Source: a virus. Taken from it: a stretch of 37,108 bases of DNA. Shown here piece after piece: positions 1 through 37,108 of this stretch (the stretch's first letter is position 1; every line of letters begins with the position of its first letter). Under the pieces are notes generated by a model that saw nothing but the letters and a program-made list of their open reading frames with translations, was not told where the DNA came from and did no database searches. The position numbers and the translations under genes were made by a program. The stretch lies in the IMG/VR virus record IMGVR_UViG_3300027525_000642, positions 1 through 37,108 of that record; one strand, given 5' to 3'.

Positions 1-1427
1 TTAACATATCTTGCTGGTAGAGTCTCTACCTTAATAAGGTCGTACGTAGTACGTGGTACAAAGCTTTCAAACGTCTCTTCGATACATTGAGCGATATTAG
101 CTCCCATAGCGTCAGCTGTCATCTTAGCTTCATCTGAACGTACCCAGTCATGACCTAGCATACCTCTACGATCTCTTTCTTCTTTAGGTAACTCGTATAC
201 TTCTTGAATAGCATTAGCTACATCTCTGAAGTCACATCTGTCATCGTGAATGTATGGAGTAGGTACTGAGCCTACTAATGAGATGTTAGAAGGGAATACA
301 GGTACTGCCCACTCACCATGCTCTTTATAAGTGCCCATATGATTAGAAGGTACTGATGGGTTTGGTGTATACCATTCTCCTGCTTCATCTACAAACCTCA
401 TTTGGTCTTGCATACCTCCGGTAACGTTACCGATGATCATAGTACCGGCAGTCATTGATTCAGTTAGAGATAAGCCCCATCCTTCATTAGAAGAGATCAA
501 CATCGTAACATCAGCCATATTGTAGAGCCAGTTCATCTGCTCTGCTCCTAGCTTGTTCTGAGAGAAGAATACATTTACATAGCTTGGGTCACAGATAGCT
601 TCCCTAACAGCATATAGGTCTGTACCATTCTGATCTACTGCTTGTGTATGCATTACTAGTGCACACTTCTTAGCTTTCTCTGGTCCGATCTGATCACAGA
701 ACTGTCTGTAGGATAGAATTACATCACCTGGTGACTTACGTCGGATGTTTCTAGAGTTCCAGAAGACAACGAATTCAATATCTCTTCCTTCAAAGATACT
801 ATTTCTAAACTCTAAGTACTTAGCATACTGGTCAGAGTCTTTTGTGACTGGTGAGAAGAAGTCTGTGTTGATGCCGTGAGGTACATACTTAATAACTTTA
901 CCTTTCCCTTTCTCATCTAATACCATTCTGTTAATGTTAACAGTCTGCTTAGAGATTCCCATCAGTAGATCACAACACTCGTAGAAGCTCTTATTGTAAA
1001 GAGGAGTAGGATAATCATCCCAAATGTTTAGATAGAGAAGAGGAATAGTCTGTCTAATCTCTCTTTCAATATCGTACAACCAAGTCCAGTATCTAGGATC
1101 AGTAAAGTGTAGAATAGCATCTGGCTTCTCTACTCTAATAAGTTCCCTAACAATATCAGCAGTACCGTAGCCTGACGTAGCATATAGCTTAACGTACGAG
1201 TCTTCGATACCTACTTGTTTGTTAACATCTGCCGATAGGTCAAATGCTTTCTTATCATCTGGATGGTTCATTGCTCCTCCTAGGTTAACCCAGTTGAAGT
1301 GATGTGAGGTTTGTATTACTATCTCTCTGGACATCGTAGCGATGCCGGAGTGTAGTCTCATATCATCTGATAACAGAAGGATCTTCTTTCGATCTTCTTT
1401 TTTAACGTAACTTAATTTACTGTTCAT
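1..1427 (-). CDS. GT-B glycosyltransferase (GT4-like), 3' end cut by window
   Basis: I translated this from the ATG at 1425-1427. The frame stays open for 475 codons to the window edge, so the C-terminus is missing. The N-terminus (KKILLLSDDMRLHSGIATMS) has the nucleotide-binding look of GT-B enzymes. A distal NEGWGLSLTESMTAGT segment matches the EX7E-type donor-binding motif of glycosyltransferase group 1 (GT4), where Glu contacts the sugar nucleotide. It probably transfers sugar to phage DNA, a virion protein or host glycan; the substrate cannot be told. The start codon directly abuts the stop of the upstream 60-aa gene, so the two are one transcript. No signal peptide, so cytoplasmic. Confidence 0.8.
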   Translation of the reverse strand, partial: MNSKLSYVKKEDRKKILLLSDDMRLHSGIATMSREIVIQTSHHFNWVNLGGAMNHPDDKKAFDLSADVNKQVGIEDSYVKLYATSGYGTADIVRELIRVEKPDAILHFTDPRYWTWLYDIEREIRQTIPLLYLNIWDDYPTPLYNKSFYECCDLLMGISKQTVNINRMVLDEKGKGKVIKYVPHGINTDFFSPVTKDSDQYAKYLEFRNSIFEGRDIEFVVFWNSRNIRRKSPGDVILSYRQFCDQIGPEKAKKCALVMHTQAVDQNGTDLYAVREAICDPSYVNVFFSQNKLGAEQMNWLYNMADVTMLISSNEGWGLSLTESMTAGTMIIGNVTGGMQDQMRFVDEAGEWYTPNPSVPSNHMGTYKEHGEWAVPVFPSNISLVGSVPTPYIHDDRCDFRDVANAIQEVYELPKEERDRRGMLGHDWVRSDEAKMTADAMGANIAQCIEETFESFVPRTTYDLIKVETLPARYV

Positions 1428-1610
1428 TTATTTGATACTTATATCATTTTGATTGTGTACCTTCTCTCGGAATCTATCATCTGTAAGATAGAGAAAAATT
1501 GCTCGGTCGGCAAGCTTTTGAAAAGAAAATTTGTGGCGTACACATTGTATCTTAAACTGTTCAAATAACTCTTGCTCCACCCTTACACTGGTTAGCTTTT
1601 TATCACTCAT
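1428..1610 (-). CDS. Small ribbon-helix-helix-like protein
   Basis: A 60-aa protein. Its start, KKLTSVRVEQELFEQFKIQC, has the beta-strand-then-helix pattern of Arc/CopG ribbon-helix-helix DNA-binding proteins, in which the N-terminal strand contacts DNA. The middle (FSFQKLADRAIFLYL) fits the second helix. The gene sits between a TATATTTATAT-type motif upstream and the glycosyltransferase gene immediately downstream, with no gap between stop and next ATG. Local transcription repressor is a reasonable guess from fold alone. The family call is tentative because the protein is short and I only have sequence pattern to go on. Confidence 0.6.
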   Translation of the reverse strand: MSDKKLTSVRVEQELFEQFKIQCVRHKFSFQKLADRAIFLYLTDDRFREKVHNQNDISIK

Positions 1611-1630
1611 AGCCTTTAGTATTATATATC

Positions 1631-1645
1631 TATATATAAATATAC
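1631..1645 (-). promoter_or_regulatory. TATATTTATAT motif (second promoter-like class)
   Basis: The minus strand reads GTATATTTATATATA about 20 nt before the 1610 start. Near-identical motifs lie before the genes starting at 11793 and 21497, and all three sit in short intergenic gaps just upstream of a minus-strand gene. No TTG is present at the usual distance, so this differs from the main promoter class of the window. A middle- or late-gene promoter is an inference. Confidence 0.4.
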
Positions 1646-1651
1646 CCTAGA

Positions 1652-2587
1652 CTACTTTATGGCTACATTACACAAAGGATTATTTTTAAAAGGACAAAAC
1701 ATACAGCTACTCTTTGAAGGCTGTTTAGGATACTCTCTTTCAAGATAGTTTCCATTATCGTCAAAAGCATCTGCTACAAAGCTATTAACCTTCTCCATTG
1801 CCTTCTTTCGCTTAACCTTTCCGGAGGCCGGTTTAAACTCTTGCACTCGCTTGGGTACAAACTCTCCTCCTTCGAAGATCTTTCTACGAACAATAAAGTA
1901 CTCAACGTCTATATTATCTACATCGGTATTGAATTGCTGGGCGAAGTACTCTTTGTATAGAAGTATCTGAGCTATTTTAGTTTCGTCCTTCTTCTCGTAA
2001 TCGCTCCAGCCTCTAGTAGAAGTTTTGATATCGATAATCAAATACTTATTAGTGAAGCTGTTATAGAATACTAAGTCAATAAAACCTTTGAATAGTACAC
2101 CAGGCTTTACCTCCTGAAGGATAGGTACTTCGATACCTGCTAGGTAAGTATTCTTTGTACTGAAGTATATAGCTCGTTTCTTCTTGAGGTAGTTTAATAT
2201 CTGTACCCCATCAGTATGAAACTCTTGAAGCTGTTCAGGAGTAGTGAAGTCTTGATGAGCATTATTGTAACGCTCTTTCTTATAAGTCTTCTTCATTCTA
2301 TCTAAGAGTAACTCAGATAAGTCCATCTCAGTAGCAGCCTTAACACTTTGATTGTATAATACATCTAACCACTCTTGTGCTGTCTCGTGAAGAGCAGTAC
2401 CAAAGACTGTATGTATGGAAGGTGTATAAGGTGCTAACTTCTTAGGGTAAGTTAGGTACCATTTGTATTGACAGCTATCATAGAGTAGAATCTGACTGAA
2501 AGAGATATTCTTCTCTACACTATAGTCAACTTTTCTAGCTTTATACTCTTGTACTACTTTAACCTCCTTTGGGAGTTTTTTAGCCAT
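1652..2587 (-). CDS. PD-(D/E)XK nuclease, Cas4/RecB-like, with Fe-S cysteines
   Basis: A 311-aa protein with the signatures of the RecB/Cas4 exonuclease branch of the PD-(D/E)XK superfamily. There is a GTALHE motif (residues 64-69), then FKGFIDLVFY with the metal-binding Asp and LIIDIKTS with the D-x-K pair near residue 185. One Cys at residue 39 (SCQYKW) and three at the C-terminus (295, 298, 306, pattern C-x2-C-x7-C) match the four ligands of the 4Fe-4S cluster in Cas4 and AddB proteins. Likely role is 5'-3' or end-directed ssDNA exonuclease in phage recombination or replication. It lies three bases downstream of the DUF1599-like gene, in the operon started at 3275-3305. Confidence 0.85.
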   Translation of the reverse strand: MAKKLPKEVKVVQEYKARKVDYSVEKNISFSQILLYDSCQYKWYLTYPKKLAPYTPSIHTVFGTALHETAQEWLDVLYNQSVKAATEMDLSELLLDRMKKTYKKERYNNAHQDFTTPEQLQEFHTDGVQILNYLKKKRAIYFSTKNTYLAGIEVPILQEVKPGVLFKGFIDLVFYNSFTNKYLIIDIKTSTRGWSDYEKKDETKIAQILLYKEYFAQQFNTDVDNIDVEYFIVRRKIFEGGEFVPKRVQEFKPASGKVKRKKAMEKVNSFVADAFDDNGNYLEREYPKQPSKSSCMFCPFKNNPLCNVAIK

Positions 2588-2590
2588 AAC

Positions 2591-2950
2591 TTATTTTTTC
2601 CACAATCCTTTCTCTACCAGCTGGCAGATGATTGCATAGTTACAGATGTCCTGAAAGGTATCTGATAGAGATTCATTTTGTGTTCCTCTATTCTTAATAA
2701 TTAAATTCTTCCAACGATTGATCTTATCGCTCATTCGATACCAAAGCCCTGTAAGAGCAAAAGACCTTTCTTCTTCATTACTAAGCTGAGTACCAGCAGT
2801 AATATTATGCATACCGTAGTCAAGATGTTTCTTACTAAATAGCTCCAGCTGCTCTTCCATGACAGCCATATAGCCATTATAAATGGTAGGATATTCTTTC
2901 TTGAGGATCTCAGTAGCACTTGGGCCGTACTTAACTATTTCTTCTGACAT
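2591..2950 (-). CDS. DUF1599 / nucleotide-modification-associated domain 1 protein
   Basis: A longer frame opens at 2989, but it would overlap the upstream gene by 32 nt. The ATG at 2950 (MSEEIVKYG) starts just after that gene's stop at 2958 and gives 119 aa, so I prefer it. The segment LFSKKHLDYGMHNI followed by RMSDKINRWKNL and ESLSDTFQDICNYAII matches DUF1599 (Nmad1), a family found in phages and often linked with modified-base metabolism. Biochemical function is not established. It has acidic-helix features reminiscent of MazG-like nucleotide hydrolases. Given the deazaguanine pathway elsewhere in the window, a role in nucleotide handling is plausible but unproven. Confidence 0.65.
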   Translation of the reverse strand: MSEEIVKYGPSATEILKKEYPTIYNGYMAVMEEQLELFSKKHLDYGMHNITAGTQLSNEEERSFALTGLWYRMSDKINRWKNLIIKNRGTQNESLSDTFQDICNYAIICQLVEKGLWKK

Positions 2951-2957
2951 ATAACTA

Positions 2958-3251
2958 TTAATCGTTTGATTGATTCTTTTTATTAGCAAAACCTTTTACT
3001 GTGTTCTCTTCTCGATCTAAACGCTCTTCAATCGCCTCTAAGCGTCCGGCAATAGCAGATAAAGCTTCATTGATATCTTCTACAATGATACTATCGTTCT
3101 GTTCTAGTTGAGCAATTTGATCGATTGATACTTTAGGAGTATCTGTCTTAGTTTTTGTACCTCGTAATAGCAAGATGGTTAGCATCACGATAGGTGCTAC
3201 TAGAATAGTAAAAACAAATAAAGCAGTAAGGGTCTGTAGGATGTGTATCAT
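2958..3251 (-). CDS. Small membrane protein with coiled-coil tail
   Basis: A 97-aa protein with one strong N-terminal hydrophobic segment (about residues 5-30, ending LTILLLRG). The polar tail is rich in Glu, Ile and Leu (DQIAQLEQNDSIIVEDINEA; AIAGRLEAIEERLD) and looks like a coiled coil. This resembles spanin- or holin-accessory-type phage membrane proteins, and it follows the lysis genes. I cannot assign a family. Promoter P-3275 lies directly upstream. Confidence 0.6.
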   Translation of the reverse strand: MIHILQTLTALFVFTILVAPIVMLTILLLRGTKTKTDTPKVSIDQIAQLEQNDSIIVEDINEALSAIAGRLEAIEERLDREENTVKGFANKKNQSND

Positions 3252-3274
3252 ATACCGTATCTATTATATTTACT

Positions 3275-3305
3275 ATAAGATACGAAATATAATTTAAACG
3301 AGCAA
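3275..3305 (-). promoter_or_regulatory. Promoter, TTG-N20-TATCTTAT
   Basis: The minus strand has TTG at 3305-3303 and TATCTTAT at 3282-3275, separated by exactly 20 nt and with TTTCG just before the -7 box. This is the architecture shared by the other promoters of the window and is close to the Bacteroidota consensus. It would drive 3251, then 2950 and 2587, and it lies right after the holin stop codon. Confidence 0.65.
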
Positions 3306-3306
3306 C

Positions 3307-3720
3307 TTAACTTCTATCTCCTTTGTGTAGATCGATCTTGTCTAGGATCTTGTTAAGGTCTGTGCTCTTGATGATGCCTACCATTGAGGCGTTCTTTAAT
3401 GCACTGAGTAGTTGGAGGATGATAAATGGTACGATGATTGTTTCTGATAACCATCCTGTTCCTTCAAAACCTTTTTCAACCATTAATATAACTGTTAAGA
3501 AAGCTACCCACGTTATTGCTCTCTGTAATACTCTTACAGCCTTTCGTGTTTGAAAACCTTCTCTTTTGATGCCTGCGGCGATGCCGAAGAACCCATCGAT
3601 AAATACAACCGCTATTAATGCTAAGTATTGCTCTGCATTACTCATTGTGAGCTCCATAAAGTAGGTGCACATGAATGTTAAGGTTGCAGTTATCGATAGG
3701 AACACGGACGTCGATTTCAT
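3307..3720 (-). CDS. Holin, phage holin family 4-like
   Basis: A 137-aa protein with three hydrophobic segments (about 5-22, 33-52, 70-105). The segment VVFIDGFFGIAAGIKREGFQTRKAVR matches, around its Asp and Lys positions, the cytoplasmic signature of the toxin-secretion/phage-lysis holin family (holin_4). Holins form holes in the inner membrane at a timed point so that endolysin can reach peptidoglycan. The endolysin gene lies immediately upstream in the same transcript (3-nt gap), which strongly supports a lysis cassette. Confidence 0.75.
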   Translation of the reverse strand: MKSTSVFLSITATLTFMCTYFMELTMSNAEQYLALIAVVFIDGFFGIAAGIKREGFQTRKAVRVLQRAITWVAFLTVILMVEKGFEGTGWLSETIIVPFIILQLLSALKNASMVGIIKSTDLNKILDKIDLHKGDRS

Positions 3721-3723
3721 AGC

Positions 3724-4539
3724 TTATGCGATGTCTTTAGATTCAATTAGAGTATAAGTAAACTTAGTGTGACCCTTTGCTACTGAAGCTCTCACGATAG
3801 TCATGAACTCTTCGAAGTCAGCTGCTCTTTTGAAAACTTGACATCCTTCAGACCAGTTCTCTACATAAGTAGAATTGGCTCCGGCCTTGTGAATATTGAT
3901 TCCGAATACACCCTCTTGGATAACTTTCTCATCATAATTCATATCTCTGTTAGCATCACGGTATACTTTTACTTTACCGCCTTGCTTAAGAGCTTCATAC
4001 TTACCTTGGTGCTTACCTAAGAAGTGTGAGTTGATGTATTGACCAGGAACTAATCTAGCTACTCCGGCAGCGTTGTGATACTCCTTAACTCCTTTTGTAC
4101 CAGGGTCAGTTGTATTCATCCACTCCTTGTATACCCATTTGCCTTCAGCCATATAAGATAAAGTAATCTTATCATCGAAAGCATTTGTTACGGCTGTACC
4201 TGTGTCTGAATTACGAACACCTACAATGTTAAGTACGTAGTCACCTTCGAACCATTGATAGTCTTTTGCTTTGATAGTAGCTTCGATCTTCTCTTTGCTA
4301 TACTTTGCATCAGCTGTAGGAGTGTTGTTAGGAGCTTTAACTGGTGCTGCCTCTACTACAATGCCCATCTTAGCTAGAGTAGCAGGGCCAACAATACCGT
4401 CGGCAGCTAGTCCGTTCTTCTTCTGCCATTCCTTAACAGCAGCTTCAGTCTTAGGACCAAAGTTACCTACTTGCTCGACACCTAAGACCTTTTGGATCTT
4501 CTTTACGGTTTCGTTATTGTCACCTTTTCTTAATACCAT
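3724..4539 (-). CDS. Endolysin: peptidoglycan-binding domain plus L,D-transpeptidase-like domain
   Basis: A 271-aa protein. Residues 3-60 form a PG_binding_1 domain (repeats around QKVLGVEQVGNFGPKTEAAV and KNGLAADGIVGPATL). After a Pro/Ala linker, the C-terminal domain contains INIHKAG (His217) and NWSEGCQVF (Cys233). That His-x12-S-x-G-C layout resembles the YkuD L,D-transpeptidase active site. Similar PG-binding plus IHxAG/GCQVF proteins are common phage lysis candidates in Bacteroidota phages. Position next to the holin supports a lysis role. There is no signal peptide, consistent with holin-dependent release. Whether it cleaves or exchanges cross-links is not clear from sequence. Confidence 0.7.
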   Translation of the reverse strand: MVLRKGDNNETVKKIQKVLGVEQVGNFGPKTEAAVKEWQKKNGLAADGIVGPATLAKMGIVVEAAPVKAPNNTPTADAKYSKEKIEATIKAKDYQWFEGDYVLNIVGVRNSDTGTAVTNAFDDKITLSYMAEGKWVYKEWMNTTDPGTKGVKEYHNAAGVARLVPGQYINSHFLGKHQGKYEALKQGGKVKVYRDANRDMNYDEKVIQEGVFGINIHKAGANSTYVENWSEGCQVFKRAADFEEFMTIVRASVAKGHTKFTYTLIESKDIA

Positions 4540-4550
4540 TGTAAACTATT

Positions 4551-4796
4551 TTAACCTTGTTCTTCTTCTTTATTCTCTTTGCTGAAGATCTTAGTAGCAC
4601 CATCGATACCAAATGAACCCAATACGATAATTACGAATGAGTTGAAGATAGTATCAGAGATTACTAAGTCCATACCTAAGATACCTGTTACGATATCGGC
4701 AGCAGCAAAGATACTCATTACTGCAAAAGAAGCAAACCCTACAATGTTCTTTTCATTGTATGAGTTATCATCCTTAAAAATGTCTGAAAACGCCAT
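4551..4796 (-). CDS. Small two-segment membrane protein, holin-like
   Basis: The frame is open from ATG 4823 (90 aa), but the second ATG at 4796 (MAFSDIFKDD) has AAAAAGAAA just before it and I prefer it (81 aa). There are two hydrophobic helices (VGFASFAVMSIFAAADIVTG; TIFNSFVIIVLGSFGI) and a charged C-terminal tail (KENKEEEQG). This is typical of class II holins or antiholins. It lies 11 nt upstream of the endolysin gene, so the lysis cassette may contain two membrane proteins. No specific family is recognised. Confidence 0.55.
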   Translation of the reverse strand: MAFSDIFKDDNSYNEKNIVGFASFAVMSIFAAADIVTGILGMDLVISDTIFNSFVIIVLGSFGIDGATKIFSKENKEEEQG

Positions 4797-4864
4797 AAAT
4801 TTCTTTTTAATATAATTTAACATAGCACAACAAATTAAGTGAAACTTCTTTCAGATAAATAGGC

Positions 4865-5263
4865 TCAGTCTAACGCATCCACAATAGCTTTCTTGATTGC
4901 AATAGAAAATTCTGTTTGTTCGAATGGAAGATTTTCATCCTGAAGTTGAAGTAGAGTAGCTGCTACATTCATCTTAGCTGTTCCTACTCCTACAGACTCT
5001 TTACCATCCTTAGTTACCTTAACAGTAACATAGGTTTTCTTTTGTTTAAACTCAAAAGGACCTACACGAATACCTTGAGTAGGAGCTTTAATCTCTTCTA
5101 CTACAACATAGATAGGACTGCCATCAGGACATAAAGGAGCCTGCTGTCCTACGATCTCTTCTGTGATTTGTCTTACACCGAACGTAAATTTCTCTTGTTC
5201 GATTCCATTGATTGATGCTAGAGACATTACACTAGCGACGAAGTAACATACGATTGGGTTCAT
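4865..5263 (-). CDS. Exported protein of the envelope operon, unknown fold
   Basis: A 132-aa protein with a short hydrophobic N-terminus (IVCYFVASVMSLASING) that could be a signal peptide. The rest alternates short beta strands (PIYVVVEEI; KTYVTVKVTKDGKESVGVG) and ends in a helix (FSIAIKKAIVDALD). The strand/helix pattern is reminiscent of the periplasmic part of CsgG-family proteins but too weak to assign. The start overlaps the stop of the upstream exported gene as ATGA (5260-5263), so translation is coupled. It is the last gene of the CsgG-like operon. Confidence 0.6.
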   Translation of the reverse strand: MNPIVCYFVASVMSLASINGIEQEKFTFGVRQITEEIVGQQAPLCPDGSPIYVVVEEIKAPTQGIRVGPFEFKQKKTYVTVKVTKDGKESVGVGTAKMNVAATLLQLQDENLPFEQTEFSIAIKKAIVDALD

Positions 5264-6450
5264 TGGATTTTATTTACTGGTTTAGTTTGGCGATGTTTAC
5301 CAAGTGATACAATATAAAACCTGTTAAGATTGTTAAATGTTCGTACTGCTGCTTGAGGATACTTCAGATGGTATGTTAAACTATTAGCATTTACTTCTAT
5401 ATCATCCTTCTCTGCTTGAGAGTACACCCAGTTGTTATTGTAAGTGTACCCAAAGTTCTGTCCCCATTTGTATATTTGGTAAGCAGAGAATACATCTGAG
5501 TAAGTTACAATATCAGAACTGTCTGGTGCGTAGAAGTTCATTGTATGGTAATCCCATGATGCTATCTCAGTAGGAAACATTCTTAGATACATTAAGTAGT
5601 TCATCTCTGACTCTGTAAATGTATTGTCTATTCCGCTTACGTTTACAATTACTCTATATTGATAGCTGTTTGGGTTAGAGAATGTTACTGAACCTGTTGA
5701 TGTAGTTGTCTGTACTCCTTGTGAAGACCAGATTGAATTAGATACTGCGTTCGTTATTTGAAAGCCTACTCCTGAAGAGTATGTTGCGTTACTGATTAAG
5801 TTAGAAGCTAACCAAGTACTTCCGTTTGATAGTCCGATTTGTTCTTGATTAGATCCATCAGCTAGGAATGTTCTAAGTACTACAAAGCATTTAGCAGGAT
5901 CGTTTTTAAAGAAGTATAAATCTATTTTAGTATTAATGCCACTCACATTGTATTTATAGCTTCCTTCGTACCTTATCCTAAATACATCTCCGTATGTAAC
6001 ATCAGTGTACGTCTCCCAAGATACATGAGACATATTATTATCTGTAGAGCCGTTGTCGACTGAAGTGAAGTGAAGTGTTGGTACGTTAGGAGCTGTAGCA
6101 GAGCTATTGTAACTATTATATGTAGTAGAAGGGAATGCCATCCAGGCATTAGCATGAAGGGTACCTGTTGTGTGAGTAGTAGCTCCAATTGTATAGCTAT
6201 ACCCTGTAGGGAAGTTAATTAAAACGCTTCCTTGGTCTGAGTTAGCTGTTGAGAAAACTACATTAGAGGCTTGTCCTCTATCCGTAGGTACAGTTGTACC
6301 TAAAGCTGTAATAGTTCCTGAAGTACCTCCTGGTACATAATGTTCTACTTCAACACTAATGCCGGTCATGTCCTGTACACCAACAGTAGCAAAGGTTATA
6401 GTCTGTGCTAGAGTGGATAAGGGAAGAAATAACAGCAGTAGCTTTTTCAT
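5260..6450 (-). CDS. Large exported protein, unknown, Tyr/Asn/Ser-rich
   Basis: The frame opens upstream, but the real start is the ATG at 6450. It overlaps the upstream stop as ATGA and begins a clear signal peptide (MKKLLLLFLPLSTLAQ). The mature part, about 380 aa, is rich in Thr, Ser, Asn and Tyr with alternating strands typical of secreted beta-sandwich adhesins or receptor-binding proteins. No T9SS sorting domain is visible at its C-terminus (ends KPVNKIQ). Function unknown. Coupling to the Gly-rich barrel protein and the CsgG-like lipoprotein suggests a shared surface apparatus. Confidence 0.65.
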   Translation of the reverse strand: MKKLLLLFLPLSTLAQTITFATVGVQDMTGISVEVEHYVPGGTSGTITALGTTVPTDRGQASNVVFSTANSDQGSVLINFPTGYSYTIGATTHTTGTLHANAWMAFPSTTYNSYNSSATAPNVPTLHFTSVDNGSTDNNMSHVSWETYTDVTYGDVFRIRYEGSYKYNVSGINTKIDLYFFKNDPAKCFVVLRTFLADGSNQEQIGLSNGSTWLASNLISNATYSSGVGFQITNAVSNSIWSSQGVQTTTSTGSVTFSNPNSYQYRVIVNVSGIDNTFTESEMNYLMYLRMFPTEIASWDYHTMNFYAPDSSDIVTYSDVFSAYQIYKWGQNFGYTYNNNWVYSQAEKDDIEVNANSLTYHLKYPQAAVRTFNNLNRFYIVSLGKHRQTKPVNKIQ

Positions 6451-7961
6451 AACATAATTTTTGTTCCAGTTGATAGCTGGTAGTTTAATATATCTGCATT
6501 GTACTGGTAAGCTCCTCCAAAAGAAATACTCCACTTAAACGTACTTGTGATTTTAAAATCAACGTTCGCTAGAGGAACAAATAGGAGTCCAGACTTATAC
6601 CACTGTCCTTCATAATAAAATATGTACGGAGAATAGATACCAAGTAACATTACGTTACCTGATAGAGCTTGAATACCTTTAAAGTTTGTATAGCCTCCTG
6701 CTACAATAGACCAGTTCTGGAAGTCGCTATCACCTATCTTACCTAACGTAAAGTTAGTTCCTAACATAGGAGTTACTATCCAAACCTTTTGAGCTACTAA
6801 CGCTGTAGTTGTATTGAAGATATCAGTCTTAAAGTTAGTCATAGTAGAGTTAGAGAATACTCCCATGAAGCCTTCTTTCTTATATGAACCGTACAAAGTA
6901 CTATTCAATACATTCTCTCCTGTGGTAAAGTTAAAGTTAATACCTTTGATGAAAGTCTGTTTAGTATTAACGTGAGTAAGAGACATATTGAACTTAAAGT
7001 TGTCCATTCCACTCTGTTTAATATCAGAAGAGTTTCTAACAATAACAAAGTCACCGGCACCAATTAAAGCACCTCTACCAATCTTCTCTTGTTTAGATTT
7101 CTGCTTCTTACCTCCACCAGATCCTCCTCCTCCATCTCCTTCTGAGGAAGATGATTCAGAGTCTCCTCCTGAGGCTGTTGAAGTATTCTCTGTACCTCCT
7201 ACAGCACCAGCATCAGTTCCACCATCAGAAGTACCTCCAGTATTAGTTCCTGTATCTACTCCTCCGGCATCACCTCCGCCACCTATTCCGTTTCCTGAAT
7301 TGTCTCCTCCTTGACCTCCTCCAGATCCTCCTGTAGCACCGCCTCCTGAACCTGAGCCTCCAGATCCTCCAGTCGAGCCTGAGCCTCCGCCCGAGCCAGT
7401 AGAGCCACCGGAACCGCCACCAGTCCCAGCATTACCGCCAGAGCTACCAGAGGACCCTGATGAGCCGGATCCAGAACCGCTACCGCCAGTAGAAGTACTT
7501 CCACCAGTAGAATTGTTCGAACCGCTTCCGTTGTTGTCATTGTTACTGGTCGACCCTCCTGTTGCTCCTCCTGTTGATGATGCTGCTCCACTTCCTAAAC
7601 TCCCTCCTATATTAGCTGCTACACCTACTATGCCTGAGATATTAGTGGCTGTATTAGTACCAGTAGTTGCATTTGATCCTGTAGAGAGAGTTCCTCCTGC
7701 TCCAGCGCAGGGGTTACTTCCTGGAGGAGCAGTTGCGTTAACACTTTGTACCCAAAGCTCGAATGCTCCGGCTTGAAGCTGGGCCTGAGTAAAGGTGTTG
7801 TATTGTCCTGCATAGAATAAGGTTACACTGCCTGATGGCTGGGTAATAGTGACAGCATTAAGTATTCCGGTACAAGGATCGGTGTAGGTGTAAACGTACT
7901 GTCCGTAGCTACTGAATCCGAGTACCAGTAAAATTAATACTTTCCACCATTTACCATCCAT
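6447..7961 (-). CDS. Exported Gly/Ser-rich protein with C-terminal beta-barrel-like domain
   Basis: I chose the ATG at 7961 because GGAGG lies six bases before it; the upstream ATG at 7982 would be buried deeper in the CsgG-like gene. The product is 504 aa. It has a signal peptide (WWKVLILLVLGFSSYGQ) and a small N-terminal domain with two Cys residues. About 200 residues of Gly/Ser/Thr low complexity follow, then a 210-residue domain of alternating amphipathic strands ending in a hydrophobic strand (TGTKIML), as in outer-membrane barrels. It could be an outer-membrane partner of the CsgG-like protein. No named family is recognised. Confidence 0.65.
   Translation of the reverse strand: MDGKWWKVLILLVLGFSSYGQYVYTYTDPCTGILNAVTITQPSGSVTLFYAGQYNTFTQAQLQAGAFELWVQSVNATAPPGSNPCAGAGGTLSTGSNATTGTNTATNISGIVGVAANIGGSLGSGAASSTGGATGGSTSNNDNNGSGSNNSTGGSTSTGGSGSGSGSSGSSGSSGGNAGTGGGSGGSTGSGGGSGSTGGSGGSGSGGGATGGSGGGQGGDNSGNGIGGGGDAGGVDTGTNTGGTSDGGTDAGAVGGTENTSTASGGDSESSSSEGDGGGGSGGGKKQKSKQEKIGRGALIGAGDFVIVRNSSDIKQSGMDNFKFNMSLTHVNTKQTFIKGINFNFTTGENVLNSTLYGSYKKEGFMGVFSNSTMTNFKTDIFNTTTALVAQKVWIVTPMLGTNFTLGKIGDSDFQNWSIVAGGYTNFKGIQALSGNVMLLGIYSPYIFYYEGQWYKSGLLFVPLANVDFKITSTFKWSISFGGAYQYNADILNYQLSTGTKIML
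7104..7709 (-). repeat. Low-complexity Gly/Ser coding repeat
   Basis: About 600 bases of degenerate short repeats (CTCC/GCC-rich on the plus strand) encode stretches such as GGSGGSGSGGGATGGSGGG. Local G+C is well above the flanking genes, and third-position use is mixed, so the repeat is selected at protein level. Such tracts expand and contract by slippage. They also create false Pro-rich ORFs on the plus strand. Confidence 0.85.
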
Positions 7962-8691
7962 AAGCCTCCATGCGCTTGACAAGGTTCACTGTAGCGACCT
8001 CAAGAGCACGTTGTGTAGCAATACCGACTGTAGACTGATCGAATCCCATTTTAGGATCTTTAAACATACCCTCACCAATCTGAGTAGCTGTTCCTTGTCC
8101 TGATGCTACAATGTACTGTGAGTTGTCTACATTAACCATTCTGATTTGAATACCGATGATGGTAGTGTTAGTCTTTTGGACTTTACCTTTGTTATAATCT
8201 TCTCCGTATGATACAGCGAAGTCGTAAATTTCAGCATAGACAATGTATTTTGGTACAGCTATACCTTCCATGGTAAGTTCTGTTTGACCGTTGGACATAC
8301 CTTCTAACTCTGTCTCCCATGCATCTAACATCTGAGATACAATAGCATCTTTCTCTTCAGCATAGCTAAAGCGGCCTGTCATCTCAAAGTTCTCAATAAT
8401 TCTATTTGATACTCCTAAACCAACTCTCTTGTCTCTAAGCTCAGGAAACATATCCCACAGCTCTTTATTAACGTTTAGTTTAGATAACTGTACTACTTGT
8501 CTTTCACCTGTGTAGATTGGTAGAGTATTTAACTCTTCTGCCTTCTCAAACTCAGCTTGATATTGAACTACTCCAATAGAAGAGCTACAAGACGTAGCCA
8601 TTCCTCCTACAAAGAGCAAACTAAATACAACTAATACTAAACCTAGTGGAGCAAATATAAGCTCTAAAACTTCATCTCTTCTTGTTCTCAT
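7951..8691 (-). CDS. CsgG-like outer-membrane lipoprotein
   Basis: A 246-aa protein with an N-terminal membrane segment ending GGMATSC-SSS; Cys35 is a plausible lipidation site. The core matches CsgG/curli-assembly-type proteins: LGVSNRIIENFEMTGRFSYAEEKD (DNA positions near 8400), IGIQIRMVNVDNSQYIVASG and a final helix ATQRALEVATVNLVKRM. In bacteria CsgG is a nonameric lipoprotein channel that exports curli subunits across the outer membrane. Here it begins an exported-protein operon (CsgG-like, Gly-rich barrel, two exported proteins). The N-terminus is longer and more charged than a standard lipoprotein signal, so it may instead be anchored in the inner membrane. Confidence 0.7.
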   Translation of the reverse strand: MRTRRDEVLELIFAPLGLVLVVFSLLFVGGMATSCSSSIGVVQYQAEFEKAEELNTLPIYTGERQVVQLSKLNVNKELWDMFPELRDKRVGLGVSNRIIENFEMTGRFSYAEEKDAIVSQMLDAWETELEGMSNGQTELTMEGIAVPKYIVYAEIYDFAVSYGEDYNKGKVQKTNTTIIGIQIRMVNVDNSQYIVASGQGTATQIGEGMFKDPKMGFDQSTVGIATQRALEVATVNLVKRMEAYGW

Positions 8692-8693
8692 GA

Positions 8694-9068
8694 TTACTTA
8701 CCTGCGTTACGTTCTTCTTTTGCTTTCTTTAGACGAGCCATTCTTTCAGCATTTGTCTCCGGCTTCTCTTCAACTACCTCAACTGGTGCTGCAGGAACTT
8801 CCTTAACAGTCTCTCTGATGATAGTTGTCTGAGATGGCGCAGCTTTCTGTTCTGGCATATTAATAATAATCTCTGGACCAGTCACATTAACACTCTGTTG
8901 GTTGTTCTGTACAGGTGCAGCTACTTCTGTAGCAGCTTCTTCCTCTATACCGAACAAAGCGTCGATGTGAGTTGTTACATAAGCGCCGGCGCCTGTGATG
9001 ATTGTTGTACCGATACCGAGGATAGTCTTCTTAAGAGTTGACATTCCTCCTTCTTGTTCTTCTGACAT
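8694..9068 (-). CDS. Membrane-anchored linker protein
   Basis: A 124-aa protein with one hydrophobic helix near the start (KKTILGIGTTIITGAGAYVTTHID). A Gln/Pro/Ala/Glu-rich stretch follows (VQNNQQSVNVTGPEIIINMP; VPAAPVEVVEEKP), then a basic helical tail (NAERMARLKKAKEERNAGK). It looks like an anchored flexible linker of the TonB/periplasm-spanning type, though no TonB C-terminal domain is present. It lies between the T9SS-sorted protein and the CsgG-like gene with gaps of 2-3 nt, so it belongs to the same operon. No family recognised. Confidence 0.6.
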   Translation of the reverse strand: MSEEQEGGMSTLKKTILGIGTTIITGAGAYVTTHIDALFGIEEEAATEVAAPVQNNQQSVNVTGPEIIINMPEQKAAPSQTTIIRETVKEVPAAPVEVVEEKPETNAERMARLKKAKEERNAGK

Positions 9069-9071
9069 AAT

Positions 9072-10994
9072 TTAGTATTTAATTATTCTATAAACTTTTT
9101 CTCTATCATGAGCAACTAGCTTGATTAAGTATGTACCTTTTGGAAGGTTACTTAATTGGAAGCCTTGGAATTGGAAACCTTTCTGTTGAATTTGATCTTC
9201 CCAGTACATAACCTGCTGGCCGTACATATTGTAAACTGCAGCGCGTAAAGTGCTACCTTCGTAATCGTTGTGGTGCTCAATGAAGACCCAGTTATCATAA
9301 TCAGCTGATGTTGGATTAGGATATACTTTAAAGCCTTCAATAAGCTCTAACAAGCCTGGCTCGATTGACATCTTATTAACAACTGAACCATCGTTAGGTG
9401 AAGGCTTGATGTTTAAGTCATAAGCATTCTCATCACCAGCAAACTTCTGGCTGATCTTTAGAGGAGATGTCTGCCAACCTAGAGGTTGAATAACTTCGAA
9501 GTTGAAAGTAAAGGTTGTAGTCATGTCTGTAATCACAGATGGGTTAAGCTTGTCTTCGTGACCGGCCCAGAATACTTTTCCTTTCTCTACTGATAGGATT
9601 GAAGTCCACTTAGAAGGTGCATCACCCATATCGATAGAAGTAAATCTAAAGATATTAGTATCATACTCGATAGCCATTTGAGCTGCTCCGATACTGTTGC
9701 CGTAAGTAAACATTACAACAGGAACTTGCATCTCATAATCCTGAGTCATTACTAGCTTAGGAATTCTAAACTGAACTGTATCGTCGATGTTCTGCATATA
9801 GACAGCTGGGTCTAAGATGTACTCAGTACCTGTACCTGGGTTAGCCATCTTACCTACTAGTACAGCTGGGTTGTTATAGCCAGTTGTAGTAGCGTCACCA
9901 ATTACATAGATGTAAGGCTTTAAGCTATCCATTCCGTTTACTAACGTATCGATTGCATATCTCCTAGGAGCACTAGTCCAAGCAGGGAAAGAAGTAGCAG
10001 CTACTGCTGATTGCCATTCTGAAGGCCATAGTACAGCTACGTTATTAACGCCTGTGAATAAAGAGTTCCAGTTAGTAGTTCCTAGAGCTAATCTGTTAAA
10101 GACTGCGAATGCATCAGAGATAGTAGCATCACCACTCTCGTTGATATCACCTTCATATAATTCAATACCTGTTAAAGTATCTTGCATTGAAGCAGCATTA
10201 GCTAATTTATAAGCATCTACAATAGAGATAGCAGAGCCGTCAGACATTGTGTCAGTCTGAGTTACTAATCTTAAATGCCAGTAAGCAGTATCGATTGGGT
10301 GAGTAACAACCATAAGGCCAGTTGCATCTGTAGAATCAGATACGATAGTTGTCCATGAACCTTGAGTATCTGTTTTTAATCTCTTAGAAGCTGTAAACCA
10401 AACTCCTAATGCATTTGATCCATCAGCGTTTCTAACTTTGATTGGGAATGATTGAGGCTGCATCTGGAAGTTACCTCCGTAGTTATACATTCCTAAAGCA
10501 ACGTCTGTACCGTTGCCAGTTGTAGCTAAGTTGTTATAGGAAGTAGAGCCTGCAATAGCAATTGAGTCAGCAATACCAGCATAAGCTGAAGAGTGAGTCA
10601 ATCTTAATTTAAACATTGCTCCGTCAGCCCAGTTAAAGTTAGAGGATGTTCCTGTGTAAGAAGCGATTACGTTAATGTAATCTCCGCTCTTAAAGTAAGA
10701 GCCGTATTTGTCTGCTACAGGAGTGGCTGTTGGTCCCCAGTAAATCTGAGCGTTGGAGAATCTAACAGCATCGTAGAACAATCTGAACTGAACAGCTTTG
10801 ACATCATTTGCTGTAGGGTTAGCAAAGTGGATGTAGATGTCTGTCGTTACAGAAGTATCCTCTAATGTGAAGAGGGTATCTACTAAGATGTAAGGACTGT
10901 TGGAATTTGGAGCTGTGAGTACTTCAAGCTTACCATTCTGTCCAAAGGCAGTTAGGCTGATTAATGCAGCTAATGCTACAAATAATTTTTTCAT
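9072..10994 (-). CDS. T9SS-sorted surface protein with cohesin-like and dockerin-like modules
   Basis: A 640-aa protein with signal peptide MKKLFVALAALISLTAFGQ. Residues about 25-180 and 400-530 look like cohesin-type beta-sandwiches (AVQFRLFYDAVRFSNAQIYW; AQMAIEYDTNIFRFTSIDMG). Residues about 277-305 (GDINESGDATISDAFAVFNR) match a dockerin calcium-binding repeat. Residues 555-640 (FKVYPNPTSADY ... LSNLPKGTYLIKLVAHD ... YRIIKY) are a typical T9SS type A sorting domain. In Bacteroidota such a tail sends proteins through the PorU-type secretion machine to the cell surface, where it is cleaved. T9SS is restricted to Bacteroidota, so this fixes the host phylum. It starts the envelope operon. Confidence 0.88.
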   Translation of the reverse strand: MKKLFVALAALISLTAFGQNGKLEVLTAPNSNSPYILVDTLFTLEDTSVTTDIYIHFANPTANDVKAVQFRLFYDAVRFSNAQIYWGPTATPVADKYGSYFKSGDYINVIASYTGTSSNFNWADGAMFKLRLTHSSAYAGIADSIAIAGSTSYNNLATTGNGTDVALGMYNYGGNFQMQPQSFPIKVRNADGSNALGVWFTASKRLKTDTQGSWTTIVSDSTDATGLMVVTHPIDTAYWHLRLVTQTDTMSDGSAISIVDAYKLANAASMQDTLTGIELYEGDINESGDATISDAFAVFNRLALGTTNWNSLFTGVNNVAVLWPSEWQSAVAATSFPAWTSAPRRYAIDTLVNGMDSLKPYIYVIGDATTTGYNNPAVLVGKMANPGTGTEYILDPAVYMQNIDDTVQFRIPKLVMTQDYEMQVPVVMFTYGNSIGAAQMAIEYDTNIFRFTSIDMGDAPSKWTSILSVEKGKVFWAGHEDKLNPSVITDMTTTFTFNFEVIQPLGWQTSPLKISQKFAGDENAYDLNIKPSPNDGSVVNKMSIEPGLLELIEGFKVYPNPTSADYDNWVFIEHHNDYEGSTLRAAVYNMYGQQVMYWEDQIQQKGFQFQGFQLSNLPKGTYLIKLVAHDREKVYRIIKY

Positions 10995-11012
10995 AAGTCG
11001 TCATAGTTTAAT

Positions 11013-11042
11013 AGAACTAACGAAAACAATTACCTGTAACAA
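11013..11042 (-). promoter_or_regulatory. Probable promoter, TTG-N19-TTAGTTCT
   Basis: The minus strand has TTG at 11042-11040 and, 19 nt on, TTAGTTCT preceded by TTTTCG, as in the other promoters. The -7 box is less canonical. Its location just after the terminator at 11068-11083 and before the large envelope operon supports it. Confidence 0.45.
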
Positions 11043-11067
11043 TTCTTTAATAAATAGAAACAGGAAT

Positions 11068-11083
11068 AGGGACCGTAGTCCCT
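11068..11083 (-). terminator. Hairpin with C(UACG)G tetraloop
   Basis: The minus strand reads AGGGAC-UACG-GUCCCU, a perfect six-pair stem closed by a stable UNCG-class tetraloop. A U-rich stretch (ATTCCTGTTTCTATTTATT) follows. It lies after the last small ORF of the 11793 operon and before the envelope operon, as expected for a terminator. The same C(UACG)G design recurs at 24512-24527. Confidence 0.7.
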
Positions 11084-11109
11084 TTCCCTAATTTATTCTT
11101 TCTTTAAAC

Positions 11110-11211
11110 TTACTCCTCTTCTTCCGAGTGCTCGTTGTAGATGGATTCTTGAATACCATCATACATCCAAACAGGCTCGTTGAAGTGAATACTAATCAGC
11201 GGTTTGTTCAT
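11110..11211 (-). CDS. Acidic 33-residue peptide
   Basis: The long frame (from 11382) lies almost wholly inside the zinc-ribbon gene and is unlikely. The internal ATG at 11211 gives a 33-aa acidic peptide (starting MNKPLISIHFNEPVWMYDGI, ending HSEEEE) that overlaps the preceding stop by only 20 nt and runs to just before the terminator. No known function. Confidence 0.4.
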   Translation of the reverse strand: MNKPLISIHFNEPVWMYDGIQESIYNEHSEEEE

Positions 11212-11434
11212 TTCCCAGGTCTTTAACTTCTTTAGGTAAAAATTCTGTATTGATATGACCGCAAGCGGTACATGCAAAGACTGGGATAGGAAGGTACGAA
11301 GTTTGTCCTGTACCTGTGAGTAGGCCTGATACTTTGCGGATATGGAGCGCTTGCTCAAAATACAAGTGTCCGCATTCATCACACGATACTGGTGATGTTT
11401 GATCTAAACTTACGTTTACGTTAGGTTGGTTCAT
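11192..11434 (-). CDS. Zinc-ribbon protein
   Basis: An 80-aa protein with two CxxC pairs, SCDECGHLYF (residues 17-26) and ACTACGHINTEF (about 54-65), the spacing of a small zinc ribbon. Such proteins are often found near structural genes in T4-like phages, or act as DNA or RNA adaptors. The start overlaps the stop of the histone-like gene as ATGA (11431-11434), so the two are translationally coupled. Function unknown. Confidence 0.7.
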   Translation of the reverse strand: MNQPNVNVSLDQTSPVSCDECGHLYFEQALHIRKVSGLLTGTGQTSYLPIPVFACTACGHINTEFLPKEVKDLGNEQTAD

Positions 11435-11793
11435 TTCTTAGCTGCTGGCTTACGATTGTTTCTACGACGTGGGGTAGGTTTCTTAGCAGCTTCTACTACT
11501 TCAACTTTAGGAGCTTCTACTTTAGGAGCAGGAGCGGTAGCTGGTTTGTTAGCTGGCTTTCTATTAGCAGGCTTACGTCCTTTTCTAGGAGCGCCTTTAG
11601 CAGCACTAACAACATCTTTAGATTGCTTAGCAACCTCTTTAGCAGCTTCAAGTACATCTCTAGTCTCTTCAGCTACTCTTTTAGCTCTTTCGCGAATAAC
11701 TTGGATGTCTTCTTTTACTTCTTCAACAACTTCGATTACTTTTTCATCAATGGTAGTTTTACCTAGTAACCAATTCCAAAAACGTTTTAACAT
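11431..11793 (-). CDS. Histone-H1-like basic protein with helical N-terminal half
   Basis: A 120-aa protein. Residues 1-65 form a charged amphipathic helix or coiled coil (EVVEEVKEDIQVIRERAKRV). Residues 66-120 are Lys/Ala/Pro/Arg-rich with PAxKPA-like repeats (GRKPANRKPANKPATAPAPK; RRRNNRKPAAKK), like bacterial histone-H1-type tails. A role in binding or compacting phage DNA is plausible. A scaffold or virion-internal role is the alternative. A TATATATTTATAT motif lies 24-38 nt upstream of its start. Confidence 0.6.
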   Translation of the reverse strand: MLKRFWNWLLGKTTIDEKVIEVVEEVKEDIQVIRERAKRVAEETRDVLEAAKEVAKQSKDVVSAAKGAPRKGRKPANRKPANKPATAPAPKVEAPKVEVVEAAKKPTPRRRNNRKPAAKK

Positions 11794-11816
11794 GATAATT
11801 TAATTTAGTGTTCTTT

Positions 11817-11831
11817 TATATAAATATATAC
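11817..11831 (-). promoter_or_regulatory. TATATATTTATAT motif
   Basis: The minus strand reads GTATATATTTATATA, followed by AAAGAAC, upstream of the histone-like gene. It is nearly identical to the copies at 1631-1645 and 21582-21595. No -33 TTG is found. It is probably a second class of phage promoter. Confidence 0.4.
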
Positions 11832-11841
11832 TGATTATGTT

Positions 11842-12342
11842 TTAATACGGTTTATCATCGTATTTCTCATGGAGAAAGTTATAAAATTCAAGTACAGTCT
11901 CACCGGCAAAGCTCTCTAAGTGAAGCATAATCTCATCCCGGTTCATCCCGAAGATACGTCCTACGTACTTAAAGAAGCCTTCTAACCGGCGATTCTCTTC
12001 CTTCTCATGATCTTCTAAGAGACGTTTACGTCGAGCTAGATCTACAGCACACACCTCTAAGAACTTCTGCCAGTCTCCTTGAAGCTCAAACCACTTACGG
12101 CGTAGACGATGCTCTACCAACTGAGCTTCAAACTTATAAGGAGCAGGATCAAAGTCTCCATTCTTAACTCGCTCTAGAGGAGAAGCCTTACCGGTCAATG
12201 GACGAGTCTTAGGAGTATAGCTCTTCCACCACATAAAGCGGTTATAGGGCATCTTAAAATAGTTTTTCTTAAAAAAAGCCTCTAACCACTCTTCGGTGTG
12301 GATAGGTTGATAAGGACACTGATCCTTTTCGTCGTACTTCAT
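11842..12342 (-). CDS. Conserved-looking phage protein, unknown, Trp/Arg-rich
   Basis: The frame can be read from a GTG at 12390, but that codon lies inside the terminator hairpin upstream of the promoter, so it cannot be used. The ATG at 12342 (MKYDEKDQ) has GGAAAG six bases before it and gives 166 aa; an ATG at 12354 would be almost leaderless. The protein is soluble, rich in Trp, Phe, Lys and Arg, and mostly helical (EHRLRRKWFELQGDWQKFLE; LARRKRLLEDHEKEENRRLE). No family recognised. It has its own promoter and stands alone between the receptor and histone-like genes. Confidence 0.65.
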   Translation of the reverse strand: MKYDEKDQCPYQPIHTEEWLEAFFKKNYFKMPYNRFMWWKSYTPKTRPLTGKASPLERVKNGDFDPAPYKFEAQLVEHRLRRKWFELQGDWQKFLEVCAVDLARRKRLLEDHEKEENRRLEGFFKYVGRIFGMNRDEIMLHLESFAGETVLEFYNFLHEKYDDKPY

Positions 12343-12358
12343 AACACTTTCCATGACC

Positions 12359-12389
12359 TTAATATACGAAAAAAGGGTGACCGAAGCCA
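12359..12389 (-). promoter_or_regulatory. Promoter with terminator in its spacer, TGG-N20-TATATTAA
   Basis: The minus strand has TATATTAA at 12366-12359 preceded by TTTTTTCG. Twenty nucleotides upstream is TGG at 12389-12387 (TTG in sister promoters). The spacer is largely the stem-loop and U-run of the receptor gene's terminator. It would drive the gene starting at 12342. Confidence 0.55.
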
Positions 12390-12392
12390 CCC
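12369..12392 (-). terminator. Rho-independent terminator of the TonB receptor gene
   Basis: The minus strand reads GGGUGGC-UUCG-GUCACCC followed by six T. This is a seven-pair stem (one G-U pair) closed by a C(UUCG)G tetraloop. It begins 26 nt after the receptor stop codon. A textbook intrinsic terminator. Confidence 0.88.
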
Positions 12393-12417
12393 TCTCTTCA
12401 AATATATTTCCCGAAAC

Positions 12418-14955
12418 TTAGAAGTTGTACTTCAAGCTAGCGTTCCAAGTACGGCCGAAACCAAACCATACTGAGTTACGAACGTCGATACCATTCCAGG
12501 TAACAGAGTTCTCATCAGCGTGGATGTTTGTTTCAGACTCAGCGATGTAAGTAGCATCAAATAAGTTGTTGACGTTTACTCTCAAAGACCACTTCTCACC
12601 TAAGCGAGTAGTAAGGCCGGCATCTACTAAACCGTATGAAGGAAGCTTAAGAGCTCCAGCATTGTCTGGTTGAGTAAAGACAGCATCTACAATAGAGTAG
12701 TCAGCATAAAGACCATCTACAAAGCGGTAACCTAAATCAAGAGCAATCCACTTATTAGCGCGGTAGTCAGCAGCTAAGTAAGTAGTGAACTGAGCAGCAT
12801 CACCAACCTTAGCACCCTTTAAGTAAAGAGTACCTGTACCGATTGATTGCTGTTGATCGTCGAACAACTCTGCATCAAAGTCTTTAGTGTATCTCCAATC
12901 ACCGATAGAAGTCATAGCAGTCAACTTCAACTTAGGAGTTGCGTTGTATACACCTTCAACTTCAATACCGTTGTGACGTACGTCGATATTACGGAACTGA
13001 CCGTAACCCTGATCACCTTGAGCATTAAACAATGCACGAGTGATAAAACGATTACCCCACGTTGTAGAGTAAGCATTTACATTTAAGGTAAGTTTGCTGC
13101 TGTTATAACCGTAACCTAATTCTAGAGAGGTAATCTCTTCGTTCTGTAGGTCTTCGTTAATAAGGTTAGCATAGTTAGGGAATACAGCATCAAACTGAGG
13201 CTGACGAGAGATGTAACCAGTATTAAAGAATACGTTAGAGTACTCGTTAATGTTATAGTTAGCACCGCCCTTTAAGTATCCGCCTCCTAGGTTAGCAACT
13301 TCTGAGATAGGAAGTGTCGGCTGGTCGAAGAAGTCTTCTCTCTGGAAAGATTGGTTAGATAATCCACCTTGCACTACAGCAGTAAGCTTAGTATCAGCCC
13401 ACTCCAGTAAACCATTAACGCCTTGCCATCCTACGATACCATTGTTGTAGTAGTCAATCTTAGGACCGTTCAAGCCAGTACCTGTAAATGGAGTAGCAGC
13501 AACAGTTGTAGTGATGAACTGACCTTCTGAGTTCTTGTTACCAGTTGAGTAGTAAGCGTCAAGACCCATCAAGTCATTCATAACACGGTAGTGGTAACCT
13601 TTGTATGTACGAAGATCAACACCGATAGAAGTTCTTAACTTACCGAACTGACCTTCTAAGTTAGAGATAGCTCCATACCAGTCGTGTGAGTTCATAGAAG
13701 CACGACGTACTAATACAGCTCTGTTAACATCGTTACTTCTGTAACCGTTAGAACCGACTAACAAGCCGTAGAACGGAGATGAAGTAAGTGAGTCAGTTGT
13801 ACCGTAACCATTAGTAGTACCTTGGTTAACAGCAATAGCAGCATTGAAATCAATAAAGCCATTTGAGTCACGAGTACCTCTACCATTATCTAAGTAATGC
13901 TCAGTAAGGTCCTTGTTGTAAGGATAGAAGTCGATATCTCCATTACGGAAGTTACCGCCTCGTGGTCCTGTGCCACCACCACGTCCGGCTGAACCGTACA
14001 ATGAAGTGTTTAGTTTCCAGTTGGAGTTGATGTTCCAGTCCCAGTTAATAGTAGCAAGAGGCTTATTGTAGAAGTTTCTACGCATATTAAACTCTTCACC
14101 ATTCAAGAAACCAGCATCGGTATTCCAACGACGGTCAATCCCCTCTTCACCAAAGTTCTGATAGTCACGGATAGATACCCATGCACTTCTTTGGTGGTGC
14201 CATTGACCAGCTCCTAAGAAGGAGAAGTTAAGGGCGTGATCGGAACCTTCAGGAGCATAACCTAATGCTGTGAAGTAGGTCCAACCTTCACCGGCTGTAC
14301 CGTACGCATATCCGTCACCTTGCCACTTGGAAAGAAGTACAGATGTAGCCCATCCGTTAGCATCCTTACCTGTGTTATAGACAACAGATGTTTTTGAGTA
14401 ACCATTGTTACCAGAAGTCTGGGAGATAGATCCACCTTCTTGCTTCTCTGCAGCCTTAGTGAAGATGGAGATAGTACCACCTACAGAAGGAACAGCTAAG
14501 CGGGAAGCACCTAAGCCGCGTTGGATCTGAATACCAGATGCAACATCAGTAAGGCCTTGCCAGTTGGACCAATAAACCCATCCACTCTCCATATCGTTGA
14601 CCGGCTGGCCGTTGATAAGAATAGATGTATTACGCTGGTCAAAGCCACGAAGGTTGATTCGTGAGTCGCCGTAACCACCACCTTGCTTGGTAGCGTATAC
14701 ACCTGGAGTGCGGTTCATTACTTCTGGGAACTCTAAGTTACCCACCTTTAGTTGGATCTCTGCTAAAGACAGAGTCGATACTGCTACAGGTGTCTCTCGA
14801 ACCTTAGCGATATCAATAACCCCTGAGGTTACAGTTACTTCGTCTAGCTGATAGAGCGAGTCGAGAGCTGTATAGTCAGGGGTCTCTTGTGCGAACGCTA
14901 CGTTGGAAGACAACACAATTGCTCCAAGTAACATCCAGAACTTACCTTTTTTCAT
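12418..14955 (-). CDS. TonB-dependent outer-membrane receptor
   Basis: An 845-aa protein of usual receptor length. It has signal peptide MKKGKFWMLLGAIVLSSNVAFAQ, a likely TonB box (DEVTVTS, residues 38-44) and a plug domain (about 50-165, with VMNRTPGVYATKQGGGYGDS and SILINGQPVNDMESG). A 22-strand-type barrel follows, ending in an aromatic residue (SLKYNF), as outer-membrane barrels do. The ligand is unknown. It lacks the N-terminal carboxypeptidase-regulatory domain of SusC proteins, and no SusD partner is present. It is monocistronic, with promoter at 15001-15030 and terminator at 12369-12392. Phage-encoded TonB receptors are very rare. Possible roles are metal or nutrient uptake during infection, or competitive masking of a host receptor. 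Confidence 0.9.
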   Translation of the reverse strand: MKKGKFWMLLGAIVLSSNVAFAQETPDYTALDSLYQLDEVTVTSGVIDIAKVRETPVAVSTLSLAEIQLKVGNLEFPEVMNRTPGVYATKQGGGYGDSRINLRGFDQRNTSILINGQPVNDMESGWVYWSNWQGLTDVASGIQIQRGLGASRLAVPSVGGTISIFTKAAEKQEGGSISQTSGNNGYSKTSVVYNTGKDANGWATSVLLSKWQGDGYAYGTAGEGWTYFTALGYAPEGSDHALNFSFLGAGQWHHQRSAWVSIRDYQNFGEEGIDRRWNTDAGFLNGEEFNMRRNFYNKPLATINWDWNINSNWKLNTSLYGSAGRGGGTGPRGGNFRNGDIDFYPYNKDLTEHYLDNGRGTRDSNGFIDFNAAIAVNQGTTNGYGTTDSLTSSPFYGLLVGSNGYRSNDVNRAVLVRRASMNSHDWYGAISNLEGQFGKLRTSIGVDLRTYKGYHYRVMNDLMGLDAYYSTGNKNSEGQFITTTVAATPFTGTGLNGPKIDYYNNGIVGWQGVNGLLEWADTKLTAVVQGGLSNQSFQREDFFDQPTLPISEVANLGGGYLKGGANYNINEYSNVFFNTGYISRQPQFDAVFPNYANLINEDLQNEEITSLELGYGYNSSKLTLNVNAYSTTWGNRFITRALFNAQGDQGYGQFRNIDVRHNGIEVEGVYNATPKLKLTAMTSIGDWRYTKDFDAELFDDQQQSIGTGTLYLKGAKVGDAAQFTTYLAADYRANKWIALDLGYRFVDGLYADYSIVDAVFTQPDNAGALKLPSYGLVDAGLTTRLGEKWSLRVNVNNLFDATYIAESETNIHADENSVTWNGIDVRNSVWFGFGRTWNASLKYNF

Positions 14956-15000
14956 AAGATAAAATTTAATTAAACAAAATTATAATACAACCGTTGGTAA

Positions 15001-15030
15001 TAAAGATACGAACTTAATTTAAACATACAA
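15001..15030 (-). promoter_or_regulatory. Promoter of TonB receptor gene, TTG-N19-TATCTTTA
   Basis: The minus strand has TTG at 15030-15028, a 19-nt spacer ending GTTCG, then TATCTTTA at 15008-15001. An A/T-rich leader of about 45 nt separates it from the start codon at 14955. It lies in the gap after the glycosyltransferase gene. Confidence 0.65.
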
Positions 15031-15051
15031 GCTCTTAATACAAATTTAATA

Positions 15052-15717
15052 TTAGAGTACCATCATCTTTTCGTGACCTACAATGATAGTCGGATCAATC
15101 CATACATCAAAACCTTTCTCCTTAATCATTTTACAGAAGGCAACATCTTCCATTGTAAAGTCTCTAACGAGTTTACCGTCAATATTATATTCAGTCCACA
15201 TAGGTTGGAACCAAGGATACTCTAGAGATTCAAATACTCCCTTCTTAGTAAGCACCCATCCAAAGCCTGTGTAGTCGGCTGTAAAGAGCTTTCCTTCTTT
15301 AGCTTGGACCATCTCTCGATTAAGAAACTGAAAGTGTCCGTTCTTCAAAAAGAACTCATCATCCCAATCCTCAACTGTTGCATAGTGAACATTATCGTTC
15401 ATCATGTAAAGACCTGATACGATATCTTTATCGTGATTTAAAAGCTTAAAGAAGTGCTCAGGAGTAAAGACGATATCGGAATCAATCCACATAATGTAAT
15501 CGTAGTCAAATTGACCGCCAAAAGGCTTTTGATCTACTCCTCTTAAGTTATCTCCTCCTAAGCACATATTGCGTACGTAGTACAATAGAGGTGAGTAGTG
15601 CTGAGACATAATAGGTTGGATGCCATTCTGTAGGCAGGCATACACTAACTCAGTCCAGGACTGTAAGAACTTTCCGGAAAACTCTCTACCTGGGAGAGCA
15701 AATATAACTTTCTTCAT
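15052..15717 (-). CDS. GT-A-like glycosyltransferase, copy 2
   Basis: A 221-aa protein with the nucleotide-sugar and metal-binding motif MWIDSDIVFTPEHFFKLL (DSD, about residues 76-79). The acceptor-side features YTGFGWVLTKKGVFESLEYP and DFTMEDVAFCKMIKEKGFDVW resemble GT2/GT62-type enzymes, the late Glu-Asp being the likely catalytic base. It is cytoplasmic, with no signal or membrane helix. It overlaps its upstream paralogue by 4 nt (ATGA). The tandem pair may modify virion or host-surface glycans. Confidence 0.75.
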   Translation of the reverse strand: MKKVIFALPGREFSGKFLQSWTELVYACLQNGIQPIMSQHYSPLLYYVRNMCLGGDNLRGVDQKPFGGQFDYDYIMWIDSDIVFTPEHFFKLLNHDKDIVSGLYMMNDNVHYATVEDWDDEFFLKNGHFQFLNREMVQAKEGKLFTADYTGFGWVLTKKGVFESLEYPWFQPMWTEYNIDGKLVRDFTMEDVAFCKMIKEKGFDVWIDPTIIVGHEKMMVL

Positions 15718-16409
15718 CGATTTTCTAAAATATATTTCTTTAAATTGCCTTCGTACTCATGCCATCCGACGTGCTTTAAGTTTACTTCAGGATGGATATA
15801 AACTGCTTCACCTTCTTCTCTCCATAGAGAACTAAATCCCCAGTCTTCACTCTCATAGATACCGCCTTTAATACCTACATGGAATAGATCATAGAAGGTA
15901 TCTCCTGTTCCATATCCATCGATATCGTTTCTATATTTGAGGTGGGGATTGCTTTTAATTAGTCTATTGATTGCTGTCTTAGCTATCATCAAGAAGCCTG
16001 TAGGAGCGTATTTAGTCTCAATAAAACCTTCTGAGTTGATTGTAGAAGTACCAACTGGAAAGTCTACTCTTTGAGCTTCAGGATACTTTTTAATATGATC
16101 CCACTTAATATACTTCTTAGGGTACATACCCCCTACTACTTCTTTCTTAGCTTGAATAAGCTTAACAACATCCTCAGGTTCGAAGATGATATCGGAATCT
16201 ATAAACAATAAATGAGTTGCTTCCTCATCTTGAAGGAAGTGTGCTACTGCTGCATTGCGTGCTCGTGAAACTAAACTCTCAAAGAATATTGGATAGAAGG
16301 TGCAAGGTATACTTTGATCCTTGACAAAGTTTAATAACTTCATAGTGGACATCATCCACTCTGTATTGGCAGTATGATTATAACAGATTAAAGGTACAAA
16401 TAACTTCAT
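15714..16409 (-). CDS. GT-A-like glycosyltransferase, copy 1
   Basis: A 231-aa paralogue of the downstream gene, with the same LLFIDSDIIFEPEDVVKLI motif, a GMYPKK segment in place of GLYMMN, and YAPTGFLMIAKTAINRLI followed by SEDWGFSSLWREEGEAVYIH near the C-terminus. The matching motif order and adjacency indicate tandem duplication followed by strong divergence. Sugar donor and acceptor are unknown. It begins 14 nt after tRNA-Met and is probably on the tRNA transcript. Confidence 0.75.
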   Translation of the reverse strand: MKLFVPLICYNHTANTEWMMSTMKLLNFVKDQSIPCTFYPIFFESLVSRARNAAVAHFLQDEEATHLLFIDSDIIFEPEDVVKLIQAKKEVVGGMYPKKYIKWDHIKKYPEAQRVDFPVGTSTINSEGFIETKYAPTGFLMIAKTAINRLIKSNPHLKYRNDIDGYGTGDTFYDLFHVGIKGGIYESEDWGFSSLWREEGEAVYIHPEVNLKHVGWHEYEGNLKKYILENR

Positions 16410-16422
16410 TTATAATAATTAG

Positions 16423-16496
16423 TGCGCCTACTAGGGTTTGAACCTAGGACCTGCCGATTATGAGTCGGATGCTCTAACCAACTGAGCTATAAGCGC
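16423..16496 (-). tRNA. tRNA-Met (CAT)
   Basis: A cloverleaf on the minus strand: acceptor GCGCTTA/TAGGCGC, D-arm TAGCTCAGTTGGTTAGAGC, anticodon loop CTCATAA (CAT), T-loop GGTTCAAACC. Discriminator A; no encoded CCA. CAT could also be the Ile2 tRNA, read as AUA after lysidine modification. The A/T-rich phage codon use would favour either role. Confidence 0.9.
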
Positions 16497-16502
16497 AATT
16501 TG

Positions 16503-16585
16503 TTGGAAGGGACAGATTCGAACTGCCGTACCCGTAAGGGAGCAGATTTACAGTCTGCCGGTTTTAACCACTCACCCACCTTCCA
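16503..16585 (-). tRNA. tRNA-Tyr (GTA)
   Basis: A class II tRNA with a long variable arm: acceptor TGGAAGG/CCTTCCA, anticodon loop CTGTAAA (GTA), variable arm CTCCCTTACGGGTAC, T-arm GGCAGTTCGAATCTGTC. Discriminator A; CCA not encoded. Confidence 0.92.
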
Positions 16586-16587
16586 GT

Positions 16588-16622
16588 AAAAAAGAATAGG
16601 CGTTAGGATTCGGCGTCCTATT
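16588..16622 (-). terminator. Stem-loop with U-run between tRNA-Thr and tRNA-Tyr
   Basis: The minus strand has AATAGG and CCTATT paired, extended by CG/CG past a bulged A, then C and six T (16593-16588). This is an intrinsic-terminator shape inside the tRNA array. If it is active, Tyr and Met tRNAs would depend on readthrough or another promoter. Confidence 0.5.
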
Positions 16623-16638
16623 AACAGCAACTTACTTT

Positions 16639-16654
16639 TACCGCTGCAGCGGTA
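16639..16654. repeat. 16-bp perfect palindrome
   Basis: TACCGCTGCAGCGGTA is a perfect inverted repeat in the spacer between tRNA-Thr and tRNA-Tyr. As RNA it folds as a six-pair stem with a TGCA loop. It could be a processing hairpin or a dimeric protein site. Confidence 0.6.
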
Positions 16655-16680
16655 TGCTGAACTATTAGTCCTACTCTCTG

Positions 16681-16753
16681 AGCCTCCTGTCGGACTCGAA
16701 CCAACGACCTACTGATTACAAATCAGTGGCTCTACCAACTGAGCTAAGGAGGC
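16681..16753 (-). tRNA. tRNA-Thr (TGT)
   Basis: Acceptor GCCTCCT/AGGAGGC, D-arm TAGCTCAGTTGGTAGAGC, anticodon loop TTTGTAA (TGT), T-loop GGTTCGAGTCC. Discriminator T; no encoded CCA. It reads ACA and related Thr codons. Confidence 0.92.
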
Positions 16754-16754
16754 T

Positions 16755-16882
16755 TATAGGGGAGGTTATCAATGAGACGCCGTCCGGTAGGCGTACTCCC
16801 CACTCACTATCTTTTCCCGAAAGTCAACCACCGAAGTGGATTTAGAGGCTAGACTCAGTCTCTTTGCACACGTCTGGGTTCT
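16755..16882 (-). other. Structured tRNA-array spacer, possible ncRNA
   Basis: No ORF. On the minus strand the stretch holds a CCAC-UUCG-GUGG tetraloop hairpin and a larger hairpin closed by GGGGAG/CUCCCC with an inner ACGCC/GGCGU stem. AGACTGAGTCT also lies near its 5' end. The dense pairing, unlike coding neighbours, suggests a stable RNA or processing signals. It does not fold as a tRNA. Confidence 0.35.
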
Positions 16883-17047
16883 TTATTTAGTAATCTTTAG
16901 GTAAAGCATATGGTAGTTAAACATCCAGAGTAGTGCGCTGAAGATCCAGCCAGCATCTGAATAGTCGCCAACTGATACGTTTAAACCAATACCTACAATG
17001 TAAAGCAGGTACATTACCGGAAAGAAGTACTTAATGATTGTTTTCAT
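16883..17047 (-). CDS. 54-residue membrane peptide inside the tRNA array
   Basis: I translated this small ORF directly. It starts at ATG 17047 and ends in TAA at 16883. It has two hydrophobic segments (YFFPVMYLLYIVGIGLNV; WIFSALLWMFNYHMLYL) joined by SVGDYSDAG. It lies between tRNA-Pro and the structured spacer. Function unknown. Small membrane ORFs within phage tRNA arrays may act on host envelope or exclusion, but nothing here specifies that. Confidence 0.55.
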   Translation of the reverse strand: MKTIIKYFFPVMYLLYIVGIGLNVSVGDYSDAGWIFSALLWMFNYHMLYLKITK

Positions 17048-17069
17048 GTTTAAAACATTTAATAATTAG

Positions 17070-17142
17070 TCGGGATGACAGGACTCGAACCTCCAACCCC
17101 CTGGTCCCAAACCAGGTGCGCTACCACTTGCGCCACATCCCG
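17070..17142 (-). tRNA. tRNA-Pro (TGG)
   Basis: Acceptor CGGGATG/CATCCCG, D-arm TGGCGCAAGTGGTAGCGC, anticodon loop TTTGGGA (TGG), T-arm GAGGTTCGAGTCCTG. Discriminator A; no encoded CCA. Confidence 0.92.
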
Positions 17143-17234
17143 AGCTGGTTGTTAGAGGACAACCATAACCTGCCACTGTAGCTCCACTCTATCTTTAAAT
17201 GGAATAGAGAAACCAGATGCATCTGACTGCGTAG
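17143..17234 (-). other. tRNA spacer with two hairpins
   Basis: No convincing ORF. The minus strand folds CTCTAT/ATAGAG around an 11-nt loop and GGTTGT/ACAACC around a 6-nt loop. Possible tRNA-processing spacer; no further assignment. Confidence 0.35.
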
Positions 17235-17308
17235 TGATCCGAGAAGGATTCGAACCTTCGACCGACAGCTTAGAAGGCTGTTGCTCTATCCAGCTGAGCT
17301 ATCGGACC
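17235..17308 (-). tRNA. tRNA-Arg (TCT)
   Basis: Acceptor GGTCCGA/TCGGATC (one G-U pair), D-arm TAGCTCAGCTGGATAGAGC, anticodon loop CTTCTAA (TCT), T-arm GAAGGTTCGAATCCTTC. Discriminator A. It reads AGA/AGG, codons common in A/T-rich phage genes. Confidence 0.92.
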
Positions 17309-17425
17309 ATATTATAGAGAGGCTTCACTCCTTTAGCGCGCTTACAGCATCAGAGTCCGTACCTCAGGTTTTAAACGACCCGTCGACCGTACCTTTGGAT
17401 TTTACCTTTTCCTCCTCTCATTATG

Positions 17426-17507
17426 TGCGGATGAAGGGACTCGAACCCCCACGCGATTAAGCACCAGATCCTAAGTCTGGCGTGGCTACCAATTACACCA
17501 CATCCGC
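17426..17507 (-). tRNA. tRNA-Leu (TAG)
   Basis: A class II tRNA: acceptor GCGGATG/CATCCGC, D-arm TGGTGTAATTGGTAGCC, anticodon loop CTTAGGA (TAG), long variable arm, T-arm GGGGGTTCGAGTCCC. Discriminator A; no encoded CCA. The 117-nt spacer 17309-17425 holds flanking GAGAGG/CCTCTC complementarity and no supported gene. Confidence 0.9.
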
Positions 17508-17553
17508 ATTCTATCTATCCAACATGTCAAAGAACCGTATATGGGTTTCCGTG

Positions 17554-17639
17554 TACTACTGGCCGGAATCGAACCGGCACGACCATCACTGGCCAAGGGA
17601 TTTTAAGTCCCTCGTGTCTACCTATTTCACCACAGTAGC
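17554..17639 (-). tRNA. tRNA-Leu (TAA)
   Basis: A class II tRNA: acceptor GCTACTG/CAGTAGT, D-arm TGGTGAAATAGGTAGACACG, anticodon loop CTTAAAA (TAA), long variable arm, T-arm GCCGGTTCGATTCCGGC. First tRNA of the array. It starts 10 nt after the stop of the upstream ORF, behind a small AGCAC/GTGCT hairpin at 17646-17660. Confidence 0.92.
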
Positions 17640-17649
17640 AAGTTTAGCA

Positions 17650-17841
17650 CTAGTCGTGCTGCTTTGTTTCGACATACACATCCCAGTCCGCAGCTGCAAG
17701 CTGCAGCGCAAGGATTGGATCGGTATTCGGATTTTCTTTGATTAATTCTAAGGCGTCTAAGACTATCTCGGCTTCTAATCCGTGATACATCGCCTGTGCC
17801 AGTATTTCGCTTACGTAACTCAACTCTTCTTCTTTACTCAT
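17650..17841 (-). CDS. Small acidic helical protein
   Basis: A 63-aa protein starting MSKEEELSYVSEILAQAMYH, predicted all-helical and acidic, with no known family. It has its own promoter at 17860-17890 and AAGAGG just before the ATG. It is followed directly by the tRNA array and is probably the leading gene of the tRNA transcript. The stop codon overlaps a short hairpin. Confidence 0.6.
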   Translation of the reverse strand: MSKEEELSYVSEILAQAMYHGLEAEIVLDALELIKENPNTDPILALQLAAADWDVYVETKQHD

Positions 17842-17859
17842 AACCTCTTATTAACTCTA

Positions 17860-17890
17860 TAAAGATACGAACGTTTTACTGTTCGGACAA
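17860..17890 (-). promoter_or_regulatory. Promoter, TTG-N20-TATCTTTA
   Basis: The minus strand has TTG at 17890-17888 and TATCTTTA at 17867-17860, spacer 20 nt ending GTTCG. The upstream sequence TTCCCGAAGAGTTGT is almost identical to that of promoter 18152-18182, so the homology extends beyond the core boxes. Confidence 0.65.
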
Positions 17891-17992
17891 CTCTTCGGGA
17901 AAACTTTCTTTATTTTTTTCTACCGAGTGCCAACTTAACGGGAGGTCGGGAGACCAATTATCGTATTCGTCTGTCCAATCAATCTTCGTCAT
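17876..17992 (-). CDS. 38-residue acidic peptide
   Basis: ATG at 17992, TAA at 17876. The sequence starts MTKIDWTDEYDNWSPDL and ends FPEELSEQ, Trp/Asp-rich. The 3' end of this ORF contains the -33 region of the next promoter. It is short, but it lies in a row of similar small genes and leaves no large gaps, which supports expression. Confidence 0.45.
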   Translation of the reverse strand: MTKIDWTDEYDNWSPDLPLSWHSVEKNKESFPEELSEQ

Positions 17993-18015
17993 CCCACACT
18001 CTCTTGTTTACTCGC

Positions 18016-18147
18016 TTATACTCCTTTTGACTTCCGTGATCCTTTTGAATCATCTTCCGGCGTATTAGCTGTGCTAGGTGTCTCTCCTGTTTTGTCTCCC
18101 TCCGGCGTTCCATAGTCGTCCCAATACAAAAATCTAAATTCGCTCAT
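18016..18147 (-). CDS. 43-residue acidic/polar peptide
   Basis: ATG at 18147, TAA at 18016. It starts MSEFRFLYWDDYGTPEGD and continues Thr/Pro/Lys-rich and disordered-looking. Promoter 18152-18182 ends only five bases before the ATG, so the mRNA is leaderless or nearly so if that promoter is used. No known family. Confidence 0.45.
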   Translation of the reverse strand: MSEFRFLYWDDYGTPEGDKTGETPSTANTPEDDSKGSRKSKGV

Positions 18148-18151
18148 AACT

Positions 18152-18182
18152 TAAAGATAAGAACTTTATTACTTATTTACAA
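18152..18182 (-). promoter_or_regulatory. Promoter, TTG-N20-TATCTTTA
   Basis: The minus strand has TTG at 18182-18180 and TATCTTTA at 18159-18152, with a 20-nt spacer ending GTTCT. Upstream TTCCCGAACAGTTGT matches the promoter at 17860-17890. The -33 box lies within the last codons of the upstream ORF. Confidence 0.6.
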
Positions 18183-18339
18183 CTGTTCGGGAATACTTTT
18201 TGTATGCTTGTTCGTACGCTTCGACTCTCTCTACTTTGGGATTTTCCTTCATATAAAGGGAGGCAGTATCGTGCCATTGTGTAAAAAAACCTTCATTGAA
18301 AGCGAGGTGACCCAACTCCTCAATTCTCTTCTCACTCAT
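18169..18339 (-). CDS. 56-residue helical protein
   Basis: ATG at 18339, TAA at 18169. It begins MSEKRIEELGHLAFNEGFFT and has a basic/aromatic C-terminus (AYEQAYKKYSRTVVNK). No family recognised. It lies downstream of the GC-rich structured element and upstream of promoter 18152-18182, which it overlaps. Confidence 0.5.
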   Translation of the reverse strand: MSEKRIEELGHLAFNEGFFTQWHDTASLYMKENPKVERVEAYEQAYKKYSRTVVNK

Positions 18340-18382
18340 GCTTGGGAAGTAATAGACAGTTAAACGACAAGTAATACTTTAA

Positions 18383-18484
18383 TAAATAGCCCGGGAGCAA
18401 GGCCCGGTAGGGACTTTGAGAGAAAATGCGCGTGGCACCTTCGGTGCGGGGAGAGAGACACGCCCCCTCGCCCGCCCCTTCGGC
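18383..18484 (-). other. GC-rich structured element, possible ncRNA plus terminator
   Basis: The stretch is far richer in G+C than its surroundings and has no ORF. On the minus strand an outer stem GCGTG/CACGC (18459-18463 with 18430-18434) encloses an 11-nt CU-rich strand and an inner hairpin GCACC-GAA-GGTGC (18435-18447). Further on, CCGGG-CCTTGCT-CCCGG followed by a T/A-rich tail looks like a terminator. It follows the groEL operon. It could be a stable ncRNA or a strong composite terminator. Confidence 0.4.
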
Positions 18485-18652
18485 TTAACCAAACAACATC
18501 TGCTTGTGGCAGTCCTTCTTAAATACGTTGTACATCTCTCCTTGAGTATCTTCTAGGATTAGAAACTCTCCTTTGTCTTCTAAGACCTTCAAGTTCTTAC
18601 CCACACATCGAGGATCGATACTACGAACAACATCTCCTGATTTAAAGCTCAT
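18485..18652 (-). CDS. 55-residue SH3-like small protein
   Basis: ATG at 18652, TAA at 18485. It begins MSFKSGDVVRSIDPRC and alternates short beta strands (KVLEDKGEFLILEDTQGEMY), suggesting a small SH3-like barrel. It overlaps the preceding small ORF by 11 nt and belongs to the groEL operon. Function unknown. Confidence 0.55.
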   Translation of the reverse strand: MSFKSGDVVRSIDPRCVGKNLKVLEDKGEFLILEDTQGEMYNVFKKDCHKQMLFG

Positions 18653-18773
18653 TATTGTTAGAGTTTTGAGGTTGTGGTTTCTTTTTCTTCTTTAGGATAG
18701 GGTACTTAGTCTGTGCCCAGTTATACCATTCGGTAAAAGCTAAGTAGCGTTGACGTCCTGTGATCTTACTCAT
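18642..18773 (-). CDS. 43-residue basic peptide after groEL
   Basis: ATG at 18773 shares a base with the groEL stop (TAATG), TAA at 18642. It begins MSKITGRQRYLAFTEWYNWA, followed by a poly-Lys patch and an Asn/Gln-rich tail. Translation is likely coupled to groEL. No family recognised. Confidence 0.5.
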   Translation of the reverse strand: MSKITGRQRYLAFTEWYNWAQTKYPILKKKKKPQPQNSNNNEL

Positions 18774-20395
18774 TACATAAATTGATTAAAGTCCATCTCT
18801 TGTTTGTTCTCTTCTTTAACGTTGCTGATAATACACTCGGTAGTCAACATAGTACGTGCGATAGAAGAAGCATTCTCTAATGCTAGGCGTGTTACCTTAG
18901 CAGGATCGATAATCCCTTCGTCGAACATATTTACATAGTCTTCAGTACGGAGATTAAATCCTTGCCAGAAGTTATCCGATTCAACAATCTTTTCTAGAAT
19001 ACTCTCGATTCTATCTTTTGTAAAGCCTGCATTGCTTAAAATAGTATCAAAAGGCATTCCAATAGCGCTCATTAGAATTCTATAACCTTCTACTTCTGAG
19101 GAGTTTAAGCCTTCTGGTATCGTTAGTACCTGTGCTGCATTAAGGAGTGCAATACCTCCTCCGGGTAGAATACCTTCTTCTAGAGCTGCTTTAGTAGCGT
19201 GAAGGGCATCCTCTACTCGGTCTTTCTTCTCTTTCATCTCAAGTTCAGACTGACCTCCTACGTGTACGATAGCCACGCCTCCGATCAATCGTCCTAAGCG
19301 GTCCTGTAGGGTCTCCTTTTCAAAAGGTGATTTACTATTATCGATAAGAGCTTTAATCTCCTCAATGCGAGCACTGATAGCTTCCGTGTCTCCTTTACCG
19401 TCTACAATCGTAGTATCGTCTTTACCGATAGTGATCTTACGAGAAGAACCTAACCAGTCTGGGTTGAATTTATCAAGTCGCATACCTTTCTCAGTACTTA
19501 CTACTTGACCTCCTGTTAACACAGCAATGTCTTCTAGCATAGCTTTCTTACGATCTCCAAAGTCTGGAGCTTTAACTGCTACTACTTGAAGGATGCCTCG
19601 CATCTTATTAACGACCAAAGTGGAGAGAGCCTCGCCATCGATGTCATCAGCGATGATGAGCAATGGTTTGTTCTGTGAAGAGCAAGCCTCAAGGATTGGC
19701 AGTAGCTCTTTTGCGGCAGTGACTTTCTTATCTGTAATCAAAACGAGAGGGTTGCTCAAAACGGCAGTCATGGAATTGTTATCCGTGACAAAGTATATAG
19801 ACTTGTATCCTCGATTAAACTGCATACCCTCAACAACCTCGAGGTAAGTCTCACCTGTGCGAGACTCCTCAATCGTCACTACGCCTTCTCGTCCCACCTT
19901 GTCCATCGATGAAGCGATAAGCTCTCCCACTTCTGGGTCGTTGTTAGCTGAGATAGTTGCTACTTGACGCAACTGATTCTCATCTGTAATCTCTCTAGCA
20001 TTCTTCTCTAAGTAATCTACAACGGCTGTAGTAGCTTTAGCAATACCGCGACTGACATCAGTAGCATTATGGAAGTCTAAAGAACCTAAACCGTGTTTGT
20101 AAATCTCAGCTGCTAGCAGAGTTGATGTAGTAGTACCGTCACCGGCACCGTCTGCTGTTTTAATAGATGCCTGCTTAACAAGCTGTGCACCCATATTCTC
20201 AACTGTATCTTCTAATTCAACAGCCTTAGCTACTGTAACACCGTCTTTAGTAGAGATAGGGTTACCTTGCTGCTGTTCGATAATAACGTTACGTCCGTTA
20301 GGACCTAGCGTAGCTGTTACAGCATTTGAAAGTTTCTCTACACCGTTAAGAAGACCTTTACGGGCATCATTTGAAAATTCTATACGTTTACTCAT
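18773..20395 (-). CDS. groL: GroEL chaperonin (phage-encoded)
   Basis: A 540-aa protein of normal GroEL length. ATP-binding landmarks are present: ATLGPNGRNV near residue 30, GDGTTTSTLLAAEI at about 87-100, GGGIAL at about 414. DNNSMTA and DFGDRKKAMLEDIA lie in the apical and intermediate regions. It folds proteins inside a double-ring cage with GroES. The C-terminus ends MDFNQFM and lacks the GGM repeat tail of many bacterial GroELs, which normally projects into the cavity. The gene overlaps groES by 4 nt (ATGA). The phage version may fold specific virion or replication proteins. Divergence from host-like sequence (e.g. GKERPEMGEV in its partner) suggests long phage residence rather than recent capture. 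Confidence 0.95.
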   Translation of the reverse strand: MSKRIEFSNDARKGLLNGVEKLSNAVTATLGPNGRNVIIEQQQGNPISTKDGVTVAKAVELEDTVENMGAQLVKQASIKTADGAGDGTTTSTLLAAEIYKHGLGSLDFHNATDVSRGIAKATTAVVDYLEKNAREITDENQLRQVATISANNDPEVGELIASSMDKVGREGVVTIEESRTGETYLEVVEGMQFNRGYKSIYFVTDNNSMTAVLSNPLVLITDKKVTAAKELLPILEACSSQNKPLLIIADDIDGEALSTLVVNKMRGILQVVAVKAPDFGDRKKAMLEDIAVLTGGQVVSTEKGMRLDKFNPDWLGSSRKITIGKDDTTIVDGKGDTEAISARIEEIKALIDNSKSPFEKETLQDRLGRLIGGVAIVHVGGQSELEMKEKKDRVEDALHATKAALEEGILPGGGIALLNAAQVLTIPEGLNSSEVEGYRILMSAIGMPFDTILSNAGFTKDRIESILEKIVESDNFWQGFNLRTEDYVNMFDEGIIDPAKVTRLALENASSIARTMLTTECIISNVKEENKQEMDFNQFM

Positions 20396-20718
20396 AGTAA
20401 TTCGTGATCTGATTCTGGATTATATGTTTCTTGTACTTTACAGAGAACTTCTCGAGATTGAGCAATGTAGAACTCTTCGCCTTCAAACTCTACTCGGAGG
20501 GTTCCAATCTTAGGTAGCAATACAATATCACCTACATTAAAGTTAACTGGGATAAATTTACCGTATTCGGACATACGTCCAGGTCCTACAGCAATAACTT
20601 CGCCCATCTCAGGACGTTCTTTACCCATATCAGCGATGATGATGTTACCGTACATCTGCTCAGTCTCTTCTATAGGTTTAACGACCAAGCGGTCATTCAT
20701 AGGTACTAATCTTTTCAT
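20392..20718 (-). CDS. groS: GroES co-chaperonin
   Basis: A 108-aa protein starting KRLVPMNDRLVVKPIEET, a clear Cpn10 signature, with GEVIAVGPG and VGDIVLLPKIG in the beta-barrel. The mobile-loop region (EQMYGNIIIADM) is atypical against the usual GGIVL, so GroEL contact may be tuned to the phage GroEL. It has about 12 extra C-terminal residues (YNPESDHELL). ATGA overlaps at both ends with neighbours show coupled translation with groEL. It caps the GroEL cavity. Confidence 0.93.
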   Translation of the reverse strand: MKRLVPMNDRLVVKPIEETEQMYGNIIIADMGKERPEMGEVIAVGPGRMSEYGKFIPVNFNVGDIVLLPKIGTLRVEFEGEEFYIAQSREVLCKVQETYNPESDHELL

Positions 20719-20996
20719 ACTGGGATGCGATTATTTAATTGTGTGATTACATTATCATAGGCCTTCAGAAAGTCTGTAAGATCTACTGTCTGTTGATTAA
20801 GACTTTCAACTGTAAGGTATCGAGCTGCTCTTTTGATTGCTCCTTCTAGACTGCTATAATAACCTAAAGGTAAAGTAGAACCTTCGATCATTAAAGTGTA
20901 CTGAGTTTCATCCATACTAATATAGTACGGTGTTAACATATCGTCTTTGATTGTTACTTGGGGCTTTACATGCCCAGCCTTTTTTCCTCTTGCCAT
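20715..20996 (-). CDS. Unknown 93-residue protein heading the groESL operon
   Basis: A basic start (MARGKKAGHVKPQVTIKDD), then a region with strands (TPYYISMDETQYTLMIEG) and a helix (SLEGAIKRAARYLTVES). No family recognised. It overlaps groES by ATGA and is the first gene after promoter 21017-21047, so it is co-expressed with the chaperonin. A co-chaperonin or regulatory role is possible only from context. Confidence 0.6.
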   Translation of the reverse strand: MARGKKAGHVKPQVTIKDDMLTPYYISMDETQYTLMIEGSTLPLGYYSSLEGAIKRAARYLTVESLNQQTVDLTDFLKAYDNVITQLNNRIPV

Positions 20997-21016
20997 AACT
21001 TGTTTTGATTATACTC

Positions 21017-21047
21017 TTAATATACGAAAAAGAGTACAGGGAGCCAA
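21017..21047 (-). promoter_or_regulatory. Promoter of groESL operon, TTG-N20-TATATTAA
   Basis: The minus strand has TTG at 21047-21045, a 20-nt spacer ending TTTTTCG, and TATATTAA at 21024-21017. The spacer contains a weak GAGT/ACTC stem followed by T5 that may serve as the Hsp20 gene's terminator. No CIRCE-like inverted repeat is seen, so heat-shock control of the HrcA type is not indicated. Confidence 0.65.
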
Positions 21048-21056
21048 CTCTATAAC

Positions 21057-21497
21057 TTATTTAATTTTAACTTTCGTAGGTTTATTTTCCTCAGTGTGAG
21101 GGATATTAATTGTTAAGAGACCATCCTGCATCTTAGCATCGATAGCTTCCATGTCAAATCTACGAGCAATCTTATAACCTAAATTGAAGGAACGTTTGGC
21201 AATTCCTTTGTGATACACTCTGAGGTTCTCAGGATCTTTTTTAAGCCTGTCCTCTGAGTTATGTACAATACGGAGTACGTCACCTTCCACATTAATCTCA
21301 ACATCTGATTTGCTAAGACCTGTGCAGGCAATCTCGAAAAATAGTCCGTGTTGTGTTTCGTAAATGTCGACCGGGTGTCCGATCTTGTTGTCTACCGGAG
21401 AATTAAAGGTAGAGTTCTGATTGAAGAAATCCTTGAAAAGGATATCAAATGTTGAGGATACGTTATTATCCCACAACTTGTAGTTGATTTGTGTCAT
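21057..21497 (-). CDS. Hsp20 small heat-shock protein
   Basis: A 146-aa protein with an alpha-crystallin domain. PVDIYETQHGLFFEIACTGL starts the domain, followed by VEINVEGDVLRIVHNSED, FNLGYKIARRFDMEAIDAKM and the DGLLTINIPH strand. It ends in a KPTKVKIK tail. Holdase that keeps unfolding proteins soluble for refolding. T4-like cyanophages also carry Hsp20. It lies directly upstream of the groESL operon, but with its own upstream motif at 21582-21595. Confidence 0.9.
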   Translation of the reverse strand: MTQINYKLWDNNVSSTFDILFKDFFNQNSTFNSPVDNKIGHPVDIYETQHGLFFEIACTGLSKSDVEINVEGDVLRIVHNSEDRLKKDPENLRVYHKGIAKRSFNLGYKIARRFDMEAIDAKMQDGLLTINIPHTEENKPTKVKIK

Positions 21498-21604
21498 AGT
21501 CCTTAGATCTATTTAGTTAGTAATTTATGTAACCCGACTCCCATTCGGTGAGTCATCTTATGAGCGGCTCCCTGCTCTTTCATATAAATATATACGATTT
21601 ATTT
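21498..21604 (-). promoter_or_regulatory. Hsp20 leader with TATATATTTATAT motif and hairpins
   Basis: The minus strand has the TATATATTTATAT motif at 21582-21595. The leader then carries a GAGC/GCTC and a GACTC/GAGTC hairpin, and AAGGA before the ATG. The first hairpin may end the DNA polymerase transcript. An RNA thermometer is conceivable for a heat-shock gene, but no ROSE or four-U element is visible. Confidence 0.35.
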
Positions 21605-23947
21605 TTAGTGGCCGTCTCTCCAGTTATAAGAAATCTCAGGAGGTGCTTTTAGAGTTACTCCTTCAAGCTTGGTAGTACTCTCCATAATCTCTTTTACGAT
21701 AGGAGCTACAAACTCTGCCTGGTCTTCTGGTACGTTAATGATCAACTGGTCATGTACCTGTGCTTGAACACGGCCGTCGATCCCAAGCTCTTTCAGCTTG
21801 CGATTGATCTGTACTGCCGCTCGGTTTACGACAGCCGCTGCAAGGCTCTGCAGTTGGTAGTTCAAACAGTTATTCAGTCCGTTTCGGTAGTCACGGTACC
21901 ATTGTAGTACTTGATCCTTGCCATAACGTTCTGAAAGGTCTTTCCGGAACTTCCAGTCCATGATCTGGTCTCCGAAAGTATCGTACATCTTTTTAACTTT
22001 AGGTAGGTGACGGATACGGCCTACCTTATTCTTAATAAAGCCATGCTCTTTAACCTGCTTACGAGAGTTAATACGCCACTGCTTAAGTTGAGGAAATCCA
22101 TTTAGGTAACCATCTACAAGTACTTCGGCTTCTTTCTGAGAGATGCCTAGTGTCATTCCTAGAGCGTAAGCTTCCATACCATATGCAATACCGAGGGAGT
22201 AAGCCTTAGCTTGGTTACGCTTAACAGGGTCTAACTTCTTAAGGTAGTTAGGAGCTCTCTTATCAGCTGATACTCCGTCAGGGTACTTATCTCGCTGCTC
22301 ATCTAGCTTCTCAGTTCTGATAGCAACAGTAGAGTAGAAGTCCCATCCGTTGTTAAAGATCTCCTGAAGGTTAATGTCTCCTGATACAGAAGCAAAGCAG
22401 TGAGGTTCCAATGACTCGTAGTCAGCATCGATAATTTTACGTCCTGGTCCTGAGGTTAAGAAAGCACGGACGATATTAGTATACTTGACGATGATAGGAG
22501 CATCTTCTCCTTCCTCTTTAGGCTTAGGTAGTTGCTGAGCATCTGAACCATAACGGCCTGATACAGTACCGTTCTGTTTAAAGTAGAAGTAGTAACGTCC
22601 GTCTTCGTGATTATCTACAAAGCGATCGATATAAGTAGACTTAATCTTAAGTAGCTTGTTATAGATACGAAGATTCTCAGCCCATTCGTAGTCTTTAGAG
22701 AGCTCTTCAATCATATCCATGTCAAACTTATCACGACCGGACTTAGTATTAGCTCCTGATACAAGAGGTTTAATACCCATATAGTCAAATACAAGTTCAC
22801 CTAAGTGTTTCTTAGATTGAATGTTGATATACTCCCCATCATTCTTCTCTTTCCATAATGCCATAGAGATTTTAAGTACCTCCATTTCATTCAGCACATC
22901 TAAGTTTCCAGTTAAGAGGTACTCTTTAGCAGGAGAATCTTCTAGCTCTCCTACAGTCTTTTGAGTAATAGAGTACTTACCGGTCTTCTCAGATTTAGGC
23001 AGAGGTAAAGAGTAACGCATAGCTAAGTATTGTGCCCATGTTCCTTTATGAGAAGGTGGGAACTCTTTTAGAGCAGTATCTACAACCCATTCTTTACCGG
23101 CTGGTAGAGCTAGAATAGAGTCAAGTACAATCTTTTTATTCTTCTGAAGATCTTCAATAATCTCTTTCTTAGTCTCTTCTAGTAGCTCTAAGTCTAAATC
23201 TACTCCCATCTCTTCCATAGGAATAGTTACTTCACGGTACAGAGGCATAACTTCCTCTTCAAAGAAGAACTGCTCTAAGTTCTCTTCTTTAAGTTTCTGA
23301 ATAAAGTAAGTACATACTCGGAGAGTTAAGTCAGTATCGGCAGCGGCATACTTTGATAGTACGTCCATGTCTGCTTTGTAGATCTCAAAGCTTTCCTTAG
23401 TTACTGAGCCTCCGTTACGTTTGATAGACTCTTTCAGTTCGATCTGCTCTTCGTTAGCAGCCTTCTCTACATCTAGACCGATGTGCTCTTGAATAGAAAT
23501 AGCTAGAGGCTTAAGACCGAATACTCCCATACCTGCTCCTTCTTCTTGGACGGTATGTACTAGCAGAGCAGTATCAACCCAGAGACTATCTAGTAAGTTA
23601 ACACCGTAGAAGTTCTTAGTAAATCGGCAGTCAAACGATGCGTTGTGCATCACAAGCTTCTTACCGACTAGCATACTTAAGATCTTCTTAGCTAAGGTAT
23701 GACAACCGATGCCTTCGATCTGAAGTTCATCTAGAGTCTCAGTAGCGTGATTCCAAGCCATAGTTGGCATATAGAAACCAATACCAATATCACCTGAGAC
23801 GGAGAAGCCGACTACTTTACCCTTACGCATGTTAAGGGAGTCGGTCTCGGTATCGTACGCAATAACGTTTGATTCGTTAATGTGCTGGATGAGTAGGTTA
23901 ACAGTTTCCTTATCTGTAACCGTATAATACTTTTTTTCTATCGACAT
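21605..23947 (-). CDS. Family A DNA polymerase with 3'-5' exonuclease
   Basis: A 780-aa protein. The exonuclease domain has motif I DTETD (residues 32-36), motif II HNASFDCRF (Asp106) and motif III YAAADTD (Asp204). The polymerase domain has TVSGR (461-465), motif A IDADYESLEP (catalytic Asp507 or 509), motif B RNQAKAYSLGIAYG (Lys581) and motif C QVHDQL (Asp733, normally HDE). No 5'-nuclease domain. This is the phage replicative polymerase, cytoplasmic. Motif A has ESLE in place of the usual SQIE, and motif C has HDQ; both are seen in some phage polymerases. Promoter 23952-23981 lies just upstream. Confidence 0.93.
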   Translation of the reverse strand: MSIEKKYYTVTDKETVNLLIQHINESNVIAYDTETDSLNMRKGKVVGFSVSGDIGIGFYMPTMAWNHATETLDELQIEGIGCHTLAKKILSMLVGKKLVMHNASFDCRFTKNFYGVNLLDSLWVDTALLVHTVQEEGAGMGVFGLKPLAISIQEHIGLDVEKAANEEQIELKESIKRNGGSVTKESFEIYKADMDVLSKYAAADTDLTLRVCTYFIQKLKEENLEQFFFEEEVMPLYREVTIPMEEMGVDLDLELLEETKKEIIEDLQKNKKIVLDSILALPAGKEWVVDTALKEFPPSHKGTWAQYLAMRYSLPLPKSEKTGKYSITQKTVGELEDSPAKEYLLTGNLDVLNEMEVLKISMALWKEKNDGEYINIQSKKHLGELVFDYMGIKPLVSGANTKSGRDKFDMDMIEELSKDYEWAENLRIYNKLLKIKSTYIDRFVDNHEDGRYYFYFKQNGTVSGRYGSDAQQLPKPKEEGEDAPIIVKYTNIVRAFLTSGPGRKIIDADYESLEPHCFASVSGDINLQEIFNNGWDFYSTVAIRTEKLDEQRDKYPDGVSADKRAPNYLKKLDPVKRNQAKAYSLGIAYGMEAYALGMTLGISQKEAEVLVDGYLNGFPQLKQWRINSRKQVKEHGFIKNKVGRIRHLPKVKKMYDTFGDQIMDWKFRKDLSERYGKDQVLQWYRDYRNGLNNCLNYQLQSLAAAVVNRAAVQINRKLKELGIDGRVQAQVHDQLIINVPEDQAEFVAPIVKEIMESTTKLEGVTLKAPPEISYNWRDGH

Positions 23948-23950
23948 ATA

Positions 23951-24475
23951 TTAAAGATAAGAAATTTCATTTAGATTACAAACTAGGTAGTTTTCTACCA
24001 GAGTATTCCAGTTATCATTAGTCGGACGAATTGCACGCTTCTTGCGACTACCCATCGTCATCCAATTAATCATTTTACGCTCACGGCGTTCGTGTAGATT
24101 AAATGCGCTTTGGTTAACTATTACCTGACGAGGTACGTTAAATACTTCTCCTGTATCACAGACGATAAGTAGAAAATCAAAATCTAAGTCTGAATGTAGA
24201 GTTACAAGATTTCGTTCTGAAGATTTAGGTACGTGCATCTTAGGGCTAAGATACTTTGTAGAATACCTTCCAAGCTTACCTGTACCGTCGATATTATTTT
24301 CACGAGGTGGTGCTGGTGTGTATTCTTTATCTCCAATAATTTCTTTTATAACTAACAAGGCTACTGCTTCACCGTACAGGCCACTTAGCTGATCAGGGTC
24401 AAGTTTAAGCTTTGATGCTAGCTCTCTACATTTATTAAGCGTCTCAATCAGCTCTACTACTTCAGTCTTACTCAT
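23951..24475 (-). CDS. Possible PD-(D/E)XK-like endonuclease
   Basis: A 174-aa protein. GLYGEAVALLVIKEIIG (a helix with Glu), NNIDGTGKLGRYSTKYLSP and LDFDFLLIVCDTGEVFNVPR follow the E ... D-G ... (E/Q)-x-K order of small restriction-like nucleases that act on double-stranded DNA. The catalytic K is uncertain (STKYLS), so activity may be lost. It has its own promoter and terminator arrangement at 24499-24529. Beside the polymerase, it could act in host DNA breakdown or recombination. Family call tentative. Confidence 0.5.
   Translation of the reverse strand: MSKTEVVELIETLNKCRELASKLKLDPDQLSGLYGEAVALLVIKEIIGDKEYTPAPPRENNIDGTGKLGRYSTKYLSPKMHVPKSSERNLVTLHSDLDFDFLLIVCDTGEVFNVPRQVIVNQSAFNLHERRERKMINWMTMGSRKKRAIRPTNDNWNTLVENYLVCNLNEISYL
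23952..23981 (-). promoter_or_regulatory. Promoter of DNA polymerase gene, TTG-N19-TATCTTTA
   Basis: The minus strand has TTG at 23981-23979 and TATCTTTA at 23959-23952, with a 19-nt spacer ending TTTCT. It overlaps the last codons of the upstream gene. The polymerase ATG lies only five bases downstream of the -7 box, so the message is nearly leaderless if this promoter is used. Confidence 0.55.
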
Positions 24476-24498
24476 AACCGTTACTTTTTAATACTCTA

Positions 24499-24529
24499 TA
24501 AAGATAAGAAAGGAGCCCGTAGGCTCCAA
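24499..24529 (-). promoter_or_regulatory. Promoter, TTG-N20-TATCTTTA, spacer holding a terminator
   Basis: The minus strand has TTG at 24529-24527 and TATCTTTA at 24506-24499. The 20-nt spacer is nearly filled by the hairpin at 24512-24527. Drives the gene at 23951-24475. Termination of the queF operon and initiation of the next message thus share the same DNA. Confidence 0.7.
24512..24527 (-). terminator. Terminator of the folE-queF operon
   Basis: The minus strand reads GGAGCC-UACG-GGCUCC, then TTTCTTATC. It is a perfect six-pair stem with a C(UACG)G tetraloop, starting four bases after the queF stop codon. Confidence 0.82.
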
Positions 24530-24530
24530 C

Positions 24531-25445
24531 TTATTGACGTAAAGTTTTTCTCATTCGTTTACCCGAATCAGTAAACCATCCTGGGATCATATCTTTATGT
24601 GTAGCTCGAATAGGATTAATATCCAATCCACCACGACGTGTATATAAACATGCTACCATAAGCTTCTCAGGTTGATAGGCTTGCTGAAGGTGAGTAAATA
24701 CCATCTCACAGATCTCTTCATGGAAGTGAGATACTGTACGGTGACTAACGATATACTTGGCTAGTGACTCAAGCTTAATTGAGTTATGACCTTGCATATG
24801 GATGTAGATATCACCCCAGTCAGGCTGGTTAGTTACTCGGCAGTTACTACGTAGCAAGTTAGAACTTACTTTAGTTGTAACAGACATTGGAAGATTGCCG
24901 CCAATCTCAAGCTGACCTGCATCAGACTTAAAGGCTGTAAACTCAATGTTGTCAAGGTTTACTGTTGCACCTAAGTCTGTAAAGCCATCAAACTCAAACT
25001 CTGGAGTGTATGTATTGCCGAAGAAGGTACAGGTTACATTTCCTCCTAGTAGGTCAGTTAGGTCTTTAGCTACTGTTGTTTCAATCTCCTTGATACACTC
25101 CTTAGCTGTCTGACCCATCGGAGTCATATTCAAAGAGTTCAAGTATAATTTGATAGACTTTGACTCAACGTGAAACTCTGTATTAGCTGGGCATACAATC
25201 TTTAACATACCTGCTACAGGCTGACCTTTTTTAGTAATAGCTGAAACTTCATAAGCGTTCCAAGCATCTACTCCTACGAATGGAAGATTACTCTCCTCAA
25301 TTCCGTAAGCTTCTCGGTTTAAATAACGAGGTACTGCTACTAGCAACTCAGCATTGTACTGATCTGAGTAACCTTCTCCACCTACCTTACCGAGGTGTTT
25401 ACCAGCAATCTCAACGACTGCATTGTAGTTCTTTACTTCTTCCAT
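24531..25445 (-). CDS. queF: NADPH-dependent 7-cyano-7-deazaguanine reductase
   Basis: A 304-aa protein of the long (E. coli-type, two-module) QueF class. The NADPH-binding QueF motif is ESKSIKLYLNSLN (residues 94-106). The catalytic Cys202 lies in SNCRVTNQPDWGDIYI. FHEEICEMVF (about 242-250) carries the preQ0-binding Glu. RRGGLDINP (about 270-278) is also conserved. QueF reduces the nitrile of preQ0 to the aminomethyl of preQ1, using two NADPH. It is the last gene of the folE operon, ending in a strong terminator. Its presence tells that the phage goes past preQ0, to preQ1. Confidence 0.95.
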   Translation of the reverse strand: MEEVKNYNAVVEIAGKHLGKVGGEGYSDQYNAELLVAVPRYLNREAYGIEESNLPFVGVDAWNAYEVSAITKKGQPVAGMLKIVCPANTEFHVESKSIKLYLNSLNMTPMGQTAKECIKEIETTVAKDLTDLLGGNVTCTFFGNTYTPEFEFDGFTDLGATVNLDNIEFTAFKSDAGQLEIGGNLPMSVTTKVSSNLLRSNCRVTNQPDWGDIYIHMQGHNSIKLESLAKYIVSHRTVSHFHEEICEMVFTHLQQAYQPEKLMVACLYTRRGGLDINPIRATHKDMIPGWFTDSGKRMRKTLRQ

Positions 25446-25964
25446 TTACTTTATGTATTTTAAAATTTGATCTACTCGCTGCAATGGTGAGCCAGTAACA
25501 GTTAAATAATGACGGTCAGTTAAATCGAGTTGATACTTAAACTCTTCATCAATAATCTTTCTCCAAGCTTCATCTACACTGCGCTGACCATCATCCACAG
25601 CATCGAATTCAATAGGGAAATAAATATAGTGCGTATACTCATCCTGCACTCTAGTCCAAGTATCTTCAATAAAGTCTAAGCCTTGAGAAGATAAAGCAGG
25701 CATATGCTTAGAGTATACAACTAAGTCTAGATAACAACGATCTAGAATCAAACTATGAGGCTTAAGCAAAGCCTCTAAGTGAAAAGAAGAAATAGCTAAC
25801 TGAGTCTCAGTAGTACCTGCTTCGTTAATAGGAAAGCCAAACTTAGCTACCGTACGAGTACTTTCGTTAATAAACTCATACTTAGGTAGTTTAGCTTTCA
25901 ATAACTCATACACAGTAGTCTTACCAGTACTACTAGCTCCTACTAATGCAATTCGTCTAACCAT
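25446..25964 (-). CDS. P-loop nucleotide kinase-like ATPase (NadR/AAA_28-like)
   Basis: A 172-aa protein with Walker A GASSTGKTT (about residues 9-17) near the start and ILDRCYLDLVVY as a Walker-B-like segment. The pattern TRTVAKFGFPINEAGTTETQ resembles AAA_28/NadR-type kinases acting on nucleotides or ribosides. The substrate is not clear. In this operon, between the formyltransferase and queF, it could phosphorylate a modified base or nucleoside intermediate or take part in NAD supply. It overlaps the formyltransferase gene by 22 nt and its stop abuts the queF start. Confidence 0.65.
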   Translation of the reverse strand: MVRRIALVGASSTGKTTVYELLKAKLPKYEFINESTRTVAKFGFPINEAGTTETQLAISSFHLEALLKPHSLILDRCYLDLVVYSKHMPALSSQGLDFIEDTWTRVQDEYTHYIYFPIEFDAVDDGQRSVDEAWRKIIDEEFKYQLDLTDRHYLTVTGSPLQRVDQILKYIK

Positions 25965-26503
25965 AGTTTATTATGTAAAAATTCTATCCACATCTCTACT
26001 GATGTGTCATGTAAGATACGAAAAATATCGTTCTTAGGCAACATCTTATGTATACTTTCTCGCTCCACTAGAACTTCTCCTTCATCTACTCCGGCAGTTA
26101 CTTTGTGAATAACACAGCCAGCAGTCTTATAGTTACCTTCCCAGGCTCTATATTGAGGATCTTTTCCTTTTAGGTCTGGATATTTAGTAATCAATCCTGG
26201 ATGTCCGTTATAGATTTCATAGCGATTACAGATAGAAGCAGGCATTACTCTTAACCATCCGTGTAAAGTTACAACAGGGTTATCACTTATTGCACTCATC
26301 AGCCATACAAGCTCATGCTCCTCAGGTCTATTCTGAGTATACTTTAATAGGTCTGTAGGAATCTCAGGATGTATAGTACGTAAATGAGAAGGCCTGATAT
26401 TAGTAATAATAAGGTCAGGCCAGCGACCTAACTGCTTACTAACCTGAACAATCTCAGATCCAGTCTGACTAAAGAATGCTATCCACGGACGAGTTGCTAC
26501 CAT
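25943..26503 (-). CDS. dpdN: PurN-like formyltransferase, candidate preQ1 formyltransferase DpdN
   Basis: I chose ATG 26503 (MVATRPWIAFF); ATG 26530 would overlap dpdA by 62 nt. The 186-aa protein has the PurN fold signatures. LHGWLRVMP (80-89) replaces the family's LAGFMRIL. The active-site triad Asn99-His101-Asp140 is in YNGHPGLITKYP and GVDEGEVLVE (N106, H108, D144 in E. coli PurN). It is about 25 residues shorter at the N-terminus than PurN. Its gene overlaps dpdA and shares an operon with queF and folE, so purine synthesis is less likely than formylation of the aminomethyl group of preQ1 in DNA. The donor would be 10-formyl-THF. Confidence 0.75.
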   Translation of the reverse strand: MVATRPWIAFFSQTGSEIVQVSKQLGRWPDLIITNIRPSHLRTIHPEIPTDLLKYTQNRPEEHELVWLMSAISDNPVVTLHGWLRVMPASICNRYEIYNGHPGLITKYPDLKGKDPQYRAWEGNYKTAGCVIHKVTAGVDEGEVLVERESIHKMLPKNDIFRILHDTSVEMWIEFLHNKLWLDELH

Positions 26504-27296
26504 GTGCGAACCATCTAAAGCGTTGAACATTATAAACTGCTGAAGTAACCTGCTCAGAGGTAGGAGTCATATTAATCATCTCAAATAACTTGATTGATGC
26601 CTTATCCCACAACCCTTGATCTTTATACTCGATTCCCAACAAACCGTGTACTACTGGGTTAGAAGTATCTAGTGAGTAGATCCAATCGTAGTCTTTATAG
26701 AAAGCAAACTCTTGAGGAAGTCCACAGCCTAGTAGGTGGTGAGGGATATCTGGGTTGATTACTCCATCACGTAACATCTTACCTAAGAGCACAACTCTGC
26801 CTAGCATCCAGCTAACATACTTGTTAGGGTGTGGTACGAGCTGTTCGTAATAACTGTAATCGAAAGAGATAGCCACCATATCTACCTTTGCTATATTAAT
26901 CATGTAGTCATAGCAATTGATAAGCTCAGAGTAAGTCTTTCCCTGTAGTACTCCAATCTTTTTACTAGGTGCTGCTAGATGATCTGCATACTTAAAGTTC
27001 CACTCAGCCATATTAGCACAAGTACGCTTTACATTCTCTAATGCATCAGGTACGATGTACCAGGTAGGCTTTAAATAATCAATCCAGAAAGCAAAGCGTT
27101 CTGAATCAAAAGCTTTTCCTAATTCAAAGATAGAGTTATCGAGAATAATCTCTCGTCCTTTATCTCGTGCTTCTACAAACTTATCTAAATAAGTTTCGTT
27201 CTCTTCAAAGAGATGTACTAAAGCGTAATCATAATCCGTATACTGCTGAATAGTGTCAAAGCTAGCAATAGGACTCTCGTGTGCAATCTTAACCAT
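26469..27296 (-). CDS. dpdA: DpdA-type DNA guanine transglycosylase
   Basis: A 275-aa TIM-barrel protein of the tRNA-guanine transglycosylase (TGT) superfamily. It has ILDNSIFELG (Asp53, base-recognition Asp), IVPDALENVKRT (81-92), GVLQG (115-119), HHLLGCGLPQE (186-196) and IYSLDTSNP (Asp210, the nucleophile position). The order matches TGT, but the C-terminal zinc-binding Cys/His set is missing and the protein is shorter, as in phage DpdA enzymes. DpdA exchanges guanine in DNA for a 7-deazaguanine base after replication. It sits in an operon with folE, queF and the formyltransferase, overlapping the latter. Sub-family cannot be told by eye. Confidence 0.85.
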   Translation of the reverse strand: MVKIAHESPIASFDTIQQYTDYDYALVHLFEENETYLDKFVEARDKGREIILDNSIFELGKAFDSERFAFWIDYLKPTWYIVPDALENVKRTCANMAEWNFKYADHLAAPSKKIGVLQGKTYSELINCYDYMINIAKVDMVAISFDYSYYEQLVPHPNKYVSWMLGRVVLLGKMLRDGVINPDIPHHLLGCGLPQEFAFYKDYDWIYSLDTSNPVVHGLLGIEYKDQGLWDKASIKLFEMINMTPTSEQVTSAVYNVQRFRWFAHGSNSSVDSIL

Positions 27297-27486
27297 TGGC
27301 GTTTCCTAAATCGTTAAATAACTTGTTTAATTCTAACATACTATCTTGAAGTTTACCTAAATTATCTTCAAGCTCTTTAGCGCTCTTGATCTGCAAGGCT
27401 TCCTCTACTACTTCTAAAGGTACAACCCAGCGTTGTAGGTCTTCTAAGAAGATACTATTTTGTTCTACCAGTTCTTTTGGACTCAT
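27289..27486 (-). CDS. Small coiled-coil protein
   Basis: A 65-aa protein, MSPKELVEQNSIFLEDLQRW followed by heptad-like LxxLQDSMLELNKLFNDLG. It overlaps its neighbours on both sides by 4-8 nt, which supports its reality. Unknown function; possibly a subunit or chaperone of DpdA, whose gene follows directly. Confidence 0.55.
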   Translation of the reverse strand: MSPKELVEQNSIFLEDLQRWVVPLEVVEEALQIKSAKELEDNLGKLQDSMLELNKLFNDLGNANG

Positions 27487-27995
27487 TGCTTAGCGTTTTC
27501 GATTTCTTCTGGAGTAAAGAACTGCTCAAGATTAGGAGCGAAGTAGTTAATAGATTTCATAACCTTATCGTCCGCTTTGCGATAAACAACATAACGGTTT
27601 CCCACCTTACGGAAGTAACACTCGCCGTGCTGTTGAGAACGGAGAGCAATAGTCTCTTCTGCTTCTTCTACAGTCGCACAGCTCTTAGACATATTCGATG
27701 CCTGTACCTCTCGGTAAGCTGGTACGATCTTATTCTTCAATCCAAACACCATGGTAGCATTTCCAATAGCTACGTAAAGTAGATCGCAGATAGCATCTAG
27801 TACTTCTACAATATCTTTCTCTTCAATAGCGTGTGCTAGTTCGTCAGTCTCTTCTTTAATAAAATCTACTACGAAGTTAGTAAGTTTCTTATCATTAGGA
27901 ATAATAGGAGTGTAATTGTTCGGCTTACCGAACGTATCGTTGAAGATCTCTACTTCGTCGATAAATGGGACACTTTTTGCTCGTTTCATTTGCAT
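27483..27995 (-). CDS. MazG-like / PRA-PH nucleotide pyrophosphohydrolase
   Basis: A 170-aa protein. The all-alpha NTP pyrophosphohydrolase motif is visible as FIKEETDELAHAIEEKD followed by VLDAICDLLYVAIGNA, i.e. EExxEl ... DaicDl metal-binding residues. Such enzymes hydrolyse (d)NTPs to NMP and pyrophosphate. It may lower competing dGTP or remove unwanted modified nucleotides, or act in nucleotide-pool control. It starts two codons in (MKRAK) or at MQMKRAK; the start overlaps the folE stop. The C-terminal 60 residues add a small extra domain. Confidence 0.75.
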   Translation of the reverse strand: MQMKRAKSVPFIDEVEIFNDTFGKPNNYTPIIPNDKKLTNFVVDFIKEETDELAHAIEEKDIVEVLDAICDLLYVAIGNATMVFGLKNKIVPAYREVQASNMSKSCATVEEAEETIALRSQQHGECYFRKVGNRYVVYRKADDKVMKSINYFAPNLEQFFTPEEIENAKQ

Positions 27996-28696
27996 GCGTA
28001 ACCTTTAACAAATTCATAAAATTCTGCTCGTGCTGAGTCTTCGTACATAAAGCTACCTGATAGCTTAGAAGTCTTCATTGACGCACCAGCGTGTTTAGTA
28101 CCGCGGCATGATACACAATTGTGAGTAGCTTCTACCATAACTGCTACACCTACATTACCTTCACAAACAGTATGAACTGCATTATGAATAGCAACAGTAA
28201 GCTGCTCTTGAATAGCACCTCTACGTCCGAAATGCTCTACAATACGATTGAGCTTAGATAGACCGATTACCTTACCTCCAGGACCTGGAATGTAAGCAAT
28301 ATGAACTCGACCTTGAATAGTCTGGTGGTGATGCGAACACATCGAGGTCAAAGGAATATTACCCTCAAATACAATACCATCATAACCATCAGCAGGGAAG
28401 GCTGTGATCTCAGGCATAGGATTGAATCGTCCTGCCCATAAGTCGTTTACATAAGCCTTAGCTACTCGACGAGGAGTATCAGATGAGTTAGGGTCATCAC
28501 GCCAGTCACATCCTAGAGCATCTAGGAATTCTCCGAATGCCTTTGCAGCATTCTCAATAATAGTATGCTTCTCTTGATCTGTTAAGTGCATAGAGTTCAT
28601 AGAATGAACTTTAAACTTCTCAGCCAGTTGAGAAGAGACACCATTAGCGAACCCGGCTTGAGCGAGTTCTACATCATAACGTTTTTTATCTGCCAT
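27986..28696 (-). CDS. folE: GTP cyclohydrolase I
   Basis: A 236-aa protein. The zinc site SMCSHHH (Cys120, His123) and THNCVSCRG (Cys194) matches FolE type IA. PGGKVIGLSKLNRIVEHFGRR and QEQLTVAI are also conserved. It converts GTP to 7,8-dihydroneopterin triphosphate, the first step to both folate and queuosine-type deazaguanines. Here the operon context (dpdA, queF) fits the deazaguanine branch. It is the first gene of its operon. The leader contains a preQ1-I-like aptamer, so expression is probably switched off when preQ1 accumulates. Confidence 0.95.
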   Translation of the reverse strand: MADKKRYDVELAQAGFANGVSSQLAEKFKVHSMNSMHLTDQEKHTIIENAAKAFGEFLDALGCDWRDDPNSSDTPRRVAKAYVNDLWAGRFNPMPEITAFPADGYDGIVFEGNIPLTSMCSHHHQTIQGRVHIAYIPGPGGKVIGLSKLNRIVEHFGRRGAIQEQLTVAIHNAVHTVCEGNVGVAVMVEATHNCVSCRGTKHAGASMKTSKLSGSFMYEDSARAEFYEFVKGYACK

Positions 28697-28700
28697 ATAA

Positions 28701-28730
28701 TTTGTTTTTTTAGGTGGTGCTTCGACACCT
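28701..28730 (-). promoter_or_regulatory. Candidate preQ1-I riboswitch in folE leader
   Basis: The minus-strand leader holds AGGTG-TCGAAGCAC-CACCT, a five-pair stem with a nine-base loop, then the A-rich tail AAAAAAACAAATT ending four bases before the ATG. Class-I preQ1 aptamers have a short stem, a loop beginning UC and ending in the preQ1-binding C, and an A-rich tail with C that docks in the groove. The nine-base loop differs from published 10-12 nt loops. The sister element at 34092-34121 shares loop and tail with a compensated stem. Confidence 0.72.
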
Positions 28731-28734
28731 CTTA

Positions 28735-28764
28735 TTAATATACGAAAACTATTTCAGAGTGCAA
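28735..28764 (-). promoter_or_regulatory. Promoter of folE-dpdA-queF operon, TTG-N19-TATATTAA
   Basis: The minus strand has TTG at 28764-28762 and TATATTAA at 28742-28735, spacer 19 nt ending TTTTCG. The -33 box lies within the last hpt codons. The predicted transcription start lies at the 5' edge of the preQ1-like stem. Confidence 0.65.
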
Positions 28765-29260
28765 ACACACTTCTGTAATTTCTTGCATAACCTTTATCGT
28801 TATCCATTCCAAAGCCTACTACCCATTCATCCTTGATAGTGAATGCATGATAGGAAGGTACTGGGGGTATCCTAGAAGTTTCTCTAGTCAGTAGAGTAAC
28901 AATATTAATCGAGGCTGGGTGTTTGACCTGAAGGTATTCAATCACAGCATCCATTGTATTACCCGAATCGTAAATGTCGTCTACGATATAGACGTGCTTT
29001 CCTTTAACAGGCGTCTCTAAGTCTTTGGTGATCTGAATATCACCTTGTTTCTTTTTACTGACGTATGATCTTATTCTCATAAAATCACATTCTACGTCTA
29101 CTGTAATGTTGCGTACTAGGTCTGCATAGAACATAAATGCTCCATTCAATAACCCTACCATAACGATTGGAGTTTTATCTCCATTGTGCTCTGCTGAGAT
29201 CTTCTTAGCGATGATCTTAGTTTGGATATCAATATCCTTTGCGTCAATTAACTGTTGCAT
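28754..29260 (-). CDS. hpt: Hypoxanthine/guanine phosphoribosyltransferase
   Basis: A 168-aa protein with the type I PRTase PRPP-binding motif VYIVDDIYDSGNTMD (residues 90-104), plus VGLLNGAFMFYADL and FMRIRSYVSKKKQGD flexible-loop features. It salvages hypoxanthine or guanine to IMP or GMP. Guanine displaced from DNA by DpdA is an obvious substrate, though this link is inference. Last gene of the queD/queE operon; overlaps the thioesterase gene by 17 nt. Confidence 0.88.
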   Translation of the reverse strand: MQQLIDAKDIDIQTKIIAKKISAEHNGDKTPIVMVGLLNGAFMFYADLVRNITVDVECDFMRIRSYVSKKKQGDIQITKDLETPVKGKHVYIVDDIYDSGNTMDAVIEYLQVKHPASINIVTLLTRETSRIPPVPSYHAFTIKDEWVVGFGMDNDKGYARNYRSVFAL

Positions 29261-29636
29261 ACTTTAATCTAATTCTATCTGAGATTGGAATTGGTTCATT
29301 ATTTTCATCAATACGTACAAACTTAATCTTAGTGGAGAGTATTACCGACTGACTTCCTGAGTATACGTTATGTGCTCTAGCTTCAAGATAGAGAGTTAAA
29401 GACGTATTTCCAACTTCTGCTACCTTTCCATAAATTTTTAACAACTGACCTTCTTTGGCTGGTTTCTTAAAAAGACATTCGTCTATCTTGATAGTAACCA
29501 TTCTAGGAGTATCAGCTACCTCCATTGCCATAGCTGCTCCAGCAGCATCCAACCAGGCTAACAGCTTACCTCCAAAGAGGTTAGCATGAAAGCCGAGGTC
29601 AGATTTCTTAATAGGATGCGTACTAATTAATTGCAT
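29244..29636 (-). CDS. Hotdog-fold acyl-CoA thioesterase (YciA-like)
   Basis: A 130-aa protein. NLFGGKLLAWLDAAGAAMAM (about 20-39) carries the catalytic Asp of hotdog acyl-CoA thioesterases. The strands VTIKIDECLFKKPAKEGQLL and TSLTLYLEARAHN match the fold. It hydrolyses acyl-CoA thioesters. Why a phage would carry it is unknown; membrane-lipid or CoA-pool manipulation is possible. It overlaps both neighbours. Confidence 0.8.
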   Translation of the reverse strand: MQLISTHPIKKSDLGFHANLFGGKLLAWLDAAGAAMAMEVADTPRMVTIKIDECLFKKPAKEGQLLKIYGKVAEVGNTSLTLYLEARAHNVYSGSQSVILSTKIKFVRIDENNEPIPISDRIRLKYATVN

Positions 29637-30246
29637 TTCTGCAAGGACATTTATAATCTGAGAGCTCTGATGTTACAGGTTTCTCGTTCTTAAAATAGTA
29701 ACATTCTCGGCGATTTGCAACTTTTAGTTCCTTATAGTATCCGGAAGGGATAGCAGCACCGCCAGGTACTCTTTCAGGATTAGTTGAGAATTCTACTCGG
29801 ATAAAGACTTGTACTTCGTGTCCTAATGCTAATTCTCTTTCTCGAGTCTCTAGCTTCTTCCATACACCTCTATTGAGAGATTGGTGCTGCAAGGAAGAGT
29901 TAACGTATGTAAATGTCTCCAATAGCATTTCACGGGTACAGTTAAAGTCTGCGGCAGGAGCCATATGACCTTTGTCCCATTCGTTGGCTACATAGTCATC
30001 GTTATCGGAAGTATGAATTCCTTTTTCTTTGTGGAAGTCCATTCCTGATCTAGAAGCAGTACCTGTAGGACAAGCTACACCGTAACGTACTGATAAAGGA
30101 TTCTCTAGAGGTTCTGAATACCAGATTCTAAAGTAAGGAGTGTTCCATTCAACGCTGTCTCTTAAAGATTTCTGACCAGAGGCTGTAAAGGAGTAAACCG
30201 AGAATGCCACCCATAACAAGAAAGTAAAGTGCTGCCATTTTTTCAT
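29623..30246 (-). CDS. Exported DNA/RNA non-specific endonuclease (NUC1 family)
   Basis: A 207-aa protein with a signal peptide (about residues 1-25, FTFLLWVAFSVYSFTASGQ). The family active-site motif DRGH appears as DKGHMAPAAD (91-100, His94). N-x8-N around YVNSSLQHQSLNRGVW supplies the Mg ligand Asn. It cleaves DNA and RNA without sequence preference. Export means it acts in the periplasm or outside the cell. It could scavenge nucleotides or destroy incoming DNA of competing phages. It abuts thyX by a 2-nt gap. Confidence 0.88.
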   Translation of the reverse strand: MKKWQHFTFLLWVAFSVYSFTASGQKSLRDSVEWNTPYFRIWYSEPLENPLSVRYGVACPTGTASRSGMDFHKEKGIHTSDNDDYVANEWDKGHMAPAADFNCTREMLLETFTYVNSSLQHQSLNRGVWKKLETRERELALGHEVQVFIRVEFSTNPERVPGGAAIPSGYYKELKVANRRECYYFKNEKPVTSELSDYKCPCRNAIN

Positions 30247-30248
30247 AA

Positions 30249-30896
30249 TTAATAGTTTAGTGATTTTGAGATTACTGGGAATTGTTCGATAAAGATCTTC
30301 TTGATCTCTTTTGCTACATCTTGAATCTCTTTCTGAGCATGAGCATCATCTCTGAGATCTAAGAAGTGGATCCATGAACGAATAGAACCGGTCATGTGAA
30401 TCTTAGTTTTAGTAGATAGTGGCAATACCATTCGAGCTACTTCTCTTGCTACACCTTCATCAAGGAGTCGCTTATAAAGATCTTGGGAAGCTCTAAAGTG
30501 TTTACCGATCTGAGCTGAAGCTGCAGTACTGTATCCGGCATAGAATACGTCTGGGTTAAATACTTCAGTGGAGCTTTGTCTATTATCTTCAGCTTGTTTT
30601 CTTAGCTCTACACTCTCAAACATACCGTCAATTAAGCTTACATCCTGGTAACGTTGTGAGAACTCTTGGTAGGTAAAAGAGCGGTGACGAATTAACTGAA
30701 TACCAATAGCTTTAGAAGTCTCAATCTCTACAGACATATATCCGTGCTCGAATGGAGACCAATGCTTATGCTTGATAAGGTAGTGTAGTAGCCTTTCAGG
30801 CTTCTCTACCTTGTCGGTACGTTTAGAGGATACTCTAGCAATTTTTACAATTGCATTCTCCGCGTCCGGAGTTACATGATTTAGGGTTACTTTCAT
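30249..30896 (-). CDS. thyX: FAD-dependent thymidylate synthase
   Basis: A 215-aa protein. The ThyX motif RHRSFTYQEFSQRY (residues 70-83; family RHRxxSxxExSxRY with F-T for the first S) and HWSPFEH (45-51) are clear. VARMVLPLSTKT and GSIRSWIHFLDLRDDAHAQKE are conserved in the C-terminal half. It makes dTMP from dUMP using FAD, NAD(P)H and methylene-THF. It overlaps the preceding small ORF by ATGA. Confidence 0.95.
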   Translation of the reverse strand: MKVTLNHVTPDAENAIVKIARVSSKRTDKVEKPERLLHYLIKHKHWSPFEHGYMSVEIETSKAIGIQLIRHRSFTYQEFSQRYQDVSLIDGMFESVELRKQAEDNRQSSTEVFNPDVFYAGYSTAASAQIGKHFRASQDLYKRLLDEGVAREVARMVLPLSTKTKIHMTGSIRSWIHFLDLRDDAHAQKEIQDVAKEIKKIFIEQFPVISKSLNY

Positions 30897-31078
30897 ATTT
30901 GTTGATATTCAATTTTTGGGATCTCTCTACAAAAATAGAGTAGACCGTCTTTACGGAAGGTATGTGTACAAGACCAGTACTGTTTAAGAATTTCAACATC
31001 CCATTGACGATCCTCTCTAAGTACTCTCTGAACTTCATACCAGTCATCATTTAATGTTATTATATCTTTTCTTCTCAT
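30893..31078 (-). CDS. Small protein between ferredoxin and thyX
   Basis: A 61-aa protein starting MRRKDIITLNDDWYEVQRVL, charged with a few Trp and Cys. ATGA overlaps at both ends strongly support translation. A different frame over the same stretch is a shadow. No family recognised. Confidence 0.6.
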   Translation of the reverse strand: MRRKDIITLNDDWYEVQRVLREDRQWDVEILKQYWSCTHTFRKDGLLYFCREIPKIEYQQI

Positions 31079-31326
31079 TTATATTCTAATCCGAAATGCT
31101 TATAGTTAGCATGTACAGATGCTTGATCACCCATCCTAATAGCCCATTCTTCACTGTCCCAAATAGCTTCTACTGGGCAAGCTGGAATGCAAGCTCCGCA
31201 ATCAATACATTCATCTGGGTTAATGAACATTTGCTGTAGGTCCTCGTATATACAGTCAACAGGACATACATCCATACATCCACTGTCTTTAACATCTATA
31301 CACTTAGAACCTATAATATAACTCAT
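31075..31326 (-). CDS. Seven-iron ferredoxin
   Basis: An 83-aa protein with Cys at 9, 17, 21, 25, 40, 43, 46 and 50. This spacing equals that of FdxA-type [3Fe-4S][4Fe-4S] ferredoxins (8, 16, 20, 24, 39, 42, 45, 49 in the well-known Azotobacter protein), with CIDCGACIPACP as the second cluster motif. Low-potential electron carrier. It lies five kb-scale genes downstream of queE, a radical SAM enzyme that needs such electrons, and just before thyX. Phage ferredoxins are uncommon. Confidence 0.92.
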   Translation of the reverse strand: MSYIIGSKCIDVKDSGCMDVCPVDCIYEDLQQMFINPDECIDCGACIPACPVEAIWDSEEWAIRMGDQASVHANYKHFGLEYK

Positions 31327-31685
31327 TTCCAGAGTACTTGAACACAGATTAATACTAGAGCTAGAAGGAGACTAATAGCAGTCTTAGTGGATATCGGCTC
31401 TCCCATATAGTACCATACGCAGAAGGCATAAACTATCATTCCTGTACCGAATCCTATAAAACGAGCAGGCCATAGTAAACCGTCAAAGCCAGCGACTGCT
31501 GTTCTGGTAGCCCAGATAAAAATGAACGAAATAGGTATACCAAATAGAGCAACAGCCCATTCGTACTTTTTAAACCAGCTCCAGATAAACTGTCCGTTAA
31601 GCTGGTAGAAGGTTATTACTTGTCCTAGAAAGAACAGACTAGCTCCAAGAAGTATACTCTTTATATTCAAAACGTGTATTTTCAT
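31323..31685 (-). CDS. Four-helix membrane protein (EamA/DMT-like)
   Basis: A 120-aa protein with four hydrophobic segments (about 8-26, 42-60, 71-90, 98-118) and a pattern like half of a DMT/EamA transporter (GFGTGMIVYAFCVWYYMGEP; KTAISLLLALVLICVQVLWK). Such small proteins pair as homo- or heterodimers. Substrate unknown. It overlaps the upstream gene by 47 nt and ferredoxin by ATGA. Confidence 0.6.
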   Translation of the reverse strand: MKIHVLNIKSILLGASLFFLGQVITFYQLNGQFIWSWFKKYEWAVALFGIPISFIFIWATRTAVAGFDGLLWPARFIGFGTGMIVYAFCVWYYMGEPISTKTAISLLLALVLICVQVLWK

Positions 31686-31821
31686 TTGAGGCTACTAAGC
31701 CCTGTTTGGTTAATGCATCTAATTTATAGCCGTAGATACTTAGGGCTTTAATAACGTGTGCTGGTTCGATAGCGCTATTACTCCACATCAACCATAAAGC
31801 TCCTAAGTATCCGTTTGGCAT
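31639..31821 (-). CDS. Unknown 60-residue protein after queE
   Basis: It begins MPNGYLGALWLMWSNSAIEP. Its start shares a base with the queE stop (TAATG). The C-terminal third overlaps the start of the membrane protein. No family. The overlap with a confident gene makes the exact end less sure, but the coupled start is convincing. Confidence 0.5.
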   Translation of the reverse strand: MPNGYLGALWLMWSNSAIEPAHVIKALSIYGYKLDALTKQGLVASNENTRFEYKEYTSWS

Positions 31822-32597
31822 TATACTTCTCTCTTAGTATCGTAGGCAATGATGTGATCACGTCCGGTCATATTGTAACCGTGCTCGGCACACATCTCAA
31901 ATACGATTGGGTACATTTCAATTAAAGTCTCACGAGTATCACCTGCAGGCATAACAAAAGTCTTGTCTTTAGGAATATTCATCTCAACCCTAAATGCTTC
32001 AATCTCTACTAGATTCGCTGCGCTACCGTCCCATACCGGCTTAAAGTGGTAATCAGTATGATAGTCCAAAGTCTGACGGATAGCATCTTTGTTGATACGG
32101 AACTTGTTATGTTGCTTAATCATCTTCTCATCTGCAATAGCGCCTTGAGGTGTAACAGCTCCTACTACGGGTACGCTATTAGAGAACTTAGGAGATAGAG
32201 AGATAAGATCAAGAGGATAGTCCGTCTCAAGGAAGTGAGAACCTTCAGTCTCAATAGTAACAATAATACCTCTTTCTTTAGCAAAGTGAGTAATCTCATT
32301 TACTAAGGCTGGGTGCATTGTTGGGCTACCTCCTGTTAGCATCATCTCCTTTACGTGAGGATTCTCATCGTAAATCTTAATAATATCGTTAAATGAATAA
32401 CCACCTTTCTCTGGATGGATAGAGGTATACCAGCTATCACACCAACCTCCTTCACCGAAGTAGCAGCGGTGAGTACATCCTGTAGTACGTACAGCGATAG
32501 TAGGACGTCCAAAACGACTACCCTCTGATTGTACACATCGGTAAAGCTCTACAATCGGCAGTACCTTATTATAATCTTCAATTCTCTTAAGCGCCAT
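31821..32597 (-). CDS. queE: 7-carboxy-7-deazaguanine synthase (radical SAM)
   Basis: The frame opens earlier, but ATG 32597 (MALKRIEDYN) fits the QueE N-terminus and gives 258 aa, overlapping queD by only 11 nt. IVELYRCVQSEGSRFGRPT is a typical QueE entry. The cluster Cys residues are C41, C45 and C53, i.e. C-x3-C-x7-C (TGCTHRCYFGEGGWCDSWY) rather than the usual C-x3-C-x2-C. TGGSPTMHP (GGEP-like), TIETEGSHF and SLSPKFSNS follow. It turns CPH4 into CDG using SAM. Confidence 0.93.
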   Translation of the reverse strand: MALKRIEDYNKVLPIVELYRCVQSEGSRFGRPTIAVRTTGCTHRCYFGEGGWCDSWYTSIHPEKGGYSFNDIIKIYDENPHVKEMMLTGGSPTMHPALVNEITHFAKERGIIVTIETEGSHFLETDYPLDLISLSPKFSNSVPVVGAVTPQGAIADEKMIKQHNKFRINKDAIRQTLDYHTDYHFKPVWDGSAANLVEIEAFRVEMNIPKDKTFVMPAGDTRETLIEMYPIVFEMCAEHGYNMTGRDHIIAYDTKREV

Positions 32598-33045
32598 AGA
32601 TTGCTGAGTTTTTGTGGTTCTCCATAAATTTAACTTTAATGACCTTAACTCGGCCGTCTGTCTCTGTCTGTACGAAGTCATTTAGCTTGTGGTAAAGAAA
32701 TTCAGCAAATTTCTCTGCACCTACTGCCTCTACTACTCGTAACTGAATAACGCCTCTGTCGGCCATATCTCTGAAGTTATCTAGTTCAGGATCGTCTTCT
32801 GCTACAACTACAGTATGATCGAACATATGCTCCATCCATTCTTTAGGTTGCATACCGTCGATCAGGTTCTTAGCTCGCTTCATACCTCCGAAGTCCCATA
32901 CCCAGTTACGGTGATCGAGATCTCCTTCAAACGTTACTTCAAACTCTACATCATAGCCGTGTAGGTACTGACAGTGTGTAGTATTCGCTTTCCATTGACG
33001 GAAGCAAGTACTAAAGCCATCAAACTTCTTTCTTGACTTATACAT
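32587..33045 (-). CDS. queD: 6-carboxytetrahydropterin synthase
   Basis: I chose ATG 33045 (MYKSRKKFDG), overlapping thioredoxin by 8 nt; ATG 33069 overlaps more. The 152-aa protein has CFRQWKA and THCQYLHGYDVEFEV, the zinc and catalytic His region seen in QueD/PTPS homologues (His29 in LHGYD). MFDHTVVVAEDDPE is the second conserved block. It converts dihydroneopterin triphosphate to CPH4. The first canonical His is replaced by the FSTCFRQW variant known from proteobacterial QueD-like proteins. Next gene is queE. Confidence 0.9.
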   Translation of the reverse strand: MYKSRKKFDGFSTCFRQWKANTTHCQYLHGYDVEFEVTFEGDLDHRNWVWDFGGMKRAKNLIDGMQPKEWMEHMFDHTVVVAEDDPELDNFRDMADRGVIQLRVVEAVGAEKFAEFLYHKLNDFVQTETDGRVKVIKVKFMENHKNSAIYGA

Positions 33046-33298
33046 TTGTAAAATTATTATATTGTTCAATATAGTGACTTAATGGCTTAGCGCCAACTGT
33101 ACGAGCAAATTCTTTTCCAGAATCATCAATCAGTACTACAGTAGGTACACTGCGGACTGTGTATTCCATCGTTAGGAGCTCTTCCGTATCGATGTTAATT
33201 TTTTCTACAGCAATTCCTTCTGCTGCTACTTTTTCCATTGTTGGACCTAACATTCTACAAGGACCGCACCAAGGTGCTGAGAAATACAAATACTTCAT
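33038..33298 (-). CDS. trxA: Thioredoxin
   Basis: An 86-aa minimal thioredoxin. The active site is APWCGPC (Cys11 and Cys14), followed by RSVPTVVLIDDSGKE with the cis-Pro loop. No signal peptide, so cytoplasmic. It may serve a phage reductase or support redox of the Fe-S enzymes. ATGA coupling to the gene upstream and overlap with queD show it is in the preQ0 operon. Confidence 0.93.
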   Translation of the reverse strand: MKYLYFSAPWCGPCRMLGPTMEKVAAEGIAVEKINIDTEELLTMEYTVRSVPTVVLIDDSGKEFARTVGAKPLSHYIEQYNNFTNV

Positions 33299-33501
33299 AC
33301 TAATTCTTCGATTATGCCGACTGCCTCACTCAAGACCAGTACCACCATTGCTGTTGGGATATCAACAATAAGCAGTGCGTAACCAAGAATACGGACTCCG
33401 GATTTAATAAATGAGATAATTTGATGCCATTTCTGATCAGGCATCTTTTCAATGTTCTTACTTTTCGGAAGAACAGGCTCTACTAATAACTGTTTTTTCA
33501 T
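33295..33501 (-). CDS. Small membrane-associated protein
   Basis: A 68-aa protein with a basic start and hydrophobic C-terminal half (GVRILGYALLIVDIPTAMVV). Unknown. ATGA overlaps with the lipoprotein gene upstream and thioredoxin downstream support translation. Confidence 0.6.
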   Translation of the reverse strand: MKKQLLVEPVLPKSKNIEKMPDQKWHQIISFIKSGVRILGYALLIVDIPTAMVVLVLSEAVGIIEELV

Positions 33502-34091
33502 TCTACTATAACTTTAATTGTATCGTTTACTATTATCTGAGTACCTAGATCGTAGTTATAACGCGTTCTTGTGAAGACATTAATCGTATCTCCCACCATC
33601 TCTTCAAACACCAGTACTTCACACCGGGGCTGGTATGTGTGCATAGCATTCACAAAGTTTGTACTTCCAAACGTATAACCTACTGCATTTATAATGTAGT
33701 TAGGATTTGTAATATAGATTGTAGTATCTCCTGTTGAGATAGGGTAATTAAAGCTTGGGGAAGTATATTGGGAAGTAAATGGAGAGTACAGAGGTATTTG
33801 CATAGCAATGGTATCAAATACATACCAGGTATCGCTATCATATACTACTTGAAGTAGCGGTACTCCATTTATAACATATTGAGGATGTAGGGAATCTAAC
33901 TGACCGATAACCTGGAAGTAATTTATACCTGAATATTGTAAATGCCAGTATCCGTCTTGATAATAAGTTCCAGGATGTTGAATAGTATCTACTCTATGAA
34001 TAGTAGTACATTCCTGACAAGGTTCAGGAACATAGGGCTCAATCGTTTCACAAGCCCAGAGCAGAGGTAATAATAGTAGTAACTTTTTCAT
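33498..34091 (-). CDS. Putative outer-membrane lipoprotein, first gene of the queDE operon
   Basis: A 197-aa protein with a lipoprotein signal MKKLLLLLPLLWACE; Cys14 is the lipidation site. The rest is Tyr/Thr-rich with alternating strands (GTYYQDGYWHLQYSGINYFQ; TDTIYITN-like repeats). No family recognised. It is curious that a surface lipoprotein leads a deazaguanine operon, under the preQ1-like leader. Confidence 0.65.
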   Translation of the reverse strand: MKKLLLLLPLLWACETIEPYVPEPCQECTTIHRVDTIQHPGTYYQDGYWHLQYSGINYFQVIGQLDSLHPQYVINGVPLLQVVYDSDTWYVFDTIAMQIPLYSPFTSQYTSPSFNYPISTGDTTIYITNPNYIINAVGYTFGSTNFVNAMHTYQPRCEVLVFEEMVGDTINVFTRTRYNYDLGTQIIVNDTIKVIVE

Positions 34092-34121
34092 CCGGTGTTT
34101 TTATAGTGGTGCTCCGACACT
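34092..34121 (-). promoter_or_regulatory. Candidate preQ1-I riboswitch ahead of the queD-queE operon
   Basis: The minus strand has AGTG-TCGGAGCAC-CACT, a four-pair stem with nine-base loop, then ATAAAAACACCGG directly before the ATG. Loop and tail agree with the folE element while the stem changes with pairing kept. The tail CACCG can pair back with loop CGGAG through G-C, A.A, C-G steps, the same arrangement as the P2 pseudoknot of the Thermoanaerobacter preQ1-I aptamer. P2 would sit at the start codon and block translation. Confidence 0.78.
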
Positions 34122-34122
34122 C

Positions 34123-34153
34123 TTAATATAAGAATAAATAGGGAGGGAGACAA
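34123..34153 (-). promoter_or_regulatory. Promoter of the queD-queE operon, TTG-N20-TATATTAA
   Basis: The minus strand has TTG at 34153-34151 and TATATTAA at 34130-34123, spacer 20 nt ending TTATTCT. The TTG lies in the loop of the queC terminator. The aptamer begins right after the -7 box, so the exact transcription start decides whether the first stem is complete. Confidence 0.65.
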
Positions 34154-34159
34154 GCTCCC
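34145..34159 (-). terminator. Terminator of the queC operon
   Basis: The minus strand reads GGGAG-CTTGT-CTCCC, flanked by extra G and C that may extend it, followed by a T/A-rich stretch (TATTTATTCT). It lies seven bases after the queC stop. It overlaps the next promoter. Confidence 0.7.
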
Positions 34160-34165
34160 CCCTAA

Positions 34166-34990
34166 TTAATTTGCGTGTGCTGCTAAAACTTTTTCAACAT
34201 GCTCACGTGCTACCTCCCAGCTCACTGGGCCGGTCTCATCAGCGTACGCTACAGGATCAGGTCGTCCTAGCTTAATAAAAGCTTCAATACGCTCTACTGA
34301 AGAAGCTGATTTGTAGTCTGAGTACCAAGTCCAGGCATTAGTCTCTGGACGGTGATAGTACTTGATTGGCTTATAAGAGGTGTTAGTACGCTTATAAACT
34401 TCATCAAAGTCTATTCCTAGCTTCTCACATAATACCAGTCCGTCTTCTAGAATAGTAAACTTATCGCCTTCAAGATAAGGAGTCCAATAAGATACGCGCT
34501 CAGCGTCCCAGTTACCAGTGCGGAAAGCAGCGTCATCTGCATCCCGAAATTCCTGTCGGCAGTCCGGATAGATCGCATGATCACCAGCATGAATGCCCAA
34601 CGCAATGGAAGTTTCTTCCTGAGTTTCATTTGCAATAGAAAGTGCTACAGCTTGAGAAATTGAACTGAAGATTTTGTTTCGGTTCGGTACAACAGTAGCT
34701 TTCATATTCTCTTCTGCGTAATGACCTTCAGGTACTTCAGCACCACCTGTTACTAGAGCCGAGTTGAGCAGGTCAACCAAGCCGTCTAGTTTGATTACTC
34801 GGTAATTAACAGAGTGACCGTTATCACTCAAGTACTTTACCAACTCTTGAGCTCTTTCAAGCTCTACTCTGTGCTTTTGACCGTAATCAAAAGACATTGC
34901 TGTTACTGTATCAAACTCTTTAAGAGCTTTTAGAAGTAACGTAGAGGAGTCCATCCCTCCTGAAAGACTAACAACAACGTGTTTTGCCAT
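34166..34990 (-). CDS. queC: 7-cyano-7-deazaguanine synthase, zinc site lost
   Basis: A 274-aa protein. The PP-loop SGGMDSS (10-16), FDYGQKH (34-40), VPNRNKIF (101-108) and YPDCRQEF (141-148) are typical QueC motifs. It turns CDG into preQ0 using ATP and ammonia. The four C-terminal Cys residues that bind zinc in bacterial QueC (TWSCY and CGxCxxC segments) are missing: the region reads RTNTSYK (201-207) and YSDYKSASSVER (223-234). The Cys in PDCRQE stays. The fold may be stabilised another way, or activity changed. It is in the rightmost operon, not with the riboswitch-led queD/queE. Confidence 0.9.
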   Translation of the reverse strand: MAKHVVVSLSGGMDSSTLLLKALKEFDTVTAMSFDYGQKHRVELERAQELVKYLSDNGHSVNYRVIKLDGLVDLLNSALVTGGAEVPEGHYAEENMKATVVPNRNKIFSSISQAVALSIANETQEETSIALGIHAGDHAIYPDCRQEFRDADDAAFRTGNWDAERVSYWTPYLEGDKFTILEDGLVLCEKLGIDFDEVYKRTNTSYKPIKYYHRPETNAWTWYSDYKSASSVERIEAFIKLGRPDPVAYADETGPVSWEVAREHVEKVLAAHAN

Positions 34991-35034
34991 TTTAAATATA
35001 ATTTATAACTGCCAGGTATTTTAAGCGTATAGGC

Positions 35035-35532
35035 TTACGCTATTCCTAATTTTCTTTCTAGTCGAGCAAACTCTGGATCGATTACATCATCCCAGTAGTA
35101 CTCACCTTCGAATTCGTCTTCAGGCTCAGGTTCGGTCTCAACAGTTAGGTACTGGCCGGCATCTGTAATCTTAATTACTCCAATAGGATCGTATGCTTCA
35201 TCCCAATAACGTGCTGTAAATGTAGCATCCGGATCAATAGCCATCAACTGTCGATGCATTTCTTTCAATAGATCTGATGGTGGATACCAAGCTGATTCAA
35301 AGCTAACTTCAAATTCATTCTCATAGGTGCTATAATCGTAAATTGTAATCCACTTTGAACCTACTTTATCAATAAATAATTCAGCATCAGCACCAAATAC
35401 ATCTACAATATGTGGAGTTTCCTTTTCATTTGGATACTTCCCATCATTCATATTTTCAAACTTTCCATACAAAAAGTCAACTGCTTCTTTTGAAGCAACA
35501 ATTTTTACATCTGTTCTACAAGTATTTGCCAT
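35035..35532 (-). CDS. Api92-like / DUF1281-type phage protein
   Basis: A 165-aa acidic protein. The start MANTCRTDVKIVASKEAVDF, then FEVSFESAWYPPSDLLKEM and ATFTARYWDEAYDPIGVI, agree with the ferredoxin-like Api92 family of phage proteins (function not known). It starts at the ATG whose upstream neighbour ends on the same base. Cotranscribed with queC, 44 nt upstream of it. Confidence 0.65.
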   Translation of the reverse strand: MANTCRTDVKIVASKEAVDFLYGKFENMNDGKYPNEKETPHIVDVFGADAELFIDKVGSKWITIYDYSTYENEFEVSFESAWYPPSDLLKEMHRQLMAIDPDATFTARYWDEAYDPIGVIKITDAGQYLTVETEPEPEDEFEGEYYWDDVIDPEFARLERKLGIA

Positions 35533-35717
35533 TATTCTTCAATATAATATTCAGTTCCACCATCTTTAGTACGAACATTTTCCATTTCATCGTAAACTTC
35601 ATCCATTACCTCATCTACGAGATCATCGTCGCCTGAGTTATACCGCTGTAACTGTTCTTCAGTTAGCTCTACTGCGTAGTAACGGTAGTCTGTTTCTACT
35701 CTAATTAATTTAGCCAT
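35532..35717 (-). CDS. Small acidic protein
   Basis: A 61-aa protein, MAKLIRVETDYRYYAVELTE at the start, then strongly acidic (DDDLVDEVMDEVYDEMENV). Possibly a DNA-mimic or regulator, which is a guess from charge. Linked by one-base overlap (TAATG) to the next gene. Confidence 0.55.
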   Translation of the reverse strand: MAKLIRVETDYRYYAVELTEEQLQRYNSGDDDLVDEVMDEVYDEMENVRTKDGGTEYYIEE

Positions 35718-35719
35718 AA

Positions 35720-36169
35720 TTAAAGCTTTTCAGTATCAAAATATAAAACTACTTTACTAGTAGGCATAAAGATAGTAACCATCTTTATTCCCTGACCGTA
35801 TTCCTGTACCAGGATAGTAACCTTTTGTCCATCGTGTACTTGAAGAGCATCAATCCAGAGGTACTGGCCTTGGTCATTTTCTCGCATCTCATAATCGTAA
35901 ATAGTAAATGCAAACTCTTCACCGGTTGATACTCGGACCATTTTCATGTAACCGCTTCCGTTATCGTTGAAGTACGAAAGCCAAACATTATTATCTGAAT
36001 GACGATCGACTAAATCGAAGAACATCCATTCGTCTTCTACATCACTCCAAACCATACGCTGGGTGGAAGTATTGCGAGTGATTAGTACACTCGGTTCCTC
36101 AGTAGGCTTTTGACCGTAAGCGCTAAGAGCGGTTAAGGTAACAAATAGACCTAAGATTAATTTTTTCAT
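35720..36169 (-). CDS. Exported 149-residue protein
   Basis: Signal peptide MKKLILGLFVTLTALSAYGQ, mature part with alternating strands (MVWSDVEDEWMFFDLVDRHS; KVTILVQEYGQGIKMVTIFM), likely a small beta-sandwich in periplasm or at the surface. No family recognised. It overlaps the preceding mini-ORF by ATGA. Confidence 0.6.
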   Translation of the reverse strand: MKKLILGLFVTLTALSAYGQKPTEEPSVLITRNTSTQRMVWSDVEDEWMFFDLVDRHSDNNVWLSYFNDNGSGYMKMVRVSTGEEFAFTIYDYEMRENDQGQYLWIDALQVHDGQKVTILVQEYGQGIKMVTIFMPTSKVVLYFDTEKL

Positions 36170-36276
36170 TTTTCGGTACGGTACTTACCGCGGATTACAT
36201 CCACAATAAACTGCAAGAATAGGAACGCCATAGTTCCGATTGCAATAAAAGGCACAATAGCCATAAAACTGTCCAT
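36166..36276 (-). CDS. 36-residue membrane peptide
   Basis: ATG 36276, TGA at 36166. It begins MDSFMAIVPFIAIGTMAFLF, with a single hydrophobic helix and a basic tail (RGKYRTEK). ATGA overlap with the exported gene downstream and TAATG overlap with the gene upstream argue for expression. Unknown. Confidence 0.5.
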   Translation of the reverse strand: MDSFMAIVPFIAIGTMAFLFLQFIVDVIRGKYRTEK

Positions 36277-36413
36277 TACTTTGTTCTTTTTAATTTATAC
36301 TTAATATATGAAAAAGCTGGCAGGATTCCAACTCCTGATGCTGAAATTGTAAAAAGATTTGGATGCCAGTGCTCTCCACAAAAACCTAACGAGTGCTTAA
36401 TAAGCTCAATCAT
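36276..36413 (-). CDS. 45-residue membrane peptide
   Basis: ATG 36413, TAA at 36276. It begins MIELIKHSLGFCGEHWHPNL, has a hydrophobic middle and ends KYKLKRTK. It contains a promoter of the main class inside (36301-36331). Overlaps both neighbours. Unknown. Confidence 0.45.
   Translation of the reverse strand: MIELIKHSLGFCGEHWHPNLFTISASGVGILPAFSYIKYKLKRTK
36301..36331 (-). promoter_or_regulatory. Internal promoter, TTG-N20-TATATTAA
   Basis: The minus strand has TTG at 36331-36329 and TATATTAA at 36308-36301, spacer 20 nt ending TTTTTCA. It would provide a fresh start for 36276, the exported protein and queC. Confidence 0.55.
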
Positions 36414-36549
36414 TTTCTGGTATGTGTTTTTCGTATAGTGTAATTGAATTTGCTACGTGCTGTACTAGCTTCTCTCCATGAAGCATAGTCAATCCTTTAG
36501 CTCTACCCAGTACAGTTCTAACGATCTCTACTTTTCTATCTCTTGACAT
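36406..36549 (-). CDS. 47-residue helical peptide
   Basis: ATG 36549, TGA at 36406. It begins MSRDRKVEIVRTVLGRAKGL and is soluble and helical. Overlaps the next start (ATGATTGA). No family. Confidence 0.45.
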   Translation of the reverse strand: MSRDRKVEIVRTVLGRAKGLTMLHGEKLVQHVANSITLYEKHIPEND

Positions 36550-36563
36550 ATGGTGTCCTCGCT

Positions 36564-36692
36564 TCACTTCTTTTTGCGTTTTTTACGTAATATACTAAAT
36601 AACCGCTCTTGAACTGCCTGACGCAGTTCTTTAATAGATCGACGGCGCTTACGAGCAGCTTCCGACTTCATTATTCGTTCAGCTTTTTTCAT
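36564..36692 (-). CDS. 42-residue highly basic peptide
   Basis: ATG 36692, TGA at 36564. It begins MKKAERIMKSEAARKRRRSI and ends in a Lys/Arg cluster, giving very strong positive charge. It may bind DNA, RNA or ribosomes. Start overlaps the stop of the 36937 gene. Confidence 0.45.
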   Translation of the reverse strand: MKKAERIMKSEAARKRRRSIKELRQAVQERLFSILRKKRKKK

Positions 36693-36937
36693 AACGTATT
36701 ATTTTTTAGAATTCGAACTAAATCTTTTAGATCTCCTTCTCCTTTGATACTTAGGGTTCTAGAGTCAAAGATCATAGCTTCCCAGCCGTTCTTTGCCGCT
36801 TCATCATCTGAGTTAGACATTATACAGATATCCCCGATATCAGCGGTGTAGTAGTAAAAGGTGTATTCGTAACCTGATTCTTCTGGAGTGACTTCGTTAC
36901 GCTGAAAGCCTAGCTCTTTAAAAATTTCTTCTGTCAT
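36689..36937 (-). CDS. Unknown small acidic protein
   Basis: The frame can begin at 36955, but ATG 36937 (MTEEIFKELG) avoids overlap with the upstream stop at 36942 and gives 82 aa. It contains strands YEYTFYYYTADIGDICIMSN and ends in a helix (DLKDLVRILKNNTL). No family recognised. Confidence 0.55.
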   Translation of the reverse strand: MTEEIFKELGFQRNEVTPEESGYEYTFYYYTADIGDICIMSNSDDEAAKNGWEAMIFDSRTLSIKGEGDLKDLVRILKNNTL

Positions 36938-36941
36938 AACA

Positions 36942-37106
36942 CTACGATACATCATCTAAACTTACACCATGCTCACTCATAAACTCAAATAACTTTTCTC
37001 TAGCTTGAACATAAGCATCGTACTTATCTTTGCTAAATCCTTCATCAGGCATATACTTATACTGAGCTCTTAGCCATTGATCCATATCCCAACAAACATT
37101 CCACCA
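36942..37106 (-). CDS. Partial ORF, 5' end beyond window
   Basis: An open frame from the window edge to TAG at 36942. The visible 54 residues start WWNVCWDMDQWLRAQYKYMP and end FMSEHGVSLDDVS, Trp- and charge-rich with helical character. Start lies outside. It is close to the next start, as in the rest of the window. Function unknown. Confidence 0.5.
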   Translation of the reverse strand, partial: WWNVCWDMDQWLRAQYKYMPDEGFSKDKYDAYVQAREKLFEFMSEHGVSLDDVS

Positions 37107-37108
37107 AT

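Follow-up and report, generated by a model that had tools for sequence, protein, structure and literature searches.

A candidate phage surface-display cassette built on a T9SS-sorted cohesin scaffold with exchangeable partner proteins

INTRODUCTION

Why would a phage encode a protein that carries the sorting signal of its host's type IX secretion system (T9SS), and what would such a protein do once made? The question is raised by a 640-amino-acid open reading frame with an ATG start (positions 9072 to 10994, minus strand) in the window analyzed here, a stretch of 37,108 nucleotides that comprises positions 1 to 37,108 of IMG/VR record IMGVR_UViG_3300027525_000642. A preliminary description of this DNA, made from its letters alone, took the product to be a T9SS cargo protein with cohesin and dockerin modules in a phage and knew of no characterized phage example. 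The latter statement needs correction, as T9SS sorting domains have been reported in Cryophage proteins (PMC7468147) and BACON-domain phages have been reported to encode proteins with a T9SS tail (PMC6949934). Phage-encoded CsgG/curli modules, for which an adhesive matrix was proposed, have likewise been described in pelagiphages (PMC9599517). As far as we have seen, what is new is the combination of such elements in one conserved cassette with a swappable payload. We found no report of phage cohesin/dockerin pairs or of the whole combination, in a search confined to open-access literature and therefore weak as evidence of absence.

The phage origin of the window is well supported. The record is of type virus (IMG/VR), and its genes include a phage-type DNA polymerase, GroEL, holin, endolysin, ThyX, QueC/QueE, and GTP cyclohydrolase, together with seven tRNAs. 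A 124,656-bp contig (L002) contains the window's sequence, at 100% identity in the compared genes. Flavobacterium phage vB_FspM_immuto_2-6A (immuto) is the relative in culture, a 160-kb member of the Caudoviricetes whose host is Flavobacterium sp. LMO8 and whose counterpart of the 640-residue protein is annotated "hypothetical" and "cohesin domain-containing."

DOMAIN ARCHITECTURE OF THE SCAFFOLD PROTEIN

The 640-residue protein, here called the scaffold, was dissected by domain matching, an alignment of 36 relatives, and an AF2 model built on those relatives (mean pLDDT, 80.7), which contains two cohesin folds. All of its parts lie on the minus strand. A predicted signal peptide at residues 1 to 18 (MKKLFVALAALISLTAFG, followed by Q; positions 10941 to 10994) precedes a first cohesin fold at residues 29 to 180 (10455 to 10910; Z 14.3 to 6kgc, with matches to other cohesins). 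An Ig-like linker domain defined by AF2 secondary structure (residues 181 to 247; 10254 to 10454), with homologous domains in several of the partner proteins described below, leads into a dockerin-like module (residues 248 to 366; 9897 to 10253), and a second cohesin fold follows at residues 402 to 545 (9360 to 9791; Z 14.2 to 4dh2). This second fold matches Pfam cohesin PF00963 over residues 422 to 538 at 24.7 bits against a cut-off of 24.1. No CBM was found on the scaffold.

The strongest assignment is the T9SS type A C-terminal sorting domain (CTD) at residues 557 to 639 (9078 to 9326). A search without a hit to sorting-domain models had been named in advance as one refuting outcome; the HMM search returned two such models, both above cut-off: TIGR04183 (Por_Secre_tail, NCBIfam) at 41.6 bits against 23 (E 9e-11) and Pfam PF18962 at 36.4 bits against 27. 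In fold, the modeled CTD (residues 551 to 640) is close to that of NucA as captured with the T9SS translocon in 8glk (Z 10.2, rmsd 1.9, 75 residues aligned), a profile search matched 8glj at 1.6e-6, and Por_Secre_tail was present in 35 of the 36 scaffold relatives. The T9SS cargo signature is thus confirmed, and a need for the host T9SS is likely, judging from that signature. Second proteins with T9SS sorting domains, in frames of 519 to 542 amino acids, were seen elsewhere in three phage records (G003:C1:77827, G005:C1:7090, and G006:C1:9325).

Cohesin and dockerin modules in a single chain, as originally described, held for cohesin, to which a second copy can be added, and less well for dockerin. 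No Pfam Dockerin_1 match was obtained in the window's scaffold at E<=1, and the 18 of 36 relatives that matched at E<=1 all fell under threshold (best E 2.3e-4), those shown scoring 13.5 to 16.5 bits against a cut-off of 22.9. A loop of the form D283-x-N-x-S-G...D294 is conserved, and each module has one canonical EF-hand-type loop (residues 283 to 294 in the scaffold) rather than the duplicated calcium loops of dockerins. For these reasons we use the label dockerin-like, a weaker call than those made for the other domains. Self-assembly of the scaffold, also suggested in the preliminary description, is plausible.

GENE ORDER AND CONSERVATION OF THE CASSETTE

The scaffold gene is the first of a series on the minus strand that runs from scaffold to p124, a CsgG-like lipoprotein, a Gly/Ser-rich barrel protein, a variable payload, and p132. 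The p124 gene (8694 to 9068) encodes a small protein with one N-terminal transmembrane segment and a low-complexity tail. The CsgG-like lipoprotein (7951 to 8691) has 246 amino acids. The Gly/Ser-rich protein (6447 to 7961) has, by alignment, a signal peptide, an N-terminal domain marked by "YTDPCTG," and a Gly/Ser-rich linker, and it ends in a putative outer membrane beta-barrel. The payload (5260 to 6453, assuming a start at the Met codon 6451 to 6453) is a predicted exported protein with a beta-rich N-terminal part and a divergent C-terminal dockerin-like module within 5260 to 5637, and p132 (4865 to 5263) is a short CsgG-like paralogue. Signal peptides and the barrel call come from sequence rules; the simple signal-peptide rule was positive for 63 of 67 scaffolds and 29 of 33 payloads, compared with 95 of 560 control ORFs (17%).

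Scanning with the CsgG-like alignment returned at least 385 relatives, and hundreds of viruses of Bacteroidota appear to carry the cassette. From the best 80 of these relatives, 47 IMG/VR loci had a distinct CsgG-like gene and enough flanking sequence for comparison; as many of them are related phages, the figure counts distinct sequences and not independent events. The scaffold, its CTD, p124, the CsgG-like lipoprotein, the Gly-rich N-terminal domain, and p132 were kept in 47/47 loci and the barrel-like C-terminal domain in 43/47 at the threshold used. Gene order was identical in 43 of the 47 and permuted in 4, and the core cassette genes also occur in immuto. Between close pairs, scaffold dN/dS was about 0.05 to 0.11.

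EXCHANGEABLE PAYLOAD PROTEINS

With an HMM of scaffold residues 247 to 372, many cassettes were seen to encode another predicted exported protein, its C terminus homologous to that region (E down to 5e-19). In profile-profile comparison with hhalign, payload C termini mapped to scaffold residues 248 to 366 with a probability of 99.3 (E 5e-20). The window's own payload joined this dockerin-like family at a probability of 96.6 (E 6e-10), its module being so divergent that it was recognized only by profile-profile comparison. Of 15 whole records searched, 11 had exactly two dockerin-like modules, one on the scaffold and one on the payload, and no record had a third. The preliminary description had also suggested binding to host cellulosome-like structures. 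This is not supported, because the phage itself supplies the evident partner from within the same cassette.

Ahead of the shared module, payloads carry a variety of fronts: C-type lectin (Lectin_C) in immuto (E 3e-15), L010 (2e-16), L099 (1e-16), and L106 (1e-13); Laminin_G_3 in L105 (3e-27); PA14 in L078 (1e-12); a CHU_C-associated Ig domain (Ig_7) in L100 (5e-14); and GEVED in L102 (4e-12). The window's payload has a beta-rich front and no Pfam match. Among the payloads scanned none was a CAZyme; all gave lectin, LamG, PA14, GEVED, Ig, or no match.

Pairs of related cassettes suggest how this variety may arise. From scaffold through barrel protein, loci L038 and L040 are mostly 92 to 100% identical in 100-base DNA blocks, with a few blocks at 69 to 89%, and inside the payload gene identity falls to 20 to 30%, one front being a C-type lectin by sequence and the other beta-rich without a family. 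Loci L043 and L046 have scaffolds 95% identical and payloads 36% identical, and in L080 and L088 the scaffold stands at 76% and the payload at 93%. With cassettes nearly identical elsewhere, such as L038 and L040, holding unrelated payloads, payload variation looks like module exchange rather than gradual mutation. Variation driven by a diversity-generating retroelement was considered and rejected, there being no reverse transcriptase in 14 records.

SPLIT SCAFFOLDS AND SEPARATE PUTATIVE ANCHORS

Several loci divide the scaffold in ways that bear on how it might be anchored. In immuto and L124 the gene is split at the border between the dockerin-like module and cohesin 2, giving one protein with cohesin 1, the Ig-like domain, and the dockerin-like module and another with cohesin 2 and the CTD. 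The second ORF begins just past the first stop and has its own signal peptide, and both its cohesin and its CTD score over cut-off. Split genes at L023:11598-13422 and L124:3276-5100 each comprise two ORFs, both with a signal peptide. A frameshift or sequencing error was rejected as the cause in immuto, given the same split in L124 and the separate signal peptide. The first half, having no CTD, needs a noncovalent anchor; if a cohesin binds its dockerin-like module, such an anchorless half is what one would predict.

A different arrangement was found in L109, L113, L116, and L123, where a CTD homologue (E about 1e-5) resides on a separate small predicted lipoprotein beside a cohesin protein that lacks the CTD. 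This suggests that surface anchoring, by whatever route, is the conserved trait. In these lipoproteins (L109:6253-6621, and also L113, L116, and L123), acidic residues immediately following the lipobox cysteine resemble a surface lipoprotein export signal.

THE CsgG-LIKE PAIR AND ALTERNATIVE ROLES FOR THE CASSETTE

The model of the CsgG-like lipoprotein is of moderate confidence only (pLDDT, 63.5), and all of its top Foldseek matches are CsgG (E 2e-9; Z 14.4 over 174 residues), with PelC and LptE scoring lower at Z of about 9 to 11. Pfam CsgG was matched by 2 of 36 members of the family (best E 9.7e-4), and a PDB profile search with the family gave nothing at E<=1. Profile comparison (hhalign) aligned p132 to the CsgG-like family with a probability of 91.8; the PDB profile matches of p132 itself were weak, the best being 0.0065 to ribosomal S1, and were taken as chance. 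Set against the sequence of E. coli CsgG, the TM1-equivalent of the lipoprotein is of similar length and the TM2-equivalent looks about 15 residues shorter. Because this second transmembrane hairpin looks short, we do not claim a pore, and on sequence grounds such a role is doubtful.

The CsgG fold and the pelagiphage precedent (PMC9599517) raise the possibility that the cassette is a curli-like (type VIII) secretion system, in which the Gly-rich protein or the payload would pass through a CsgG-like pore to form an adhesive matrix, with the T9SS protein as its surface nucleator. We regard this as improbable, because the second hairpin looks shortened, a barrel-like domain and not curlin repeats forms the end of the Gly-rich protein, and the cassette proteins that were scanned gave no Pfam match to CsgE, CsgF, or curlin (CsgA/B).

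Virions often carry lectin, Ig, and BACON-type domains. One could therefore place the scaffold and payload on the phage particle as Ig- or lectin-type decoration for glycan adhesion, the CTD being merely another Ig-like domain, and the swapping of payload fronts does resemble the diversity of receptor-binding proteins. Such a function is a shade less probable again: scaffold, payload, and barrel protein all have predicted signal peptides, the CTD is retained by all but one of the scaffold relatives, and linkage to the CsgG-like envelope proteins is conserved. In the deposited immuto record, moreover, the cassette occupies 10.5 to 16.4 kb, away from the genes annotated as head or tail at about 82 to 160 kb, bearing in mind that a circularly permuted genome would bring the two ends of this record together.

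We give equally little weight to an envelope-disrupting lysis module, in which p124 at the inner membrane and the CsgG-like and barrel proteins at the outer membrane would form a trans-envelope complex that aids progeny release, with the scaffold as an accessory. The window does have a holin and an endolysin near the cassette, and an endolysin-like gene was present in the fetched flanks of 27/47 loci and p90 in 23/47. This linkage, however, is only partial, the annotated lysozyme of immuto lies at 146 kb of the deposited record, and the cohesin, dockerin-like, and lectin content and the payload swapping would be left unexplained.

Bacteroidota often encode T9SS tails and cohesin domains, with 20 to 26 T9SS tails in each of two genomes counted, but the idea that the scaffold is simply a moron, a surface protein taken from the host with no system dedicated to it, is very hard to reconcile with the strict conservation of the cassette, with a search of 340 Bacteroidia genomes that had no positive control and yielded no full-length scaffold homologue at E<=1e-8, and with a CsgG-like family found in 1 of 345 Bacteroidia, the sole case being a phage contig inside a MAG.

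Bacterial relatives of the CsgG-like pair were seen further afield. Contigs from KSB1, a Bacteroidota MAG, and Ignavibacteriales (L130, L131, and L132) carry two adjacent or nearby CsgG-like genes, the second matching p132, near uncharacterized proteins; they are like the cassette in this pairing and unlike it in that no scaffold or Gly-rich relatives were detected beside them. Given these paired genes, the phage pair may derive from a bacterial one. In 148 genomes of the phylum that includes Ignavibacteriales, the family was absent from all besides the query genome.

A PROPOSED SURFACE-DISPLAY SYSTEM

We propose that the cassette at 4865 to 10994 is a phage surface-display system, in which a T9SS-anchored scaffold with a docked, swappable payload alters the surface of the infected cell, and we judge this somewhat likelier to be right than wrong. 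What sequence and models establish is the domain content, the gene order and its conservation, the homology of the modules, and the exchange of payloads; export, docking, glycan binding, the part played by the CsgG-like and barrel proteins, and purpose belong to the proposal. During infection the scaffold would be exported by Sec, and the host T9SS would then move it to the outer surface and anchor it there by its type A CTD. The payload would dock on a scaffold cohesin through its C-terminal dockerin-like module, presenting a front of glycan-binding type (a beta-rich domain in the window; C-type lectin, LamG, or PA14 elsewhere). A phage-made outer membrane complex, probably formed by the two CsgG-like proteins together with the Gly-rich barrel protein, would assist the payload in crossing or stabilize the assembly. 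Under this model the infected cell becomes coated with glycan-binding proteins of the phage's choosing, and the likeliest use would be altered adhesion: receptor glycans would be masked and superinfection thereby blocked, or the cell would clump with its siblings. More tentatively, and at a little short of an even chance, the cassette may represent a widespread and hitherto undescribed class of phage display in which T9SS-anchored cohesin scaffolds and CsgG-like/barrel complexes present dockerin-tagged, swappable lectins on infected Bacteroidota, with exchange driven by a receptor-binding arms race.

The proposed display system has pieces in common with known ones. Cryophage (PMC7468147) and the BACON-domain phages (PMC6949934) share with it phage genes bearing a T9SS sorting domain and a presumed use of the host T9SS. 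Their proteins are endoglucanase, GH39, PA14, or BACON proteins encoded as individual genes, whereas the present cassette has a cohesin/dockerin-like scaffold, a conserved multigene set, CsgG-like proteins, and a partner payload. The cellulosome scaffoldins of Clostridium and Ruminococcus likewise place cohesin folds on an anchored scaffold and a dockerin-like module on an exchangeable partner. The phage cassette differs from them in being viral, Gram negative, and T9SS anchored, with lectin-type partners instead of CAZymes, a single canonical loop, and docking that is predicted. The pelagiphage type VIII module (PMC9599517) resembles it in having a phage CsgG-fold protein within a conserved multigene surface module; the cassette departs from that module in its pair of CsgG-like proteins, its apparently shortened TM2, its barrel protein and T9SS scaffold, its Bacteroidota hosts, and the absence of a CsgF or curlin match from the proteins scanned.

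If the model is correct, phages rebuild the surface of infected cells with chosen lectins by combining a cellulosome-style plug-in assembly with the T9SS of the host. For abundant aquatic Bacteroidota it would supply testable ways in which superinfection exclusion or aggregation could come about. It would also provide a naturally occurring collection of cohesin/dockerin pairs displayed by T9SS, and it gives a handle on a gene cassette now mostly annotated "hypothetical." As immuto is grown on Flavobacterium LMO8, a cultured phage-host pair is available in which the display idea can be tested.

HOST AND GENOMIC CONTEXT OF THE WINDOW

A complete TonB-dependent receptor of 845 amino acids is encoded at 12418 to 14955 on the minus strand. 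It is 68% identical to its closest bacterial match, in the Bacteroidia genome G349, and is without the N-terminal carboxypeptidase-regulatory-like domain of that receptor. G349 has SprA and 26 matches to T9SS sorting domains, which fits a T9SS-positive host for the window and is not proof of one. Among the loci compared, the phage receptor occurs only in the window's own population; a role in superinfection exclusion or in uptake is possible.

Further genes lie outside the cassette. Between 27986 and 34990, PHROG matches to GTP cyclohydrolase, QueC, and QueE accompany a QueD-like ORF, likely making up a pathway of preQ0/queuosine type that may serve to modify DNA. A stretch of about 0.9 kb between the tRNAs and GroEL (17842 to 18772) is without a plausible ORF or an Rfam match. 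At 29623 to 30246 (minus strand), the window encodes a DNA/RNA nonspecific endonuclease (PF01223, 6e-24) with a signal peptide and hence predicted export, and homologues of it lie within or adjoining the cassette in L096, L097, L100, L115, L118, L120, L122, and immuto. In the periplasm, such an enzyme could break down DNA as it enters the cell.
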